Shown here one piece after another: positions 1 to 64,000 of a stretch of 64,000 bases of DNA (within the stretch, counting starts at the first letter, position 1; each line of letters begins with the position of its first letter). The notes below the pieces were generated by a model. That model did no database searches, was not told the DNA's origin, and worked only from the letters and a program-made list of their open reading frames with translations. The DNA comes from Syntrophotalea acetylenivorans (GTDB taxonomy: Bacteria > Desulfobacterota > Desulfuromonadia > Desulfuromonadales > Syntrophotaleaceae), in the NCBI RefSeq assembly GCF_001887775.1, contig NZ_CP015519.1, positions 1,736,001 to 1,800,000 of the forward strand, in the 5' to 3' direction. A program made the position numbers and the translations under genes.

Positions 1-122
1 AACTCAACCCCACCGGGAACTGCCTTAACGCCGGGAATACCAAGCGCGATCAATTCGGTCGCACAAACGCCTTCCAAACCGGGTGCCGTTGCGGCGAATA
101 ATTGTTCGGTGTGCTTTTTCAC
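1..122 (-). CDS. Partial RlmL/RlmKL-type 23S rRNA methyltransferase, N-terminus only
   Basis: Only the first 40 codons are inside the window; the gene runs off the left edge. Read leftward from a GTG at 122, the frame begins MKKHTEQLFAATAPGLEGVC and continues with a THUMP-type start (an ATELIALGI...GGVE pattern). That is typical of the COG0116 family of N2-guanine 23S rRNA methyltransferases (RlmL/RlmK-like). These have an N-terminal ferredoxin-like/THUMP RNA-binding region and a C-terminal Rossmann methylase. A purine-rich AAAGG lies about 10 nt before the GTG. It is divergent from the DUF815 ATPase. The family call rests on a short N-terminus and the methylase domain is not visible, so the exact methylation target is open. 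Confidence 0.7.
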   Translation of the reverse strand, partial: MKKHTEQLFAATAPGLEGVCATELIALGIPGVKAVPGGVE

Positions 123-272
123 TTAGACAAAACCTTTTTCCTGCTCGCAAAAGGGAAAGCGATCCTAACACAAGGACCATTCGCTGGCAATTGGACTGCC
201 TTGCAACGTGCAGGCAATAGCTCCCTCTGTTATCCTTTATATGAACTACAAGAACTCTCGGAAAGGGCCACA

Positions 273-1181
273 ATGGATATCGAACGATTGGACATTGACT
301 GGGAGTATGTTGTCGAACGCCTTGACCGAATACTTGATCTCGGCGAAGAGTATCTGACGCGCCGGCTCGTGGAGTATCAGCTTGATCCGGGGATATTCCG
401 TAATTATATCGCTTTTCGCTGGATACAGCATCCTGACAATGGCTATTTGGCTGAGGTAGCCCACCCTGATCTGGCCGACCATGATGAGCTCTTCGGCATT
501 GATCGAATTCTGGAAAATCTACAGCGCAATACCGAACAATTTGTCCACAACTATCCGGCTAACAACGTACTTCTGTGGGGCGAACGGGGTTGCGGCAAAT
601 CGGCGGCCATCAAAGGCCTGCTTAAACTCTATTTTCAAGCCGGATTGCGCCTGGTCGAGGTGCAGAAGGAAGACCTGTTCCAACTTCCGCAAATAACTCA
701 TCAGCTACGAGACCAACCCTACCGCTTTATCCTGTTTTGCGATGACCTTTCCTTTGACGAAGGGGAACCGGGCTACCGAGAACTCTATTCTTTACTTGAG
801 GGTGGCATCGAAGAACCTGCCGGCAATATCCTGCTCTACGCCACCAGCAATCGACACTACCTGCTGCCAGATCGTTTAAGCGACAACTCCGATGGTCGAC
901 ACCCCCAATCCGAAGAGGCCTGGTCGGAAAAACTTTCCCTGGACGACCTCTTCGGGATCAGTCTCGGGTTTTATCCCATGAGCCAACCGGTCTACCTGGA
1001 AATCGTCGGCTACCTGGCCCAGCAGCGCCGCTTGATCATCTCCGAAGAGGAACTTCATAGCGCGGCCCTGAGTTGGGCAATGGAGCGAGGCAGTCGCTCC
1101 GGCCGCGTAGCTCGGCAATTCATGGACGACCTCAGCGGCCGAATGGCGATGGAGGGCAAAATTGCCCCTCTTTCAGACTGA
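273..1181 (+). CDS. DUF815 family AAA ATPase
   Basis: A 302-residue P-loop ATPase of the DUF815 family (PF05673). After an N-terminal helical region comes a Walker A motif, GERGCGKSA, at about residues 103-111. A Walker B-like stretch ending in two aspartates follows at about 157-158, then a sensor-1-type ATSNRHYLLP segment. The overall length fits the family. The ATG at 273 is preceded by GGAAAGGG at a good distance. In-frame ATGs further upstream have no ribosome site and would add a low-complexity extension. The biological role of DUF815 proteins is not firmly established; a DnaA/ORC-like fold is generally assigned. It is followed 72 nt later by a PilZ protein on the same strand, so co-transcription is likely. 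No partner suggests a specific substrate. Confidence 0.85.
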   Translation: MDIERLDIDWEYVVERLDRILDLGEEYLTRRLVEYQLDPGIFRNYIAFRWIQHPDNGYLAEVAHPDLADHDELFGIDRILENLQRNTEQFVHNYPANNVLLWGERGCGKSAAIKGLLKLYFQAGLRLVEVQKEDLFQLPQITHQLRDQPYRFILFCDDLSFDEGEPGYRELYSLLEGGIEEPAGNILLYATSNRHYLLPDRLSDNSDGRHPQSEEAWSEKLSLDDLFGISLGFYPMSQPVYLEIVGYLAQQRRLIISEEELHSAALSWAMERGSRSGRVARQFMDDLSGRMAMEGKIAPLSD

Positions 1182-1253
1182 ACAATGGAATACTATTTGC
1201 TGTCTTACAACTGTTGTTTCCCACTTCCAACAGTGAAAGGGTATTTGAGTATT

Positions 1254-1985
1254 ATGTACAGCCGCTATTTTACCCCAGGTCAAAGACTGCAGGTTCAAAC
1301 CTTGTATGAGGACAACCTCCCGGCTCGTCGCGAAGCGATGAACGTCCTGTTCACCAATTACGAGCTCGGATATTTCGATGTCGCCATCCCCCATAGCTGG
1401 CCCGTCAAGGAAGGGCTCCCCTTTCCGGAAGGAAGTCCCCTGGAGATCGTTTCGGAACGATACGGCCTTTGGCTCAAATCGTCGGCCTCATTTCACAGCC
1501 AGCCCTCCGACAAAGTGATTAGACTGCGCATGAACGACGACCTATGCATCTTTCGTCATAGTCCGCAACAACGAGTTGAAACGCAAATTGGTCTGTGTTA
1601 TAGCGCTCGCAGAGGGGATTTGCCGACTTTTCATCGACAATGGCGGCAACAGATCAAAAAACTGTCCACCACGGCTACGGCCCTGACAGCGCCCTCTTTT
1701 AGCCGGGGCCAGGTGAACCTCAGCGCCAGCGGGATTCGTATGCCGCTCCAGACAGCCGTGGAAAAGAACGACCTCTGCCTTTTGATGCTGTCCCTGGACG
1801 ATGCGAGTGATCCGATCTGCACCCTGACAGAGGTCATCTGGACAGCGCCACAGGAAGAAGGGCAAGGCATCACTACCGGCATGCAGTTTCTCAACATTCT
1901 GCAAAAGGACCAACAGCGAATCGAGCAGTTCGTTAACCGAAACCTGCCGCGTAAAACCAAAGGCCCCGCCGTGGCTGACCGCTAA
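1254..1985 (+). CDS. PilZ domain protein (YcgR-like layout)
   Basis: A protein of 243 residues. The N-terminal half looks like a YcgR-N/PilZN-type beta domain (PRREAMNVLF, then a GSPLEIVSERYGLWLKS stretch). The C-terminal half carries the PilZ signature N-L-S-A-S-G-I-R-M and ends with the usual GMQFLNI...IEQFVNR strand-helix. PilZ domains bind cyclic di-GMP through an RxxxR motif plus [D/N]xSxxG. Here the second motif is intact, but the arginines before it read R-HSPQQ-R, so the spacing is not canonical. The ATG at 1254 follows GTGAAAGGG; an upstream in-frame ATG at 1185 has no ribosome site. It may be an effector for the c-di-GMP enzymes encoded elsewhere in the window. Confidence 0.75.
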   Translation: MYSRYFTPGQRLQVQTLYEDNLPARREAMNVLFTNYELGYFDVAIPHSWPVKEGLPFPEGSPLEIVSERYGLWLKSSASFHSQPSDKVIRLRMNDDLCIFRHSPQQRVETQIGLCYSARRGDLPTFHRQWRQQIKKLSTTATALTAPSFSRGQVNLSASGIRMPLQTAVEKNDLCLLMLSLDDASDPICTLTEVIWTAPQEEGQGITTGMQFLNILQKDQQRIEQFVNRNLPRKTKGPAVADR

Positions 1986-2347
1986 AAGAAGACAATTTTT
2001 GTTAATACATTCGGTTGTTTCCCCGACCAGCATGGGCGCAACCGCCCCAGAGCAAGGACCTCGGCGACAGGTACGACCATAGCGAACAGCGCTCCTGCCC
2101 CACACAATCAAAGCAGAACAACCCATTGATTCACATAGGTTTTTCGGTTCCATCCACAGGTTAGTGGAAAACCCTGTGGGGAACACCTCTTACCCAAGCG
2201 AAAGCCCCCCTGCCGTGGGGCATCCTAGCTGTTTGCCTATTTTTTGGGCACCGCTTGACAAGTCTTTTCTTTAGAACAACCGCCCCCGTATTCAAGGCGG
2301 CCACTTCATGGGAAAAGAGGCCACTCCCGGCGATGGCACTGGAAGAT
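1986..2347. other. Intergenic region with no gene seen
   Basis: These 362 bases lie between the convergent PilZ and aat genes. Open frames here continue out of aat on other frames and have no recognisable protein character. A 7-bp inverted repeat, CCACAGG (2154-2160) and CCTGTGG (2173-2179), could form a small hairpin, but no T-run follows on either strand. No tRNA, riboswitch or insertion-sequence end was recognised. Confidence 0.5.
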
Positions 2348-3043
2348 CTAACCGTCAAAACTTGCTGGAAAAGGCCCGGAAACAGGCCGGCCGGGAGCCA
2401 CATCACCTTCCACAAGGTGCTGCAGAAACTCGCTGCGAGGAATAGTGCGGGCGCCAAGAGAAGCGAGGTGGTCGGAGGGAAGTTGACAGTCAACCAGAAC
2501 GAAACCCCGCTCCCGAAGATGCTGAACAAGGGTTGCAAAGGCGATCTTTGACGCATTGGAGACCCGAAAGAACATGGACTCACCGAAAAAACAGCGGCCC
2601 AGACAGACACCGTAAAGCCCCCCGACCAAATTGCCGTCCAGCCAGGCTTCCACCGAATGGGCATAACCGGCTTCATGCAGCCGACAGTAAGCCGTTCGCA
2701 TCTCATCGGTTATCCAGGTACCGCCATTCTCCTGGCGCAAGGCCGCGCAGCTATCGATGACTTGTGCAAAAGAGCGGTTACTCGTTATATGGAAGGGATT
2801 GCGGCGCAAAAGCTTACCAAGACTACGACTGACCTTCAATTCACTTGGAAACAACACGCAACGGGGATCGGGACACCACCAGAGAGGCGGTTCACCTTCG
2901 TTGAACCAAGGGAAGATACCAAGGGAATAAGCCAACAATAAGCGGTGGGGGGAGAGGTCCCCCCCCACCGCCAGCAAACCTTCAGGATCAGCCAATTCCG
3001 GATTGGGAAATACGAGCTGCTCAGTGAGACGATAGATCGTCAT
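2348..3043 (-). CDS. aat: Leucyl/phenylalanyl-tRNA--protein transferase
   Basis: A protein of 231 residues, close to the 234 of the E. coli enzyme. Aat transfers Leu or Phe from its aminoacyl-tRNA to proteins with N-terminal Arg or Lys, creating a primary N-degron read by ClpS-ClpAP. Family hallmarks visible are the N-terminal [20 protein letters not shown], the IFPWF and WWCPDPR segments, and the GNT-fold core ending in FFGESMF. It sits 22 nt downstream of clpA, so clpS, clpA and aat form one leftward N-end-rule operon: degron writer, adaptor and unfoldase together. That linkage makes the assignment very secure. Confidence 0.96.
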
Positions 3044-3065
3044 CCACGGCCACCGATACTAAATC

Positions 3066-5306
3066 TCATTGGTATCGGAAGGTCAGGCGATCCTGACGGC
3101 AACCGATCTTAACCGTACCACCGTCGGCCAACTCTCCGAACAGAACTTCGTGGGCTATGACGTCGCTGATCTCGTTCTGAATCAGCCGCGCCAAGGGCCG
3201 AGCACCGTAGATCGGATCGTACCCACGACGGGCCATTAAAGAACGTGCCGCAGGGGACATTTTAAGGGTCACGTTTCGATCCTCAAGGCGCTGACGCAGT
3301 TCGTTAACAAACTTATCGACGATACGCAGCATCGTTTCTTCACCAAGGGACATGAAGGGCACGATAGCATCCAGGCGGTTACGAAATTCCGGCGAAAAGG
3401 CCCGCTCCACCGCTTGGGTAGCGCTGCCCGGAGAACCACCGCCAAAACCGATGGACTTGGCGGTCAGGTCCCGGGCCCCGGCGTTGCTGGTCATAATCAG
3501 CACGACGTTGCGAAAATCCGCCTTCTTACCGTTATTATCGGTGAGGTGACCGTGATCCATGACCTGCAATAGAATGTTGAACAGGTCGGGGTGAGCCTTT
3601 TCGATTTCATCAAGCAGCAACACCGCATAGGGATGCTTAACAACACTTTCGGTCAACAGGCCGCCCTGCTCGAACCCCACATAACCGGGAGGGGCACCGA
3701 TCAGGCGAGCAACGGAATGTTTCTCCATGTACTCGCTCATATCAAAGCGCAAGAACTCAACCCCCAGCTGCTGAGCCAACTGCTTGGCCACTTCGGTTTT
3801 ACCGACCCCCGTCGGCCCGGTAAACAGGAACGACCCGGTCGGCTTCTCCGGATGGCTGAGACCGGCGCGGGCTCGCAGTACGGACCTGCAGAGCAAATCA
3901 ATCGCCTCTTCCTGACCGAAGACCTGCTTTTTCAGATCACGATCGAGATACTTGAGCCGCTTGCGGTCGGAACTGGAAACAGTCCGCTCGGGAATCCGGG
4001 CGATAGAAGCCACCACCTTCTCCACCTCGGGAACACCGATGGTATGCCCGGTCTTATCCGTCAGACGACAGGCAGCGCCGGCTTCATCGATGACATCGAT
4101 GGCCTTGTCCGGCAGATGACGATAATTAATATGACGGGTAGCGAGTTCCGCCGCCGCCCGCAAAGCTTCATCGGTGTAGGTCACCTGATGGTGGCTTTCG
4201 TAGTGCTCACGCAGACCGGCCAGAATTGCTACCGTCTCGTCGATGGTCGGCTCGATCACGTCTATCTTCTGAAACCGCCGCGATAGAGCCCGGTCCTTGT
4301 CAAACAGGTTCTTGTATTCTTCATAAGTGGTAGAACCGATACAACGCAGAGCACCGGAAGCCAGAACGGGCTTCAGGAGATTGGACGCATCAAGGGAACC
4401 GCCGCTGGTAGCACCGGCGCCTACAATGGTATGAATCTCATCGATAAACAAAATGGCATCGGTACGATCTTCAAGGGCCTTAAGCACCGCCTTGAGGCGT
4501 TCCTCGAAATCGCCCCGGAACTTGGTACCGGCCAGCAGCGCCCCCATGTCGAGAAGATAAATATGCACCCCCCGTAAAACCTTGGGCACCCGCTCCTCGT
4601 AAATCATCAATGCCAGACCTTCAGCCATGGCCGTTTTACCGACCCCCGGCTCACCGACATAGATAGGATTGTTCTTACGACGACGGCAGAGCACCTGCAC
4701 AGTGCGCTGCAATTCCTTTTCCCGGCCGATCAGGGGATCGATACGGCCTTCCATGGCGCGCTGCAAAAAGTCGACGGTATAAGCTGCCAGGGGATCGTTT
4801 TCCGCCTCGCTCTGCCCTTCCTTGGATGGTCGTTTTCCACCATCGGGAAAGGGCTTGCCCCCTTCCTGTCTCGGCACCTTGCTGACCCCGTGACTGATAT
4901 AGCTGAGCACATCAAGCCGCGAGACTCCCTGCTGCTCCAGCAACTGCACGGCATGGGATTGCTCCTCTTCAAGCAGGGAAGCCAACACGTCGCCAACGGA
5001 AATCTCCTTTTTCCCCGCCGAATGAAGATGCAGTACCGCCCGCTGCAAAACCCGCTGCAGTCCAACGGTCTGCTCGGGCACAATTTCCTTACCTCCGGGC
5101 AGGCTCTCAAGATGGCCGGTAAAAAAATCCTCCAGCAGGGTTTTTAACCCTTCCGGGTCGCCACCACATGCCTCGATAATCTCCTGGCCATGCTCTTCAA
5201 AGAGCAAAGCATAGAGGACGTGTTCCGTGGTCAGGTATTCATGATGGCGCTTCTGCGCCTCCCGTACCGCAAGGGAAAAGGCAATCTGGACTTCCTGAGT
5301 GAACAT
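3066..5306 (-). CDS. clpA: ATP-dependent Clp protease ATP-binding subunit ClpA
   Basis: An AAA+ unfoldase of 746 residues that feeds substrates to the ClpP peptidase. It has a double Clp_N repeat at about 1-145, then a first AAA module with Walker A GEPGVGKT at 218-225 and Walker B ILFIDEI near 286-291. The second AAA module has GPTGVGKT near 495-502. The C-terminal D2-small region contains GYDPIYGARPL. The long coiled M-domain of ClpB is absent, which makes it ClpA. The ATG at 5306 is preceded by GAAGGGA. It starts 11 nt after the clpS stop codon, so the adaptor and unfoldase are co-expressed. Confidence 0.96.
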   Translation of the reverse strand: MFTQEVQIAFSLAVREAQKRHHEYLTTEHVLYALLFEEHGQEIIEACGGDPEGLKTLLEDFFTGHLESLPGGKEIVPEQTVGLQRVLQRAVLHLHSAGKKEISVGDVLASLLEEEQSHAVQLLEQQGVSRLDVLSYISHGVSKVPRQEGGKPFPDGGKRPSKEGQSEAENDPLAAYTVDFLQRAMEGRIDPLIGREKELQRTVQVLCRRRKNNPIYVGEPGVGKTAMAEGLALMIYEERVPKVLRGVHIYLLDMGALLAGTKFRGDFEERLKAVLKALEDRTDAILFIDEIHTIVGAGATSGGSLDASNLLKPVLASGALRCIGSTTYEEYKNLFDKDRALSRRFQKIDVIEPTIDETVAILAGLREHYESHHQVTYTDEALRAAAELATRHINYRHLPDKAIDVIDEAGAACRLTDKTGHTIGVPEVEKVVASIARIPERTVSSSDRKRLKYLDRDLKKQVFGQEEAIDLLCRSVLRARAGLSHPEKPTGSFLFTGPTGVGKTEVAKQLAQQLGVEFLRFDMSEYMEKHSVARLIGAPPGYVGFEQGGLLTESVVKHPYAVLLLDEIEKAHPDLFNILLQVMDHGHLTDNNGKKADFRNVVLIMTSNAGARDLTAKSIGFGGGSPGSATQAVERAFSPEFRNRLDAIVPFMSLGEETMLRIVDKFVNELRQRLEDRNVTLKMSPAARSLMARRGYDPIYGARPLARLIQNEISDVIAHEVLFGELADGGTVKIGCRQDRLTFRYQ

Positions 5307-5317
5307 AGGCTTTCCCT

Positions 5318-5632
5318 TCAGGCCCTCTCAAGGCTGCATTTCAGGGGATAGCCGGACTGCTGGGCCATACAATGCACCCGGGCTACCTTGGTCTCGGCAA
5401 TTTCATAGGGATAAGTGCCACAAACGCCGACCCCCTGAGTGTGAATATTCAGCATGATACGATGAGCTTCCGCGGGCGACAGGTGAAAAACCGTCTCCAA
5501 GAGACTGACCACAAATTCCATGGTGGTATAATCGTCATTATGCATCAGCACCTTGTACATCGAGGGCAGCTCGTTTTTGCTGCGGCACTGTTTTTCAACC
5601 TGCATATTTTCGTTTGGATGTTTATCACTCAC
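5318..5632 (-). CDS. clpS: ATP-dependent Clp protease adaptor ClpS
   Basis: ClpS binds the N-domain of ClpA and presents N-degron substrates. The core motif VLMHNDDYTTMEFVVSLL and the later T-K-V-A-R-V-H segment are characteristic. I place the start at a GTG at 5632, giving 104 residues, the normal family length. It is preceded by GGAGGAGG with 6 nt spacing. An ATG at 5653 lies upstream of that ribosome site, and longer frames would add an unconserved N-terminus. It is the first gene of the clpS-clpA-aat operon and divergent from hflK across about 155 bp that must hold both promoters. Confidence 0.93.
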   Translation of the reverse strand: MSDKHPNENMQVEKQCRSKNELPSMYKVLMHNDDYTTMEFVVSLLETVFHLSPAEAHRIMLNIHTQGVGVCGTYPYEIAETKVARVHCMAQQSGYPLKCSLERA

Positions 5633-5788
5633 GGCTCGCCTCCTCCATGCCATAACAGTTTGTTTATAGAGTAATCGTAGCACAATTCCCGATCTGCTTC
5701 CAATGTTCGGACCAATAAGAATATTCGTCAATAAACGGCTTTCCATGTGCTATAGTTACAATTTTAGTGATCCATCTACATACATTTA

Positions 5789-6823
5789 TTGCAAGGGAGG
5801 CGCAATGCAATACCATCAGGGGGACGCACCCCCAAATCCATCGACCGTCAGGTTGCCGAGTTGGCCGACCGGCTAAAAAAAGGTGGTGGAGGCAAGATTA
5901 TCGCCATTGGCATAACTCTGCTGTTGATTTTCGCTGCCACCAGTAGTTTTTACAAAGTGGATACCGAAGAGACCGGCGTGCTGCTTCGTTTCGGTCGCTT
6001 CAACAACTTTGCCGAACCGGGCCTGCATATAAAAGTCCCCTTCGGTATCGACCGAGTCTACAAAGCCAAGACCGGCCGCGTCGAAAAAGAAGAGTTCGGT
6101 TTTCGCACCGTCAAGGCCGGGGTTCGCACCACCTATACCAAACGGGCTTTGGAAGGCGAATCGTTGACCCTGACCGGCGACCTCAACGTCAGCGACGTGG
6201 AGTGGATCGTTCAGTATCAGATTGCCGACCCTTTTAAGTTTTTATTCCGCATTCGCGATCCCCTGGCTACCATCCGCGACATTGCCGAAGCTGTGGCCCG
6301 AAAAGTGGTAGGCAACTCCAACGTCACTGAAGTATTAACTATCGAGCGTGCGAATCTGGCGTCGGCCATCGAACATGACCTGCAGCAGATTCTCAACAGC
6401 TACGACATCGGCGTGCGTATCGTCACCGTTAAATTTCAGGACGTCAACCCACCAGGCCCGGTTAAGGCGGCTTTCAACGAGGTCAATGAAGCCGAGCAAC
6501 AAAAGGAAACCCTTATCTTCCAGGCCCGCGAACAGTTTAATCGCGAAGTCCCCAAAGCCCGCGGTGTCGCCCGTCGAACCATCCAGGAAGCCGAAGGCTA
6601 CGCTGTCGAACGAATTAACAAGGCCCGCGGTGAAACCAGTCGCTACCTGGCTCTGCTCAAAGAATACCGCAAGGCGCCGGCAGTCACCCGCCAGCGCATT
6701 TACCTCGAAACCCTGGAGCAGGTTCTTCCGAACCTGGCCGAAATCTACATCATGGACGGCAAAGGCACCAGCGCCCTGCCACTGCTGCCATTACGCGCCC
6801 AGGGGCAAGGAGGTAAACAATGA
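5789..6823 (+). CDS. hflK: HflK, membrane protease (FtsH) modulator, SPFH family
   Basis: HflK and HflC form a membrane complex that cages and modulates the FtsH protease. This one has 344 residues: a short hydrophilic N-terminus, one membrane anchor (IIAIGITLLLIFAATSSFY, about 36-54), then the SPFH/band-7 domain starting VDTEETGVLLRFGRF. A charged helical C-terminal region contains VNEAEQQKETLIFQAREQFN. The start is uncertain. This frame opens only with a TTG at 5789, but the good ribosome site GGGAGG (5795-5800) points to an ATG at 5805 in a different frame that stops after 23 codons. Either TTG is used or a one-base indel lies in the GGGGG/CCCCC tract at 5819-5831. It overlaps hflC by 4 nt. 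Confidence 0.9.
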   Translation: MQGRRNAIPSGGRTPKSIDRQVAELADRLKKGGGGKIIAIGITLLLIFAATSSFYKVDTEETGVLLRFGRFNNFAEPGLHIKVPFGIDRVYKAKTGRVEKEEFGFRTVKAGVRTTYTKRALEGESLTLTGDLNVSDVEWIVQYQIADPFKFLFRIRDPLATIRDIAEAVARKVVGNSNVTEVLTIERANLASAIEHDLQQILNSYDIGVRIVTVKFQDVNPPGPVKAAFNEVNEAEQQKETLIFQAREQFNREVPKARGVARRTIQEAEGYAVERINKARGETSRYLALLKEYRKAPAVTRQRIYLETLEQVLPNLAEIYIMDGKGTSALPLLPLRAQGQGGKQ

Positions 6824-7755
6824 AACGCTTTCTACCGATAATCATCATCGTCCTGTTGTTCCTGGGATTCACTCAAAATCCGCTGTTCGTCGTCAGCGAG
6901 GGAGAACAGGCCCTGGTCACCGAATTCGGCAAACCCGTCGGCGGCGTCCTCAGTCCGGGTCTGCACTTTCGTATCCCCTTTATCCAGACCGTGCACCGTT
7001 TCGAAACCCGCATTCTCAAATGGGACGGAGACCCCGAGCAAATCACGACCAAGGATAAGCGCTTCATCTTCCTCGACACCACAGCCCGCTGGCGTATCTC
7101 CGACCCGCTGTTGTTCTTCAAAACCGTCGCCACCGAACGAGGTGCTCAAGGCCGCCTCGACGATATTATCGACTCGGTGGTGCGCGACGCCGTCTCCGGC
7201 CACCTGCTCGTGGAACTGGTTCGGGGCAACGACTACCAGGCTCCCGGCGGAGACGCCGCTGAAGAAATCCAAATCGAGGGTGTGACGATCGCGCCTGAGC
7301 AACTGATAGGCCGCGAGCAGATTCTTGCCAACCTGCTGGAAAAAGCCCGAGCCAGCACCCCGGAATACGGCATTGAGCTCATCGATGTACAGATCAAACG
7401 CATCAACTACATTGAGCAAGTCCGGCAACGGGTCTACGAACGGATGGTCTCGGAGCGGAAAAAGGTCGCCGCCCAGTTCCGCTCGGAAGGCGAGGGGGAA
7501 AAGGCCGACATCCTCGGTCAGATGGAGAAAGAGCTCAAGGGCATCACCTCCGAGGCCTATCGTAAATCGGTAGAAATCCGCGGCAAGGCCGACGCCGAAG
7601 CCGCCGCCATCTACGCCGCCGCCTACGGCAGCGACAAAGAGTTCTACGCCTTTTTGCGCAGCCTCGAAGCCTATCGCAAGGCCGACGGCAAAAACGCCAA
7701 GTTGGTTCTGTCCACCGACAGCGACTTCTATCGTTTTCTGCAAAAGATGAAATAA
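6820..7755 (+). CDS. hflC: HflC, membrane protease (FtsH) modulator, SPFH family
   Basis: The HflK partner, 311 residues. An N-terminal membrane segment (FLPIIIIVLLFLGFT, about 4-18) is followed by the SPFH domain (FVVSEGEQALVTEFGKPV). The RMVSERKKVAAQFRSEGEGE helix and the alternating KAEA-type repeats that follow are typical of HflC. The ATG overlaps the hflK TGA (ATGA, 6820-6823) and has GGAGG just upstream, so the two are translationally coupled. The gene ends 31 nt before a strong hairpin terminator, which closes the operon. Confidence 0.95.
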   Translation: MKRFLPIIIIVLLFLGFTQNPLFVVSEGEQALVTEFGKPVGGVLSPGLHFRIPFIQTVHRFETRILKWDGDPEQITTKDKRFIFLDTTARWRISDPLLFFKTVATERGAQGRLDDIIDSVVRDAVSGHLLVELVRGNDYQAPGGDAAEEIQIEGVTIAPEQLIGREQILANLLEKARASTPEYGIELIDVQIKRINYIEQVRQRVYERMVSERKKVAAQFRSEGEGEKADILGQMEKELKGITSEAYRKSVEIRGKADAEAAAIYAAAYGSDKEFYAFLRSLEAYRKADGKNAKLVLSTDSDFYRFLQKMK

Positions 7756-7786
7756 TCAAAGAAAACAGCTTGGCCATCGAAAGACG

Positions 7787-7822
7787 AATAAGGGGCGCTG
7801 GCATATGCCAGCGCCCCTTATT
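7787..7822. terminator. Bidirectional intrinsic terminator between hflC and the OmpA lipoprotein gene
   Basis: A perfect 16-bp stem, AATAAGGGGCGCTGGC (7787-7802) and its complement (7807-7822), with an ATAT loop. The A/T-rich stem ends serve as U-tracts in both directions. It lies between two convergent genes, 31 nt from hflC and 43 nt from the OmpA gene, so it probably stops both. Confidence 0.9.
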
Positions 7823-7865
7823 TATAGCTATTCTCAATTTGCAGTATGATGAACCCTTTTATCCC

Positions 7866-8804
7866 TTATTTCGTGCGCGCAGGAATGACTCCTGCCTCGT
7901 CGGAAATTATTATTTCGACCCTGCGGTTCATCTGGCGACCGGCGGCTGTCACATTGGTTGCAACCGGGAATTCCTCACCATAGCCTTTGAACTCAATGCG
8001 GACAGATTCAGTGCCCCTGTCGAGCAGAGCCTGGCGCACCGCGAGCGCGCGCCTTTCAGACAACCCCTGGTTATATTCTGCAGCGCCGGTGCTATCGGTG
8101 AATCCTTCGATCATGATCCGCCGCGCAGGATACTCGTCAAGAAATGCTGCCAGTTTCTCGATGGTCAAAATTCCGCCAGGTTTCAATTCTGCCTTATTGA
8201 CGTCAAACAGCACGTCTCCAAGGGTCATAACCAAGCCACGGTCCGCCTTAACGGCCTGCAATTGGGCAATTTCCGACTCCAGTTTGGCGGCCTTTTCCTG
8301 TGCCGCAATTGCCTCGGCCAATGCCTTTTCGGCAGCAGCTTTCTGCATCTCGGCCTCCTGCAACGCTTTCAAGGCCGCGGCCTTTTCCTTAGCGGCCTGT
8401 TGCTGGGCAAGGGCCGTTTCGGCACCGCGGGCCTCCAGCAAAACCTTGTTGCGCTCGGCGCTGGCCTGGGCTATGACCGCTTCAGCCATTTTCTGATTGC
8501 CAATCTCCTGAGCAATGGCGCTGCGTTGTTTTGCGAGATAGGCCAGGTGTTCAATCTCGGCAACCGTACCTTGCTGCTGCAGCACCTGGTCGGCCATGTC
8601 CAACGCCGTCTGCGCTTTTTTTAGTTCCAGCGAAGCATTCCGTACCACAGCCGGATTTGATTGGGCGGCCTGGAAAGCAGTTCTGGCTTCTTCCAGAGCA
8701 GCATTACTGGTCATTTTTGGCGCACATCCCGCCAACACCACAGCCGCCATCGTTAGACCGGATAAGCCTAGAGTGACCTTATACATTAAATTTCTGCTGA
8801 ACAT
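7866..8804 (-). CDS. OmpA-family lipoprotein with DUF4398-type coiled coil
   Basis: A protein of 312 residues. A lipoprotein signal peptide ends in LAGC with the lipidated Cys at 27. A long alanine/glutamine-rich coiled coil (about 30-190) resembles DUF4398 and is followed by a C-terminal OmpA/Pal peptidoglycan-binding domain. The OmpA domain shows LFDVNKAELKPGG, then MIEGFTDSTGAAEYN-type residues and the SERRALAVRQAL helix. It probably tethers the outer membrane to peptidoglycan through a periplasm-spanning helix. The ATG at 8804 has AGGAGG upstream; earlier in-frame codons run into the neighbouring lipoprotein gene. It starts 19 nt after that gene, so the two form a bicistronic unit. Confidence 0.88.
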   Translation of the reverse strand: MFSRNLMYKVTLGLSGLTMAAVVLAGCAPKMTSNAALEEARTAFQAAQSNPAVVRNASLELKKAQTALDMADQVLQQQGTVAEIEHLAYLAKQRSAIAQEIGNQKMAEAVIAQASAERNKVLLEARGAETALAQQQAAKEKAAALKALQEAEMQKAAAEKALAEAIAAQEKAAKLESEIAQLQAVKADRGLVMTLGDVLFDVNKAELKPGGILTIEKLAAFLDEYPARRIMIEGFTDSTGAAEYNQGLSERRALAVRQALLDRGTESVRIEFKGYGEEFPVATNVTAAGRQMNRRVEIIISDEAGVIPARTK

Positions 8805-8823
8805 GATCGCCTCCTGACTATGG

Positions 8824-9201
8824 TTATTGGGCTTGCTTGCGATTAATTTCGTCACGCAGCATATCGATGCTTTTCTGCAGTTCGGCCACTGCTTGTTGCG
8901 ACTTTGCCGTAGCAGACTTCGCCTCCGCCAATTTGGCATCGACTTCCGCCTCCTGCAATAGACGTTTTGCGGTCACATTATCTTTAGACTGCATGGCCTG
9001 CTTAGCCTGATTAATTTTGTCTTGTGCCGCCTTCAACTCCACAGGAGCGTATTCATAAGCACCCGCAGCCGTTGCCTCCTCCACAGCCTCGGTTGCCAAC
9101 GCCATCTGGCTATCTGGCGGTTGCACAGCAGGAGCGCAGGACGATAAAATAAGCAGGCTCAAACCTAACAATGGGGCTTTTTGCTTCAGACCGGTCTTCA
9201 T
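8824..9201 (-). CDS. Small DUF4398-like lipoprotein
   Basis: A protein of 125 residues with a signal peptide ending LILSSC (lipid-attached Cys 22), then an almost entirely alpha-helical, alanine/lysine/glutamine-rich coiled coil. That pattern matches DUF4398 proteins, which often sit beside OmpA-domain lipoproteins, as here. It may pair with the coiled coil of its downstream neighbour in the cell envelope, but that is inference. The ATG at 9201 follows GGAGGAGCGATCA; a longer start 15 nt upstream would swallow this ribosome site. A TATAAT box reads leftward at 9254-9259, but I see no matching -35 hexamer. Confidence 0.8.
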   Translation of the reverse strand: MKTGLKQKAPLLGLSLLILSSCAPAVQPPDSQMALATEAVEEATAAGAYEYAPVELKAAQDKINQAKQAMQSKDNVTAKRLLQEAEVDAKLAEAKSATAKSQQAVAELQKSIDMLRDEINRKQAQ

Positions 9202-9906
9202 TGATCGCTCCTCCATAAAATGGATTGTTATGAACTTTAAACCCGTGACTTAAATTATATCCACTATTTTTATGGTGTGGGAGCAAGGCTGAATTTTTCT
9301 ACCAGATGAACAGAAAAGGTTATACAAAATACTCCTATGACCTTACGCCCGTCGATGATAATTTGCAGCAAGACCAACAACATATACGTCAAGTTGGCGA
9401 CGGTCACCGCCGCGCCTGACAGGGAGGATGTAGCGGTGGAAAAAACTTCTCTAACAACCGGACCGAGCCAGCGAGTTCACCATACCGTTCAAGGTACAGA
9501 GAATTTGTTTCGCGCAACAGCGCAACGAAAACCCAACATATTATTTCCCTCGCTTGAGATTAGCCAATGGAGTTCTGATCTTAAATACGCCGGGTGCTAA
9601 AACAGGCATATCGGGACGCAACGATGCACCCCAACATCAGTAGAAGAAGGCGACGGTCAACGACGATCCCACCTTCTATTAAGACAACGATGTCGTTACA
9701 AATCCATCTTATTCAGGAGGTGACCGAACTGCCCATACCGTTTGCTGAAAAGTGCGTCGTTCTGCAACGCTCCGACGGCGCCCGCTGTCAACAGGAAAAC
9801 AAACTTGTGGCACGTTATCTCGGCTGATTGACCGGTAAATGACCAACAAAAAGTCCCTGCGAATTTCCCCGAGGCACAGCTCCGGAGACTCTCCCTTCAT
9901 TCTCGC
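9202..9906. other. 0.7 kb stretch with no supported gene, possible decayed sequence
   Basis: I find no recognisable gene on either strand. Small frames exist. One of 37 codons (9306-9419) reads protein-like (MNRKGYTKYSYDL, glutamine-rich after that) but lacks a ribosome site. A GTG at 9436 after GGGAGG opens 54 codons to 9600. An ATG-started frame covers 9594-9827. None matches a family I know, and composition is mixed. It may be remains of a gene, or promoter/leader sequence for the leftward lipoprotein pair at its left edge. No long inverted repeats or tRNA were seen. Confidence 0.4.
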
Positions 9907-10812
9907 TCAACAGAACCACGGATTATCCGGCGAATAGCCAGTGAATCGGCCCCGCAGAGGGGTGGCGTGCCGGGCCTCTATGACTGAGTGGATCTTGAAT
10001 TCCACCAGCCGCTCGGCGCCGGGAATGGCAGCGGCGCGCTCTGGATCCGAGATGATCGTTGCGGTGCCGGACAGTTGCAGGATGTCTCCCTGATCGAAAT
10101 CGATGAACAGCAATCCGGCCTGGGGATTCTCTCTGAGATTGCCGAGAGTATTGAACATACCGTTGCCGTTGTATTCGGGCCAGAGCAGGGCCTGCTCGTC
10201 GGTAGCCTGTACAAACCCGGGGAAACCACCGCGGTGGGAGACATCGGCACCGCTCTGGGGGTGGAAACTCGCTATAAAGAAGGTATCCACCTGGCTCACT
10301 TGCTGAATAATCTCATCATTTAGAGAGGTCATCTGACGGACCGTAGCCGCAGCCGGAGCATCCTGCCTCAACTCGCATTCCCGCGCCTGGATGTAGCGAG
10401 GACAATTGGCGTAGACCTGCCGCGTATGCACGGCGAAACCTCCTTTTCTCATCCTTACAGTGCCGTTGATCCGCAAGCGACGCCGGGTAACGAAGTCGAT
10501 CAGCAACAAACCGACCTCGCTGTTATCGTAAAGATTCTGCTGCAATGGATCGCTTGACTTCGGCAAAGCCTCAACGCGTAGAGTCTGTTCGTCTTCTACC
10601 GCCATGAACCCCGCCGGGCCGCACAATAGAGAAGCCCACACCTGGCCCTGGTCACCGACCGAAGCCAATACCAGCAAAGATTGGCTGTGGATAAAGTCTA
10701 CATACCGATGAGAGATGACGGGCAGTACGGTGCGCTCCATACTGGCCGCTAGCTTGCGGGCCCCGGCCTGCTTCTGAATATCGATCTCACCGCGATGGTA
10801 GACAGTAGTCAT
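9907..10812 (-). CDS. Pyridoxamine 5'-phosphate oxidase-fold (flavin-binding split barrel) protein, two-domain
   Basis: A protein of 301 residues with two consecutive PNPOx-like split-barrel regions. The first is at about 45-150 (FIHSQSLLVLASVGDQGQVW, then GLLLIDFVTRRRLRINGT). The second is at about 180-280 (FFIASFHPQSGADVSHRGG, then AGLLFIDFDQGDILQLSGTA). Such proteins usually bind FMN, F420 or haem, and several reduce or detoxify small molecules; the substrate cannot be told from sequence. The ATG at 10812 has GAGGGG upstream, whereas the longer frame to 10974 crosses probable promoter DNA. It sits alone between a gene-poor stretch and an EAL protein gene on the same strand, 274 nt away. 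Confidence 0.75.
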   Translation of the reverse strand: MTTVYHRGEIDIQKQAGARKLAASMERTVLPVISHRYVDFIHSQSLLVLASVGDQGQVWASLLCGPAGFMAVEDEQTLRVEALPKSSDPLQQNLYDNSEVGLLLIDFVTRRRLRINGTVRMRKGGFAVHTRQVYANCPRYIQARECELRQDAPAAATVRQMTSLNDEIIQQVSQVDTFFIASFHPQSGADVSHRGGFPGFVQATDEQALLWPEYNGNGMFNTLGNLRENPQAGLLFIDFDQGDILQLSGTATIISDPERAAAIPGAERLVEFKIHSVIEARHATPLRGRFTGYSPDNPWFC

Positions 10813-11086
10813 GGGCTGCCCCTCATCTGTCTTTCTTGATCTGCAAAACTTTTGCATCCTGTACAAGTTTACAACATTGAAAACCTTGGGACAAACCGCC
10901 GCCAATATTCTCAGCAAGCGGCACTCCCCCTGAAGGCCAACTCCCGCATGCTCCTTACCCGTAACCTGGATCAAACCGCCTACAATAATCTGTGCACCGA
11001 ATAGGTCAAAAAGTACCGCCCGGCGAGACGTCCGGTGTGTTTTCCCCTCTGTACCTAAAACAGATTGAGCTTAGATCCCAACCGGA

Positions 11087-12688
11087 CTAAGCAAAAGCCC
11101 CAATCCGTCGGCCAATGGGGGGATCGTAAAATCCGAGGATGTCACTGGGGCAACAATCTTGTTGATGTTCTGCGCTGGACATCAGATATGCGGTAAAAGC
11201 TTTTGCGCTAAGAGGCCGGTTGAAAAAATATCCTTGAAGATCAGTGCAGCCGTTGCCGGCCAAAAAGGTTGCCTGCTCCTCGGTCTCCACCCCCTCGGCA
11301 ATAACACTCAGTTTAAGTTGTTTGGCCATGGAGATGATCGCCTGTACAATTGCTGTACTATCGGGGCAGCGTTCGAGATCCTGGACAAAAGAGCGATCTA
11401 TCTTCAGGCTGTCGATGGGTAACTTTTTCAGATAGCTTAGAGATGAATAGCCCGTGCCGAAATCATCGACGGAGATTTTCACTCCCATATTCCGCAATTG
11501 GTTGAGTTTCTCCGTCGCTTCCCGGATATCGAGCATAAGGATATTTTCGGTAACTTCCATTTCCAGCCAGCAAGGGTCAAGCTTCGACTCCCGGAGCATT
11601 CGATAGACCATTACCTCAAAATTTGGATTGAACAGTTGTCGCGGGGAGAGGTTTATCGCTACCCGGAAGGGTTCAACCCCCGCATCCTGCCATTGTCTGA
11701 CCTGGGTGCAAACTTCTCGGATAACCCACTCGCCAATCGATTCGATCATGCCCGTCGCTTCGGCAATTGGAATAAATTCGGCGGGAGAAACATTTCCTAA
11801 TTCAGCGTTGTTCCAACGCAGCAAAGCCTCGCAACCGATCATTTGATTGGAAATGCACTCATGCATCAGGCCGGACCTGTCGACATCATTGCGGCAGGAC
11901 ATCCTGTACTGGGGCTGGTAATGGAGGGAAAATTCATTTTTCTCCAAAGCCTTGCGCAACAAGTTCTCCAGTTGAAGCTGGCGTGATGCTTTCGCATGCA
12001 ACGCATCACAGAAAAACCGGGAGGTGTTTCGACCCGCTTCTTTGGCCTTGTTCATTGCCGCATCGGCATTTTTTAACAGGCTCACGGCATCGTCCCCCCC
12101 CTGGGGATAACGGGTTATACCGATGCTGATGGTCAAAAACACCTCCTGCCCTTCGATACAAAAGGGCTCCCGCAAGGCGGCCATCATACTTGCCACGATG
12201 GTCTCGATCTCTTTATCCCCTGTGACCTTTGGCAGAAGCAGGAAAAAGCGGTCGCCGCCTTTGCGTGAAAGGATACTGTCGGAGTCCAGCACCGCACCGA
12301 TTCTCTCGGCAAATAAGCTGAGCAAGCGATCACCGGCCTCGTGGCCAAAGGCATAATTCACGTTGCGAAAACGATCGATATCGAAGAACAGAACCGCAAA
12401 GGAATGCCTCGAATCTTTGGCACGTTCCAAAATGACGGCAAGCTGTTCATTGAACAATCTCCAACTGGGGAGATTAGTTAATGGATCATAAAAAATGATC
12501 TGTCGGAGCCTCTCGACGATCTTCTTGTAGGCCAACACTTGTTGGCCAAGGGGGATAGCCCCCTGCACCAGATCGCAAACATCCGAGTTCAGCAGAGCCT
12601 CTCGAGGAATTTTAGCTTCTCCCGCTGCGCCAGCATCGTTAATCCACCCTGTTACTTTACAAGGGGTTGCCTTAATATCTCGGTTCAT
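11087..12688 (-). CDS. GGDEF-EAL protein with degenerate GGDEF (GGDRF)
   Basis: A soluble cyclic-di-GMP protein of 533 residues. A short N-terminal helix leads into a GGDEF domain at about 62-225 (DPLTNLPSWRLFNEQL), whose signature is GGDRF at 144-148: the catalytic glutamate is replaced by arginine. Cyclase activity is therefore probably lost, though the domain may still bind GTP and regulate. The EAL phosphodiesterase domain (about 240-510) keeps EALLRW at 286, VAINLSPRQL, E-x-TE-N and DDFGTGYSSLSYL, so it should hydrolyse c-di-GMP. About 20 extra residues lie between QPQ and EALLRW. No sensor domain or membrane segment is seen. Confidence 0.9.
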   Translation of the reverse strand: MNRDIKATPCKVTGWINDAGAAGEAKIPREALLNSDVCDLVQGAIPLGQQVLAYKKIVERLRQIIFYDPLTNLPSWRLFNEQLAVILERAKDSRHSFAVLFFDIDRFRNVNYAFGHEAGDRLLSLFAERIGAVLDSDSILSRKGGDRFFLLLPKVTGDKEIETIVASMMAALREPFCIEGQEVFLTISIGITRYPQGGDDAVSLLKNADAAMNKAKEAGRNTSRFFCDALHAKASRQLQLENLLRKALEKNEFSLHYQPQYRMSCRNDVDRSGLMHECISNQMIGCEALLRWNNAELGNVSPAEFIPIAEATGMIESIGEWVIREVCTQVRQWQDAGVEPFRVAINLSPRQLFNPNFEVMVYRMLRESKLDPCWLEMEVTENILMLDIREATEKLNQLRNMGVKISVDDFGTGYSSLSYLKKLPIDSLKIDRSFVQDLERCPDSTAIVQAIISMAKQLKLSVIAEGVETEEQATFLAGNGCTDLQGYFFNRPLSAKAFTAYLMSSAEHQQDCCPSDILGFYDPPIGRRIGAFA

Positions 12689-12886
12689 AACCTTTTCCGT
12701 TTCGCCAAAAGCATTGTTGTCTGCCCCTTAGGTAACCGCACGCTTTAAAGAGTATTGTCGCCTCTTTTAAAGGGTCTTTAAAGGCAAGTCCTGAATTGCA
12801 GAAGGACACTTTAGAAACCGTCGATATTCGTTTTTGCGTTTTTGCAATGCGGGCCGTCTGCTATGACGGCCCGCCAATTCATGGTT

Positions 12887-14995
12887 TCAATATCTTCCAA
12901 ATTCCGAGCTATCCAATGCAATCATTTCGCTGGGATCTGCGGGCTGGGGCAGCATTGTTCTGGCCGCGATCGCCATGGGGACTTGCGGTTCGTTACTCTG
13001 CCAGGCAGCGCCCCCCTTCGGTGTCGGCAAAGCCGAAGCTGTATTAGCTTGGGCCAGTTTAAAACGACCCAGCATACCCCGCATCTGTTCAGCCTGAGCG
13101 GAAAGCTCTTCCGCTGCGGCGGCGCTCTCTTCAGCGTTTGCCGTGTTCTGCTGGGTCACTTGATCGATTTGACCGAGGCCCTGATTGATTTGACCAATGC
13201 CTTCGGACTGCTCGTTGGAGGCTGCGGCTATCTCACCGACCAAATCCGTAACCTTGGAGATTTCATTTACGATCCCTTGCAGGGATGCGGCAGTTTCATC
13301 GGCTACTGCTGCACCATCCTTAGCCTTCGCCACTGAACCATCGATCAACTCTTCTGTTTCCTTAGCAGCTTGAGCACTGCGGGCGGCCAGGTTACGCACC
13401 TCTTCCGCCACTACGGCAAAGCCCTTGCCGTGCTGGCCGGCCCGGGCCGCTTCCACTGCCGCATTGAGAGCCAATAGGTTGGTCTGGAAGGCAATTTCAT
13501 CGATGACCCTGATAATCTTCGATATATTCTGCCCCGCCTGATTGATGTCTGCCATAGCACTGACCATGCCCTGCATCTGCTGGTTGCCCTGCTCGGCGAC
13601 ATTTTTGGCACTGCCAACCAACTGATTAGCCTGGGCTGCATTCTCTGCATTGAGTCTCGTTTGGGAGGCCAACTCTGTCATGGATGCGGCAATCTCCTCC
13701 AGTGAAGCGGCGGATTCCGTAGCTCCCTGAGAAAGACTCTGGCTTGAATCGGAGACCTGTACCGAACCGGACGCAATCTGTTCACCGGACAGTTGAATCT
13801 GGCCGATCAGTGCCGCCAAGTTGGCCACCATCCCTTTCAAAGCCCTGCCCAGATGGTCCTGTTCAGAAGCAACTGGAACCTCCACTGTAAGGTCGCCGCC
13901 GGCAATAGCCTCGGCCACCTGCGCCTTTTGGTGCAAGCCTTCGGCCATGGAATCCAGGGCCGACGCCAGCTGGCCGATCTCATCGTTGCGCTTCAGGTTC
14001 AAGCGCTTAGACAGATCGCCAGCGCGGACGGTTTCTGCAAATTCAACCCCGCTTTTCAGACTCCTGACGATGGGATTAACAACCAGCACGATCACCAGGG
14101 TGGCTATTGAGATAACAAGCACAGCAATCAGAATGTTTTCGTTGCGGATTTCCCTGGCCGAGGCAAAGATGTCGTTTGTCGATGCTCCAACGCCGACTGT
14201 CCACCCAGTTAAATTGTCGGTACTAAAAGCGACGAGCTTTTCCATATCGTTGAAGGTATAGGTAAGAAGCCCGGTTTTCATCTCGGCTATTTTTTTACCC
14301 CAATCTAAATCCTGAAAGTTTGTTACCAGAATCGCATTTTTATCCGGATGAGCCGCTACCAGGCCATTGCGTGCCATCAAATAAGCGTACCCTTCCTGGC
14401 CGACCTTCACCGGGTCGATTACCCGGCTGGAAAAGCTGGTAAGATCCACGGCGCCATACAAAACCCCCAGAACCTTGCCAGCTTGCGCAATCGGCAAAGC
14501 CAGAACACAAATCGGTTTGCCAGTGACTTTGCTGGCCAAGACATCGGATATTGCAGACCGGCCGGATAGCGCCTTTTTAAAATAATCCCGATCCGCCACA
14601 TTCACCTGACCAACGAGGCTTGAATCCGAAGCTGCCACCGTCTGTCCGCTGGCATCGGCCAGGGCAAGAAATTCGTAGTAACTGTATTTTTGTGCAAAGT
14701 CTCGCATTCCTTTGCCAGAAACCTGTGAAGCATCAATGTTATTGCTTGTGACGGCAGCGACAAAGGAAGACTCATTGGCCACCCTCAAGGCCTCGATATC
14801 GACTTGCAGGTCCCCTATCCATGCCTCAATCTGGTTGCTGATACTTGCCGCAATTTGTACGATCTGACCGGTCATGGCATCCTGAATGGCGCTTTTTGAC
14901 GACCGATAAGAAAGTACCGTAGCTACTAACATCCCAACGGCAATTACGGTCAGAGTCGGCAACAGAAAACGTCCACGCAATTTCATTTTGAACAT
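12887..14995 (-). CDS. Methyl-accepting chemotaxis protein (dCache, HAMP)
   Basis: A chemoreceptor of 702 residues. TM1 is at about 9-29, followed by a periplasmic dCache_1 sensor domain (about 35-275; note [21 protein letters not shown] and [11 protein letters not shown]). TM2 is at about 283-305, followed by HAMP (about 305-360) and a signalling domain with the hairpin tip [26 protein letters not shown]-like sequence. It lacks the C-terminal NWETF-type CheR pentapeptide. The ATG at 14995 has AGGAGGG 8 nt upstream. It is the third gene of a leftward set after a pseudo-receiver and CheW, so this receptor probably has a dedicated coupling protein. The dCache ligand is unknown. Confidence 0.95.
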
Positions 14996-15078
14996 GGCCT
15001 TACCCTCCTGTTAGATGTTTCTTGTTCTTTTCGGACAAATTATTTCAAGCCAGACACAGTTGCTGACAAACGGTAAAT

Positions 15079-15561
15079 CTAACAATTGAATAGTGGTTTA
15101 ACATCCAGCAACACCTTGACACTGTCGCCAACCTTTCCAAGACCGCAGACATAGCTCTCTGGGCCGCCCCCATTGGCAGCGGCTGGCGGTTCTACTTGCT
15201 CGGCTGGGATTTCCAGCACTTCGTTGACCCGGTCGACAATTAATCCCGTGATCCGCCCTTCAACATCGGTCACGATCACACAGGTTCGATCATCATAGGC
15301 TTCTTCCCCTAATCCGAAGCGAATCCGACCATCCATCAAAGGAATGATCTTGCCGCGCAGATTGATCACCCCTTTCATAAACGGAGGTTGATTGGGAACC
15401 GCTGTGATTTTCTGCAGACCCACGATTTCCACTACATGGCAAATCGCGATGCCGTAATCTTCACTCCCCAGCCTGAAGGTCAGGTAGCGTCCTTCCTGAC
15501 TGTCCTCCATCCCATCCAGTGCAGCGCTGTCTTCTACCGCGAGATTACTCCGGTTCTCCAT
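15079..15561 (-). CDS. cheW: Chemotaxis coupling protein CheW
   Basis: About 160 residues with a single CheW domain: YLTFRLGSEDYGIAICHVVEIVG at the start, the PPFMKGVINLRGKIIPLMD core, and the GLIVDRVNEVLEI strand. CheW links receptors to the CheA kinase. The ATG at 15561 is better placed than the GTG 9 nt earlier, because AGGGGGAG ends right at that GTG but 9 nt before the ATG. It lies 83 nt upstream of the MCP gene on the same strand. No cheA, cheR or cheB is in the window, so the core complex is encoded elsewhere. Confidence 0.92.
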   Translation of the reverse strand: MENRSNLAVEDSAALDGMEDSQEGRYLTFRLGSEDYGIAICHVVEIVGLQKITAVPNQPPFMKGVINLRGKIIPLMDGRIRFGLGEEAYDDRTCVIVTDVEGRITGLIVDRVNEVLEIPAEQVEPPAAANGGGPESYVCGLGKVGDSVKVLLDVKPLFNC

Positions 15562-15597
15562 AACCTTCACTCCCCCTAAATACAGATTTCAAACAAT

Positions 15598-15975
15598 CTA
15601 AATTCGACCGAATATTTTTTTTGTTTCAACAGTAATATTGGTTGTATTGCAGAAATATATGTTTTCTGTTCGGTACAGGTTGTCGAAAGAGTCCGACTCG
15701 GACGGTAAGCAAGGGTCTCTTTCAGCGATGAGTATTTTTACTTGTTGTGGAATCTTTCTTAAGAAATCAAAACCTTTTTGCGTGATACGTGAAAGCTCGG
15801 TACCTGAAAGCACCAACATGTCGAAATTGCGAATGAAATACCGGTAAATGTCATTTAAGTTGATGGCCTCTTCCATACTTCTGACCAGACTCACTTCAAA
15901 ACCTGCCAACTGCAACACAAAGGATATATTTTCATTTAAGGTATCTGTGCTTCCTACCAACAAAATTCTTTCCAT
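15598..15975 (-). CDS. Receiver-like domain protein lacking the phospho-acceptor (pseudo-receiver)
   Basis: A protein of 124 residues. The start MERILLVGSTDTLNENISFVLQLAGFEV follows the CheY-fold opening, but the acidic pair after beta-1 is replaced (GSTD rather than DD). The beta-3 strand reads FDMLVLSGTEL, with serine where the phospho-aspartate should be. The end, VKILIAERDP, resembles beta-4. I therefore read it as a degenerate receiver that cannot be phosphorylated normally. The ATG at 15975 has GGAGA upstream. Its place directly before cheW and an MCP suggests a regulatory role in that chemosensory unit. A diverged, unrelated Rossmann-like domain cannot be excluded. Confidence 0.65.
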   Translation of the reverse strand: MERILLVGSTDTLNENISFVLQLAGFEVSLVRSMEEAINLNDIYRYFIRNFDMLVLSGTELSRITQKGFDFLRKIPQQVKILIAERDPCLPSESDSFDNLYRTENIYFCNTTNITVETKKIFGRI

Positions 15976-16125
15976 TGGCAATCTCCGTTTTACAAACGTA
16001 AGGTAAACGAACAACCACAGCCGCCCGGTCATGCATATACTTAGCAAGCCAGATGCCAACAACATAAAAACACGTAAGATGCTGATTTATATTGATTTTT
16101 AACCGATCAATTCGACTTTAAACCG

Positions 16126-16159
16126 CGAAACCCCCGCAACCAAAGTTGCGGGGGTTTCG
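16126..16159 (-). terminator. Hairpin downstream of the sigma54 activator gene
   Basis: A perfect 15-bp stem, CGAAACCCCCGCAAC (16126-16140) and its complement (16145-16159), with a CAAA loop. It is 111 nt past the end of the leftward activator gene and before the pseudo-receiver gene. There is no clean T-tract on either side, so it could be a strong attenuating hairpin rather than a classic terminator. A second smaller inverted repeat (AGTTGC/GCAACT) lies near 16212-16227. Confidence 0.7.
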
Positions 16160-16269
16160 TAGCAAACTACCGAAAAGCAGCAAAAAGCCTGGGGCACAAA
16201 GCAGTGCAGCCTAAGTTGCCTGCGCAACTCTGGTTGCACCCTTTTCAAGAGGGGGAGAAAAAGGGAAAG

Positions 16270-17694
16270 TCAGCTGGTGAGTTTTTTCAGACGTTTGCTC
16301 AAAGCCTGACGGGTGATACCAAGTAGCCCTGCGGCAATAGTTTGGTTCCCCTGGGCACGTTTCATCGCTTCGGCGACCAACATCTCAGCATTCTCGGCAA
16401 GGGTCGGCAACCGTTCCGAAAAGAGGACCCCGGCAGCGGCTTCCTGGCCCGAATTGGCAGGGCTTACTTGGCCATTTTCCGGCCGGGCCTCACTCAACAC
16501 CCGTTTAAAAGAATCCATCGACAGAACACCCGACTCATGGAGAGAAATGGCATCATAAACCATGGCTCGCAGTTCCCTAACATTACCCGGGAAGTGGTAA
16601 GTCGCCAAAAGGACCGGTAACTCACTCGGTGGAGTCGGTTTTTTCTTGCTCATCGCCTGGGCGGCTTCTTCAAAAAAATGGTCAAGCAGCAGGGGAAGGT
16701 CTTCCCGTCGCTCTTGCAAGGACGGAACATGAACATGGTGGGCGCAGAGCCGGTAATAAAGGTCTTTACGGAAATGCCCTTTAGCCTGACTTGCCGCAAG
16801 ATCGACATTGGTAGCTACCACAATACGAGCCCGCAGTTTCTGTGGATAATCACTGCCAAGAGGGTAATATTCCCCCTCCTGCAACAGACGCAGCAACTTC
16901 ACCTGTGAGGCTGCGCTCAGATCACCGATTTCGTCCAGAAACAAAGTGCCCGAGCCTGCCTTGGCGATCATTCCGCCGCGGGTTTGCTCAGCTCCGGTAA
17001 ATGCCCCCTTGGCGTGTCCGAACAGGGTATCGGAAAAGACATTGTCATCCAAGCCGGCGACATTCACCGCAACCCAGGGTTCGTCTGCGCCACGCAATTC
17101 ATGAACAGCCCTTGCGACCAGCTCCTTGCCAACACCGCTTTCTCCCGTTACCAACAGTGGTTCAGGACTGTGAGCCACGGCCTCCAGATACTGGAAAAGG
17201 GCTTGCATCCGCCTGTTGCGAGTGACAATACCGGCAAAAGCCCCAGGATTATCCAGACGGTCTTGCAAGACGCGCTCTTTCAGGCGAACATTCTCCTGCT
17301 GCAAGCGCTGGTATTCGAGGGTACGCTCTATACTGGCAATCAGCCGCTCGGTATCATCGGATTTGATAAAATAATCCCGCGCCCCGTTCCGCATACAACG
17401 CACCGCAGTCTCAATCTGATTAACACCGCTGACCACAATGACCGGAATCTCCGGATAATCCCTGACAATCATCGACAGCAACTCTTCACCTGAGAGATGC
17501 GGCATGGTCAAATCGAGCAGTATCATGCTGACTTGAACCGACGCCAGAAGCTCCATGACTTCACGGCTGTCTTCGCACCTGAGAACATTGTTTATTCCCG
17601 CATCCTTTTTCAGCGTCAGCGAAAGGCTACGTAGCCAGGCGGCTTCATCATCCACCGAGAGCAATGGGATATTCGGAAATTTGGGGGAACTCAT
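16270..17694 (-). CDS. Sigma54-dependent response regulator (NtrC family)
   Basis: A protein of 474 residues with three domains. The receiver (about 8-125) has phospho-acceptor Asp 61 in MILLDLTMP. The AAA+ activator domain (about 155-385) has Walker A GESGVGKE, the sigma54-contact loop GAFTGA and Walker B GTLFLDEIGD. A Fis-type helix-turn-helix closes the protein (NQTIAAGLLGITRQALSKRL). Its ATG overlaps the stop of the upstream sensor kinase (ATGA), so kinase and regulator are a coupled pair. It should activate sigma54 promoters; which ones cannot be told. The only clear sigma54 elements in the window precede amt and the glutamate synthase operon, far away. Confidence 0.93.
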   Translation of the reverse strand: MSSPKFPNIPLLSVDDEAAWLRSLSLTLKKDAGINNVLRCEDSREVMELLASVQVSMILLDLTMPHLSGEELLSMIVRDYPEIPVIVVSGVNQIETAVRCMRNGARDYFIKSDDTERLIASIERTLEYQRLQQENVRLKERVLQDRLDNPGAFAGIVTRNRRMQALFQYLEAVAHSPEPLLVTGESGVGKELVARAVHELRGADEPWVAVNVAGLDDNVFSDTLFGHAKGAFTGAEQTRGGMIAKAGSGTLFLDEIGDLSAASQVKLLRLLQEGEYYPLGSDYPQKLRARIVVATNVDLAASQAKGHFRKDLYYRLCAHHVHVPSLQERREDLPLLLDHFFEEAAQAMSKKKPTPPSELPVLLATYHFPGNVRELRAMVYDAISLHESGVLSMDSFKRVLSEARPENGQVSPANSGQEAAAGVLFSERLPTLAENAEMLVAEAMKRAQGNQTIAAGLLGITRQALSKRLKKLTS

Positions 17695-20600
17695 AAAACT
17701 TCTCCTTCGTCAAGAGCTGGCAGGGCTAGCCGCACAGTCGTTCCCTGGCCCGGCAAAGAGAAAAAATCGAGTTTTCCGCCATGTTCTCTGACAATACGGG
17801 CAGAAACCGAAAGGCCAAGACCGGTGCCACCATTCTGACGTTTGGTCGTGAAAAACGGTTCTGCGATATGGGGCAACACCTTCGGGTCGATACCCTTACC
17901 CTCGTCGCGCACTTCGAGAATGCAGCTTCGAAGAGCTTCATCGAAATAGGTGCTCACAAAAATGTTGCCTTTTTTATCGCCGAATGACTGGCAGGCGTTG
18001 ACGACCAAATTAATGGTCACCTGCTCCAACTGCTGAAAGATACCCTTGACCCTGGGCAAGTCAGCCCCATGGCATACTTCAAAACCAGGGGCGAATTTTT
18101 TGAGGGTACTGCCGGTGAGCCGAACTGCCATTTCCACAACTTCATTCAGATCCACCGGGCTAAAAAATGGCGTTGATTCCGACTGTACAAACCGCTTCAA
18201 GTCCTTGACAATGCCGTTGATACGCTTGCTGCTATCCTGCATGTCAGTAAGCATCTGCGGAATTTCTGTGTCCATTTCAGAGGCATCCAGTCCTGCGAGG
18301 CTCTCGATTCCTTGCTTCTGCAGAAAGTTAGACAATTCCGGCAAAGCCTCCGTGAAAAAATCCGCCAGGATCTTTGAATTGAGCAGCAACACGCCGTTGG
18401 GATTATTAATTTCATGAGCCACTCCGGCCGCCAACTCTCCTAACGAGGCCAGGCGTGCGGACCGTTCCGCTTCGTCCCGCAGTTTTACTTTTTCGGTAAT
18501 GTCGACGGCCATTTTAATAACATTCTCCACCTCTCCCATGGCATTTTTCAGGGGGAAAGCCTTCACTCCCCAAATTTTCCCGTCAGGGTAGGCAAGCGGC
18601 TGTTCCTCGGCCTTGCCACTCTCGAAGCATCTTGCTACCGGACAATCGGGACAGGTTTCCGCCTGGCCAGTCCAGAGGCTGCAGCAAGACTCACCCGGCA
18701 GTGCTTTGACATGCACCCCTAGATGGCGAGCAGCACCCTCATTGCCCCAGACAATGTTCATGTCTGGGGTCAACAGAAAAATTGCATCGGGAATACCGTC
18801 CAGCAAGGCCTGGAATTGGCGGAACAGCCTTTTGTACTTCTGCTGACTCTCCAGCAAGCCCTGCTCGGCCCGCTTTGACTCTAACAATCGCACCAACCCC
18901 TGGCCCAACAAATTGAGTTGCCGGACATCGGCATCGTCGTATTTACCTGCCTTATTGCCCACGCCGATAATGGCTACTACCTTGTCTTGGTCCAGCAGCG
19001 GCACCCCCATAAACCGCTCTATGGAGGTATGCCCCTCTGGGATACCTTTTTTCACCAGTTGCGGGTAGGCATAGTTATTGATAATTATCGGCTTTTTATG
19101 GCGTACCACTTCTGCCCAGAGTCCGGCCTTCTCGATCGAATAGCCGGCGGAGGACTTCTCCATGGTGCATTCCTGCAACGCCCCGCGCGTCCAGCCATGC
19201 TTAATCAAAGTCCCTGCCGCTTCATTGACAAAGGCAAGGTAACCGATCTTGCTTTTCGTAAGGCTTATTACCGAAGAAACTATAAAATCAATAATATCCT
19301 CGACAGAGGACTCCCCCATCTGGTTGAGAGCCACCAGGGCTTCCAGACGCGCCTCGTCTAAACGCAGGTCAGCCTCGGCAGCCTTCCGCTTGGTAATATC
19401 CTGAACGATGGAAACAAGGCGATTGATCCGCCCATCGGGCTGCCGTAAGGCCCTTGTCGAAAGCTCCACATGAATTAAAGCGCCGTCCTTACAAACATAT
19501 CGTTTATCCTGTGTGAAGCGATCGATTTCCCCTGCACAAAGGGCTTCAAATTTTTCGTAAGACTCCGTCAGATCATCGGGATGAGTTACATCGATCCAGC
19601 TTTTTCTCTGCAACTCCTCCCGGGAATATTTAATCATTTCGCAAAATCGGTCGTTTACTTCCAGCCATTTGCCAGACGCCGACATCGTGATCATCCCCAC
19701 CAGGTTAAGATCAAAATAACCGCGAAAATGCGCCTCGGTTTCGCGCAGCGCCTTTTCTGCACGATATCGTGAGTAAACATTCTTCAGCAAAAAGAGGCCA
19801 CCTAATGCCAGACCAGCCAGAAGAAACAGGACCTTGAGAAACTTCGCTTTAGGAATGGCATAAACGGGCAGGTCCCGCTTGATTATCTGGCTGCCGGCCG
19901 GCAGAGCCGAATGCCGGATAGAGAAGCGCCGCAGCTCTTTGTCGTCGAACCTGAACTTGCCAATATCCTGATCCACAATCGGGATAGCATCAGCGCTTTC
20001 GCCATTAAGAATGCGTTGAGCCAATTCAGCGGCCAATCTGCCTTGGTCGCTGCCAGAGAGCAACTTACCACCGACAATTCCCTGGCCCAGGAAAAAGTCC
20101 CACACCCCATATAGCGGCACCGAACAAAATTGGCGTATCCGCTGACAACTTTCCTCAAAAGACAAAACCCCAAGGTCTTCATCTTCTATGACATCGGTCA
20201 GCAAAACCAGTTGCCCTGGGTTTAGTTCGGTGAGACGGTTTTGCAGTTCCCCCCACGGCAAATCGCTCCAGAAACGGAACCGAACCCGACTGTTGAATCG
20301 GGAAACAACCTCATCCAGCACCCTTTTTGTGATTTCTCCCGTTAAGTGCCTTGTCCGGTTGATCACTACAATCTCGGTCGTCCCCGCATGCAACCGCATT
20401 GCTAATTCAATAGTTTCGGCGAACCCTGGCGACTCTTCAACACCGGTAATGGCCGTCAAACCCTCGATCATGGCAGGCCGAAACTGGTTCACACCGCAGA
20501 AGACAATGGGGATATTGGCAAACAGGCCGTTGCGGTGATTCCGTACAAACTGGAAGGCGTGGTCATCGGAAACCAACACAAGGTCGTAGCTTCTGATAGC

Positions 20601-20924
20601 TAACTTTAGCTCCAGCAACCTGGCAGTCTGTTCAGCGAACGCTTTAATCCCGTAGCGCTTGGCGTCCAGATACTCCACCTGGAGATGGACCGGTGTTTTT
20701 GAGATGGAAAATTGCTGATTTATTGCGTTATGGATATCATCCGTCCACTTCAATCCGGAATGATAGGAATGGATCACCAACACTTCTTTGGCGTCGGGAG
20801 CCTCTTGGGCAGAGGCATCTTGCCAACCACAACCAAGCAGCAGTAAAAAACCGACCACACAAAGCATTACGGCCTGCTTTACGAATGCGATACGATTTAT
20901 AAAAATTGTACATTTGCGCTTCAT
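17691..20924 (-). CDS. Sensor histidine kinase with periplasmic ABC-substrate-binding-like domain, PAS-GAF-PAS
   Basis: A kinase of 1077 residues. A signal-anchor-like N-terminus precedes a periplasmic sensor region of the ABC substrate-binding type (PF04392-like; VLVIHSYHSGLKWTDDIHNA, LVLVSDDHA, IPIVFCGVNQF). A membrane helix follows near 360 (FLFLLAGLALGGLFLL-like), then PAS, GAF, and a second PAS containing a cysteine cluster (C-C-SLW, then C-PD-C-PVAR-C). The HisKA domain has His 837 in GVAHEINNPNG, and the HATPase has NACQSF, DEGKGID and GGTGLGLS. I start at the ATG at 20924 (GGTGA upstream); the longer frame adds an unlikely 27 residues. It pairs with the overlapping sigma54 activator. 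The sensor region is homologous to the four proteins at 28.6-32.8 kb. Confidence 0.9.
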   Translation of the reverse strand: MKRKCTIFINRIAFVKQAVMLCVVGFLLLLGCGWQDASAQEAPDAKEVLVIHSYHSGLKWTDDIHNAINQQFSISKTPVHLQVEYLDAKRYGIKAFAEQTARLLELKLAIRSYDLVLVSDDHAFQFVRNHRNGLFANIPIVFCGVNQFRPAMIEGLTAITGVEESPGFAETIELAMRLHAGTTEIVVINRTRHLTGEITKRVLDEVVSRFNSRVRFRFWSDLPWGELQNRLTELNPGQLVLLTDVIEDEDLGVLSFEESCQRIRQFCSVPLYGVWDFFLGQGIVGGKLLSGSDQGRLAAELAQRILNGESADAIPIVDQDIGKFRFDDKELRRFSIRHSALPAGSQIIKRDLPVYAIPKAKFLKVLFLLAGLALGGLFLLKNVYSRYRAEKALRETEAHFRGYFDLNLVGMITMSASGKWLEVNDRFCEMIKYSREELQRKSWIDVTHPDDLTESYEKFEALCAGEIDRFTQDKRYVCKDGALIHVELSTRALRQPDGRINRLVSIVQDITKRKAAEADLRLDEARLEALVALNQMGESSVEDIIDFIVSSVISLTKSKIGYLAFVNEAAGTLIKHGWTRGALQECTMEKSSAGYSIEKAGLWAEVVRHKKPIIINNYAYPQLVKKGIPEGHTSIERFMGVPLLDQDKVVAIIGVGNKAGKYDDADVRQLNLLGQGLVRLLESKRAEQGLLESQQKYKRLFRQFQALLDGIPDAIFLLTPDMNIVWGNEGAARHLGVHVKALPGESCCSLWTGQAETCPDCPVARCFESGKAEEQPLAYPDGKIWGVKAFPLKNAMGEVENVIKMAVDITEKVKLRDEAERSARLASLGELAAGVAHEINNPNGVLLLNSKILADFFTEALPELSNFLQKQGIESLAGLDASEMDTEIPQMLTDMQDSSKRINGIVKDLKRFVQSESTPFFSPVDLNEVVEMAVRLTGSTLKKFAPGFEVCHGADLPRVKGIFQQLEQVTINLVVNACQSFGDKKGNIFVSTYFDEALRSCILEVRDEGKGIDPKVLPHIAEPFFTTKRQNGGTGLGLSVSARIVREHGGKLDFFSLPGQGTTVRLALPALDEGEVL

Positions 20925-21393
20925 CGGAATTTCACCATAACGAACCGATATTCTGCCCCAGATATCTCCCATTGGTACCAATTGCATAAAAGGAAGACAG
21001 CTCAACCGGTTTCAAGTAGAAACAAACAAGGTCGGAGTGAAACCTACCATCGGACAAAGACCTTTGACAACCTAAAACTGCCAGCAAATGGCACACTTAG
21101 CTTTAACTAACAACATAATCCAAATTCATTTTCTCGCTAATGACAGCCCAGGGCATCTAGAAGCAATCAATCCATAGTAGAATGAAACCAAGCAGAAGCC
21201 TTTGCCTTGCTCAATATCTGTTACGTCTCTATATCAGAACAAAGTAGATGGCACGGGGATCTACTATCGAAGCGAATTTTCGGTAACAAAACCGGGTTTA
21301 TGATACCTATTTCGTTTTGCCTGTTGAGCTTTAAGCCAGTAGATGATACCTAAAGAGAAACCTACTGAATTAAGCCTCGGGAAAGGATCGACG
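20925..21393. other. Divergent intergenic region, no gene seen
   Basis: About 470 AT-rich bases separate the leftward kinase-activator operon from the rightward Crp/Fnr regulator, so it must carry both promoters. I see no coding frame with protein character, no clear FNR box (TTGAT-N4-ATCAA), and no -24/-12 element; a GGCAC at 21249 is not followed by TTGC at the right distance. No tRNA or riboswitch was recognised. Confidence 0.5.
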
Positions 21394-22071
21394 ATGGAGC
21401 GAAACAAGGCCATAGAACTGTTCCTCAAACGTTTTTTCGGCAGAACCTCCGAAGACCTGTACGAACTGATTGATGACATCAGTGTCATGCAGAAACGTAA
21501 CAAAAAGGAAGTCCTGTTTCTGGAGGGGGAAGAGGGAAGTGCGCTGCATTTTCTTGTTTCTGGCCGGGTCAAGCTTTACCGCTCCAACGAAGAAGGCAAG
21601 GAAGCGGTGATCCGCTTCGTTCAGCAAGGAGAATTTTTTGCCGAGATTCTTTTGGAACTACGCAACCGCTATCCGGTCAACGCCCTAGCCCTTGAGGATT
21701 GCAACCTGTTGCTGATTGACGTCCATCGGCTGTTCGAAAAGATTCAGCAGACGCCGGGGCTGGCCATGTCGCTAATCGGAGCTCTGTCAAAGCGCATCAG
21801 CTATCTGCTCAACCGGGTGGAGCAATTGGCTATCGCCGATGTTCGAGAACGATTCGTCCGCTATCTGCATCTGCTCGACCAGACCCACCGCACCGGGGTC
21901 GTTTTTCTGCCCGCCCCCAAGCGGGAGATTGCCCTGCTCCTGGGCACTACTCCCGAGACCTTTTCCCGTCTGCTGAAAAAACTTTCTGATGAGGGGCTGA
22001 TTCAGGCCAGCGGCAAGACCATTCAACTGTTGGCAGGATTCAAGGAGCTGACAGAGAATACGAACGGATAG
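21394..22071 (+). CDS. Crp/Fnr family transcriptional regulator
   Basis: A regulator of 225 residues. An N-terminal cyclic-nucleotide-binding-type beta barrel (about 25-120; KKEVLFLEGEEGSALHFLVSGRVKLY) is joined by a long dimerisation helix to a winged HTH of the Crp type. The HTH has REIALLLGTTPETFSRLLKKL, whose E--SR recognition residues match FNR-like sites. The N-terminal cysteine cluster of true FNR is absent, so it does not carry that Fe-S sensor; a DNR/NNR-like or other effector mode is possible. The ATG at 21394 has AAAGGA upstream. It converges with and overlaps the amidotransferase gene by 32 nt. Proximity to a quinol-oxidase locus is loose (11 kb). Confidence 0.88.
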   Translation: MERNKAIELFLKRFFGRTSEDLYELIDDISVMQKRNKKEVLFLEGEEGSALHFLVSGRVKLYRSNEEGKEAVIRFVQQGEFFAEILLELRNRYPVNALALEDCNLLLIDVHRLFEKIQQTPGLAMSLIGALSKRISYLLNRVEQLAIADVRERFVRYLHLLDQTHRTGVVFLPAPKREIALLLGTTPETFSRLLKKLSDEGLIQASGKTIQLLAGFKELTENTNG

Positions 22072-22792
22072 AGTTAGAGTCCGCAATCAGCCGAGAAAAC
22101 CTCTGCAACAGGCTTTGTGCGGCAGGCGCAGACTGCAGCTTTTGCCGTAAGGCGACGGGATCGAATCCGGCCCGGATTAACTGCTCCTCTGCAAAATCGA
22201 GATAGGTGGCCATAACCTCCCCATCGAACTCGGGGTGAAACTGCACCCCCCAGGCCCGGTCAGCAAAACGAACGGCCTGGTGCGGCTCTCGCTGGCTACT
22301 GGCCAGGACCTGGGCGCTGGGCGGCAAATGCAGAACGCTCTGGCGGTGAAACAGCTGGCAGGGAAAGACCTCGGGCAGGTCGCCAAACAGAGGATCTGAA
22401 GCGGCCGCATTGGCTAAGCGCACCGTCACTGTACCGAATTCACCGCCGTCAGGATGATCCCCTACATCACCGCCCAAGGCTCGGGCCAGCAGTTGGTGGC
22501 CGAAACAAATACCCAGAACCGGCACTCCCAGCGCCACGACTCGAGGCAGCCACCGGGAAAGGGTTTCGCTCCATGGCTGTTGCTCGGTGACCATGGCATG
22601 GGAGCCCGTTACCACCAATGCAGTCACCGCCTCCGGAGCAGGCAGAGTTTCACCGGCAAAAGCGGCGACCACCTTCAGCCTGCTTGAATCAACGGCTAAT
22701 CCCGTCCCTATCCAATCGGCAAAATCTCCTCGCTGCCCGGCCAGCGGCTCAAAGGTGCGACCGGCTTCGATAATGGTAATCTGTTGTCCCAT
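22040..22792 (-). CDS. Class I glutamine amidotransferase (GMP-synthase-like, stand-alone)
   Basis: A protein of 250 residues with a single GATase class I domain. The nucleophile is Cys 96 in VLGICFGHQLL, with the His 186-x-Glu 188 pair in VQFHPEFDGE. FHRQSVLHLP matches the middle of YfeJ/GuaA-like amidotransferases. No synthetase domain is attached. Such proteins release ammonia from glutamine or hydrolyse gamma-glutamyl compounds; the partner is unknown. The ATG at 22792 has AAAGGA upstream. Its 3' end overlaps the convergent Crp/Fnr regulator gene by 32 nt, an antisense overlap that could influence both messages. Confidence 0.85.
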   Translation of the reverse strand: MGQQITIIEAGRTFEPLAGQRGDFADWIGTGLAVDSSRLKVVAAFAGETLPAPEAVTALVVTGSHAMVTEQQPWSETLSRWLPRVVALGVPVLGICFGHQLLARALGGDVGDHPDGGEFGTVTVRLANAAASDPLFGDLPEVFPCQLFHRQSVLHLPPSAQVLASSQREPHQAVRFADRAWGVQFHPEFDGEVMATYLDFAEEQLIRAGFDPVALRQKLQSAPAAQSLLQRFSRLIADSNSIRSYSLSAP

Positions 22793-23054
22793 CGATTCGT
22801 TCCTTTGTTATGGATCGCACAGACCGCTATCCCCACTCTTTCTGCTGCAATTAACAGACCCGCGAGTAACGAGGCCAACGACAGGGATAAAAACGGCGCC
22901 TGTAGACTGCCAGGGACTAAACGCCGGGGAAATGCCTATATTTTGCACAAGCGGACGAATGTTTTTGACCTTTATTACGCAGCCGGTAACGCCGCACCGA
23001 AACCGGATCGGGGATCCCTGCAACAGCCCGGTGTAACTCAAGGATCAGGAGACG

Positions 23055-24191
23055 TCAAAGCTTTCCGTCCCTAGCCGCCAGCAGGGACTTGACGGCCCGC
23101 CACAATCGCCAGCGGTCCGGAAGCCCCGGCGCAACATCGACGTGCACCAAGCCGCGAACCAGAAAGAGCTTGGAGCGCCCTTTCGGCAGCGCTTCGGCGA
23201 GGGCGACACTCTGGGGAAAGGGAATCATCGGGTCGTCCAGACCATGTACCAAGATCACCCGCGCGGCCAGGTGCGACCAGTCTTTGTTGGCCAGATCGAG
23301 GGTCCTGAGATCACTGCGGACCGTTGCCGGCAGAGCGGCCAGTAACGCCGGGGTCTGCTGCGGATCTCGGTTGTTGATGAGGGCATAGAGAGTGCGGCCT
23401 TCCGCTCCCAGACCGGCGGCCAGGTCTGCCACGGGAGCCGCCGGATCCAGCTGCTTGCGTTCGGCCATCTCTCGCAGCAGCCGCCGATCGTTAGCCGCCT
23501 CAAGATGGTGCAGATTAGCAGCCACGAAAGCCCACTTGCCATAATCGTTGGGCCGCAGGTAGTGCCATTGCTGGTGGTGTCGATAGTAACCGGTGGTAAA
23601 GAAGGTCAGCACCTGTGGCAGGTCGTAGTAGCCGCCGACCACAAAGACGAACCGGACCCGGGCGCGGATCGACTCCTCGCGGGCCGCCAGCAGAACCGGT
23701 CCGGCGGCATAGCTGAAAGCGGCCATACCGGCTCTGCCCTGCGGGGCCAGACAGGGATCAGACACCAGCCAGTCAAAGGCATCCGCCACCTCGCCGACAT
23801 CGGCCGGGCTTACTTGCAGCTGCCGCAGCCTGAATAGATCGGGCACCAGCACGGCAAAACCGGCCCGCGCCAGGGTGGTTGCAAAAGCCACCAGACGCGG
23901 GTCATCCTTGCCGGTCTCAGCCACCCCTGGAATGAGCAGCAGCGCCGCTCTGGTCTCTGCCGCCGGCCGGTAGAGGTCGCCCTGCCCCATGCGACCATCC
24001 GTCCAGTAGCCAACCGTTATGCGCTGCGGCTTCCGGGTAGTGTGTTTTAGTCGGCTCGGGCTGTCGGCGGCGGCGATATCGCTAAGCACCAGAACTGCTT
24101 CATAGCTCCGCCAAGGCCGACTACAACCGGCAGCGAGCAACAGCCCAACCGCCAGTAATGCGATAACCGTAAATGCTGCCTGCTTGCCCAT
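23055..24191 (-). CDS. Alpha/beta hydrolase lipoprotein (dienelactone hydrolase-like)
   Basis: A protein of 378 residues. The lipoprotein signal ends AAGC (Cys 23), and an alpha/beta-hydrolase domain follows. The oxyanion/early strand is LLLIPGVAETGKDDPR. The nucleophile elbow is AAFSYAAG (Ser in F-S-Y-A-A-G, a relaxed GxSxxG), the acid is likely the Asp in HGLDDPMIPF, and the histidine lies in GLVHVDVAPG. The layout fits serine esterases/dienelactone-hydrolase relatives anchored at the envelope; the substrate is unknown. The ATG at 24191 follows GGAGGATCG. It lies between two signalling operons and no neighbour hints at a pathway. Confidence 0.8.
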   Translation of the reverse strand: MGKQAAFTVIALLAVGLLLAAGCSRPWRSYEAVLVLSDIAAADSPSRLKHTTRKPQRITVGYWTDGRMGQGDLYRPAAETRAALLLIPGVAETGKDDPRLVAFATTLARAGFAVLVPDLFRLRQLQVSPADVGEVADAFDWLVSDPCLAPQGRAGMAAFSYAAGPVLLAAREESIRARVRFVFVVGGYYDLPQVLTFFTTGYYRHHQQWHYLRPNDYGKWAFVAANLHHLEAANDRRLLREMAERKQLDPAAPVADLAAGLGAEGRTLYALINNRDPQQTPALLAALPATVRSDLRTLDLANKDWSHLAARVILVHGLDDPMIPFPQSVALAEALPKGRSKLFLVRGLVHVDVAPGLPDRWRLWRAVKSLLAARDGKL

Positions 24192-24275
24192 CGATCCTCC
24201 GCTGCGTCCATAGACTCTTCTACTGCCACTATTTTATCGTTTGGCGGCCAGCATCTCAATCTGAAGGACAAACAT

Positions 24276-24308
24276 AAAAAGCGGGAGAGACCCAAAGGTC
24301 CCTCCCGC
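24276..24308 (-). terminator. Intrinsic terminator of the receptor-kinase-EAL operon
   Basis: Read leftward, a GC-rich stem (GCGGGAGGGACC and GGTCTCTCCCGC, one mismatch, TTTG loop; 24281-24308) is followed directly by TTTTTATG. It lies 30 nt past the stop of the REC-PAS-GGDEF-EAL gene and ends the long leftward signalling operon. Confidence 0.9.
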
Positions 24309-24338
24309 GTTATGCATGTATCTGCGTGATTCGAAACG

Positions 24339-26462
24339 TTATTTGTTTTTGTCGGTAAAATGACGACTCAAGAAGAGTTCGGCCCGGTCGACGGGATGGG
24401 GCCGGCTGAAGTAAAAACCTTGCACCTCCTCGCAACCGCAACCACGCAGAAATTCTAATTGCTCCTCTGTTTCGACTCCTTCGGCGACCACCTTCAGCTT
24501 AAGGCTATGAGCCATAACAACAATGGCCTCGGTGATGGCAGCATCATCCGAATCGGTGGTGATGTCCCGCACAAAGCTGCGATCGATCTTGATGCGGTCG
24601 ATGGGGAAATACTTGAGATAGCTGAGCATGCTGTAGCCGGTACCGAAATCGTCGATGGCCAGCTTGATACCGCGTATTTTAAGGTCGGTCAGAGTCATCA
24701 GAGTCTCTTCGGAGCGCTCCATGACGATACTCTCGGTCAGTTCGACCTCCAGATACTCCGGATCGAGTCCTGTCTCCTGGAAAACCTGGTCAAGGCGCTC
24801 GATAAAGTCAGGCTGTTTGAACTGACAGGCAGAGATATTCACCGCCATGCGTAGGTTGTCAAATCCAGCCTGATGCCATTGACGGGCCTGCTTACAGGCT
24901 GTTTCCAACACCCATGCGCCGATGGGCAGAATCAGCCCCGTCTCTTCTGCCAAAGAAATGAATTGGGCCGGTGAAACGCTACCCAGAGCGGAAGAATCCC
25001 AACGCAACAGGGCTTCCATGCCGATAACCTTGCCACTACGCAAATCGATCTGCGGCTGGTAATGGAGACTCAGTTCCTGCCGCTCCAAAGCCTGCCGCAG
25101 GTGGGTCTCCATGGCCAGGCGTTGGCAGGTGACGAGGTTCATCTCCGGATCATAGAAACGGTAACTGCCTGTACCCTGTTCCTTGGATTTGTGCAGAGCT
25201 ACACCGGCGTGCTTGATCAGGGTATCAACGTTGCCACCATCCGTAGGATAAAGAGCCAAGCCAATGCTTGCCGAGCAGTACAGGGGTTGCTCTGCCAATT
25301 CAATGGGGGCACTCAGGACAATCAGTATTTTCTCGGCAAGAAAAGAAAGGCTTTCCGGATTGTCAATATCGGGCAGAGCCACAGCGAACTCGTCGGGTCC
25401 CAGGCGCGCCAGGATCGCCCCTTTTTCCAAACAATCGGCCAAGCGCTCGCTTACTTCCTGAAGACACTGGTCGCCTATATCATGACCAAAGGTATCGTTG
25501 ATACCCTTGAAACGATCCAGGTCGATTATTAACACTCCAACCGGATGCTTCCCCGACAGAGACAACAGATCGCTGCAGCGTTCTCGAAACAGCTGGCGGT
25601 TGGGCAAACCGGTCAAGGTATCGAAGTAAGCCAGTTGCCGTATCTCCTGCTGGGCCTGCAGATGCGGAGTGATATCGTGCACCAGACTGATACAGTAAGT
25701 CACCTGCTTCTGGTCATCAAACAACCAACTGGTTGAGACATGGGCCCAAAGAGTATCACCGTCCTTGCATAGAAACCGTTTTTCGTAATCGACGGACTGA
25801 CGTTGACCAGCTTTTGCTTCACTAAACAAGCGGCGAGTCAAAGCAACATCAGAGGGGTGGGTAAAATCGTAGGTGGTTTTGCCAACCAGTTCCTCTTCCG
25901 AACGCTGCAGCATCTTACAGAAGGCAGGGTTAACTTGTAGAAACTTTCCTTCCGCCGAGAGGGTCGCCATGCCGGTAATCGCATTGAGAAAGATAGAGCG
26001 AAAACGTTGTTCGCTGTCCAGCAGAGTCTCTTCCGCGCAACGCTTTTGACGGCGACTGGCCGCCTCGCGAAGTTCACGGTCAATAGCCGGCAGCAGGCGT
26101 GCAGTGTGGCCCTTCATGACATAATCATGGGCACCGGCTCGCATCGATTCGACGGCGGTTTCCTCGCCGATGTTCCCCGACAGGACAATAAAGGGGATGT
26201 CGAGGCCACTCTGCTTCAACACCTCCAGGGCGGCCAGAGCGCTGAAATGGGGCATGGAATAATCGGAAATGACGATATCCCACTCCCGCTCGGCCAGCGC
26301 AGAAGTCATCGCCTTGCCTGTATCGACCTGCTCGTAGACCAGATCGTAACCGGCCTGCCGAAGGGAGCGCGCCAACAGCAGGGCGTCATCCTCGGCATCC
26401 TCGATGATCAGCACCCGCAGGGGCACCCGATCTTTTGATTCCTTATTGACAGGGTTGTTCAT
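24339..26462 (-). CDS. REC-PAS-GGDEF-EAL response regulator (degenerate GPDEF)
   Basis: A protein of 707 residues. The receiver (about 14-130) has phospho-acceptor Asp 67 in VISDYSMP. PAS/PAC spans about 150-270. The GGDEF domain (about 275-440) has the signature GPDEF at 355-359: the second glycine is proline, which should impair GTP handling. The EAL domain (about 455-700) keeps EALLRW at 483 and DDFGTGYSMLSYL. The likely output is phosphorylation-controlled c-di-GMP breakdown. The start at 26462 overlaps the end of the upstream receiver gene by 20 nt, so it is translated with it. It is the last gene of the leftward operon that starts with four periplasmic binding proteins. Confidence 0.92.
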   Translation of the reverse strand: MNNPVNKESKDRVPLRVLIIEDAEDDALLLARSLRQAGYDLVYEQVDTGKAMTSALAEREWDIVISDYSMPHFSALAALEVLKQSGLDIPFIVLSGNIGEETAVESMRAGAHDYVMKGHTARLLPAIDRELREAASRRQKRCAEETLLDSEQRFRSIFLNAITGMATLSAEGKFLQVNPAFCKMLQRSEEELVGKTTYDFTHPSDVALTRRLFSEAKAGQRQSVDYEKRFLCKDGDTLWAHVSTSWLFDDQKQVTYCISLVHDITPHLQAQQEIRQLAYFDTLTGLPNRQLFRERCSDLLSLSGKHPVGVLIIDLDRFKGINDTFGHDIGDQCLQEVSERLADCLEKGAILARLGPDEFAVALPDIDNPESLSFLAEKILIVLSAPIELAEQPLYCSASIGLALYPTDGGNVDTLIKHAGVALHKSKEQGTGSYRFYDPEMNLVTCQRLAMETHLRQALERQELSLHYQPQIDLRSGKVIGMEALLRWDSSALGSVSPAQFISLAEETGLILPIGAWVLETACKQARQWHQAGFDNLRMAVNISACQFKQPDFIERLDQVFQETGLDPEYLEVELTESIVMERSEETLMTLTDLKIRGIKLAIDDFGTGYSMLSYLKYFPIDRIKIDRSFVRDITTDSDDAAITEAIVVMAHSLKLKVVAEGVETEEQLEFLRGCGCEEVQGFYFSRPHPVDRAELFLSRHFTDKNK

Positions 26463-26883
26463 TCAGATTCAACCAATAATTCCCCAATTGACCAACTTCA
26501 TCCAGAAAACAATTGAAATCTACCGGCTTACGAATGTAACTGTTGGCGCCAAGGGAATAAGCTTCTTTGATATCCTGCTCTTCGCGAGAAGAGGTTAATA
26601 CAACCACCGGCAGAAGACGGGTACGCTGGTCGAGACGTAGTCGCTCCAGCACTTCGAGGCCACCGATTTTGGGCAATTTGAGATCCAGTAAAATCACCGC
26701 CGGCAGTTCCGGTTTGCTGCAATCGGCATAGGGGCCACGACCGAAAAGATAATCCAGAGCTTCGGCACCATCACGGACCACCACCACCGGGTTTTCGATA
26801 CGGTTTTTGCGCAATGCTCGCAGAGTTAACACCTCATCATCGGAATTATCTTCGACAAGCAAGATATTTTTAGTCTTTTTCAT
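26443..26883 (-). CDS. Stand-alone receiver (CheY-like, Rcp1 subfamily)
   Basis: A protein of 146 residues made of a single receiver domain. The acidic pocket is EDNSDDE at 11-17, the phospho-acceptor is Asp 67 in AVILLDLKLP, and the switch residues include VVVLTSSREEQD and the lysine in SYIRKPVDF. The insert after the second strand (YLFGRGPYADCSKPELP) is typical of the Rcp1-like subfamily that partners phytochrome-type kinases; the upstream kinase has the same phytochrome-like HisKA sequence. There is no output domain, so it likely passes phosphate on or acts by protein contact. It is 113 nt after the kinase gene and overlaps the EAL response-regulator gene. Confidence 0.92.
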   Translation of the reverse strand: MKKTKNILLVEDNSDDEVLTLRALRKNRIENPVVVVRDGAEALDYLFGRGPYADCSKPELPAVILLDLKLPKIGGLEVLERLRLDQRTRLLPVVVLTSSREEQDIKEAYSLGANSYIRKPVDFNCFLDEVGQLGNYWLNLNEQPCQ

Positions 26884-26996
26884 TTCAATTGTCCATTACA
26901 AAGCAAAAGAGGCGCATGCCTTTAAACTCCCAATCATTGGTCAAGCACTAGCCACCACTAGAAACATTTACAGTTTCTTAATATCACATTTATCCA

Positions 26997-28577
26997 TTAC
27001 AAAGTAAAAAAGAAGGTCGCACCCTTTTCCACTTCGCCCTCAGCCCAGACTTGGCCACCATGACGATGAATAATGCGCTTCACTGTAGCTAGACCGATAC
27101 CGGTGCCTGGAAACTCATCGACCCGGTGCAAGCGCTGAAAAACACCGAACAGCTTGTCGGCATAAGCAGGATCGAACCCGGCACCATTGTCCCGCACATA
27201 ATAAGCGTCACCGGCTGGTGAACCATCGCCTGCAGAGGGCCGACTCTTTTCGACACCGAATTCAATACGGCCCTGTTCCCGCCGACCGGTGAATTTCCAG
27301 GCATTGCCAAGCAGGTTTTCCAGTACCACCCGCAGCAACCGGGGGTCTCCATCGGCGGTAACATTGGGCTGAATCACTGTTTCCACCTCCTGCCACGGAT
27401 TGTCCAATTTCAACTCTTGAGAAACTAGTCCGACCAAACCGCTAAGATCGACCGGCTGCCGAACCATCTCCCCACGGGTAATGCGGGACAAATAGAGCAA
27501 ATCATCGATGAGCTGGGCCATACGCTGGGAAGCTCCCCGCACCCGCTGTAGAAATTCCTGGCCTTCCTCATCGAGCTGCTCTCCGTAATCGTCGAGAAGG
27601 GCCTGGCTGAAACCATCGATGCTGCGCAGAGGCGCCCGCAAATCGTGGGAAACCGAATAGGCAAAAGCCTCCAGTTCCCGGTTGGCGACCTTGAGCTGAG
27701 CGGTCCGCTGGCTTACCCGTTGCTCAAGCTCCTGGTTGAGGTAAAAAATATCCTGTTGAGTCTGCTGATGTTCGGTAATTTCCAGATGCAACCGGGTATT
27801 GGTCTTCTGTAAGGCCTTGGCCTGCTTCTCCAAGTCGCCATGAGCAGCCAGGAGATGTTCTGACATCTGACTGAAAGCCCGAGTCAGGTCGCCAACTTCG
27901 TCCACCGCATTGGACTGGGGCAGATTCTTCTTCCAATCGCCGTGGCTGATAGCCAAAGCCGCTTGGGAAAGCTGCTGCACCGGGGCGGCAATGGTCCTGG
28001 CGAACCAGGCAAATATCAGCAGACCGCCGACCAGACCAAGTAATAGAATCCACGCGACCTGGCTGAGAAAAGCATTGCGCTCGACAAGCATTTCATCGAC
28101 GTCCACCGACATGAGTACAATCCAGTTCCAGGCGGGGAACCGGGCATGATAGTGGAACAAAGCCTTTTTGCCATGGTCATGCTCCCAAAACCCCTGGATT
28201 CCCTGAGCTGCAATTGCATGGTGAATGATATCAGAGTTCTGGTCCTTCGCCAATTGCGGCAACAGCTGCCTGGAGTCCGGCTCGGCAAGAATATTTATCC
28301 GGCCGGTCCGGCCAAAACGGAACTCTCGATACTTATCCAGGATATCTGCCTGAGCCCTGTACACATAGCTGTCGACAGCAGCCACACCACTTTCGGTCAG
28401 TACTTTATGGGCGCTGCGAATATCTTCCAGGACTTTAACAACCTCCGCCTCCATCAATTTGCGGTTCATACGGTAGGCCAGCCGTTCGATGGTAAAGACA
28501 CCGGCAATACTGATGGCGATGCCGACCGCAAACAGAACGCCGAGAGCCAACAGGTTGAACTTATATCTGAGTTTCAT
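26997..28577 (-). CDS. Membrane sensor histidine kinase (Cache-HAMP-HisKA-HATPase)
   Basis: A kinase of 526 residues. TM1 is at about 9-30, a periplasmic single-Cache-like domain at about 35-165 ([36 protein letters not shown]), TM2 at about 173-195, and HAMP at about 195-250. A coiled coil precedes HisKA with His 311 in [15 protein letters not shown], and the HATPase has [17 protein letters not shown] and GTGIGLATV. The HisKA sequence is of the bacteriophytochrome/Rcp1-pairing type, fitting the receiver encoded just downstream. It begins 5 nt after the last of four periplasmic binding-protein genes. A model in which these load the sensor domain is attractive but inferred. Confidence 0.93.
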
Positions 28578-28582
28578 AGATT

Positions 28583-29650
28583 CTACCGTGCCTCGGACAG
28601 GGGAGCAGCGTCTTTTTTGTATACTTCCTGACCGATAACCTCCGCCGTCTGCAGCAGCGAGACCGGCAGTACGAGACCGGCAGCCTTGGCCATCTTCAGG
28701 TTGACCACCAGGTGGGCCAGCCGGTTACGCTCCACGGGCAGATCCGCAGGCCGCGCACCGGCTAGAATGCGCAAGGCGGTGGTGGCGGCATATTCCCCCT
28801 GCTCTTCCGCAACCTTGGCGATAGTCAACAGGTTGAAGGGTTGCATCCAGGGCAGCACCGAGCCGGACGGCACAGTGGTATGCGCTGCCACAAAGGCCTC
28901 GGCTTCGGCGGCATCCCAGCCGGTAAGGCCAACATGGTTTCGGAAAAACAGCATATCGACTTCCTGCTGGACCTGCAGAAAGGCCTCCTTGAATTCGGCA
29001 AAGGAGCGCACCAGGTAGCAACGCATCCGGCCGTCGAAAAACCGCTGGTTGTATTGGTCCGCAACAATCCGGTTGGTGTTCACATCTGCGCCGATGAAAC
29101 CGGCCCGATCCCCCTTGGCCAAACGCCGCAGATGCATGACCAGCCCCTCGGCCATTTCATCTTCGATCATGCCGGTCACATTGCTGCTGGGGTAACCATA
29201 ATTCGCGAGGTCTTCATTCACGCCGCAGAACACCACCGGCAGGGCGGTATCTTTGAGGTAGGGGACCACCAGAAAACGTTGGGCATTGTCGTCGGAGGCG
29301 ATGACCACATCGGGCCGGAATTCCTCGATAATCTTTTTTGCCCGGCGGCCGGCCTGGCGATGAAAATCCTCTTCGAGGTGGTTCTTCGTGTCCATTTGAA
29401 AGATTTTCAGCTCCACGCCGCTTCCATACAACGCGACGCGAAGCCCCTTTTCAATTCCGGAGCTCCAGGCGTATCCGGCATCATAGGAATCAACCCAAAG
29501 AATTCTTTTACCACGGTAGAAAGATTTCAAATCCTTTGCGTTATCTTCGGCCATTACCGTCGTAGCGATACCGGTCAAGAGCATCACCAGCAGCAGACTG
29601 TTCACAATACGCAACCCAATCAAACCAGCTCCCCCTACAACTACAAACAT
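28583..29650 (-). CDS. Periplasmic ABC-substrate-binding-like protein, paralogue 4 of the array
   Basis: A protein of 355 residues with a signal peptide (about 1-34, ending VMA), then a type I periplasmic binding fold of the PF04392 type. Family marks shared by all four array members are [15 protein letters not shown] near the mature start, [24 protein letters not shown], and a C-terminal GQEVYK. It resembles paralogue 3 most (both have [13 protein letters not shown]). No ABC permease or ATPase is nearby, while a sensor kinase starts 5 nt later, so a sensing role is more likely than transport. The ATG at 29650 has AAGGA upstream. It carries a slightly longer C-terminal tail than its siblings. 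Confidence 0.85.
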
Positions 29651-29679
29651 GACAATTCCTTATGGCAATAATCCATCGC

Positions 29680-30684
29680 CTACTCTTGCAATGCCTCCTG
29701 GCCGATAACTTCCGCCGTTTGCAGCAGAGACACCGGCACGACAATGCCGGCCGCCTGGGCCATCTTCAGGTTAACGGTCAGCTGCGCCTCTTGATTTTTC
29801 ACGATGGGAATATCCTCGGGCTGCGCTCCTGCAAGAATTCGCAGAGCCGTAGCAGCCGCATAGGCCCCCTGCTCTTCCGGAACTTTGGCCAGGTTGAAAA
29901 TTACGAATGACTTCATCCAGGGATTAAATCCACCGGTGGGGATACGGGTGTGCTCAGTCAGGAAGGTTTCAGCAAGGTCATTTTGCCAGCCTTCGATCCC
30001 GGCGTTGTTCGGCAAACACAGAATATCCACTTCTTGCTGGGCACGCAGGAAGGCCTCCTTGAATTCGTCGAAGTTCTGGACCAGGTAGACTTTCAGCCGT
30101 TCGCCAAAAACATGGTGGTTGTAATCATCAGCGATAATCTGGTCGGTTTCCCGTTGACAGGCGATCATGCCGATACGGTCACCGCCGGCAAAATTACGCA
30201 TTCGCTGGACAAGATCCGCGACAAAATCGACTTCATGCATACCGGTCACATTGCGGGCGGGGTAGCCGTATTCGCTCGGGGCGCGGTTGACTCCACAGAA
30301 TACCACCGGCAAGTCGCTCCCTCTGAGATAGGGCACCACCAAAAACCGTTGGGCATTGTCGTCGGAGGCGATGATCACATCGGGGCGATATTCCTCGACC
30401 AGCCTTCGGGCAGTGTCCCCGGCCTGCTGACCATAGGCTTCGGAGCGATTTCGCAAGGTGTCCATGTGCCAGCTTTTTAACTCGACCCCACTGCCGGAGA
30501 GAGTTTTTTGGATACCGCGACCGATGCCATCCGCCCAGAGATAGCCCTGGTGATAGGAGTTAACCCAAAGTACTTTTTTTCCGCGATAGGCATCGACAGA
30601 GTCGGCAACATGATCCGCCGCCGTTGCCTCAACAGCACAGATACCGCATAAAAAAATGACCGCGAACAGCACCCAGCGTGACAA
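29680..30684 (-). CDS. Periplasmic ABC-substrate-binding-like protein, paralogue 3
   Basis: A protein of 334 residues with a signal peptide (about 1-22, ICAVEATA), then the PF04392-like binding fold. It has [55 protein letters not shown], and AVIGQEALQE-type residues at the end. It starts with TTG (30684) preceded by GGGGGGAGG at 8 nt, an unusual but well-supported start. It lies 29 nt upstream of paralogue 4 and 50 nt downstream of paralogue 2. The ligand is unknown. Differences from paralogues 1 and 2 in the loop after FCGVN suggest a different ligand preference. Confidence 0.85.
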   Translation of the reverse strand: MSRWVLFAVIFLCGICAVEATAADHVADSVDAYRGKKVLWVNSYHQGYLWADGIGRGIQKTLSGSGVELKSWHMDTLRNRSEAYGQQAGDTARRLVEEYRPDVIIASDDNAQRFLVVPYLRGSDLPVVFCGVNRAPSEYGYPARNVTGMHEVDFVADLVQRMRNFAGGDRIGMIACQRETDQIIADDYNHHVFGERLKVYLVQNFDEFKEAFLRAQQEVDILCLPNNAGIEGWQNDLAETFLTEHTRIPTGGFNPWMKSFVIFNLAKVPEEQGAYAAATALRILAGAQPEDIPIVKNQEAQLTVNLKMAQAAGIVVPVSLLQTAEVIGQEALQE

Positions 30685-30734
30685 AACGTTTCCTCCCCCC
30701 TAAACCCCTTTAAAAAAATAGCGACGACAGTCTA

Positions 30735-31742
30735 TCAGCGCAGAGCCTCCTGGCCGATAACCTTGCCCGCCGCCTTGAGAGTCTCCACCGGCAACTGAAT
30801 CCCTGCCGCTTTGGCCATTTTAAGATTCAGGGTCAGGCTGGCCCGCTCGTTGGAGGCCAGCGGGATATCCTTAGGGTCCACACCACCAAGAATGCGCAGA
30901 GCGGTACGAGCAGCCCACTCACCCTGCTCCTGCGGCACCTTGGCAACGGTGAAGGTAACGAAGCGCTCCATATACCCAAGACGGGAGCCGGTCGGCTTGG
31001 CGACATTCTGCAACAGGAATTCCTCGACTTGAGGAGAATCCCAACCGGGCATGTCGGAATGGTTGGCAATGTAGATCATGTCGACTTCCTGTTGGGCTTT
31101 TAGAAAGAGTTCCTTGAAATGGGTAAAATCCCGGGCCAGATACGACTTCATCTTGCCGTTGAAGAAATGATGGTTATAGACGCTGACTACTTTGCGTTCG
31201 GAAACGGTATCGGCGCTCAGATATCCGAGGCGATTGCCCTCGGCATAACGATGCAGGTGCCGGACCAGGGCCGTCACCGGCTCGACCTCCAGCATGCCGG
31301 TGACGTTGCGGCAGGGAAAGCCGTAGGGCGAAGCATCCCAGTTGATGCCGCAAAAGACCACCGGCAGGTCGGTATCCTTCAGGTAGGGCGCGACCAGGTA
31401 CTTGGCGGCGTTGTCATCGGAGGCAATAACCACATCGGGCCGAAAGGTCTCGATAGCCTTCTTGGCTTTGAGGGCGGCCTGTTGGCGACACTTCTCCTCG
31501 ACAATCCATTTGGTGTTCATCCGCTCGATACGCAGTTCAACACCGCTGCCCGAAAGAACCTGGCGAATGCCCTCTTCAATACCGGCCGTCCAGGCATAAC
31601 CCTCGTGATAGGAATCGACCCAAAGAATCTTCTTTCCCCGATAAGGCAACTCCCCCTGCTCTATCTTCTCGGCCTGTACCAGGGTCGGCATGAGCAAAAG
31701 GATCAGCAGAATACAAAATTTCCCCATAACATTGATGTTCAT
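30735..31742 (-). CDS. Periplasmic ABC-substrate-binding-like protein, paralogue 2
   Basis: A protein of 335 residues with a signal peptide (about 1-24, MPTLVQA), then the binding fold with [56 protein letters not shown] and GKVIGQEAL. It is closely similar to paralogue 1: long runs such as FCGINWDASPYGFPC, NVTGMLEVEP and SNERASLTLNL are the same in both. That points to a recent duplication. The ATG at 31742 has only a weak purine-rich ribosome site. It sits 50 nt from each flanking array member. Confidence 0.85.
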   Translation of the reverse strand: MNINVMGKFCILLILLLMPTLVQAEKIEQGELPYRGKKILWVDSYHEGYAWTAGIEEGIRQVLSGSGVELRIERMNTKWIVEEKCRQQAALKAKKAIETFRPDVVIASDDNAAKYLVAPYLKDTDLPVVFCGINWDASPYGFPCRNVTGMLEVEPVTALVRHLHRYAEGNRLGYLSADTVSERKVVSVYNHHFFNGKMKSYLARDFTHFKELFLKAQQEVDMIYIANHSDMPGWDSPQVEEFLLQNVAKPTGSRLGYMERFVTFTVAKVPQEQGEWAARTALRILGGVDPKDIPLASNERASLTLNLKMAKAAGIQLPVETLKAAGKVIGQEALR

Positions 31743-31792
31743 AACAAGTCTTTTCTCTATCCTATGATATTTACTGTTCAGCTTTCGGTTTG

Positions 31793-32806
31793 TTATTCAA
31801 TGCCCTCTTGGCCGATGACCCTGCTGGCAGCTCTAAGAATTTCCACGGGCAGCACAATACCGGCCGCTTTGGCCATCCTGAGATTGAGGGTCAGGCTGGC
31901 GCGCTCGTTAGACGCCAGCGGGATGGAGTCGGGCTGAGCTCCATCTAGAATCCGCAGTGCGGTTCTGGCCGCCCACTCACCCTGCTCTTCCGGCATCTTG
32001 GCCACAGTGACAATCACGTAGCGTGCCATGTAGGACGTTCGCGAGCCGGTCGGTAGCTTAATGTTGCGGGTCAGAAAGTCCTCAACCACCTGTGGGTCCC
32101 AACCGGGCATGTCGGAATAATTGGCGAGGTAGATCATATCCACTTCCTGTTGAGCGTGCAGAAAGAGTTCCTTAAATTGGGTGAAGTCCCGGGCCAGGTA
32201 AACCGTCATCGAGCCGTCTGACAAACGCTCTTTATAAATTTGAATCCTCTTTTGCTCAAGGACGGTATCGGCACAGAGGTAGCCTATCCGGTCGCCTTCG
32301 GCGTAACGCCGCAAATGCCGAACCAGGGCCTCCAGAATCTCTGGCGGCTCAACCTCGAGCATGCCGGTCACATTGCTGCAGGGAAAGCCGTAAGGAGAAG
32401 CGTCCCAGTTGATACCGCAGAAAACTACCGGAAGATCTGTGTCTTTCAGATAGGGTACTACCAGGTACTTGGCGGCATTGTCGTCGGAAGCAATGACGAC
32501 ATCAGGGCAAAACTCCTCGATCGCTGCCTTGGCTTTGAGCGCGGCCTCTCGCCGAAAGGCCTCATCGAGGTTCCACTTGGTGTTCATGCGCACGATGCGC
32601 AACTCAACGCCGCTGTTCTGCAACTCTCGGCGGATACCTGTCTCGATACCAGCAGACCACTCGTAGGCTTGGTTATAGGAGTCGACCCAGAGGATTTTCT
32701 TGCCCGGAAAAGACGGACCGGTGCCGGTTGCAGAGGCAGCCAACACCAGCGAAGGTAGAGCCATAAGCAACCAGCCACAACATCGAATGACCCTGACTAT
32801 GTTCAT
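31793..32806 (-). CDS. Periplasmic ABC-substrate-binding-like protein, paralogue 1 (promoter-proximal)
   Basis: A protein of 337 residues from the ATG at 32806 (AAAGGG upstream). That length matches its siblings, whereas the longer frame to 32962 adds 52 unconserved residues across the promoter region. The signal peptide spans about 1-23 (LPSLVLAASA). The binding fold shows [56 protein letters not shown] and SRVIGQEGIE. As the first gene of the leftward operon it is divergent from the oxidase-cytochrome pair across 259 bp. It is most similar to paralogue 2. Confidence 0.85.
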   Translation of the reverse strand: MNIVRVIRCCGWLLMALPSLVLAASATGTGPSFPGKKILWVDSYNQAYEWSAGIETGIRRELQNSGVELRIVRMNTKWNLDEAFRREAALKAKAAIEEFCPDVVIASDDNAAKYLVVPYLKDTDLPVVFCGINWDASPYGFPCSNVTGMLEVEPPEILEALVRHLRRYAEGDRIGYLCADTVLEQKRIQIYKERLSDGSMTVYLARDFTQFKELFLHAQQEVDMIYLANYSDMPGWDPQVVEDFLTRNIKLPTGSRTSYMARYVIVTVAKMPEEQGEWAARTALRILDGAQPDSIPLASNERASLTLNLRMAKAAGIVLPVEILRAASRVIGQEGIE

Positions 32807-33007
32807 TCGCACCCTTTCTTCCACACGGCGTGGAACAACCAAAAGGATAACTGAGTTCAGGAACTGCTCATCCATTGCCAGAACAACTTTAAACGAACTT
32901 TTAAGAAAACAGGCTAAAAAAGAAACTCTATTTTTAAAACAGTATTTTACTATTTGCAACAAAATAGTCCGACATAGCGGCTCAAACGGTGCAATACAGC
33001 GCCAGGT

Positions 33008-33036
33008 TTGACAAAAATTAATTTAAGGGGTATTAA
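33008..33036 (+). promoter_or_regulatory. Sigma70-type promoter for the oxidase-cytochrome pair
   Basis: The -35 hexamer TTGACA (33008-33013) is a perfect consensus. It is followed after exactly 17 nt by TATTAA (33031-33036). It lies 30 nt before the ATG of the CydA-like gene, in an AT-rich divergent intergenic region. Confidence 0.75.
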
Positions 33037-33065
33037 AAAACCAGCCCTTCCCTTCAGGAGACCGT

Positions 33066-34619
33066 ATGAACTATCCAGTTTGGTACCTGCCGACCATCGG
33101 CGGTGGCACATTGATCGCCCTGATCGCCATCGGTCACGTCTTCGTATCCCATTTCGCCGTCGGTGGCGGCCTGTTATTGGCCCTGAGCGAACGCCTGGCC
33201 CGCAAGCGCAACGATAGCAATCTGCTTTTCTTTACTAAGCGGTTCGCCCGTCTTTTCGTTTTGTTGACCCTGGTCTACGGCAGCCTGACGGGGGTCGGTA
33301 TCTGGTTTGTCATTTCTCTGGTTCAGCCGGGGGGCACATCTTTACTCATTCATCAGTTCGTCTTCGCCTGGGCGGCGGAATGGGTCTTCTTTTTGATCGA
33401 AATCGTCGCCATCTCGGTCTATCTCTATTCTTTTGATCGCATGCCAGCAACCATCCATCAAGCGGTGGCCTGGATTTATTTTGGCGCCGCCTGGTGCAGC
33501 CTGTTTATTATCAACGGCATCATCACCTTTATGCTTACTTCCGGCAACTGGGCCAGCAACGGATCGTTCTGGAGCGCTTTTTTCAATCCCAGCTTCTGGC
33601 CTTCGCTGGTCTTTCGCACCCTGTTGGCCGTCATCAATGCCGGCCTATTCGCCCTGCTGTTCAGTGCCTTCAGCAAAGACCTCAATCTGCGCCGGCAAGT
33701 GGTTAGCTACTGTAACCGCCTGATGTTACCGGCCCTGCTCGCCACTTTACCCACGGCCTGGTGGTACCTGCGCAGCCTGCCCGAACCGGCCAGGGACCTG
33801 GTCACTGCGGGATCGCCGACCATCGTTCGTGCCCTGCATGGAGGGGCTATCGGTGCTATCCTTGTGCTTTTGGTTCTATTATTCAGCTTATTCGCTCCGC
33901 TTCGTTATCGCCGGTCTCTGGCCGTTCTGGCTCTGGCTTCGGGATTGCTTTTGATGGGAAGTTTCGAATGGACTCGGGAGGCAGCCAGGCGACCCTTTGT
34001 TGTGCAGCAAACGATGTTCTGCAACGGTATGACTCCCGAGCAAGTACCGCAACTCAAAGAGCAGGGGTTCCTGGCAAAGGCGCGCTGGAGCCAGATCCAC
34101 CAGGCCACCTCCGATCCGGCAACAGCAGGTCGTGAACTTTTCAAGTTTCAGTGTTACTCGTGCCACACCCTAGATGGCTTCAACAACGACCTTTTGCAGC
34201 GAACCCGTCCTTTGAGCCAGGCCGCCCTCGCCGGTTATATCGACAGCCTGCATCAGGTTCGATATTTCATGCCCCCCTTTGCCGGTAATAATAATGAGCG
34301 GCAGGTCCTCGCCGCCTTTCTCACCGACGGCCTGTTCCCCAGCTTTGACAAGTCTGCCGAGACACCCAAAGAAGTTCCTCCGGACCGATTGCTATTTGAG
34401 CAAAACTGTACCCTGTGCCATACGACTAAGCTGGTCGCAACCCGTACCGCAGATTGGTCTAAAGTCCGTATTCGCAACGCACTCGACCATCTGAACCGGC
34501 TCCATCCGGCCATGCCAGACTATAAAGGAGCTCCGGAAGAAAAAGACCGTCTCGCCGACTATATTTATCAATTGAATCGCTCGGCTGCTCAAAAGCCGGC
34601 CACGGGAGTCACTCCATGA
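33066..34619 (+). CDS. CydA-like bd-type quinol oxidase subunit fused to dihaem cytochrome c
   Basis: A protein of 517 residues with about eight membrane helices in the first 300, then a periplasmic-type tail with two CxxCH haem c sites, at 363-367 and 448-452. CydA features visible are a histidine in helix 1 (His 24), two glutamates in one helix (Glu 105 and 112) followed by a F-D-R motif as in E. coli A-I-E...L-E...W-D-R, and REAARRPF at 304-311, matching the T-E-x-G-R-Q-P-W motif. The domain is shorter than true CydA and lacks a long Q-loop. The role is probably membrane quinol or cytochrome c oxidation coupled to O2 or another small acceptor. It has its own promoter and overlaps the next gene by 4 nt. 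Confidence 0.82.
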   Translation: MNYPVWYLPTIGGGTLIALIAIGHVFVSHFAVGGGLLLALSERLARKRNDSNLLFFTKRFARLFVLLTLVYGSLTGVGIWFVISLVQPGGTSLLIHQFVFAWAAEWVFFLIEIVAISVYLYSFDRMPATIHQAVAWIYFGAAWCSLFIINGIITFMLTSGNWASNGSFWSAFFNPSFWPSLVFRTLLAVINAGLFALLFSAFSKDLNLRRQVVSYCNRLMLPALLATLPTAWWYLRSLPEPARDLVTAGSPTIVRALHGGAIGAILVLLVLLFSLFAPLRYRRSLAVLALASGLLLMGSFEWTREAARRPFVVQQTMFCNGMTPEQVPQLKEQGFLAKARWSQIHQATSDPATAGRELFKFQCYSCHTLDGFNNDLLQRTRPLSQAALAGYIDSLHQVRYFMPPFAGNNNERQVLAAFLTDGLFPSFDKSAETPKEVPPDRLLFEQNCTLCHTTKLVATRTADWSKVRIRNALDHLNRLHPAMPDYKGAPEEKDRLADYIYQLNRSAAQKPATGVTP

Positions 34620-35671
34620 ACCCACTGATCCCCCTGCCGGACCCGATCCCTGTCCCGTGGGGCTACCTTATCGCCCTTTTGATGCTGGTCTTCCCTTTGC
34701 ACCTGTTGTTCATGAACTGTCTGCTCGGCACCACGGCGGTGACCCTTTACCTGCAACGCCGCTCCGACGCCGTGGCGACACAACTTGCGACGGAACTAAG
34801 CCGCGCCCTGCCCCTTATCATGGCCTTTGTGGTCAATTCAGGGGTCGCTTCACTGCTCTTTCTACAAGTGCTGTACGGCCAGTTTTTTTACACCAGTTCA
34901 ATTCTTATGGGCAGCTACTGGTTGGCCATCATTCCCCTGCTGATCGTGGCCTACTATGCCCTCTACTGGGTCGACTTCCGCTACCGACGCCTGGGCCGGT
35001 ATCGTTGGCTGTTGCTGTCCGGTGTATTGCTTGTGTTGCTGCTGGTGCCCTTTATGTTCAGCAACAACATGACCCTGATGCTCCGCCCGCAGAGCTGGTC
35101 GGCTTACTTCGATCGGGACAACGGCACTCTGCTGAACCTGACCGATCTCAGCCTCTGGCCCCGTTACGCCCATTTCGTGGTGGCCGCCCTCGCCGTCGGC
35201 GGCCTGTTCACCGCCACCCTGGGCCGCTGCTATCGGTCAAGGGCTCCTGAGCTGGCCGCCTATGCCCGGAATCTCGGCATGGCCTTGTTCAGCCGCCTGA
35301 CTCTGCTCCAACTACTTATCGGCCCCCTGTTTTTATTCAGCCTGCCACAACCACTGCGCTGGCAGATTCTCGGCGGCTCTCCCCTGGCGGCTATGCTTTT
35401 ATGTACCGCCCTGGCTTTGCTGGCAGCGTTGCTGGTCAATGCTTTTCAGCAACGGGTACTTACCAGCCTGGCCCTGCTGGTTCCCCTGGTCTGCTGCATG
35501 GTCGCACTGCGGGCATGGCTGCGCAGCGCTTTTCTGCAGCCGCACTTCACCCTGGACCAGCTACATGTGGCCCCCCAATACTCTCCCTTACTAGTATTTG
35601 TGATCGTCCTGTTATTGGGCAGCGTCGTGATCAGCTGGCTGCTCTATCAGGCGGCGGCAGCGCAGCGCTAA
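34616..35671 (+). CDS. Polytopic membrane partner of the CydA-like cytochrome (subunit II-like)
   Basis: A protein of 351 residues that is almost entirely membrane helices, about nine. An N-terminal PLPDPIPVPWGYLIALLMLVF start precedes helices with conserved polar residues (MNCLLGTT, NSGVASLLF, YALYWVDFRYRRL). The ATG overlaps the stop of the CydA-like gene (ATGA), so the two are translationally coupled subunits. I do not recognise clear CydB motifs, so subunit II is assigned by context and topology. It might bind a haem (His 38 in LHLLFMN, His in ARYAHFVV), but that is a guess. There is no CydX-like small ORF after it. Confidence 0.65.
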   Translation: MNPLIPLPDPIPVPWGYLIALLMLVFPLHLLFMNCLLGTTAVTLYLQRRSDAVATQLATELSRALPLIMAFVVNSGVASLLFLQVLYGQFFYTSSILMGSYWLAIIPLLIVAYYALYWVDFRYRRLGRYRWLLLSGVLLVLLLVPFMFSNNMTLMLRPQSWSAYFDRDNGTLLNLTDLSLWPRYAHFVVAALAVGGLFTATLGRCYRSRAPELAAYARNLGMALFSRLTLLQLLIGPLFLFSLPQPLRWQILGGSPLAAMLLCTALALLAALLVNAFQQRVLTSLALLVPLVCCMVALRAWLRSAFLQPHFTLDQLHVAPQYSPLLVFVIVLLLGSVVISWLLYQAAAAQR

Positions 35672-36055
35672 GCTTAAGGGCCGGCCACTGGCCATTGGAT
35701 TTTGTCAGCAGGTTTCAGCAGGAAATATGCTGGCCCCGCAATATCCAAGACAAGACTCAAGCAACGGAACAGCAAGCCTATCAAGGACATAACCGTCTTC
35801 ACGCCCGTTCACTACGCTCACTTGAAACGCTGAGACCGCGGGCAAAACAAAACCAGATTTCTCTGGGCATCCGCGTCTTTGCGCGATAAATATTCTCTGA
35901 TCTTTTAGGGGTTCTTAAAGAGGCTCGCATTGAATCCGGAAACCGGGTGGTTGCCGGGCTTGAAGGACCGTAGCGAAAAATTGGAGGGAATCTGGGCCGA
36001 TCAGACGATTTTCAGGCGGTTCATGGCCAAGTCCGACAGTCTCCCAGGACAAGAC
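35672..36055. other. Convergent intergenic region holding a degenerate palindrome
   Basis: These 384 bases lie between the rightward oxidase pair and the leftward nuclease gene. I see no credible gene; the apparent frame to 35889 is a shadow of the membrane subunit gene. An imperfect palindrome sits at 35828-35884 (listed separately). Before it are scattered small repeats and no T-rich terminator. Confidence 0.5.
35828..35884. repeat. Imperfect palindrome resembling an interspersed GCGTCTTTGCG-type repeat
   Basis: A nested inverted repeat. CCAGA (35853-35857) pairs with TCTGG (35862-35866). CGCGG near 35838 pairs with CCGCG (35871-35875). The outer CGC and AGA blocks pair with TCT...GCG. The right arm reads CCGCGTCTTTGCGCG, followed by an AT-rich tail with TATTCTCTGATC. 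Similar GCGTCTTTGCG palindromes are scattered between genes in many related genomes; that comparison is from memory. It could be a degenerate REP-like element or a weak bidirectional terminator. Confidence 0.5.
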
Positions 36056-36733
36056 TTAGGAAAAATTGCCACTCCGGACGGCGACGCAATCGGTCTGTAG
36101 AGGGCATTCGGAACAGAGGGGTTTGACGCGGCAGTACTGTTTGCACTGTTCGACTATGAGGGCGTGATATTCGTTAAACAGATCGCTATTGTGGGGCAGG
36201 TGGGTCATGAACAACTCACGGATCTGGCCATAAGACTCACGACCGTTTAGAAGGCCGAGGCGACTAAGTAACCGCCGGGTATAAGCATCAACCACAAAGG
36301 AAGGCCGACCGCCGGCATAGAGCAGGATGGAATCGGCTGTCTCCGGCCCCACCCCCTTGCACTGCAACAATTCCTCCCTTGCTTCTGACAGCGAGCCGGC
36401 CAGCATTGCGCTCAGGTCACCGGCGTGGCAAGTCATGAGATGGGCGGCAAAAAGCTGCAGACGTTCGGCTTTCTGACGGAAAAAACCGGCGGGACGAATC
36501 AGCGTCTCAAGCCGCTGGCGCTCGATTCCTAGCAGGTTGCGAGCGGTAAGAGACATCTCTTCCTTGAGGGCAGCAATGGCCATTTCGACGTTACGCCAAT
36601 TGGTATTCTGAGTCAGGATCGCCCCGACCACTACTTCAAAAGGGCTGTCGGCGGGCCACCAATGCAACTCGCCAAAGTGCTCCAGAAGACGATTAAAGAT
36701 GTCGTTCAAACTGTCGGCCAGCGATTTTTCCAT
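36056..36733 (-). CDS. Endonuclease III-related DNA glycosylase (MagIII-like HhH-GPD)
   Basis: A protein of 225 residues. The HhH-GPD core has the hairpin LLQCKGVGPETADSILLYA and the catalytic aspartate in FVVDAYTRRLLSRLG. The lysine of bifunctional endonuclease III (GVGRKTA) is replaced by glutamate (GVGPETA). That makes a monofunctional glycosylase likely, like the 3-methyladenine enzyme MagIII. The C-terminal cysteines form C-x5-C-x2-C-x5-C, near the 4Fe-4S cluster loop of the family but one residue shorter in the first gap. The ATG at 36733 follows GGAGG. It is the last gene of the lapAB-gpmI-comF group, 24 nt after comF. Confidence 0.85.
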   Translation of the reverse strand: MEKSLADSLNDIFNRLLEHFGELHWWPADSPFEVVVGAILTQNTNWRNVEMAIAALKEEMSLTARNLLGIERQRLETLIRPAGFFRQKAERLQLFAAHLMTCHAGDLSAMLAGSLSEAREELLQCKGVGPETADSILLYAGGRPSFVVDAYTRRLLSRLGLLNGRESYGQIRELFMTHLPHNSDLFNEYHALIVEQCKQYCRVKPLCSECPLQTDCVAVRSGNFS

Positions 36734-36757
36734 CGGCTTGATCCTCCCTCAACCCAA

Positions 36758-37504
36758 TCAGCCACGCAATCGAGCCCGGGCCAGAACGGCCACTGCTACG
36801 GCACTCGCACCACCATCGAGCAAAGTGCGACTACACTCCCGGGCCGTGGCGGCGGTCGTCATTACATCGTCCACCAACAACACCCGCTCGCCTTGTAACG
36901 GTCGACTCAGGGCAAAGGCACCACGCAGGTTACGCCGACGTTGGGCCGCCTTGAATCCGATTTGAGGCGGTGTCGGGCGGATGCGCAGCAGCAACCGGGA
37001 CGCCACGGGCAGCTGCCAACTGCGCCCCAGGAATTTGGCCAACAATAACGCCTGATTATAGCTGCGCTGACGCAGTCGATCGATATGCAAGGGGACCGGC
37101 AACAGCAGGTCGGGACGAAAGTCTTCCAGCGCCCCCTGCAACGTCTTTTCCATCAAAGCCGCCAGAGGCCGGTCGAGGTTGAAATCTCCCTCATATTTGA
37201 ATTTTCGCACTGCCCGGCGCAAGGTTCCGTCGTAGAGGCCGACACTTTTGGCCCACAAAAATGGCGGAGGATCCTGCAGACAGGATTGGCAAAGATGGTC
37301 GCCACCATCGAGTGCGGCAAAGGGTAGATCGCAACAGGAACAACGGGGAGAGACGACAGGGACAATGCCTCCAAGGCAAGTGAGACAGAAGAGCGTCGAG
37401 GCCTGCAAGGTTTGGCGACAGAGGGGACAAACAGAAGGAAAGCAGAGATCGGCCAGGCCGATCAACTCCCTACGCAGAAACTGCCAGAGGCTGTTGAAGC
37501 TCAT
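36758..37504 (-). CDS. comF: ComF family protein (amidophosphoribosyltransferase-like)
   Basis: A protein of 248 residues. The N-terminal double zinc ribbon (CPLC-type motif CFPSVCPLC, later LFCLTC, then C-S-C-C and C-QSC) is followed by a phosphoribosyltransferase domain. The PRPP-binding loop is VLLVDDVMTTAATARE, with RQRSYNQALLLA and RRRNLRGAF typical of ComFC. In competent bacteria ComF helps move transforming DNA across the inner membrane; the precise activity is debated. The ATG at 37504 has GGGGAG 8 nt upstream; a GTG 24 nt earlier lacks one. It starts 39 nt after gpmI. No other competence gene is in the window. Confidence 0.9.
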   Translation of the reverse strand: MSFNSLWQFLRRELIGLADLCFPSVCPLCRQTLQASTLFCLTCLGGIVPVVSPRCSCCDLPFAALDGGDHLCQSCLQDPPPFLWAKSVGLYDGTLRRAVRKFKYEGDFNLDRPLAALMEKTLQGALEDFRPDLLLPVPLHIDRLRQRSYNQALLLAKFLGRSWQLPVASRLLLRIRPTPPQIGFKAAQRRRNLRGAFALSRPLQGERVLLVDDVMTTAATARECSRTLLDGGASAVAVAVLARARLRG

Positions 37505-37543
37505 CAGGATAGCTCCCCGCCACGCCACCGGCGGATCGAGGGA

Positions 37544-39085
37544 TCACTCCTGCAGCAGGCTGCAGCCGGTCATCTCCGACGGCTGAACCAAACCAAGCAA
37601 CTGCAGCAGGGTCGGCGCGATGTCGGCCAATTTACCGCGACGAAGCGAACTGTGCTGGCGGTCGGGATCGACCAGAATCAAAGGAACCGGGTTGGCGGTA
37701 TGGGCCGTATGGGGCGAGCCGTCTGCTGCGCTCATCTGCTCGCAGTTGCCGTGATCGGAAGTGATCAACAGACTGCCGCCAGCCTCCAGAACCGCATCGA
37801 CCACCTGGCCGACACAGTTATCGACCGTTTCCATAGCCTCTACTGCGGCATCCATGACGCCGGTATGACCGACCATGTCCGGATTGGCAAAATTGAGAAC
37901 GATCAGGTCGTAACTACCACCGGCCACCCGCTCCAACATCTCTGCGGTAACCTGCGGCGCGCTCATGGCCGGCTTTTGGTCGTAGGTGGCCACCTCCTGC
38001 GGCGAAGGAATAAGCACCCTCTCTTCTCCGGCAAAAGGACTCTCGCTGCCCCCGTTGAAAAAAAACGTCACATGAGCGTATTTTTCCGTTTCAGCAATCC
38101 GCAACTGCTGAAGACCGGCCTTGGCCACAACTTCGCCGAGGATGGCGGGATAACTGGCCGGAGGAAAAGCCACCGGCAAGGCAAAGGTTTCGTCATATTC
38201 GGTAAGACAGACGAAACCGGCCAGCCGGGGGCTTTTGGAACGTTGAAAACCGCTGAACTCGCATTCGGTGAAGGTGCGGCTGATCTCCCGCGCCCGGTCA
38301 GCGCGAAAGTTGAAAAAGATCATACCGTCACCGTCATCGACGGTATTTGACGCACCGTCCCGGTTGATGACGCAGGGCTCAACGAACTCATCTGTCTGAC
38401 CGGCACCATAGGCTTTGGAAATCGCTTCGGCACTGCTGTCGAAGGACAGGCCCCGGCCTTCGGTCATGGCCTGATAGGCCCGCCCGACCCGCTCCCATCG
38501 GTTGTCTCGATCCATGGCGTAATAACGCCCGATGACCGATGCCACGCGGCCGAGCCCAAGGGTCGTCAAGCGCTCCTCCAGCTGAGCCAGATAGCTTTGA
38601 CCGCTCTGCGGCGGCGTATCGCGGCCATCGAGAAAGGCATGAATACAGACTTCGGAAAGGCCCTGTTGTCTGGCCATTTCAACCAGGGCGTAGAGATGGC
38701 TATTGTGGGAGTGCACGCCACCGTCGGAGAGCAGCCCCATGAGGTGCAACTTGCCGCCTTGGCGCTTAATCTCGGCCATGGCTTCGATCAACACCGGGTT
38801 GCTGAAAAAATCGCCCTGTTCGATAGCCCGACTGATGCGGGTCAACTCCTGATAAACGATGCGACCGGCACCGATATTAAGATGTCCGACTTCGGAATTT
38901 CCCATCTGCCCTTCGGGCAGGCCAACGGCTAGTCCCGAGGCGTCGATTTCGGTGGTGGGATAATCGCGACGCAACCTGTCCAGGCGCGGTGTATAGGCCT
39001 GACAAGCGGCATTATGATCGCAACTCGGGTTAATCCCCCAGCCGTCAAGAATCATCAGGACCAATGGGCGGCGTACTGCAGACAT
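37544..39085 (-). CDS. gpmI: 2,3-bisphosphoglycerate-independent phosphoglycerate mutase
   Basis: A protein of 513 residues, normal for the alkaline-phosphatase-superfamily mutase that interconverts 3- and 2-phosphoglycerate in glycolysis/gluconeogenesis using two Mn ions. It has the [10 protein letters not shown] opening with a metal Asp, the nucleophile serine in [35 protein letters not shown], and the C-terminal metal sites [14 protein letters not shown] and [10 protein letters not shown]. The ATG at 39085 lies 1 nt after the lapAB fusion stop, so translation is probably coupled; the longer frame overlaps that gene. Confidence 0.97.
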
Positions 39086-39086
39086 G

Positions 39087-40445
39087 CTATTCTCGTTCTC
39101 CGTGGTGAATTTCCCGAACTTCCGGCGCAGGCAGATTCGCAGTTGCAGGCACCTCACTTAGTTCCATGCAGCCCCAGCAACCGCACTGCTCGCAACGCCC
39201 ATTCCAGGAAACCGCACCGGCCCCGCACAGACTGCAGACATAAGCAAACCGGAACCGGTCTTCCCCGCCCAAGGCTTTCTGGTATTCTGCCACCGCATCG
39301 CTCAAGCGCTGACGGCGCATATGGCTTTCAGCCAGCAACAGGTGCAGCTGTGGAAAGTCAGCACAGCTCTTTTCCAGAGTATGGAGCTGCTCCATTGCCT
39401 CGTCAATCATTTCCACCCGCAAACAGAACTTGCCAAAGAAGAAACGTAGCAATAGATCGTCGGGATGTTCCGCCACCTGCTGCCGGTAATAATTCAGCAG
39501 GGTAGTCGGATCCTCCTCGGCCATCGCCTGTTGTTCCAAACGCTTGAGAAACACACTGTGGCCAAAGCGCCGATAACCGGCCTGCCAGGTTGCCGCAGCC
39601 TGCTCCGAACGCCCCTTCTGAAGGAGCATGGCTCCCACCGATACTTGGGCAGGCAAAAAATCGGGAGCATCCTTGGCCAACTTCTGATAATCGGCCAATG
39701 CCTCGTCAAAATGCTCTTCGGCCTCCGCCTGCTGAGCCAACTGATAACGCAGACCGTTGAGCAGATCTTTTTCGGCAACCTGCGCCTCGCCGGAGCTCTT
39801 TTTAACCAGCTTCTTCTGAAGAGCAAGAGCCTCGCTCCACTGTTGCTGGGTCAGAAACAAATCGCGCAATCCGATCATGCCCTGATAATTATCCCCATCC
39901 AGTTCGAGCAGTTCGCGATAACAGTCCTCCGCCTCGCTTAAGCGCTGGGTCTGCGAATAAGTCTCGGCCAGCGCAAAGAGCACTGTCAAATTCTTGGGAG
40001 CAAGCTTGCGGGCGCGCTGCAGCAGGCTGATGCTTTCGTCTACTTCATCTTCGGCCAACTGAACTTTAGCCAGGTCGCTCAATACCTCAATGCGACTACC
40101 ATCCATACCCAGGGCCTTCTGCAACAGTCGGCGGGCCTTGGTGCTATCCCCGGAACGCAGCCGGGCCAGCCCTTCGCGATGCAGTTCGGTCACTTCCCGC
40201 TCCCGCTTCTCCGAGCGGGTGCGCCGCCACCCCTTGAACAGATAGCTGGCCGCTCCGTAGAGATGCAACAGATAGCCGATGGTCAGGCCCAGCACGATGC
40301 AGGCTACCACCACGACCGCCGGAGATGCGTGAAGCACATGATCCGGATAGAAGACAATGGCCATTTCTGCAGGATTAAGCTGCAGAAAGTAGATAAAAAA
40401 CACCATGAACAGAATCATCAGCAGCAGTAAGGTCATGAGGGTCAT
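39087..40445 (-). CDS. LapA-LapB fusion: membrane anchor, TPR repeats and rubredoxin-like zinc ribbon
   Basis: A protein of 452 residues. The N-terminus has two membrane helices (about 4-20 and 40-62) with [10 protein letters not shown] and [19 protein letters not shown], as in LapA/DUF1049. A cytoplasmic run of about eight TPR-like repeats follows (about 80-390), then a C-terminal zinc ribbon, [25 protein letters not shown], as in LapB/YciM. In E. coli, LapA and LapB are separate adjacent proteins that control LpxC turnover and LPS assembly; here they are one chain. The ATG at 40445 has AAGGAGG upstream. It is followed 1 nt later by gpmI. Confidence 0.85.
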
Positions 40446-40639
40446 GGTCTTCCTCCTTGGTCGCCGAAGCGACAAACAGTGCTTCAAAGGTAGATGGTTT
40501 TACAAACAGTTATAAGATGGCTAAGTAAAATTTCGACATGCAAGGCATAGTGTTTTTTCAGGGGTGAAGACACTCTACAGGATATGTAGAAGTCCTGAAG
40601 GACACTGAAACGCACCAGGGCGAACCTTATGCAACGCCA

Positions 40640-41113
40640 TCAACGGTTGTGGTAGGGCTCGTTGCGCAAAATAGTAAAACCCCGATAAAGTTGTTCAAGC
40701 AACAACAGCCGGGCCATTTGATGGGTCAGGGTCATGGCCGAGAGGGACAGTTGCAGGTTGGCGCGTTCTTTAACGGCTCGGCTCAAGCCATAAGCGCCGC
40801 CGATGGCAAACACCAACTCCCCCGTACCCTGCAGCATATGCCGGCCAAGAAATTCAGCCAGCTCTTCCGAACCGTAATTGCGGCCACGTTCGTCGAGGAC
40901 GACAAGATAGGCACCATCCGGCACACGGGCCAGGATGCGCTCGCCTTCCTGTTCGCGAATCACTTTGGGATCGGGCTTTGATCCGCCCTTGGACTCTTTA
41001 AGCTCATGGCTGTTATAAGAGATATAGCGCTGGAGCCGACCGGCATATTCAGCCACGCCATCCCTGAGGAAGGCTTGCGAAAGCTTGCCGACGCTGATCA
41101 GGCCAATTTTCAC
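40640..41113 (-). CDS. rlmH: 23S rRNA (pseudouridine1915-N3)-methyltransferase RlmH
   Basis: A protein of 157 residues, the normal RlmH/SPOUT length. It methylates pseudouridine 1915 in helix 69 of 23S rRNA, acting on the assembled 70S ribosome. The knot region shows LVVLDERGRNYGSEELAEFL, LVFAIGGAYGLS, and the C-terminal LSLSAMTLTHQMARLLLLEQLYR-YH(N) signature. It starts with GTG overlapping the rsfS stop (GTGA, 41110-41113). It is the last gene of the obgE-proB-proA-nadD-rsfS-rlmH block, where the rsfS-rlmH pair is widely conserved. Confidence 0.97.
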   Translation of the reverse strand: MKIGLISVGKLSQAFLRDGVAEYAGRLQRYISYNSHELKESKGGSKPDPKVIREQEGERILARVPDGAYLVVLDERGRNYGSEELAEFLGRHMLQGTGELVFAIGGAYGLSRAVKERANLQLSLSAMTLTHQMARLLLLEQLYRGFTILRNEPYHNR

Positions 41114-41490
41114 GCAGGACCAGCAGGCCGCTCCGGCGGCGTCCCCTCGGTAACGGTCAGTTCCGCTGCTTCACTCCAGAGACCGTCCAGGTCGTAATAT
41201 TCCCGAACCGCTTCCTGAAAGACATGAACCATAACATCGCCATAATCGAGCAAAACCCAACGGCCCTCTTTCAGACCTTCGATAGCCAGGGGCATGGTGG
41301 TGTGATCATTCTTCAGACCGAGATGGATGGAATCAGCCACCGCTTGTACTTGACGGTCGGAACGCCCCGAAACGATCAGCAGGTAGTCGGTCAGCGAAGA
41401 AATCTTTCGCACATCGAGCAAACGGACATTGAAAGCCTTCTTGTCCAGAGCATAAGCGGCGCAGAGCTGCGCACGTTCTTGGGATTGCAA
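41110..41490 (-). CDS. rsfS: Ribosomal silencing factor RsfS
   Basis: A protein of 126 residues of the RsfS/Iojap family. It binds ribosomal protein L14 and blocks 30S-50S joining in starvation. Family motifs are SSLTDYLLIVSGRSDRQVQA, the EGLKEGRWVLLDYGDVMVHVF strand pair and EYYDLDGLW. The start appears to be TTG at 41490, with AAAGG about 12 nt upstream; there is no in-frame ATG before the conserved region. It begins 5 nt after nadD and overlaps rlmH by 4 nt. Confidence 0.95.
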   Translation of the reverse strand: MQSQERAQLCAAYALDKKAFNVRLLDVRKISSLTDYLLIVSGRSDRQVQAVADSIHLGLKNDHTTMPLAIEGLKEGRWVLLDYGDVMVHVFQEAVREYYDLDGLWSEAAELTVTEGTPPERPAGPA

Positions 41491-41495
41491 AATCT

Positions 41496-42152
41496 TTATA
41501 ACCTTTCCCGGCCACGATATAGATCGTGCCGGCAGATGTAATCTTCTACAACAGAGGGGACTAAATAACGAATGGAACCCTGTTCAGCGACCTGCTGGCG
41601 AATCCGGGTCGAGGAGATGTCGAGAAAAGTCTCTTTCAGCAAAATCACCCGGTTACCACTGCAGTGCCGCAACACATTTGACGGGCCATCGTAACAGAAC
41701 TGCCCCCGTATGACAACGGGCAGCAGCGCCAGCGGATCGTCTCCGGCGTGGCCCGGACGGGCAGCCACAACCAGATTGGTCAGCTCGAAGAGACGGCTAT
41801 AATCTTTCCAGGTGTCGATGGCCCGGTAGGAATCCATACCAATTATAAAATAGAATTCGTCATCGGGGAACCGGTCATGCAAAATTTCCAGGGTAGCAAC
41901 CGAATAACTCTTACCCGGGCGCTGCGCTTCAAGATCACAGGCGGAGAACGCAGGATTGTCGGCCACTGCCGCTTCCACCATGGCATAGCGATGAACAAAA
42001 GCAATATCGTCGGCCAGAGGCTTGTGGGGCGGAGTCGCCGCCGGCATGAACAACACCCGGTCAAGTCCGCAAGCCAGGCGCACCTCCTCGGCAATCCGCA
42101 AATGAGCCAGATGAATGGGATTGAAGGTCCCGCCAAGAATACCGGTCTTCAT
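41496..42152 (-). CDS. nadD: Nicotinate-nucleotide adenylyltransferase
   Basis: A protein of 218 residues of the nucleotidyltransferase superfamily that makes deamido-NAD from nicotinate mononucleotide and ATP. It has the start GILGGTFNPIHLAHLRIAEE with the (H/T)xGH-like ATP site, VLFMPAATPPHK, FYFIIGMDSYRAIDTWKDY, and ISSTRIRQQV near the end. The ATG at 42152 has GAAGGA upstream; an earlier in-frame ATG is 21 nt further out. It sits between proA and rsfS as in related genomes. Confidence 0.96.
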   Translation of the reverse strand: MKTGILGGTFNPIHLAHLRIAEEVRLACGLDRVLFMPAATPPHKPLADDIAFVHRYAMVEAAVADNPAFSACDLEAQRPGKSYSVATLEILHDRFPDDEFYFIIGMDSYRAIDTWKDYSRLFELTNLVVAARPGHAGDDPLALLPVVIRGQFCYDGPSNVLRHCSGNRVILLKETFLDISSTRIRQQVAEQGSIRYLVPSVVEDYICRHDLYRGRERL

Positions 42153-42292
42153 GAACTTATCCTTCACCGCCAACCGTCCTGAAACGCCAACAATGCGCTG
42201 GAGCCCAGGGATAAGCGACCCAAACAGAGGACCGGTTTCCCCGTCCTTTATTTTGTTAGCCAGATGGAAACTGTGTTTACAGCTTGTGTCTT

Positions 42293-42320
42293 TGCAAAAG
42301 GTCAGGGATGGCCTTTTGCA
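42293..42320 (-). terminator. Hairpin between proA and nadD, weak terminator or processing site
   Basis: A perfect 9-bp stem, TGCAAAAGG (42293-42301) and CCTTTTGCA (42312-42320), with a 10-nt loop, 9 nt after the proA stop. No T-tract follows leftward, so full termination is doubtful. It may stabilise the proBA message or attenuate read-through into nadD. Confidence 0.5.
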
Positions 42321-42329
42321 ACCGAACCA

Positions 42330-43586
42330 TCAGGGACGAACCTGACCGTCACCAAGTACCACGAATTTACGGGTGGTCAGATCCTCCAGCCCCATGGGGC
42401 CGAAAGAATGAAGCTTGGTCGTGGAGATACCGATCTCGGCCCCGAGACCGAACTGGTTGCCGTCGGAGAAACGGGACGAGGCGTTCACCATGACCACGCT
42501 ACTGTTGACCTCCCGCACGAAACGCTGGGAATTCCGGTAATCGTTGGTAACGATAACTTCGGTATGCAGCGAACAATACTGGCGGATATGCTCAATCGCC
42601 TCGTCGATATCTTCGACCACCTTGACCGCCAGGATCAGATCGAGAAATTCGGCACCCCAGTCTTCTTCCTTAGCGGCGATCACCTCGGGGGCGAATTCCC
42701 GGACCACAGAGCAACCGCGCAACTCGACGCCCTTGCCCTTGAGGGTGGCGACGATGCGCGGCACGAAAGTTTCGGCGATATCCTTGTGAATCAGCAGGGT
42801 TTCCATGGCATTGCAAACCCCGGGTCGCTGAACCTTGGCGTTGACGCAGATACGCTCGGCCATCTCGTAGTCGGCACTGGCATCGATGAACGTATGGCAG
42901 ACCCCTTTATAATGCTTGATGACAGGAATCCGCGAATTTTCACTGACAAAGCGAATCAACCCTTCACCCCCGCGGGGGATAATCAGGTCGATATACTCTT
43001 CCAGCTTCAGCAATTCGTTGATGGCGCCGCGATCGGTGGTGGTCACTACCTGCAAAGCACCAGCAGGCAGTCCCATGGCCAGCAGTTCCTTCTTCAACAC
43101 GTCACCGATGGCGACGTTGGAATTAATGGCTTCGGAGCCACCGCGCAGGACAACCGCGTTGCCGCTCTTCAAGCACAGACCGGCAGCATCGGCGGTCACG
43201 TTGGGACGGGATTCGTAGACGATGCCGATCACTCCCAGAGGGATCCGCATGCGACCGACCTGAATACCGTTGGGTCTGCGCCGCATGTCGCTGATTTCAC
43301 CGACCGGGTCGGGCAGTTCAGCCACCTCGCGCAGGCCATCGGCCATGGCGGCAATACGTTCGTCGTTAAGCATTAAACGATCGACCATGGCGGCAGACAG
43401 CCCCTTTTCCCGGGCCCGAGCCAGGTCCTTTTCATTGGCCTCGACAAGAGCCGGCGCGGCCTGCTCTAAAGCATCGGCCATGCGCCGCAGCATATCGTTT
43501 TTGGCGGTAGCCGACAGGTTGGCCATAATCCGGGTTGCCTCTTGCGCTTCCTGCGCCAACACCAGCATCTGTTCCTGAATCGTCAT
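42330..43586 (-). CDS. proA: Glutamate-5-semialdehyde dehydrogenase (gamma-glutamyl phosphate reductase)
   Basis: A protein of 418 residues, the second enzyme of proline synthesis. It reduces gamma-glutamyl phosphate with NADPH. Motifs are PLGVIGIVYESRPNVTADAA, the LIIPRGGEGLI segment, the catalytic cysteine in KVQRPGVCNAMETLL, and the C-terminal GLGAEIGISTTKLHSFGPMGLEDLT. The ATG at 43586 follows AAGGAG. It lies 3 nt after the proB stop, so the two steps, which pass a labile intermediate, are co-translated. Confidence 0.98.
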   Translation of the reverse strand: MTIQEQMLVLAQEAQEATRIMANLSATAKNDMLRRMADALEQAAPALVEANEKDLARAREKGLSAAMVDRLMLNDERIAAMADGLREVAELPDPVGEISDMRRRPNGIQVGRMRIPLGVIGIVYESRPNVTADAAGLCLKSGNAVVLRGGSEAINSNVAIGDVLKKELLAMGLPAGALQVVTTTDRGAINELLKLEEYIDLIIPRGGEGLIRFVSENSRIPVIKHYKGVCHTFIDASADYEMAERICVNAKVQRPGVCNAMETLLIHKDIAETFVPRIVATLKGKGVELRGCSVVREFAPEVIAAKEEDWGAEFLDLILAVKVVEDIDEAIEHIRQYCSLHTEVIVTNDYRNSQRFVREVNSSVVMVNASSRFSDGNQFGLGAEIGISTTKLHSFGPMGLEDLTTRKFVVLGDGQVRP

Positions 43587-43589
43587 TGC

Positions 43590-44744
43590 TTACTCCTTGC
43601 AGATAGCGGCCCGTTGCCCAGCCCGCTTTTTCAATACCAGATTGTCCCGATGAACCACCTCGGCACCGTACTGGTAGCCAAGCAGTTCTTCGATATCCTG
43701 AGAATTATGTCCTTGAATGCGCACCAGCTCTGCCTGCGAATAGTTGATGATGCCCCGGGCGAACTCCCGCCCCTCAGCATCGCAAAGCCGTACCGCATCG
43801 CCACGCTCAAAGTTCCCCTCGACCTCGATGATTCCCGAAGGAAGCAGGCTCTTACCTTTGTCTGCCAGCGCTTGATGCGCCCCCTCGTCGAGCAACAACC
43901 GGCCACGAATCTTTTTGGTAAAGGCGATCCAGTGTTTGCGGGCATTGAGACGGTCAACCGCGGGCAAAAACCAGCTGCCCAGCTCCTCGCCGGCGAACAA
44001 TCGGGACAGCACATGAGGCTGACGACCGTTGACAATGACCGTGCTAACGCCGTAGAGAGACGCCCGCTTAGCCGCCTCGATCTTGGTCGCCATGCCGCCG
44101 GTACCGACCTCGCTGCCGGCCCCCCCGGCCATGCCTTCGATCTCCGGAGTGATATGCTCGATCTTATTGATCAACCTGGCCTGGGGATTCGTGCGGGGAT
44201 TACTGTCGTAGAGACCATCGACATCGGAAAGGATGACCAGAAGATCGGATTCGGCCAGATTGGTCACCAGTGCCGACAGATTATCGTTGTCGCCAAAACG
44301 GATTTCATCCACCACCACAGTGTCGTTCTCGTTAATGATGGGAATGATGCCGTATTCAAGCAGCGTCATGAGGGTATTGCGGGCATTGAGAAATCGCCGC
44401 CGATTGGCCAGGTCGTCCCGAGTCAGCAGAATCTGCGCAACCCGCCGGCCACAAGTACGGAAAGCGTCTTTGTAATAGCGCATCAACCGGCTTTGACCGA
44501 TGGCGGCCGCCGCCTGCTTCAGGGGGATGGTAGGGGGCCGGCCGACGATGCCAAGATCGCCCTTGCCGGTAGCAACCGCGCCGGAAGAGACCAGCAACAC
44601 CTCGTAGCCCTGCTCGACAACCTTGCAGAGATCCTTAACCAACGCTTCGATAATGGCGGGGTCGACCCCGTCCTGGCCGACCAGTACACCACTGCCGACC
44701 TTGATGACGACACGCTTAACTTGTGCGAGAAGCTCTTTGCGCAT
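43590..44744 (-). CDS. proB: Glutamate 5-kinase with PUA domain
   Basis: A protein of 384 residues, the first enzyme of proline synthesis. The amino-acid kinase domain (about 1-260) shows [34 protein letters not shown]-type [19 protein letters not shown] and [15 protein letters not shown]-terminal PUA domain (about 275-370; [27 protein letters not shown]) follows as in the long ProB forms. It is usually feedback-inhibited by proline. The ATG at 44744 has GGAAGGG upstream; an extra ATG 27 nt earlier lies before that site. It begins 75 nt after obgE. Confidence 0.98.
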
Positions 44745-44819
44745 GCCCGACCCTTCCCTGCAAACCGGCATGATTCTTGATGATTTCGGCTCGAATTTTA
44801 CTTTCGGCGCCGCTGCTTG

Positions 44820-45875
<1,056 letters not shown>

Positions 45876-45960
45876 TTAGCTTTGTTTAAAACTGCTTATA
45901 TACAACTGCATTGCTTGTCACGCAGCCTATGAGAAAATCGAAAATAAGGCGATGCACGAC

Positions 45961-45996
45961 GAAAAAAGCCCGAAGTTCGTTCAGGAACATCGGGCT
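45961..45996 (-). terminator. Intrinsic terminator of the rplU-rpmA operon
   Basis: Read leftward, AGCCCGATGTTC pairs with GAACTTCGGGCT (one mismatch) around a 6-nt loop and is followed by TTTTTT (complement of 45962-45967). It is 32 nt after the rpmA stop. It separates the ribosomal genes from obgE, which must then use its own promoter or read-through. Confidence 0.92.
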
Positions 45997-46027
45997 CTTC
46001 TCATGGATCCAAAGTCGCTGGGCTATA

Positions 46028-46282
46028 TCAGGCCGTGTATACGCTGACCTTCTTCTTGTCCTTGCCCTTGCGTTCAAAGGTAACGACTCCGTCCACCAGG
46101 GCGAACAGAGTGTAATCCTTGCCGCAACCGACATTGTTGCCAGGATGGATAGTGGTGCCGCGCTGCCGCACCAGAATCGACCCGGCAGTTACTTGCTGGC
46201 CGCCGTAACGCTTCACGCCAAGGCGCTTGCCAATACTGTCGCGGCCGTTCTTTGAACTGCCACCAGCTTTTTTATGAGCCAT
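46028..46282 (-). CDS. rpmA: 50S ribosomal protein L27
   Basis: A protein of 84 residues, start [20 protein letters not shown]. This is the classic L27 N-terminus, which reaches the peptidyl-transferase centre; it needs no prior cleavage, unlike the Firmicutes form. The gene follows rplU by 12 nt with GGAGG before the ATG, the standard rplU-rpmA-obgE order. Composition is ordinary. Confidence 0.98.
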
Positions 46283-46294
46283 GGGTTAGCCTCC

Positions 46295-46603
46295 TTAAGC
46301 CTGAATGCCTGTAATTTGCAGGCGGGTGAGAGGTTGACGGTGTCCATAGGTCTTGCGATAGCCCTTGCGTCGCTTGTGGTGGAATACCAGGACTTTCTTG
46401 TCCTTGCCTTGCTCCACAATGCGCGCCGTGACTTTCGCTTCTGGCAATAGAGGTGTTCCGATTTTAACCTCTTCTCCGCCGACCATGAGGACCTCGTCCA
46501 ACGCGATAGTGTCACCCACCGCGCCTTCAATCTTCTCGATCTTGAGCAGATCGCCTTCGGATACTTTGTATTGTTTTCCTCCGGTCTTGATCACCGCATA
46601 CAT
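46295..46603 (-). CDS. rplU: 50S ribosomal protein L21
   Basis: A protein of 102 residues with the canonical start MYAVIKTGGKQYKVSEGD, the VLMVGGEEVKIGTP strand, and the C-terminal HKRRKGYRKTYGHRQ stretch that contacts 23S rRNA. It is first in the rplU-rpmA operon, driven by a near-consensus promoter about 50 nt upstream. GAGGTGA precedes the ATG. Confidence 0.98.
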   Translation of the reverse strand: MYAVIKTGGKQYKVSEGDLLKIEKIEGAVGDTIALDEVLMVGGEEVKIGTPLLPEAKVTARIVEQGKDKKVLVFHHKRRKGYRKTYGHRQPLTRLQITGIQA

Positions 46604-46652
46604 GTTGCTTCACCTCGCTCTCACTGAGTATAGTATTTATCACAGAAGAGGC

Positions 46653-46681
46653 AATATAGCCCCGCCCCGCAGCCCTGTCAA
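46653..46681 (-). promoter_or_regulatory. Near-consensus sigma70 promoter of rplU-rpmA
   Basis: Read leftward, TTGACA (complement of 46676-46681) is followed after exactly 17 nt by TATATT (complement of 46653-46658). The GC-rich spacer is typical of strongly growth-regulated ribosomal promoters. It lies about 50 nt before the rplU ATG. Confidence 0.85.
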
Positions 46682-46718
46682 GCAAAAATACCCGCAACCT
46701 GCTGCCTTACCCTGGAAC

Positions 46719-46858
46719 GTTTTCGAATTGGAAACGAGGGATTTTTCGTCGTAGCAAGGAAATCAAGGAATTGCACGGAGGCGTACATCGGTACGCCGCA
46801 CACGCAATTCCGCAGACTGACGCAGCTACGGCGGAAAAGAACCGTTTCCAACCGAAAA
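46719..46858. repeat. Long imperfect palindrome, copy 1 of a structured repeat
   Basis: A nested hairpin that abuts the rng stop codon (46859-46861). Paired arms from outside in: TTTTCG with CGAAAA; TTGGAAACG (46728-46736) with CGTTTCCAA (46843-46851); a TTTTTCGTCGTAGC arm with GCTACGGCGGAAAA; GGAATTGC (46768-46775) with GCAATTCC (46804-46811); and GGCGTAC with GTACGCC around ATCG. A homologous copy in the opposite orientation is at 62482-62648. It is neither coding nor a simple terminator. It could be a mobile hairpin element, a structured RNA from rng read-through, or a processing site. Confidence 0.85.
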
Positions 46859-48361
46859 TTAACTGGCCACGATGTCGAACTGCTCCCGATGATAATCAAA
46901 ACGCGCAGTGATCGCGATCTGCTTACCCGAGTGGGTCTCCAGATCGTCGATTTCGCAGCGCTCTTCGTCACAAATCAAGGAAGCGAGGTCGGGATGAACC
47001 AGCAGGTTCACCTGCTTTCCGGGCAGACTGCCGATGTCTCTCCGCAACTGGCGGAAGATCTCATAGACCATGGTAGGGCGACTCTTGACGTAACCCTTGC
47101 CCTCACAATAGGGGCAGGGCTCGCAGAGGGTTCGGGCCAGGTTCTCACGCACCCGCTTACGGGTCATCTCCACCAACCCCAACTCGGATATTTTAAGAAT
47201 ATTGGTCTTGGCGCGATCGGGACGCAGAGCCTCCTCAAGAGCCAGATACACTTTTTCCCGGTGGGTCTCTTTTTCCATATCGATAAAGTCGACGATGATC
47301 AGCCCGCCGAGATTGCGCAACCGCAACTGGAAAGCAACCTCTCGCACAGCCTCAAGGTTCGTCTTGAGAATCGTGTCTTCAAGGTTGCGCTTGCCGACGA
47401 AGCGGCCGGTATTAACATCGATGGCGGTCAGGGCCTCGGTCTGCTCGATAATGATGTAGCCGCCGCTCTTCAGCCACACTCGCGTATTGAGTGCACGGGC
47501 AATTTCCGTTTCGAGACCGAGGGCTTCGTACACCGGCTCCTGACCCTGGTACAGCTCGATGCTGTACTCCAGGCTGGGCATAAAGGTTTCGATAAACTGC
47601 ACGATCTTGCCATATTCCCGCTTGGAATCGACAACAATGCGCCGTACGTCTTCGGTGAGGATGTCCCGCAACACCTTGCTGATCACATCGAGATCGGAAT
47701 AGATCAGGCTGGGAGCCGGGTTGCGCCGTTGCAGGCCACAGATGTCCTGCCACAGTCCCGACAAAAACTCCATATCGGAGCGCAGGTCCTCTTCGCTCTT
47801 GCCTTCGGAAACGGTGCGGACGATAAAGCCCGCTCCTTCCGGGCGAATCTCTTCGACCAGCTGGCGCAGGCGCTCTTTCTCTTCCTCGTTTTCGATACGC
47901 CGGGAAATCCCGACATGATCGACGGTCGGCATATAGACCAGATGCCGGCCCGGAAGGGAGATATGAGCCGTGATTCGCGCCCCCTTGGTGCCGATAGGTT
48001 CTTTGGAAACCTGTACCAGGACCTCCTGGCCTTCCTGTAGCAAGTCCTGAATGGGGGGCAGAATCGGCGCCTCCTCCTTGCCGCCCTCGGCCAGGGCGCT
48101 GCCCTCGTCGATATAGCGTTCAACCCCCTGAACTTCATCGAGGACATCCGCGACATAAAGAAAGGCGGCCTTTTCCAGGCCGATATCGACAAAAGCGGCC
48201 TGCATACCGGGCAACACCCGCAGTACCTTGCCCTTGTAAATATTGCCGACGATCCCCCTTTCGCGGATGCGCTCGATATAGAGTTCGGCAATGTGGCCGT
48301 TCTCCAGAAGCGCCACTCGCGTCTCATGGGAAGTGGTATTGATGACCAGCTCTTTGGTCAT
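46859..48361 (-). CDS. rng: Ribonuclease G (RNase E/G family)
   Basis: A protein of 500 residues of the RNase E/G catalytic type. The N-terminal S1 domain (about 38-130; GIVGNIYKGKVLRVLPGMQAAFVDIG) is followed by the 5'-sensor/RNase H region (GARITAHISLPGRHLVYMP) and the DNase I-like metal site around IDVNTGRFVGK and LIIVDFIDM. The zinc-link cysteines are in CEPCPYC. It matures 16S rRNA and decays mRNA. There is no long RNase E-like C-terminal scaffold. The ATG at 48361 has AGGAG upstream. It lies 38 nt after the radical-SAM gene. Confidence 0.95.
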   Translation of the reverse strand: MTKELVINTTSHETRVALLENGHIAELYIERIRERGIVGNIYKGKVLRVLPGMQAAFVDIGLEKAAFLYVADVLDEVQGVERYIDEGSALAEGGKEEAPILPPIQDLLQEGQEVLVQVSKEPIGTKGARITAHISLPGRHLVYMPTVDHVGISRRIENEEEKERLRQLVEEIRPEGAGFIVRTVSEGKSEEDLRSDMEFLSGLWQDICGLQRRNPAPSLIYSDLDVISKVLRDILTEDVRRIVVDSKREYGKIVQFIETFMPSLEYSIELYQGQEPVYEALGLETEIARALNTRVWLKSGGYIIIEQTEALTAIDVNTGRFVGKRNLEDTILKTNLEAVREVAFQLRLRNLGGLIIVDFIDMEKETHREKVYLALEEALRPDRAKTNILKISELGLVEMTRKRVRENLARTLCEPCPYCEGKGYVKSRPTMVYEIFRQLRRDIGSLPGKQVNLLVHPDLASLICDEERCEIDDLETHSGKQIAITARFDYHREQFDIVAS

Positions 48362-48399
48362 GGTCTCTGTTCTCCTGATATGTAACTTTATAAAAAATA

Positions 48400-50967
48400 C
48401 TAACCGATAACAGGTTCGTCTGAAAGAGGGGCACACAGCCGTACATCTGTCTTGCGCAGTCCGAGAACGGCCGTCTTTTCCGGCGCCAGATCAAGCAGGT
48501 GGCCCGCCAGCAGAGTCGGACTGCCTTTGCTCATCTTCAGTCGCAGGATCCCGTCGCACCATTGCAGGTCGACCACGCCGGCTCGCACCTCAACCAGCTG
48601 CTCGCGACCCTTTTTCAGGCGCGTTGCATAGACCTCTTCAGCAGCCATAAAGCGGGCAATGCGCTCCGCCAGGTCTGCCGGAGCCTGATCACCCAACGGA
48701 ATGCTATAGATCGTCTCCTCGATACACAGCGACGGCGCCGGCGTCTTCCAGGGCACGGATTCTGCCTTTTCCACCGCAAATCCGGCGGGCAGCTGGGCAT
48801 TTAAAGCCGCCATCAAATCCTGCACACCCACAGGGTGCCGTAGCTTGAAATCGATAATCTCTGCCTCACTCTCGACCCCGGTCGGCAAGGCGTCAGGAAA
48901 GGAAATCTGCGGAGCCGGATGGAAACCACCGGAATAGCGGATCGGCAATCCCGCCCGTCGCACCGCCCGATGAACCACGGTCATGAATTCCAGATGGCCG
49001 ACAAACCGGCCCCGGCCCAGTTTACTTACCCACAGCCGCACCTTGCACGGCTGCTCATCTTCCGACGAATCCGAGGCCATGACTGCGGAGGGCAGGGTTT
49101 CAAGGGCTGTTTTCTGACCGGGATCGGTAGCGTAACGCATCCGCACCGTCTCAAAATCGCACACACCGCACCCGGTGCATCCCCCATCCCGGCAATCGAT
49201 GGTTGCGTTACCGCTCAAGGCCTGTTGCCACTCGTCAAGCAGATATTGCCGGGTGACCCCGCAATCGATATGATCCCAGGGCAGAATTTCATCGGTGGCA
49301 CGCTCGCGCAGATACCATTCCGGATCGATGCCGCAATCGGCAAAAGCCTGCTGCCAGAGATCGAAGCGAAAGTGTTCCCGCCAGCTGTCGAAACGGCAGC
49401 CGAGGGCCAGGGCGCGCTCCAGCACCGGAGCCAAACGCCGGTCGCCGCGGGCAAAGACCCCCTCGACAAAGGAGAGTTGCGCCTCATGCCACTTAAGACG
49501 CAGCTTTTTACTGCGCAGCTTCTGCCGCAGCGTATCCTGCTTAGCCAGGGTTTCGTCGATACCGATCTGACGCTGCCACTGAAAAGGGGTCTGGGGCTTA
49601 GGCACCAGGGTCGAAACCGAAACGTTCACATCGGCGCCGCCGGGAGTTCCTTTGCCGATACGCTTAACCCGTGCCGCCAGATCGACAATGGCATCCAGAT
49701 CGGCTTCTTGTTCCGTCGGCAGGCCGATCATGAAATAAAGCTTTATAATTCGCCAGCCGAGAGAAAAGGCGTTGTCGGCCGCGATCAGCAGGTCCTCTTC
49801 GCTGATGCCTTTATTAATCAATTGCCGCAGACGTTCGCTACCGGCTTCGGGCGCCAACGTAAAACCTGTTTTACGGACCTTTTTAATCTCTTCCATCAGG
49901 TCGCTTGTCAGCGAACCGACGCGCAAACTGGGCAATGAAACGGCAATCCGCTCTTCCCGGTAACGATCCATCAGCCCCTTGAGCAACGGACCGATGCAGC
50001 TGTAATCACCCGTCGACAGGGAAAGCAGGGAAACTTCATCGTAACCCGAATGCCTCAGGGAGCGATCGATGACATCGACAATCTCTTCCAGGCTTCGCTC
50101 TCGCAGCGGACGGCCGATGTAACCGGCCTGGCAAAACCGGCAACCGCGGGTACAGCCCCGGGCGATCTCCACCGCCACCCGATTATGCACCGTATTCATA
50201 AAGGGCACGATGGGCGTTACCGGATAGTCGACCGCCGCCAGATCGGCCAGCACCCTGCGCCGTACTTTCGTATAATCAGTGCGCAACGGCCGCAACTCAG
50301 CGATGCGGCCATCATCATGATAGGAAACATCGAACAGGGACGGCACATAGACTCCGTCAATATCAGCCAACGCCTGGAGCAGTTGTGCCCGCGAGCTGCC
50401 GGCTCGCTTGGCCTCGCGAACCGCCCGGCAAAGGTCGGCGACAGCCTCCTCACCATCGCCAATCACCGCGCAATCGACGAAATCGGCCAAGGGTTCCGGA
50501 TTGGTGGCACAGGGCCCACCGACCACCACCAGGGGAGCCTGCTCATCGCGCTGGTCACGACGCAGCGGCACACCAGCCAGCTCCAGCATGGCCAACAGAT
50601 TGGTATAGGACAGCTCATGCTGCAGGGTAAAACCGAGCAAATCGAATTCTGCGAGGGACCGTTGAGACTCCAGAGACGTCAAGGGGAGACCGTTTTTGCG
50701 CAACTCGGCGGCCATATCGGGCCAGGGCGCATAAACGCGTTCTGCAACGGCCCAATCGAGGCTGTTGACCGCATGGTAGAGCATCGGCAGACCGATATGG
50801 CTCATGCCTACTTCATAGACGTCGGGAAAGGCCAGGACAAAACTAACTTCTACTGACGCAAGGTCCTTGGATACCGTTCCGAGCTCGCCGCCCAAATACC
50901 GACTGGGCCGACTGACCCGGTCAAACAACTGATCTTGATTTGTATAATTCTTCAAAAACCGTCTCAC
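48400..50967 (-). CDS. Radical SAM protein with B12-binding-like N-terminus fused to DUF2344
   Basis: About 855 residues. The N-terminal region (LFDRVSRPSRYLGGE, then VSFVLAFPDVYEVGMSH) matches the TIGR03960 family with a B12-binding-like fold. The radical SAM core carries CTRGCRFC. The far C-terminal part (RLWVSKLGRGRFVGHLEFM) is the TIGR03936/DUF2344 domain, elsewhere a separate protein next to rng. An extra Cys cluster, CTGCGVC, lies between. Substrate unknown; linkage to rng suggests RNA or ribosome work. The start is uncertain: the family begins near LFDRV, and a GTG at 50967 or TTG at 50955 is more likely than the ATG at 51072, which adds a non-conserved extension. Confidence 0.88.
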   Translation of the reverse strand: MRRFLKNYTNQDQLFDRVSRPSRYLGGELGTVSKDLASVEVSFVLAFPDVYEVGMSHIGLPMLYHAVNSLDWAVAERVYAPWPDMAAELRKNGLPLTSLESQRSLAEFDLLGFTLQHELSYTNLLAMLELAGVPLRRDQRDEQAPLVVVGGPCATNPEPLADFVDCAVIGDGEEAVADLCRAVREAKRAGSSRAQLLQALADIDGVYVPSLFDVSYHDDGRIAELRPLRTDYTKVRRRVLADLAAVDYPVTPIVPFMNTVHNRVAVEIARGCTRGCRFCQAGYIGRPLRERSLEEIVDVIDRSLRHSGYDEVSLLSLSTGDYSCIGPLLKGLMDRYREERIAVSLPSLRVGSLTSDLMEEIKKVRKTGFTLAPEAGSERLRQLINKGISEEDLLIAADNAFSLGWRIIKLYFMIGLPTEQEADLDAIVDLAARVKRIGKGTPGGADVNVSVSTLVPKPQTPFQWQRQIGIDETLAKQDTLRQKLRSKKLRLKWHEAQLSFVEGVFARGDRRLAPVLERALALGCRFDSWREHFRFDLWQQAFADCGIDPEWYLRERATDEILPWDHIDCGVTRQYLLDEWQQALSGNATIDCRDGGCTGCGVCDFETVRMRYATDPGQKTALETLPSAVMASDSSEDEQPCKVRLWVSKLGRGRFVGHLEFMTVVHRAVRRAGLPIRYSGGFHPAPQISFPDALPTGVESEAEIIDFKLRHPVGVQDLMAALNAQLPAGFAVEKAESVPWKTPAPSLCIEETIYSIPLGDQAPADLAERIARFMAAEEVYATRLKKGREQLVEVRAGVVDLQWCDGILRLKMSKGSPTLLAGHLLDLAPEKTAVLGLRKTDVRLCAPLSDEPVIG

Positions 50968-51162
50968 TTCTAAATTATTTGCAAACAATGCTTGTAGCAC
51001 AAAAAAGACCCATAAAACAATCTTTTCCGGCCAGCAGGCGAAGCTATATGCTCCCACTTCCGTCACCTTCAACCGGTCATCAGCACTCTATTCAAGATGG
51101 CACGGACCGGAATCTTTATGTTAAGATGCGGCTCAACAAAACCTGCGAAAGGAACCACAACC

Positions 51163-51885
51163 ATGTCACTGACGGGAACCCCGGAAGCAGACCTCCACAC
51201 ACATACGATCGCCTCTGGACACGCCTACAGCACGATCAATGAGATTGCTGCTGAAGCGGCCCGGCGCCAATTGCGCCTGGTCGGCATGACCGACCACGGA
51301 CCGGCCCTCCCCGGCGGCCCTCACCTCTATCATTTCAAGGCCCTGCGCTTTATCCCAAAACATATTGGAGAAGTACGCATCTTGCCCGGCGTCGAGGCCA
51401 ATATTCTTGGCGAGGGAAAACTCGACCTGGAAGACCAGCAGCTCGCTCAACTGGACCTGGTACTAGCCGGCTTTCATCCCGGCTGCGGCTATGTCGGCCA
51501 AGGCCAGGGGGACAACACCAGGGCGGTCATGACCATAATGAACAATCCGCAGGTCAACGTACTCTGCCATCCCGGAAACCCGGAGTTTCCCCTCGACTAT
51601 CAGGCCATCGCTCGCCACGCTGCCGCTACCGGAACCGCCCTGGAGATCAACAACTCTTCCTTTGGCATGAGCCGGGCCGGCAGCGCAGACAACTGTCGGA
51701 GTCTGGCCGGGTATTGTGCCCGATATGGCGCCCCCGTTGCTCTGGGCAGCGATGCCCATATCGCCCAAGGGGTCGGACAACTCGACCAGGCCCTGAGCGA
51801 AGCCCTGCAGGCCGGCATTCAGCCGGAACAAATCGTCAACCTTACCCTGAAATCCACCCTGGCCTTTCTGGGCCTGGAGGAGTAA
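51163..51885 (+). CDS. PHP-domain phosphoesterase (YcdX-like)
   Basis: A protein of 240 residues with the complete set of PHP metal-binding motifs: DLHTHTIASGHAYSTINE, MTDHGPALPGGPH, GVEANI, GFHPG, NVLCHPGNPE and ALGSDAHIA. The order and spacing match the YcdX subfamily of trinuclear-zinc phosphatases. Its physiological substrate is unsettled. The ATG at 51163 follows AAAGGA; the frame upstream of it (to 51097) is not conserved. It is divergent from the radical-SAM gene and about 75 nt ahead of the DUF4870 membrane protein. Confidence 0.9.
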   Translation: MSLTGTPEADLHTHTIASGHAYSTINEIAAEAARRQLRLVGMTDHGPALPGGPHLYHFKALRFIPKHIGEVRILPGVEANILGEGKLDLEDQQLAQLDLVLAGFHPGCGYVGQGQGDNTRAVMTIMNNPQVNVLCHPGNPEFPLDYQAIARHAAATGTALEINNSSFGMSRAGSADNCRSLAGYCARYGAPVALGSDAHIAQGVGQLDQALSEALQAGIQPEQIVNLTLKSTLAFLGLEE

Positions 51886-51961
51886 TTTCCAATCTAACCG
51901 TCCGCAGGACTATCGACGCAAAAACCTTTTTGCCGGCTAATCTTCACCAGGAGAAACCGTC

Positions 51962-52336
51962 ATGACCGAGCGCAGCCACGAGGAAAGCAACTGGGCCACT
52001 TTCTGCCATCTCTCAGCCCTGGCCGGCTACCTGCTACCCCTCACCTATCCCTTCAGTTGCGTTTTACTGGGCAACCTGATCGGGCCACTGATTATCTGGC
52101 TGCTCAAAAAGGACTCTTATGCCTCCGTAAACCAACAGGGCAAAGAAGCCCTTAATTTTCAGATCAGCATCAGTATTTACGCTCTCGCCGCCTCGGCCCT
52201 TATCGTGATATTGATCGGCATCCCCCTGCTGATCGGGCTAGCGGCCTTCAATTTCATCATGATCATTATCGCCGCGGTTAAATGCAAAAACGACAAAGCA
52301 TTCCGATATCCATTAAACTTGCGCCTGCTCAAGTAA
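51962..52336 (+). CDS. DUF4870 (Tic20-like) small membrane protein
   Basis: A protein of 124 residues with the hallmark N-terminal NWATFCHLSALAGYLLP and three to four hydrophobic helices (about 18-48, 65-90, 92-112). The conserved SYASVNQQGKEALNFQIS segment precedes helix 2. These proteins are of unknown function and are distantly related to Tic20. AGGAG precedes the ATG. Together with the PHP gene and ilvE it forms a rightward series, but no functional link is apparent. Confidence 0.88.
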   Translation: MTERSHEESNWATFCHLSALAGYLLPLTYPFSCVLLGNLIGPLIIWLLKKDSYASVNQQGKEALNFQISISIYALAASALIVILIGIPLLIGLAAFNFIMIIIAAVKCKNDKAFRYPLNLRLLK

Positions 52337-52432
52337 GGCTGCCACGCGGCAAAAGCCCTTGCCAGGCGGGGAGCCATTATGCTAAAAATTGCAGCTCCCA
52401 TTAAAATACAATCCCGCCCGGAGACTGGTACC

Positions 52433-53497
52433 ATGGATTTGCAAATCCTGCCCCTGACAGAACGTAAGCCACCCATCGAGGACGAAGCCTCCCTGGTCTT
52501 TGGCCGCACTTTTACCGATCGCATGTTCGTCATGGAATATGACACCGGTCGCGGTTGGCATTCAGCGCGCATCGCTCCTTATGCCCCCTTTACCCTGGAT
52601 CCGGCGGCACTGGTCCTGCATTACGCCCAGGAGATCTTTGAAGGGCTCAAAGCCTTTCGCCGCCCTGACGGTAATATCGCCCTGTTTCGCCCCCGGGACA
52701 ACATCGCCCGCTTCAACCGCAGCGCCCGGCGACTGTGCATGCCCCCTGTCGATGAAGACTTTTTTCTGGACGCGCTCAAAGAACTCATTCGCCTTGAAGC
52801 CGACTGGGTGCCACGAAGCGAGGGAACCAGCCTTTACATCCGCCCGACCATGATTGCCACCCAACCGGTGCTGGGAGTCAAGCCGAGCGACCAATACCTC
52901 TGCTACATTATCCTTTCACCCGTTGGCCCTTACTATAAGGGCGGATTCAAACCGGTGCGCATCTGGATCTCCGACGAATACATTCGCTCCGCACCGGGCG
53001 GTACCGGCGAAGCCAAAACCGGCGGAAACTACGCTGCCAGCCTGCTGGCCGCAAGGGAAGCGGCAGAGCGAGGATTCGACCAGGTATTGTGGCTGGATGC
53101 CGTGAAACGCCAATACGTCGAAGAAGTCGGCAGCATGAATATCTGCTTCGTCTATGACGATAAGATCGTCACTTCGCCTCTGCATGGAACCATTCTCGAC
53201 GGCATCACCCGCCGCTCCATCCTTACCCTGGCCAAAGAAATGGGCCTGGAAATTGAAGAACGGGCCATGTCTATCGATGAAATAATGGACGGAGCCAGCA
53301 ACGGCCGCCTGTCCGAAGCGTTTGGCACCGGCACCGCCGCCGTAGTAAGCCCCGTCGGCCAGTTCACCTATCGAGATCGCACCGTCACCCTGAGCAACAA
53401 CCAGGTTGGGCCCCTGACCATGAAATTCTTTGAAGCCTTGACCGGCATTCAGTACGGTCGCCAACCCGATCCCCACGACTGGGTCGAACTCCTCTGA
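52433..53497 (+). CDS. ilvE: Branched-chain amino acid aminotransferase (class IV, type II)
   Basis: A protein of about 354 residues, PLP-dependent. It makes leucine, isoleucine and valine from their 2-oxo acids. Visible are YAPFTLDPAALVLHYAQEIFEGLKAF, LYIRPTMIAT, the PLP-lysine region GEAKTGGNYAASL, EEVGSMNICFVYDD and the cofactor-loop GTGTAAVVSPV. I chose the ATG at 52433 (GGAGA 8 nt upstream) because the family begins MD(L/I)QI. A second ATG at 52379 with its own ribosome site would add 18 residues. A terminator follows. Confidence 0.95.
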   Translation: MDLQILPLTERKPPIEDEASLVFGRTFTDRMFVMEYDTGRGWHSARIAPYAPFTLDPAALVLHYAQEIFEGLKAFRRPDGNIALFRPRDNIARFNRSARRLCMPPVDEDFFLDALKELIRLEADWVPRSEGTSLYIRPTMIATQPVLGVKPSDQYLCYIILSPVGPYYKGGFKPVRIWISDEYIRSAPGGTGEAKTGGNYAASLLAAREAAERGFDQVLWLDAVKRQYVEEVGSMNICFVYDDKIVTSPLHGTILDGITRRSILTLAKEMGLEIEERAMSIDEIMDGASNGRLSEAFGTGTAAVVSPVGQFTYRDRTVTLSNNQVGPLTMKFFEALTGIQYGRQPDPHDWVELL

Positions 53498-53543
53498 CCC
53501 AATTTATTCATGAGGGCCAGCCCCTCTTGCTTAATCTTCTCCC

Positions 53544-53570
53544 AGCCCCTGCCTTTTGCAGGGGCTTTTT
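53544..53570 (+). terminator. Intrinsic terminator after ilvE
   Basis: AGCCCCTGC (53544-53552) pairs with GCAGGGGCT (53558-53566) around CTTTT, followed by TTTTGTTG. It lies 47 nt after the ilvE stop and isolates the nitrogen genes downstream. Confidence 0.92.
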
Positions 53571-53692
53571 GTTGTTACAATAGAGACTCGGCGCCTATTC
53601 TCTGTGCAGCAGTGCCTTTTTTTTGATCACGCCTTCAATAGGTAGATTTATAACCTACTGAAACTATGTGCATATTTTTTTCGGCACGGGGT

Positions 53693-53707
53693 TTGCTGCT
53701 GCCAACT
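53693..53707 (+). promoter_or_regulatory. Sigma54 (-24/-12) promoter of amt
   Basis: GGCAC-GGGGT-TTGCT fits the RpoN consensus, with GG at 53693-53694 and GC at 53705-53706, the required 12-nt register. It lies 64 nt before the amt ATG. Nitrogen-controlled expression through an NtrC-type activator is expected. I could not identify an enhancer site with confidence. Confidence 0.85.
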
Positions 53708-53770
53708 TGAGCAACGCTGTCCTTCGCACCGGCAGCACAAACTGACATCCCCATCGGAGGAAAGAAAATC

Positions 53771-55042
53771 ATGCACAAGCTTCTGGCGACACTGCCCGCC
53801 CTGTTCGGGCTCACCTTGCTACCAACCCTATGCCTGGCGGCGGAAACCGCCGACACTGGCGATACCGCCTGGATGCTGATCTCCACTGCGCTGGTCTTGA
53901 TCATGCTCCCGGGACTGGCTCTGTTTTACGCCGGCATGGTCCGCTCCAAGAACGTCCTCTCCACTACCATGCATACATTTGCCGCCATGGCCATCATCGG
54001 CGTGCAGTGGGTGGTCGTAGGTTACACCCTGGCCTTTGGCGGCGCCGGCCCCTTCATCGGCAGCCTGGAGAACCTCTTTCTTAACGGCATCGGTCCGGAC
54101 TCTCTGAGCGGAACCATTCCGACCTATGTGTTCGTCATGTTCCAGGGCATGTTTGCGATCATCACTCCGGCCCTGATCTCCGGCGCCATTGCCGAACGAA
54201 TGAAGTTTTCCACCTACTGCGTGTTCATTCTGCTGTGGAGCGTTCTGGTCTACGACCCCCTGGCCCACTGGGTATGGGGCGAGGGCGGCTGGCTGCTGGA
54301 AATGGGCGCTCTCGATTTCGCCGGCGGCACCGTAGTTCATCTTTCTTCCGGTATCTCCGCACTGGTACTCTGCCTGTTCCTCGGCAAACGCAAGGGCTTT
54401 CCCCATGAGCGCATGGCACCCCACAACCTGCCCATGACCCTGCTCGGTGCCGGCCTGTTGTGGTTCGGCTGGTTTGGCTTCAATGCCGGCAGCGCCCTGT
54501 CCGCTGGCGGCGGCGCCGCCCTGGCTTTCACTACCACCCAGACCGCGGCTGCCGCCGCGGCTCTTTCCTGGATGTTGCTCGAATGGCTGCTGGCCGGTAA
54601 ACCGAGCGCCCTCGGCGTGGCCTCCGGTATCGTCGCAGGCTTGGTCACCATCACCCCGGCCGCCGGCTTCGTCACTCCAGGCTGGGCCATTGTGATGGGC
54701 CTGCTCGGCGGCGCCGTCTGCTACGGCGGCGTCATGCTGAAACACAAACTCGGCTATGACGACTCCCTGGACGTACTCGGCATTCACGGCATCGGCGGCG
54801 CATTTGGCGCCCTGGCCACCGGGGTCTTCGCCACCGTCGGTGCCACCAGCGTTCTAACCGGGGACTTCCACCAACTTTGGGTTCAGTTCGTCGGCATCGC
54901 TGCCGCAGCCGCATACGCGGTGGGCATCACCACCGTCCTGCTGCTGATCCTCAAGGCCACCATGGGCCTCAGAGTGGAACACGAGGACGAAATTATCGGT
55001 CTCGATCAGACCGCTCACTCGGAAACCGGCTACAACCTTTAA
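53771..55042 (+). CDS. amt: Ammonium transporter (Amt family)
   Basis: A protein of 423 residues. A signal peptide (about 1-24) precedes eleven predicted helices with Amt signatures: LFYAGMVRSKNVLST, GVQWVVVGYTLAFGG, FAGGTVVHLSSGISALV and the pore-lining GIHGIGGAFGALATG. It carries ammonium across the inner membrane. GGAGGAAAG precedes the ATG. A glnK/glnB gene often accompanies amt in related bacteria, but none is here. It is followed by a strong hairpin and then the glutamate synthase operon. Confidence 0.97.
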   Translation: MHKLLATLPALFGLTLLPTLCLAAETADTGDTAWMLISTALVLIMLPGLALFYAGMVRSKNVLSTTMHTFAAMAIIGVQWVVVGYTLAFGGAGPFIGSLENLFLNGIGPDSLSGTIPTYVFVMFQGMFAIITPALISGAIAERMKFSTYCVFILLWSVLVYDPLAHWVWGEGGWLLEMGALDFAGGTVVHLSSGISALVLCLFLGKRKGFPHERMAPHNLPMTLLGAGLLWFGWFGFNAGSALSAGGGAALAFTTTQTAAAAAALSWMLLEWLLAGKPSALGVASGIVAGLVTITPAAGFVTPGWAIVMGLLGGAVCYGGVMLKHKLGYDDSLDVLGIHGIGGAFGALATGVFATVGATSVLTGDFHQLWVQFVGIAAAAAYAVGITTVLLLILKATMGLRVEHEDEIIGLDQTAHSETGYNL

Positions 55043-55052
55043 GCCTTAACTA

Positions 55053-55086
55053 CAAGGCCCGGCTCTACGTCTAGAGCCGGGCCTTG
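55053..55086 (+). terminator. Hairpin terminator-like structure after amt
   Basis: A perfect 15-bp stem: CAAGGCCCGGCTCTA (55053-55067) and TAGAGCCGGGCCTTG (55072-55086) with a CGTC loop, 10 nt past amt. No T-run follows, so it may also act as an mRNA-end stabiliser. Confidence 0.8.
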
Positions 55087-55257
55087 TGCTGTGTAACCTG
55101 AACACACCCACCTGAGCACTTTTACTCATCCAACCTTCTTGCCCTGCCACGTCCCTTAATAACCCTTCACTTCCCGAACAATTCATCAAGCCAGCAAGCT
55201 ACTGTTTTATTTGTACTTTTTCTTACCAAAGCAAATATTTACGACAAATGCAAATTG

Positions 55258-55273
55258 TGGCACTCTGTTTGCT
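55258..55273 (+). promoter_or_regulatory. Sigma54 (-24/-12) promoter of the glutamate synthase operon
   Basis: TGGCAC-TCTGT-TTGCT is a perfect RpoN consensus (GG at 55259-55260, GC at 55271-55272). It lies 81 nt before the first ATG of the operon. With the similar element before amt it indicates coordinated nitrogen control. Confidence 0.9.
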
Positions 55274-55354
55274 ACTGTGTAACGGTCCGACAATAATCAT
55301 TGGACGTAGTCCGCAACCTTGCACCACTAAATCGCTTCTTGGAGGTAATCGCTC

Positions 55355-56461
55355 ATGTGTCGTATTGGAGCTCTCAAAAGCCGCCACTACATGCACCCGA
55401 GTAAGGCCTTGCTGCTCATGCAATCGCAGCAAAAGGGTCATGACAACTCGGGATTTGCCATGGTCATGCAGGATCTGGGGGGGATCTTTGAAGATTACAA
55501 ACATCTTCCGACCCTGTCCCTGGCTTGCACCGACGAAGGTCTGAAAATCGCCGAAGACCTGCTGCACGCTAAAGGCTTCCGCCGCGTTCACCAGTGGGTT
55601 CCGGAGACCAACCCCCAGCCAGGCCTGGACATTGAGGCCATGCCCAACTACGTATTTGAAACCTTCGACTATCCGAAGGAGTACCAGGACGCCAGCGACA
55701 AGGAAAAGGGTGAACTGCTTACCGATACCCGCCTGGAACTGCGCGCCGCCATGGAAGAAGACGAAAAGGGCTTTGCCTACTCCTTCTGGCCCGATGTCAT
55801 TACCCTCAAAGAGATCGGTGACCCGAGGGCCATCGGCACCTACTTCAACCTGTGGGAGCCGAACGAAGACTTCACCGCCAAGGTTATCACCGCCCAGTGC
55901 CGGCAGAACACCAACTACGCCATCGTGCGTTACGCCGCCCACCCCTTCTTCCTGCAGGGCTACACGGCGCTGGCCAACGGCGAGAACACCTTTTACCAGA
56001 AGAACAAAGAGTTCCAGAGCAGCCTGCATCGAGGCTATATCGGTTTCGAGTCCGACTCCCAGTGCTTTCTCTATTCCCTGCACTACGTGCACAAGGAACT
56101 CGGCTGGCCACTCCCTTACTACAAGCATGTCGTCACCCCGCTGCCCTTCGAGGACCTGGTCAAGCGTGAAGACAAGGCCCAGTTGCTGGCCATGCGCCAG
56201 TCCCTGGCGCACCTGGAGATCAACGGCCCGAACACCATCATCGGCGTTTTGCCCGACAACACCATGTTTACCTGTTGCGACGCCAAGAAACTGCGTCCGG
56301 TAGTCGTCGGTCGAGACGAAGACACGGTTGCCATCTCCTCCGAGGTCTGCGGCATCAACGAAGTCCTGCCCGACCGCAACTGGGAAGTGGACATTTACCC
56401 CAACGAACGTGAAATCGTGGTCATCGACGATAATTTGGAGGTCAAAAGATGGAAACAATAA
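55355..56461 (+). CDS. Glutamate synthase glutaminase subunit (class II GATase, archaeal-type)
   Basis: A protein of 368 residues forming a single class II glutamine amidotransferase domain with the catalytic cysteine as residue 2 (MCRIGALKSRHY). Other marks are KGHDNSGFAMVMQDLGG, the TNYAIVRYAAHPFFLQGY loop and NTFYQKNKEF. It releases ammonia from glutamine for the synthase subunit encoded next. In this split form, common in archaea and some Desulfobacterota, the domains of GltB are separate genes. The ATG is well placed after GGAGG. It overlaps the next gene by 13 nt. Confidence 0.93.
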   Translation: MCRIGALKSRHYMHPSKALLLMQSQQKGHDNSGFAMVMQDLGGIFEDYKHLPTLSLACTDEGLKIAEDLLHAKGFRRVHQWVPETNPQPGLDIEAMPNYVFETFDYPKEYQDASDKEKGELLTDTRLELRAAMEEDEKGFAYSFWPDVITLKEIGDPRAIGTYFNLWEPNEDFTAKVITAQCRQNTNYAIVRYAAHPFFLQGYTALANGENTFYQKNKEFQSSLHRGYIGFESDSQCFLYSLHYVHKELGWPLPYYKHVVTPLPFEDLVKREDKAQLLAMRQSLAHLEINGPNTIIGVLPDNTMFTCCDAKKLRPVVVGRDEDTVAISSEVCGINEVLPDRNWEVDIYPNEREIVVIDDNLEVKRWKQ

Positions 56462-58092
56462 AAATTAACGACCTCGCCTGTAACGATCTGCCGTGGAAGA
56501 TTTCCTACGACCCGAACCGCTGCACCCTCTGTGGTTCCTGCATTGCGGCCTGCACCTTCGACGCCATCGGCCCGAAGATGGAACGGCGGCGGATGATCTT
56601 TACCGACAGCGAGACTCCGGAACCGAAAACCCGTTTCTCCGCTCAACCGATCATTGCCCAGCGCAACGTGATCAAAAACTTCTGCCGCGGCTGCGGCGTC
56701 TGTGAGCGAGTCTGCCCCAACAGTGCCATCAGCGCTTCGCGTAATCCCGACTCCCGGTTCAACGTGGTCTATCCGGCCGCAACCGGCTCCGGTCCCAAGC
56801 GTGGTGGCCGTAACAACCTGGAAGTCAAAGAGCGCACCCTCGACACCCTTCGCGTCGGTCGCATTTCTCAGATGACCGACCCGAGCCTCGATGCTCAGCG
56901 CCACACCTTCGACTGCCTGGCGCCCCTGGGTCGTGTGCTGCCCTCCAAAGCTCTGCCCTTTCAGCAAAGCGCTGAGGGCAAGCTGATACAGGACAGCCAG
57001 ACCCCGCCGGTGCATTGGATCTATCCGGTCATCATCGGCGACATGTCCATCGGCGCCCTGTCCTGGCGCATGTGGGAAGCCATCGCCATGGCCGTCGCCT
57101 ACCTCAACGAGGAATGTGGCCTGCCGGTGCGTATGTGCTCCGGCGAAGGCGGCATGCCGGTGCGGCTGTTGAAGAGCAAGTACCTCAAGTACATGATCCT
57201 GCAGATCGCTTCCGGCCACTTCGGTTGGAACCGTATCATTCAGGCCATGCCCGACATGGTGGAAGATCCTGCCGGCGTTCTGATCAAGATCGGCCAGGGC
57301 GCCAAGCCCGGCGATGGCGGTCTGCTGATGGCGGCCAAAGTTGCCGAGCACATTCAGGCCATCCGCGGCGTACCCCGCACCGACCTGTTGTCGCCCCCCA
57401 ACCACCAGGGCCTGTACTCCATTGAGGAGAGCGTGCAGAAGATGTTCCTCTCCTTCAACGCTGCTTTCAAGTTCCGCGTACCGGTGGCTATCAAGGTTGC
57501 AGCCAGCGCTACCAGCGTCTCGGTCTTTAACAACCTGGTCCGTGACCCTTACAACATCGTCGGCGGCTTCTTCCTCGACGGTATCGACGGCGGCACCGGT
57601 GCAGCCCACGACATTTCCCTTGACCACAGCGGCCATCCGTCGGTCAGCAAACTACGCGACTGCTACCTTGCTGCCGTAGCCCAGGGTCGTCAGGGCCAGA
57701 TCCCATTGTGGGCGGCCGGCGGCCTCGGCAAAAACGGCAACCTGGCGGCGGACGCTTTCAAGATGATGTGTCTCGGCGCCAACGGCGTTTTCACTGGCAA
57801 GCTGATCCTACAACTGGCCGGCTGCCTTGGCAACGACCTTGGTCGCTGCAACGCTTGCAATACCGGCCTCTGTCCGGCAGGTATCACCACCCAGGAACCA
57901 GTACTCGCCAAACGCCTCGATCCCGAGCGGGTAGCTGAGAACATTGTCAACTACTTCCTGGGCATGGACATGGAACTGCGCAAGCTCATGGCCCCCATCG
58001 GTAACTCTGCCCTGCCTATCGGCCGCTCCGACTGTCTGATTTCCACCGACAAAGCGGTAGCCGATCGTTTGCAGGTTCAGTACGTCTGCTAA
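56449..58092 (+). CDS. Glutamate synthase FMN-binding subunit with two N-terminal 4Fe-4S clusters
   Basis: A protein of 547 residues. The N-terminal ferredoxin domain has C25-x2-C28-x2-C31-x3-C35 and C79-x2-C82-x2-C85-x3-C89. The FMN-binding TIM-barrel domain (about 165-500) follows, with MCSGEGGMPVRLL, GQGAKPGDGG, DGIDGGTGAAHDI and WAAGGLGKNGNLAADA. The C-terminal CNACNTGLCPAGI is the 3Fe-4S loop. It condenses ammonia with 2-oxoglutarate to glutamate on FMN. Start codon overlap with the preceding gene suggests translational coupling. Confidence 0.95.
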   Translation: METIKINDLACNDLPWKISYDPNRCTLCGSCIAACTFDAIGPKMERRRMIFTDSETPEPKTRFSAQPIIAQRNVIKNFCRGCGVCERVCPNSAISASRNPDSRFNVVYPAATGSGPKRGGRNNLEVKERTLDTLRVGRISQMTDPSLDAQRHTFDCLAPLGRVLPSKALPFQQSAEGKLIQDSQTPPVHWIYPVIIGDMSIGALSWRMWEAIAMAVAYLNEECGLPVRMCSGEGGMPVRLLKSKYLKYMILQIASGHFGWNRIIQAMPDMVEDPAGVLIKIGQGAKPGDGGLLMAAKVAEHIQAIRGVPRTDLLSPPNHQGLYSIEESVQKMFLSFNAAFKFRVPVAIKVAASATSVSVFNNLVRDPYNIVGGFFLDGIDGGTGAAHDISLDHSGHPSVSKLRDCYLAAVAQGRQGQIPLWAAGGLGKNGNLAADAFKMMCLGANGVFTGKLILQLAGCLGNDLGRCNACNTGLCPAGITTQEPVLAKRLDPERVAENIVNYFLGMDMELRKLMAPIGNSALPIGRSDCLISTDKAVADRLQVQYVC

Positions 58093-58105
58093 GGAGATTC
58101 AAGCA

Positions 58106-60421
58106 ATGGCAGCCTATATTAATGGTTTTGATGAAAACAATCAGCGTATCTCCACGCAGCAATTGCTGCAGAAGATCTACGCTGCCCTGGAGGCCGGCGA
58201 GACCGAATTTGAAGTTCTCTCGTCGGGCCATCACGATATCGGTGGACCCCTTTGGAGCGAAGACGGCAAGCCTCTGAAGTTCACGGTCAAGAACCCCGGT
58301 CAGCGGGTCGGGGCCTTCGGCCTCGCAGGCACCGAAATCACCATCAACGGTCCCGCTCCTGCCGACGTCGGCTGGCTTAACGCCGGCGCTACCCTGATCC
58401 TCAAGGGCGACGGTGGTGACACCACCGGCCACTGCGCCGCCAGCGGCCAGATCTATGTCGCCGGCCGGGGCGGTACCCGTACCGGTTCCCTGATGAAGCA
58501 TGACCCGGCCCACAATCCGCCGGAGATGTGGATCCTGAAGAACACCGGCTCTTTTTCCTTTGAATTCATGGGCGGCGGCATCGCCGTCGTCTGCGGCTAC
58601 GACGCCGAGGAGTTCGAATCGGTTCTTGGCGACCGCGGCTGCGTCGGTATGGTCGGCGGCACCATCTACGTCCGCGGACCGGTCAAAGGCCTGTCCAACG
58701 ATGTCTGGATGCTCGAACTGGACGACGGGGATCGCCAGTTTCTTACCGACAACATGCCGGTATTTCTCGACAAGATCGAAAAAACCCAGCTTTTAGAAGA
58801 ACTGACCGACTTCTCCCAATGGAAGAAGATCGTTGCCAAGACCTATGAAGAACGTCAGTCGATTGAGCGCATCACCATGCGTGAATTTCGCCTCGACAAA
58901 TGGGTTGAGGGCGGTATTTTCGGCGACGTAGTCACCGACGACTACGATTATGTAGCCGGCTTTGTTAACACCGACGAGGGTCGACTGAAGATCCCTCATT
59001 GGCAGAACAAGTCCTTTTCCGCCCCCTGTCAGGCGGCCTGTCCGACAGGCATTCCGACCCAGGACCGTATCGCCCTGCTGCGCGAAGGCAAGACCGCGGA
59101 AGCCCTGGAACTGGTTCTGCGCTACTCGCCCTTCCCGGCCAGTGTTTGCGGCCAGGTCTGCCCTAACCTCTGCATGGACGCCTGCAGCCGGCGCTACCTG
59201 GACAAACCGGTAGCCATGCAGGAGCTCGGCCGCCTCTCGCAGGACGTCGAAGCACCTGAGATGCTGCCGGCAACCGGCAAGAACGTCGCCGTAATCGGTG
59301 GCGGCCCTGCCGGTCTGTCCGCCGCCTGGCAGCTTGGCCTGCGTGGTCACAGCGTAACCATCTATGAAGGCGACGAGGAAGTCGGCGGCAAGCTGCGCCA
59401 GGCCATTCCCAGCGAGCGTCTGCCTCGTGAGGTGCTGGGCGCTGAAGTCGACCGAATCAAGAGCATTGGGGTCAATATCGAAACCGGCCACCAGATCGAA
59501 CAGGGCAATTTCGATGAGATTCGTGCCAAAGCGGACGCTTTAGTCATCGCCAGCGGTGCCCACAACCCGGTGGTCATCCCCTTTCCCGGCCACGAGCGGA
59601 TGCTTAAGGGCCTCGAATTCCTCAAGAAAGTCAACGCCGGCAAGAATCCTAAAGTCGGCCGCAAGGTGGTGGTAATCGGTGCCGGTAACGCCGGCATGGA
59701 CGTTGCTATCGCTGCCTACCACATGGGTGCCCAGCAAGTCACCGCAATCGACGTACAGCGCCCGGCCGCTTACCAAAAGGAGATCGATCAGTTCGAAGCC
59801 CTCGGTGGCCAGATTCAATGGCCGGTCTTTACCGAGAAGATCTCCGAAGAGGGACTGCACACCAAGGACGGTCGCCTTATCGAGGCCGACACGGTCATTA
59901 TCTCCATCGGTGAACGTCCCGACCTCTCCTACGTGCCCCGTGAATGGCTCACCGACCGAGGCATGATGGACGTCGACGACTGCTGGCAGTCCAAGCAGGC
60001 TCCCGGCGTTTTCGCCCTGGGTGATACCATTCAACCCGGTCTCCTGACCCACGCCATCGGCAGCGGTCGCGAGGTCTCCGAATATATCGACGACTACCTG
60101 AACGGCCTTGAGCTGGTCGCCAAGCACAAGCCCGAAATGATTCCTCAGTCGAAACTGAGCAAGGAGTCTTTCCAGGCCCGCAACCGTGGCCGCTTCCAAA
60201 TCATGGACGCCTGCGAAGAGGTTCATCGCTGCATCAGCTGCGGTACCTGTCGCGACTGCTCCATGTGTCTGGAAAGTTGCCCCGAAGGGGCCATCGCCCG
60301 CAAAGAGAACCTCGACGGTTCCTTTGAGTACGTATCCGACAAGCAATACTGTATTGGCTGCGGAATCTGCTCCGGCATCTGCCCCTGTGGTGTCTGGGCC
60401 ATAGAAAAGGTTATCGTTTAA
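58106..60421 (+). CDS. Fused glutamate synthase GXGXG domain and NAD(P)H-binding flavoprotein with C-terminal ferredoxin
   Basis: A protein of 771 residues. Residues 1-260 form the beta-helical GXGXG domain of GltB (VKNPGQRVGAFGLAGTEITINGPAPADVG). A GltD-like module follows, with 4Fe-4S cysteines at C308, C312, C348, C352, C356 and C360, FAD-binding GGGPAG at about 398, and NAD(P)-binding GAGNAG at about 525. An extra C-terminal region adds two ferredoxin motifs (CISCGTCRDCSMC and CIGCGICSGICPC). The fusion joins domains that are normally in two subunits. It lies 13 nt after the FMN subunit and is closed by a strong terminator. Confidence 0.93.
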   Translation: MAAYINGFDENNQRISTQQLLQKIYAALEAGETEFEVLSSGHHDIGGPLWSEDGKPLKFTVKNPGQRVGAFGLAGTEITINGPAPADVGWLNAGATLILKGDGGDTTGHCAASGQIYVAGRGGTRTGSLMKHDPAHNPPEMWILKNTGSFSFEFMGGGIAVVCGYDAEEFESVLGDRGCVGMVGGTIYVRGPVKGLSNDVWMLELDDGDRQFLTDNMPVFLDKIEKTQLLEELTDFSQWKKIVAKTYEERQSIERITMREFRLDKWVEGGIFGDVVTDDYDYVAGFVNTDEGRLKIPHWQNKSFSAPCQAACPTGIPTQDRIALLREGKTAEALELVLRYSPFPASVCGQVCPNLCMDACSRRYLDKPVAMQELGRLSQDVEAPEMLPATGKNVAVIGGGPAGLSAAWQLGLRGHSVTIYEGDEEVGGKLRQAIPSERLPREVLGAEVDRIKSIGVNIETGHQIEQGNFDEIRAKADALVIASGAHNPVVIPFPGHERMLKGLEFLKKVNAGKNPKVGRKVVVIGAGNAGMDVAIAAYHMGAQQVTAIDVQRPAAYQKEIDQFEALGGQIQWPVFTEKISEEGLHTKDGRLIEADTVIISIGERPDLSYVPREWLTDRGMMDVDDCWQSKQAPGVFALGDTIQPGLLTHAIGSGREVSEYIDDYLNGLELVAKHKPEMIPQSKLSKESFQARNRGRFQIMDACEEVHRCISCGTCRDCSMCLESCPEGAIARKENLDGSFEYVSDKQYCIGCGICSGICPCGVWAIEKVIV

Positions 60422-60446
60422 GACGATAACGAAAGTACAATTAGCA

Positions 60447-60486
60447 AAAAAAAGCGGCGGAACCGATCGGTTCCGCCGCTTTTTTA
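60447..60486 (+). terminator. Intrinsic terminator of the glutamate synthase operon
   Basis: A palindromic GCGGCGGAACCG stem (60455-60466) and its complement (60469-60480), flanked by an A-run and a T-run, so it can work in both directions. It lies 34 nt after the last gene. Confidence 0.95.
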
Positions 60487-60602
60487 TATTCTAGGATTAC
60501 CCTGTATCGTTCAAATCATCAGGCAACAATCTCCAAACCCTTTTCTGCAACGATCAACTTGTCGGGGCAACCTGTGAAATATGCGGCCACCAATGGCTCA
60601 CC

Positions 60603-62279
60603 TTACTGGACTTCAATCGACAGAGCCTCGTGAAGATTGACCGTATGGTTCTTAATCCGGCGCAAAGCGATAGCCATATCACTGAATATAAGCGCCGACA
60701 GGGCGCTGCAGGAGCCGGACTTCATCCGCACGAGGTGCGAATCACGAATTGTGTCGGCCAAATCATTGAGTCGGCGGGCTTCCTTCAACACTTCGCTGGT
60801 GCTGACTTTATCCTCGCCATTAAGACTCTTTCCTGCCAGGGTGAAAAAGGCTAAAACCTCGGTGTGGAAACCCTCCAAATCCTTCCAGGCGCCTTCGCTA
60901 AAATTAAGTTCATTCTTTTCGAGCCGCTTCAAATAGTTGCTGACCGAGAAGGCATAGTCCGTAATGGTTTCAAGCTCGTCGGCGGCACGAATATAGGCAT
61001 ACGCACGATCCGCTTGCTCCTGGCTGGCCTTGCCGGCTTGCATCAGGGAGGCGGTGAAAGTGGTGATTTCCTTCTGCATGATATCAGCTTCTTCTTCGAT
61101 CGCTTTTATCTTCTGGCTGAAACGATCCCGCCCCTTAAGGTCAGGCTGCAGCAGGCTGCCGACATGTTGTAAAGCCTGGAGGACGTCCCCTACCATCCGT
61201 TTGAGCTCCTCGTGGACCATCGAAACGCCCATAGCCACTGGCATACTGCCAGGTGGTCCGAAATATTTGAATGGACCTTTTCCTGCCTTTCCGGTCTCCG
61301 GTATGACTTTGACAACCACTTTTTCTAAATACTGGATGAAAGGCAACATGATCAGGGTCGCCGCAACATTGAAAAGGGAGTGGCCGAAAGCAATATGGGC
61401 AGCGATGTAGGGTCGGCTCCCTTCACTGTTGACGTAATTGGCAACACCGGGGACCATGGCCTCCACCAGGCTAATAAAGGGGGAAAAGAGCGAAATAATG
61501 ATTAGCACTCCCAGGACGTTGAACATGCTATGGGCCATGGCGGTGCGCCGAGCAGTGCAGGTGCTGCCGAGGGCGGCCAGCTGGGCAGTGATAGTCGTGC
61601 CGATATTCTCCCCAAGGACCAGGGCAATGGCGGTCTGCATCGGTATGGCCCCCGTCGAGGCGAGGGCTATGGTGATGCCGAGCATCGCCGAACTGCTCTG
61701 GATGACCATGGTCATCAGGCAGCCGATGGCAACGCAGCCGAGAAGGCTCGGCAGCGACTGGGCATCGAGGATGAGCATCAGGTTCCTGAACCCCTCGGCA
61801 CTCCGCAATGGCTTGAACGCCCCGCTCATGATTTCCAGGCCGAAAAAGATCATACCCAGGGCGACCAGAACCTTGGCGACTCCCGAAATACGCTCATTTT
61901 TCGCAAAGAGCATTGGAAAGATACCGAGACCGACCAACAACAGGCCGTACTTGCCTATTTTGACCGCAAGGATCCAGCCGGTAATGGTGGTGCCGATGTT
62001 GGCGCCTAAAATGACTCCAATCGCCTGACTTAACTGCATCAGGCCGGCGTTAGCCAGACCGACGACCATGACCGTGGTGATGGACGAGGATTGGACGAAG
62101 GCGGTGACGCTGAGACCGACCAACACAGCCAAAAAACGGTTGGTGGTGACGGAAGAGATCGCCTTGCGGATAAGCCCCCCCGAAAGCATCTGCAGGCTTT
62201 CCGACAGGAATTTCATGCCGAGGATGAAAATTCCAAGCCCGCCCAGGACGGTGTAGGCCATTTTAAAAGGTTCTATCAT
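60603..62279 (-). CDS. Na/Pi cotransporter family protein with PhoU-like domain
   Basis: A protein of 558 residues. The N-terminal half has two inverted repeat blocks each with a QSSS motif (FVQSSSITTVM near 64 and VIQSSSAMLGI near 215) and about nine helices. The C-terminal 200 residues form a PhoU-like helical domain (VGDVLQALQHVGSLLQPDLKGRD). This is the NptA/YjbB type, which probably exports or imports phosphate with Na+. It uses an ATG at 62279 with a weak GGATCC-type purine stretch. It converges with the glutamate synthase operon across a bidirectional terminator. Confidence 0.9.
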   Translation of the reverse strand: MIEPFKMAYTVLGGLGIFILGMKFLSESLQMLSGGLIRKAISSVTTNRFLAVLVGLSVTAFVQSSSITTVMVVGLANAGLMQLSQAIGVILGANIGTTITGWILAVKIGKYGLLLVGLGIFPMLFAKNERISGVAKVLVALGMIFFGLEIMSGAFKPLRSAEGFRNLMLILDAQSLPSLLGCVAIGCLMTMVIQSSSAMLGITIALASTGAIPMQTAIALVLGENIGTTITAQLAALGSTCTARRTAMAHSMFNVLGVLIIISLFSPFISLVEAMVPGVANYVNSEGSRPYIAAHIAFGHSLFNVAATLIMLPFIQYLEKVVVKVIPETGKAGKGPFKYFGPPGSMPVAMGVSMVHEELKRMVGDVLQALQHVGSLLQPDLKGRDRFSQKIKAIEEEADIMQKEITTFTASLMQAGKASQEQADRAYAYIRAADELETITDYAFSVSNYLKRLEKNELNFSEGAWKDLEGFHTEVLAFFTLAGKSLNGEDKVSTSEVLKEARRLNDLADTIRDSHLVRMKSGSCSALSALIFSDMAIALRRIKNHTVNLHEALSIEVQ

Positions 62280-62952
62280 TTTCTGGATCCCGTAAGTAGG
62301 GGTTAACGGAAGCGCACATTCTCAACGAAATTTCAACCCGATAGTTTTACGATTGACGCGACTTTTGTGCAAGCCTTTTTGAATGATTTTGTCAAGAATT
62401 CAATCGATAGGAGTGCCGGAAAAATTGGCGGGCCTTTTTTCTTCCGCAGGGATGCCGGCAGCCACAATTACTAACTAGCTTCCATCCGGAAACGGGTCTT
62501 TTCCCCAATCTCCGCGTCAATCTGCAGGTTTGCGTATCTGGCGTAGACAGCTACACCTCCGTACAAACGATCGATTTTCTTGCCCCTGGAGAAAACTGCT
62601 CGGCTCCCTTATGAAAACGACGCGGTGCCATCCGAAGTTTCCGGATGGGCACTATCGATTTAAGACAATGAGCTAGACGACATGTAATCGATTGTGGGCA
62701 GGTGTTACGAATTAATGTCTGCCCAGCAAAAAAGTCTTCAATAATATTGAAATTGAACTTGGCCTGGAACAAGGTAAGATTTATTAAGAAACTGGTGTTT
62801 TTTATTCAATCAATGCTTTGAGGGATAGCCTCTCACCGCATGGTTGACTATAAAAATACAGGTGGGCGTAGTTTTGTATTGACGGCAAGTAAAAGAACCT
62901 CAATTCGCTGTTTTTCGGCAATCAATCAGCAACCTCCTCTAGCTGGTGATTT
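62280..62952. other. Gene-poor AT-rich stretch carrying repeat copy 2
   Basis: About 670 bases upstream of the DUF211 gene with no supported coding frame. It holds the palindromic repeat at 62482-62648. Other inverted repeats are ATCGATT (62654-62660) with AATCGAT (62686-62692), and TGGGCAG (62695-62701) with CTGCCCA (62719-62725). The last part is AT-rich (TTGACT near 62842, TTGACG near 62878), so it probably contains the promoter of the DUF211 pair, but I see no well-spaced -10. Confidence 0.5.
62482..62648. repeat. Palindromic structured repeat, copy 2 (opposite orientation to copy 1)
   Basis: The ends are a perfect 12-bp inverted repeat: CCATCCGGAAAC (62482-62493) and GTTTCCGGATGG (62637-62648). 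The first 110 nt from 62488 align without gaps to the reverse complement of copy 1 (46849 down to 46740), about two-thirds identical by eye. Shared blocks include GGAAACGG, TCTTTTCC, GCGTCA, TCTGC, GGCGTA, CCTCCGT and GATTT. Inner stems are rebuilt by paired changes (GTTTG with CAAAC; GTAG with CTAC). About 40 nt inside the right arm are unique to this copy. Confidence 0.8.
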
Positions 62953-63216
62953 ATGCTTTTAATAAAAAGAATCGTGCTGGACGTACTAAAACCTCACCAT
63001 CCTAACAGCATAGACTTTACTTTATCTATTGCCGAAAAATCGCCAGGTTCCCGTGTCGAATTGACCGTTACCGAAGTCGATGAAAAAACGGAAACTGTTG
63101 TCATAGTTATCGTAGGAGAAAACTTGCACTACGATACGATCGCTGATGCAGTTTCGAGCATGGGCGGGTCAATACACAGCATCGACAAGGTAGAGGTAGA
63201 AAATGAGCCTGATTAG
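62953..63216 (+). CDS. DUF211 family protein
   Basis: A protein of 87 residues. The start LIKRIVLDVLKPHHPNSIDF and the GGSIHSIDKVEV ending match DUF211 (PF02680), a small family found mostly in archaea. Members are thought to fold as ferredoxin-like beta-alpha-beta units; the function is unknown. Here the ATG has no clear ribosome site. It overlaps the next gene by 14 nt. Composition is more AT-rich than most of the window, fitting acquisition from outside. Confidence 0.85.
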   Translation: MLLIKRIVLDVLKPHHPNSIDFTLSIAEKSPGSRVELTVTEVDEKTETVVIVIVGENLHYDTIADAVSSMGGSIHSIDKVEVENEPD

Positions 63217-63820
63217 GCGGAACACGTCGTTAGTTAGAGGTCTGTTTGAACAGCTAAAATTGTTGCTGAAGATTACTCGTTCGCAAAGAATCGTACGACG
63301 GTACTTTATTGTTAATGGTTTTGACGGTGCACTTACGATGCTTGGCATAATCACGGGTTTTTATGTCAGTGACCAAACGAACTTTCCAATTATCATTAAC
63401 GCATGTTTCGGGGCTGCCATTGCTCTCGGAATGAGTGGCCTGACCAGTGCCTACATTAGTGAAACCGCAGAACAAAAAAAGGAACTTCATGATCTTGAGC
63501 AGGCAATGCTTAAGGACTTGGACAACTCCACTTACGGACAAGCTGCGCGCCTGCTCCCTTTTGTGATTGCAATAGTCAATGGCATTTCACCTCTGCTTAT
63601 TTCATTGATCATTATTTCGCCAATATGGGTGGCGACTTTTCCTTTAGGATTGCCACTTGACGCATTGGAACTCGCCTTAATGCTGGCGCTATGCCTATTA
63701 TTCCTGCTGGGCGTCTTTTTGGGGCGGATTAGCGGCACGTTTTGGTTGTGGTCCGGGGCACGAACACTTATTATTGCCGCTGCTACGTCGGCCCTCATTT
63801 TTCTTTTAGCCGCCTCCTGA
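63203..63820 (+). CDS. VIT1/CCC1-like membrane protein (TIGR00267-like)
   Basis: A protein of 205 residues. An N-terminal cytoplasmic helix precedes four or five membrane segments. RYFIVNGFDGALTMLGIITGFYVSD and GAAIALGMSGLTSAYISETAE are the hallmark segments of the VIT1/CCC1 superfamily, particularly the archaeal TIGR00267 subgroup. Classical members carry Fe2+ or Mn2+; for this subgroup the substrate is unproven. The ATG lies inside the DUF211 gene, 14 nt before its stop, so the two are coupled. The rest of the window (63821-64000) has no gene I can support. Confidence 0.8.
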   Translation: MSLIRRNTSLVRGLFEQLKLLLKITRSQRIVRRYFIVNGFDGALTMLGIITGFYVSDQTNFPIIINACFGAAIALGMSGLTSAYISETAEQKKELHDLEQAMLKDLDNSTYGQAARLLPFVIAIVNGISPLLISLIIISPIWVATFPLGLPLDALELALMLALCLLFLLGVFLGRISGTFWLWSGARTLIIAAATSALIFLLAAS

Positions 63821-64000
63821 TCAAGACTGCGTGGCCGCAAAAGGCAAGTTTATCAGCCATAAGGGAAAAAGCTTGGGAGCTAGTTTCAGGCAAGAACGGA
63901 GGAGGGGATGGTTGTTATGTAAACAGAGAGGTTGATTGGGGCAAGAAGAAACACTGAAACAGCACTGACTTCCATTCTCAGTTCTTCCACTCCCTGCGGC

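Follow-up and report, generated by a model that had tools for sequence, protein, structure and literature searches.

What reaction does a protein of the cytochrome bd type carry out when it ends in a dihaem cytochrome c and is encoded next to a partner that is not a clear CydB? This question is raised by two overlapping genes, here called A and B, in a 64,000-nucleotide stretch (the window) of the genome of Syntrophotalea acetylenivorans, an anaerobe from sediment.

Gene A: the CydA-type core and its haem c tail

Both genes lie on the forward strand and share four bases as ATGA, and the span of 33066-35671 given for the pair in the initial annotation proved right (Table 1). In a Pfam search, residues 17-203 of A matched PF01654 (Cyt_bd_oxida_I) above the cut-off, with E 1.1e-10, and two stretches matched PF13442 (Cytochrome_CBB3, E 8.4e-15). 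The core is predicted to form eight membrane helices, followed by a periplasmic dihaem cytochrome c tail. The predicted model of A (pLDDT 86.9) matched the CydA fold with a Z score of 31.6 and an rmsd of 2.9 over 318 aligned residues. Bd matches scored far higher than unrelated helical bundles, which reached up to Z 11 for A and Z 7 for B; subunits of alternative complex III were the next rank after cytochrome bd for both proteins, with Z of about 16-18. The PF01654 match and the CydA fold together place A in the cytochrome bd superfamily. Lysine and arginine residues occur mostly in the loops that would place the N-termini of A and B and the tail of A outside. The domain order, like the conserved positions, the missing quinol loop and b558 ligands of A and the near-obligate pairing with B described below, is read directly from the sequences; the fold and topology of both proteins are predicted. 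A promoter scan gave no site upstream of A.

Table 1. Features of the A/B locus, in window coordinates
Feature	Position	Strand	Basis
AGGAG, likely ribosome-binding site of gene A	33056..33060	+	read from sequence
Gene A, CydA-type core with C-terminal dihaem cytochrome c	33066..34619	+	517 aa; PF01654, PF13442, CydA fold
A H24 codon, active-site haem ligand position	33135..33137	+	His 79/79, 38/38; aligns with CydA His
A E105-E112 codons, matching CydA Glu99 and Glu107	33378..33401	+	both invariant 79/79, 38/38; profile alignment
A F183-R184 codons	33612..33617	+	haem b558 His column is Phe; R184 in 47/47 A rows
A E301-P310 codons, including E305 (CydA Glu445) and R308	33966..33995	+	E301, R304, E305, R308, P310 79/79, 38/38
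A first haem c site CYSCH, residues 363-367	34152..34166	+	C363, C366, H367 79/79, 38/38
A M402 codon, distal Met of first haem c	34269..34271	+	79/79, 38/38
A second haem c site CTLCH, residues 448-452	34407..34421	+	only in part of family
Gene B, most likely CydA-paralogue partner, nine predicted membrane helices	34616..35671	+	351 aa; fold, profile relation to A
B H29 codon, same column as A H24	34700..34702	+	39/39
B H186 codon, column of CydA haem b558 His	35171..35173	+	39/39; 13/13 in joint alignment
B M295 and R299 codons, helix 8; M295 candidate haem ligand	35498..35512	+	both 39/39
Terminator-like stem, 8 bases past gene B	35679..35693	+	weak evidence: 9 such stems in region vs 3.7 expected

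In order to identify relatives of A, bacterial genome contigs were scanned, and the best 80 of 111 relatives were kept, giving 81 loci together with the window. Fifteen positions were unvarying in the 79 A sequences aligned from this set: H24, H29, E105, E112, R184, Y234, E301, R304, E305, R308, P310, C363, C366, H367 and M402. The same positions were conserved in 38/38 sequences of a deeper sample covering four architectures, namely A with a tail of one to four haems, the octahaem type, one-haem A with a plain B, and one-haem A with a B bearing two CxxCH sites. This sample (38 A and 39 B) consisted of one row in six from two row sets, A1 and A2, which held 72 and 70 of 79 sequences after near-copies and some cut frames had been removed, together with 25 A and 26 B from chosen regions. 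With H24, E105, E112, E305, R308 and P310 invariant in 79/79, the observation is therefore not a product of chance. The residues E305, R308 and P310 are part of the REAARRPF motif. Profile alignment placed H24, E105, E112 and E305 on conserved His or Glu residues of CydA, with the E105 column shifted by one for canonical CydA in one multiple alignment (that of the 87-row tree below). H24 corresponds to His19 (H19) of E. coli CydA and E112 to Glu107. Glu107 is also numbered in this way in PMC13189123, and PMC6853902 assigns His186 and Met393 of CydA to haem b558 and Glu99 and Glu445 to the other two haems.

The sites around quinol and haem b558 follow a different pattern. The loop between helices 6 and 7 (the quinol loop) has 13 residues in A, and its length stays within 12-18 residues across all 47 A rows; the ten canonical CydA compared, which come from the same phylum, have 71-74. 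Histidine is found at the b558 His column in no A row (0/47) but in canonical CydA (10/10), B (13/13), long bd-like proteins (9/9) and a homologue from cable bacteria (7/7), while the b558 Met column holds Met in canonical CydA (10/10) and the cable homologue (7/7) and in neither A (0/47) nor B (0/13). Two further invariant residues of A, the second histidine H29 and R184, are both absent from CydA. The initial annotation had already described a CydA-type core with His 24, Glu 105, Glu 112 and REAARRPF, a missing or short Q-loop and a tail with two CxxCH sites, here located at 363 and 448, and in each of these points it agrees with the alignments.

All aligned A sequences, 79/79 of the near set and 38/38 of the distant one, carry the first haem c, and the remainder of the tail varies. 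Among the 81 loci (best 80 of 111 relatives and the window), A frames hold three CxxCH sites in 30, eight in 27, two in 13, one in 5, four in 4, six in 1 and seven in 1, a few of these frames ending at contig ends. The tail is modular, with one to eight CxxCH on a constant core. Beyond the first haem, the eight-haem proteins (five scanned) matched Cytochrome_C7 in 5/5 and the MtrC/MtrF-like family PF22113 in 3/5. A heptahaem gene adjoins a one-haem A in L062 and L083, the heptahaem part being a separate gene there, and the octahaem A frame is apparently split into two overlapping or neighbouring frames in L230 and L077.

A separate observation in the window concerns four tandem paralogous genes for substrate-binding proteins (24339-32842, minus strand; PF04392, E 9e-10 to 5e-12). 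There are no transporter genes among the four, and they adjoin a histidine kinase, a response regulator and a response-regulator/PAS/GGDEF/EAL protein, possibly forming a periplasmic sensing array.

Gene B as the partner subunit

At E <= 1, gene B matched neither a Pfam nor an NCBIfam family, and comparison with the sequences of solved structures gave chance matches only. When 70 B homologues were scanned singly, the commonest family was found in only 3/70 (best E 0.045), and the best single matches (E 0.0013 and above, one member each) carried unrelated names. The predicted model (pLDDT 91.6) matched the CydA fold with Z 28.5 and an rmsd of 3.4 over 336 aligned residues. By VIA, CydA was the best chain for B in 10/10 bd entries among the matches listed. 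The best Foldseek match was likewise a CydA chain (9r2g_A, E 5.8e-5); several CydB chains outranked the CydA of the same entry in Foldseek, so the fold alone is not decisive for B. Profile comparisons joined A with B at E 3.4e-11 and B with CydA at 5.4e-5, versus 0.16 for B with CydB, where the CydB profile was narrow (16 rows) and the same test also fails to join CydA with CydB themselves (E 0.3). Because the profile relations and fold matches point the same way together, gene B is most likely a second CydA paralogue. The assignment of B as a CydB was rejected on the profile values (0.16 against 5.4e-5 to CydA) and the best chains in VIA. The initial description of the partner as no clear CydB can therefore be sharpened to a most likely CydA paralogue.

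Six residues of B are invariant in the 39/39 sequences of the deeper sample: H29, H186, M295, R299, G38 and G236. In the joint alignment B is without the acids of E105 and E112, and the E305 column holds Ala in the B of the window and Glu or Asp in 26/39 B. The quinol loop is missing from A and B alike, the corresponding loop having 8-13 residues in B. None of the CydB proton-path residues was recognisable in B.

Some B proteins carry haem c sites of their own. Two C-terminal CxxCH occur in the B of L124-L126, L140, L156, L157 and L231, and a dihaem cytochrome gene lies upstream of A in several of these loci. A B-like protein with one CxxCH was also seen at L142:1587-2891, where A was not found in the 5.5 kb region.

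Occurrence, trees and the solo homologue of presumed cable bacteria

Gene B adjoins A in 79/81 loci (best 80 of 111 relatives and the window), in the order A-B in 48 and B-A in 31, with overlaps of mostly 1 or 4 bases. The two loci without B are L051, where A starts at the contig end, and L068, where room is present and no B was recognised. On these counts the possibility that the pair is an oddity of one genome was rejected. Across 297 genomes of the phylum, A was found in 52 and B in 55; all A genomes have B (52/52), and B without A at the threshold occurred in three genomes (G082, G226 and G280). By coordinates, A and B are adjacent in 50 of the 52 genomes. Both genes are present far apart on the same contig in G161 (locus L143), and fragments of them lie on different contigs in G289. 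The hosts of the clade are mostly Desulfobacterota, with some loci titled Acidobacteriota, Aminicenantes, Bacteroidota or Myxococcales (best 80 of 111), and the module was found in the cultured strains Trichlorobacter thiogenes, Desulfuromusa kysingii, Malonomonas rubra and Desulfofustis glycolicus.

Two trees were built from 82 and 87 chosen rows, by a quick search with SH-aLRT support only and with long-branch warnings. The haem c-bearing A proteins formed one group in both (49 rows with SH-aLRT 98 in the 82-row tree, 47 rows with 99 in the 87-row tree), and B formed one group with SH-aLRT 100 in the 82-row tree. Canonical CydA and the long bd-like proteins were separate groups, and the deep branching order is unsure because of long branches. 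The initial annotation could not place the protein; in these trees A belongs to a single clade of CydA relatives fused to haem c (SH-aLRT 98/99). The solo protein of L142 fell inside the B group of the 87-row tree on a very long branch, and its placement is unsure.

Gene neighbourhoods as a clue to function held mostly housekeeping genes. Other observations are an octahaem cytochrome c with PF11783, which we take to be the octahaem tetrathionate reductase-like family, after B in L013 (8866-10344, E 4e-56), L017, L018, L019, L022, L030 and L047, and a flavodiiron-type gene by B at L041:8808-10028 (PF19583, E 1.5e-25), with a gene of the same cluster in L045. A flavodiiron-type resemblance near B at L143:4659-5858 was noted by eye only.

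A related protein was seen in genomes that presumably belong to cable bacteria. Within the family of Desulfogranum mediterraneum (L055), truncated haemoglobin was found in only two genera (g208 and g209; 12/73 genomes), and four of those genomes had a globin frame with five CxxCH. Such a globin-multihaem fusion is described in PMC11976967 as found only in cable bacteria, and the two genera were assigned to cable bacteria because of the truncated haemoglobin and the five-CxxCH fusion. A CydA homologue was found in 13/13 of these genomes (E 2e-45 to 9e-19, usually about 425 aa), with a haem c and its Met in 12/13, two sites in L224 and a short frame in L229. H24, E105, E305 and the b558 His are kept in 13/13, H29 and E112 are missing in 13/13, the helix 6-7 loop has 19 residues, and the b558 Met is present in 7/7. 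It thus resembles A in the CydA core, the short loop, the C-terminal haem c (12/13) and H24/E105/E305, but it is solo and retains an intact b558 site without H29 and E112, whereas the paired A has lost the b558 site. B was found in 0/13 of these genomes, and the presence of the same A/B complex in cable bacteria was rejected. In the 87-row tree the homologue was a separate branch, joined with other groups at SH-aLRT 71 only. These findings agree with PMC13047784, where the cable-bacterial CydAh has a periplasmic cytochrome c domain, and with PMC10030654, which reports only CydA homologues in cable bacteria.

Relation to known systems and candidate function

Canonical CydAB, for which we considered the copy of the same genome (L001), the E. 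coli enzyme and that of Geobacillus (5doq), shares with A the CydA fold and the equivalents of H24/E105/E112/E305. A differs in being without the quinol loop and the b558 His/Met and in its haem c tail, and its partner is most likely a CydA paralogue. Measured as a qOR, A lacks the Q-loop (13 vs 71-74) and the b558 ligands (0/47), and B is most likely not a CydB. Archaeal CydAA' also joins two CydA paralogues in one complex, which resembles the partner subunit found here; it is quinol-driven and not known to carry haem c, unlike A/B with its haem c tail. The OR-C family of the cytochrome bd superfamily was reportedly defined by Murali, Gennis and Hemp in 2021, and we take its members to have haem c fused to a CydA core without a quinol site. 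By this definition A is OR-C-like as a bd superfamily protein without the qOR quinol site and with a haem c fusion, and A/B is probably a member of the published OR-C family, a known but biochemically unstudied kind. The initial annotation had named, as a refutation, a tree position within a characterized clade that shares this fusion, and such a position is seen only in part: other members of the clade have the fusion too, but by titles and abstracts no biochemical study of a member was recognised among the papers listed, and bd terms were absent from PMC10553843. PMC10839748 and PMC13189123 indicate that the qOR, OR-C and OR-N families differ in subunits and binding sites. In published accounts, OR-N (Nitrospira-type) proteins are without a quinol site and are presumed to have a link to cytochrome c and to function as a CydA-paralogue pair, features that they would share with A/B, and PMC3578206 describes a long OR-N form with 14 helices and without haem c. 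A/B was apart from the long bd-like proteins without haem c in both trees, the OR-N label of the latter being our assignment. These proteins (L144-L154, about 600 aa, without haem c and with the b558 His kept) are OR-N-like by this assignment, and in 8/9 aligned the E305 column holds Ser. The division of haem ligands between A and B, the octahaem and dihaem-B variants and the difference from the solo form of cable bacteria are possibly new.

We consider it moderately probable that A/B is a membrane-bound member of the cytochrome bd superfamily that acts as a cytochrome c:O2 oxidoreductase. The occupancy of the haems, the direction of electron flow, O2 as the substrate, the uptake of protons and the haem in B are inferred. 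The tail of A would receive electrons from a periplasmic cytochrome, and its proximal haem c (C363/M402), in a domain after the end of helix 8, would stand in for the quinol site and haem b558 and supply the pair of active-site haems at H24, E105 and E305. There O2 would be reduced with cytoplasmic protons passing E112, so that turnover should be electrogenic. B would occupy the place of CydB in the ordinary enzyme; since it keeps a b558-type H186 with H29 and M295, a haem b in B is probable and may have a structural or electron-storing role. The tail would be an exchangeable adaptor, with one to eight haem c, to different periplasmic cytochromes. This assignment is suggested by the invariance of H24, E105, E112, E305 and R308 (79/79, 38/38), by the short loop (12-18 vs 71-74) and the loss of the b558 His/Met from A, by the invariant first haem c and its Met, and by the variable tail on a constant core, with the separate heptahaem gene in L062 and L083. 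It is further suggested by the presence of B in 52/52 A genomes and the CydA fold of both models, and by the loop charges that place the tail outside. Reduction of O2 or NO is known for proteins of the flavodiiron type, and the gene of this type after B in L041 and, by clustering, L045 was counted in its favour as well. A link to cytochrome c instead of quinol, as initially proposed, is thus probable from the loss of the quinol loop and the cytochrome c fusion. Counted against it were the housekeeping neighbourhoods, the invariant H29 and R184 that CydA is without, and the absence of recognisable CydB proton-path residues from B. The genome, a single contig of 3.2 Mb, also encodes a canonical CydA (E 6.5e-181) with, by eye, a CydB beside it and a haem-copper oxidase (E 3.7e-152), so O2 reduction meets no unmet need, and this too was counted against.

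The main rival reverses the flow of electrons. Inner-membrane quinol oxidases of metal reducers send electrons out to periplasmic cytochromes, and on this model A/B would be a menaquinol:cytochrome c oxidoreductase that oxidizes quinol in B near the H186/M295 haem and passes the electrons out through the tail. The b558-type His of B, the octahaem tails that resemble parts of extracellular electron-transfer cytochromes (PF22113 in 3/5 tails), the hosts that include Geobacter and Desulfuromonas relatives, and the rank of alternative complex III subunits behind cytochrome bd are all in line with such an exit. However, A retains the whole O2-site set of E105, E112 and E305, and the quinol loop is missing from both proteins (8-13 residues in B), and we regard this model as unlikely. 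A further and doubtful idea is that two CydA paralogues share the haem machinery, with A keeping the O2-reducing pair of haems plus the haem c wire and B holding a low-spin b haem and perhaps a quinone site, in a three-way branch. A clean split of the haems is made less likely by the acid (Glu or Asp) that 26/39 B have in the E305 column.

The chemistry proposed for the cytochrome c:O2 oxidoreductase could also serve another role or substrate, with A/B scavenging O2, NO or peroxide to protect an anaerobe instead of respiring. Hosts that are mainly anaerobes with other oxidases, the restriction of the module to a minority (52/297 genomes) and the flavodiiron-type gene that adjoins B in both L041 and L045 would suit a scavenger, but the conserved cytoplasmic-side E112 suggests that proton uptake, and hence energy coupling, matters, and we regard this role as decidedly improbable. 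Least probable, to the point of being very unlikely, is a non-catalytic role, in which A/B would be a membrane anchor for the wiring of periplasmic haems and would not reduce O2; the unusual invariant residues R184 and H29 would fit it, and bd relatives of such kind are without shown activity, OR-N being called uncharacterised in PMC10839748, but H24, E105, E112 and E305 are invariant over four architectures.

A purified cytochrome c-driven bd member was not found among the papers listed. The A/B pair is well suited to show whether the bd fold can serve as a cytochrome c oxidase, since A has lost its b558 site and B has a conserved His that matches it. If the haem machinery is shared, one complex could connect O2 with the pools of cytochrome c and of quinone, and plug-in tails of one to eight haems would choose the partner. 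The pair is also relevant to O2 reduction by cable bacteria, whose solo CydA homologue carries a haem c tail of a related kind, and to the handling of oxygen by anaerobes.
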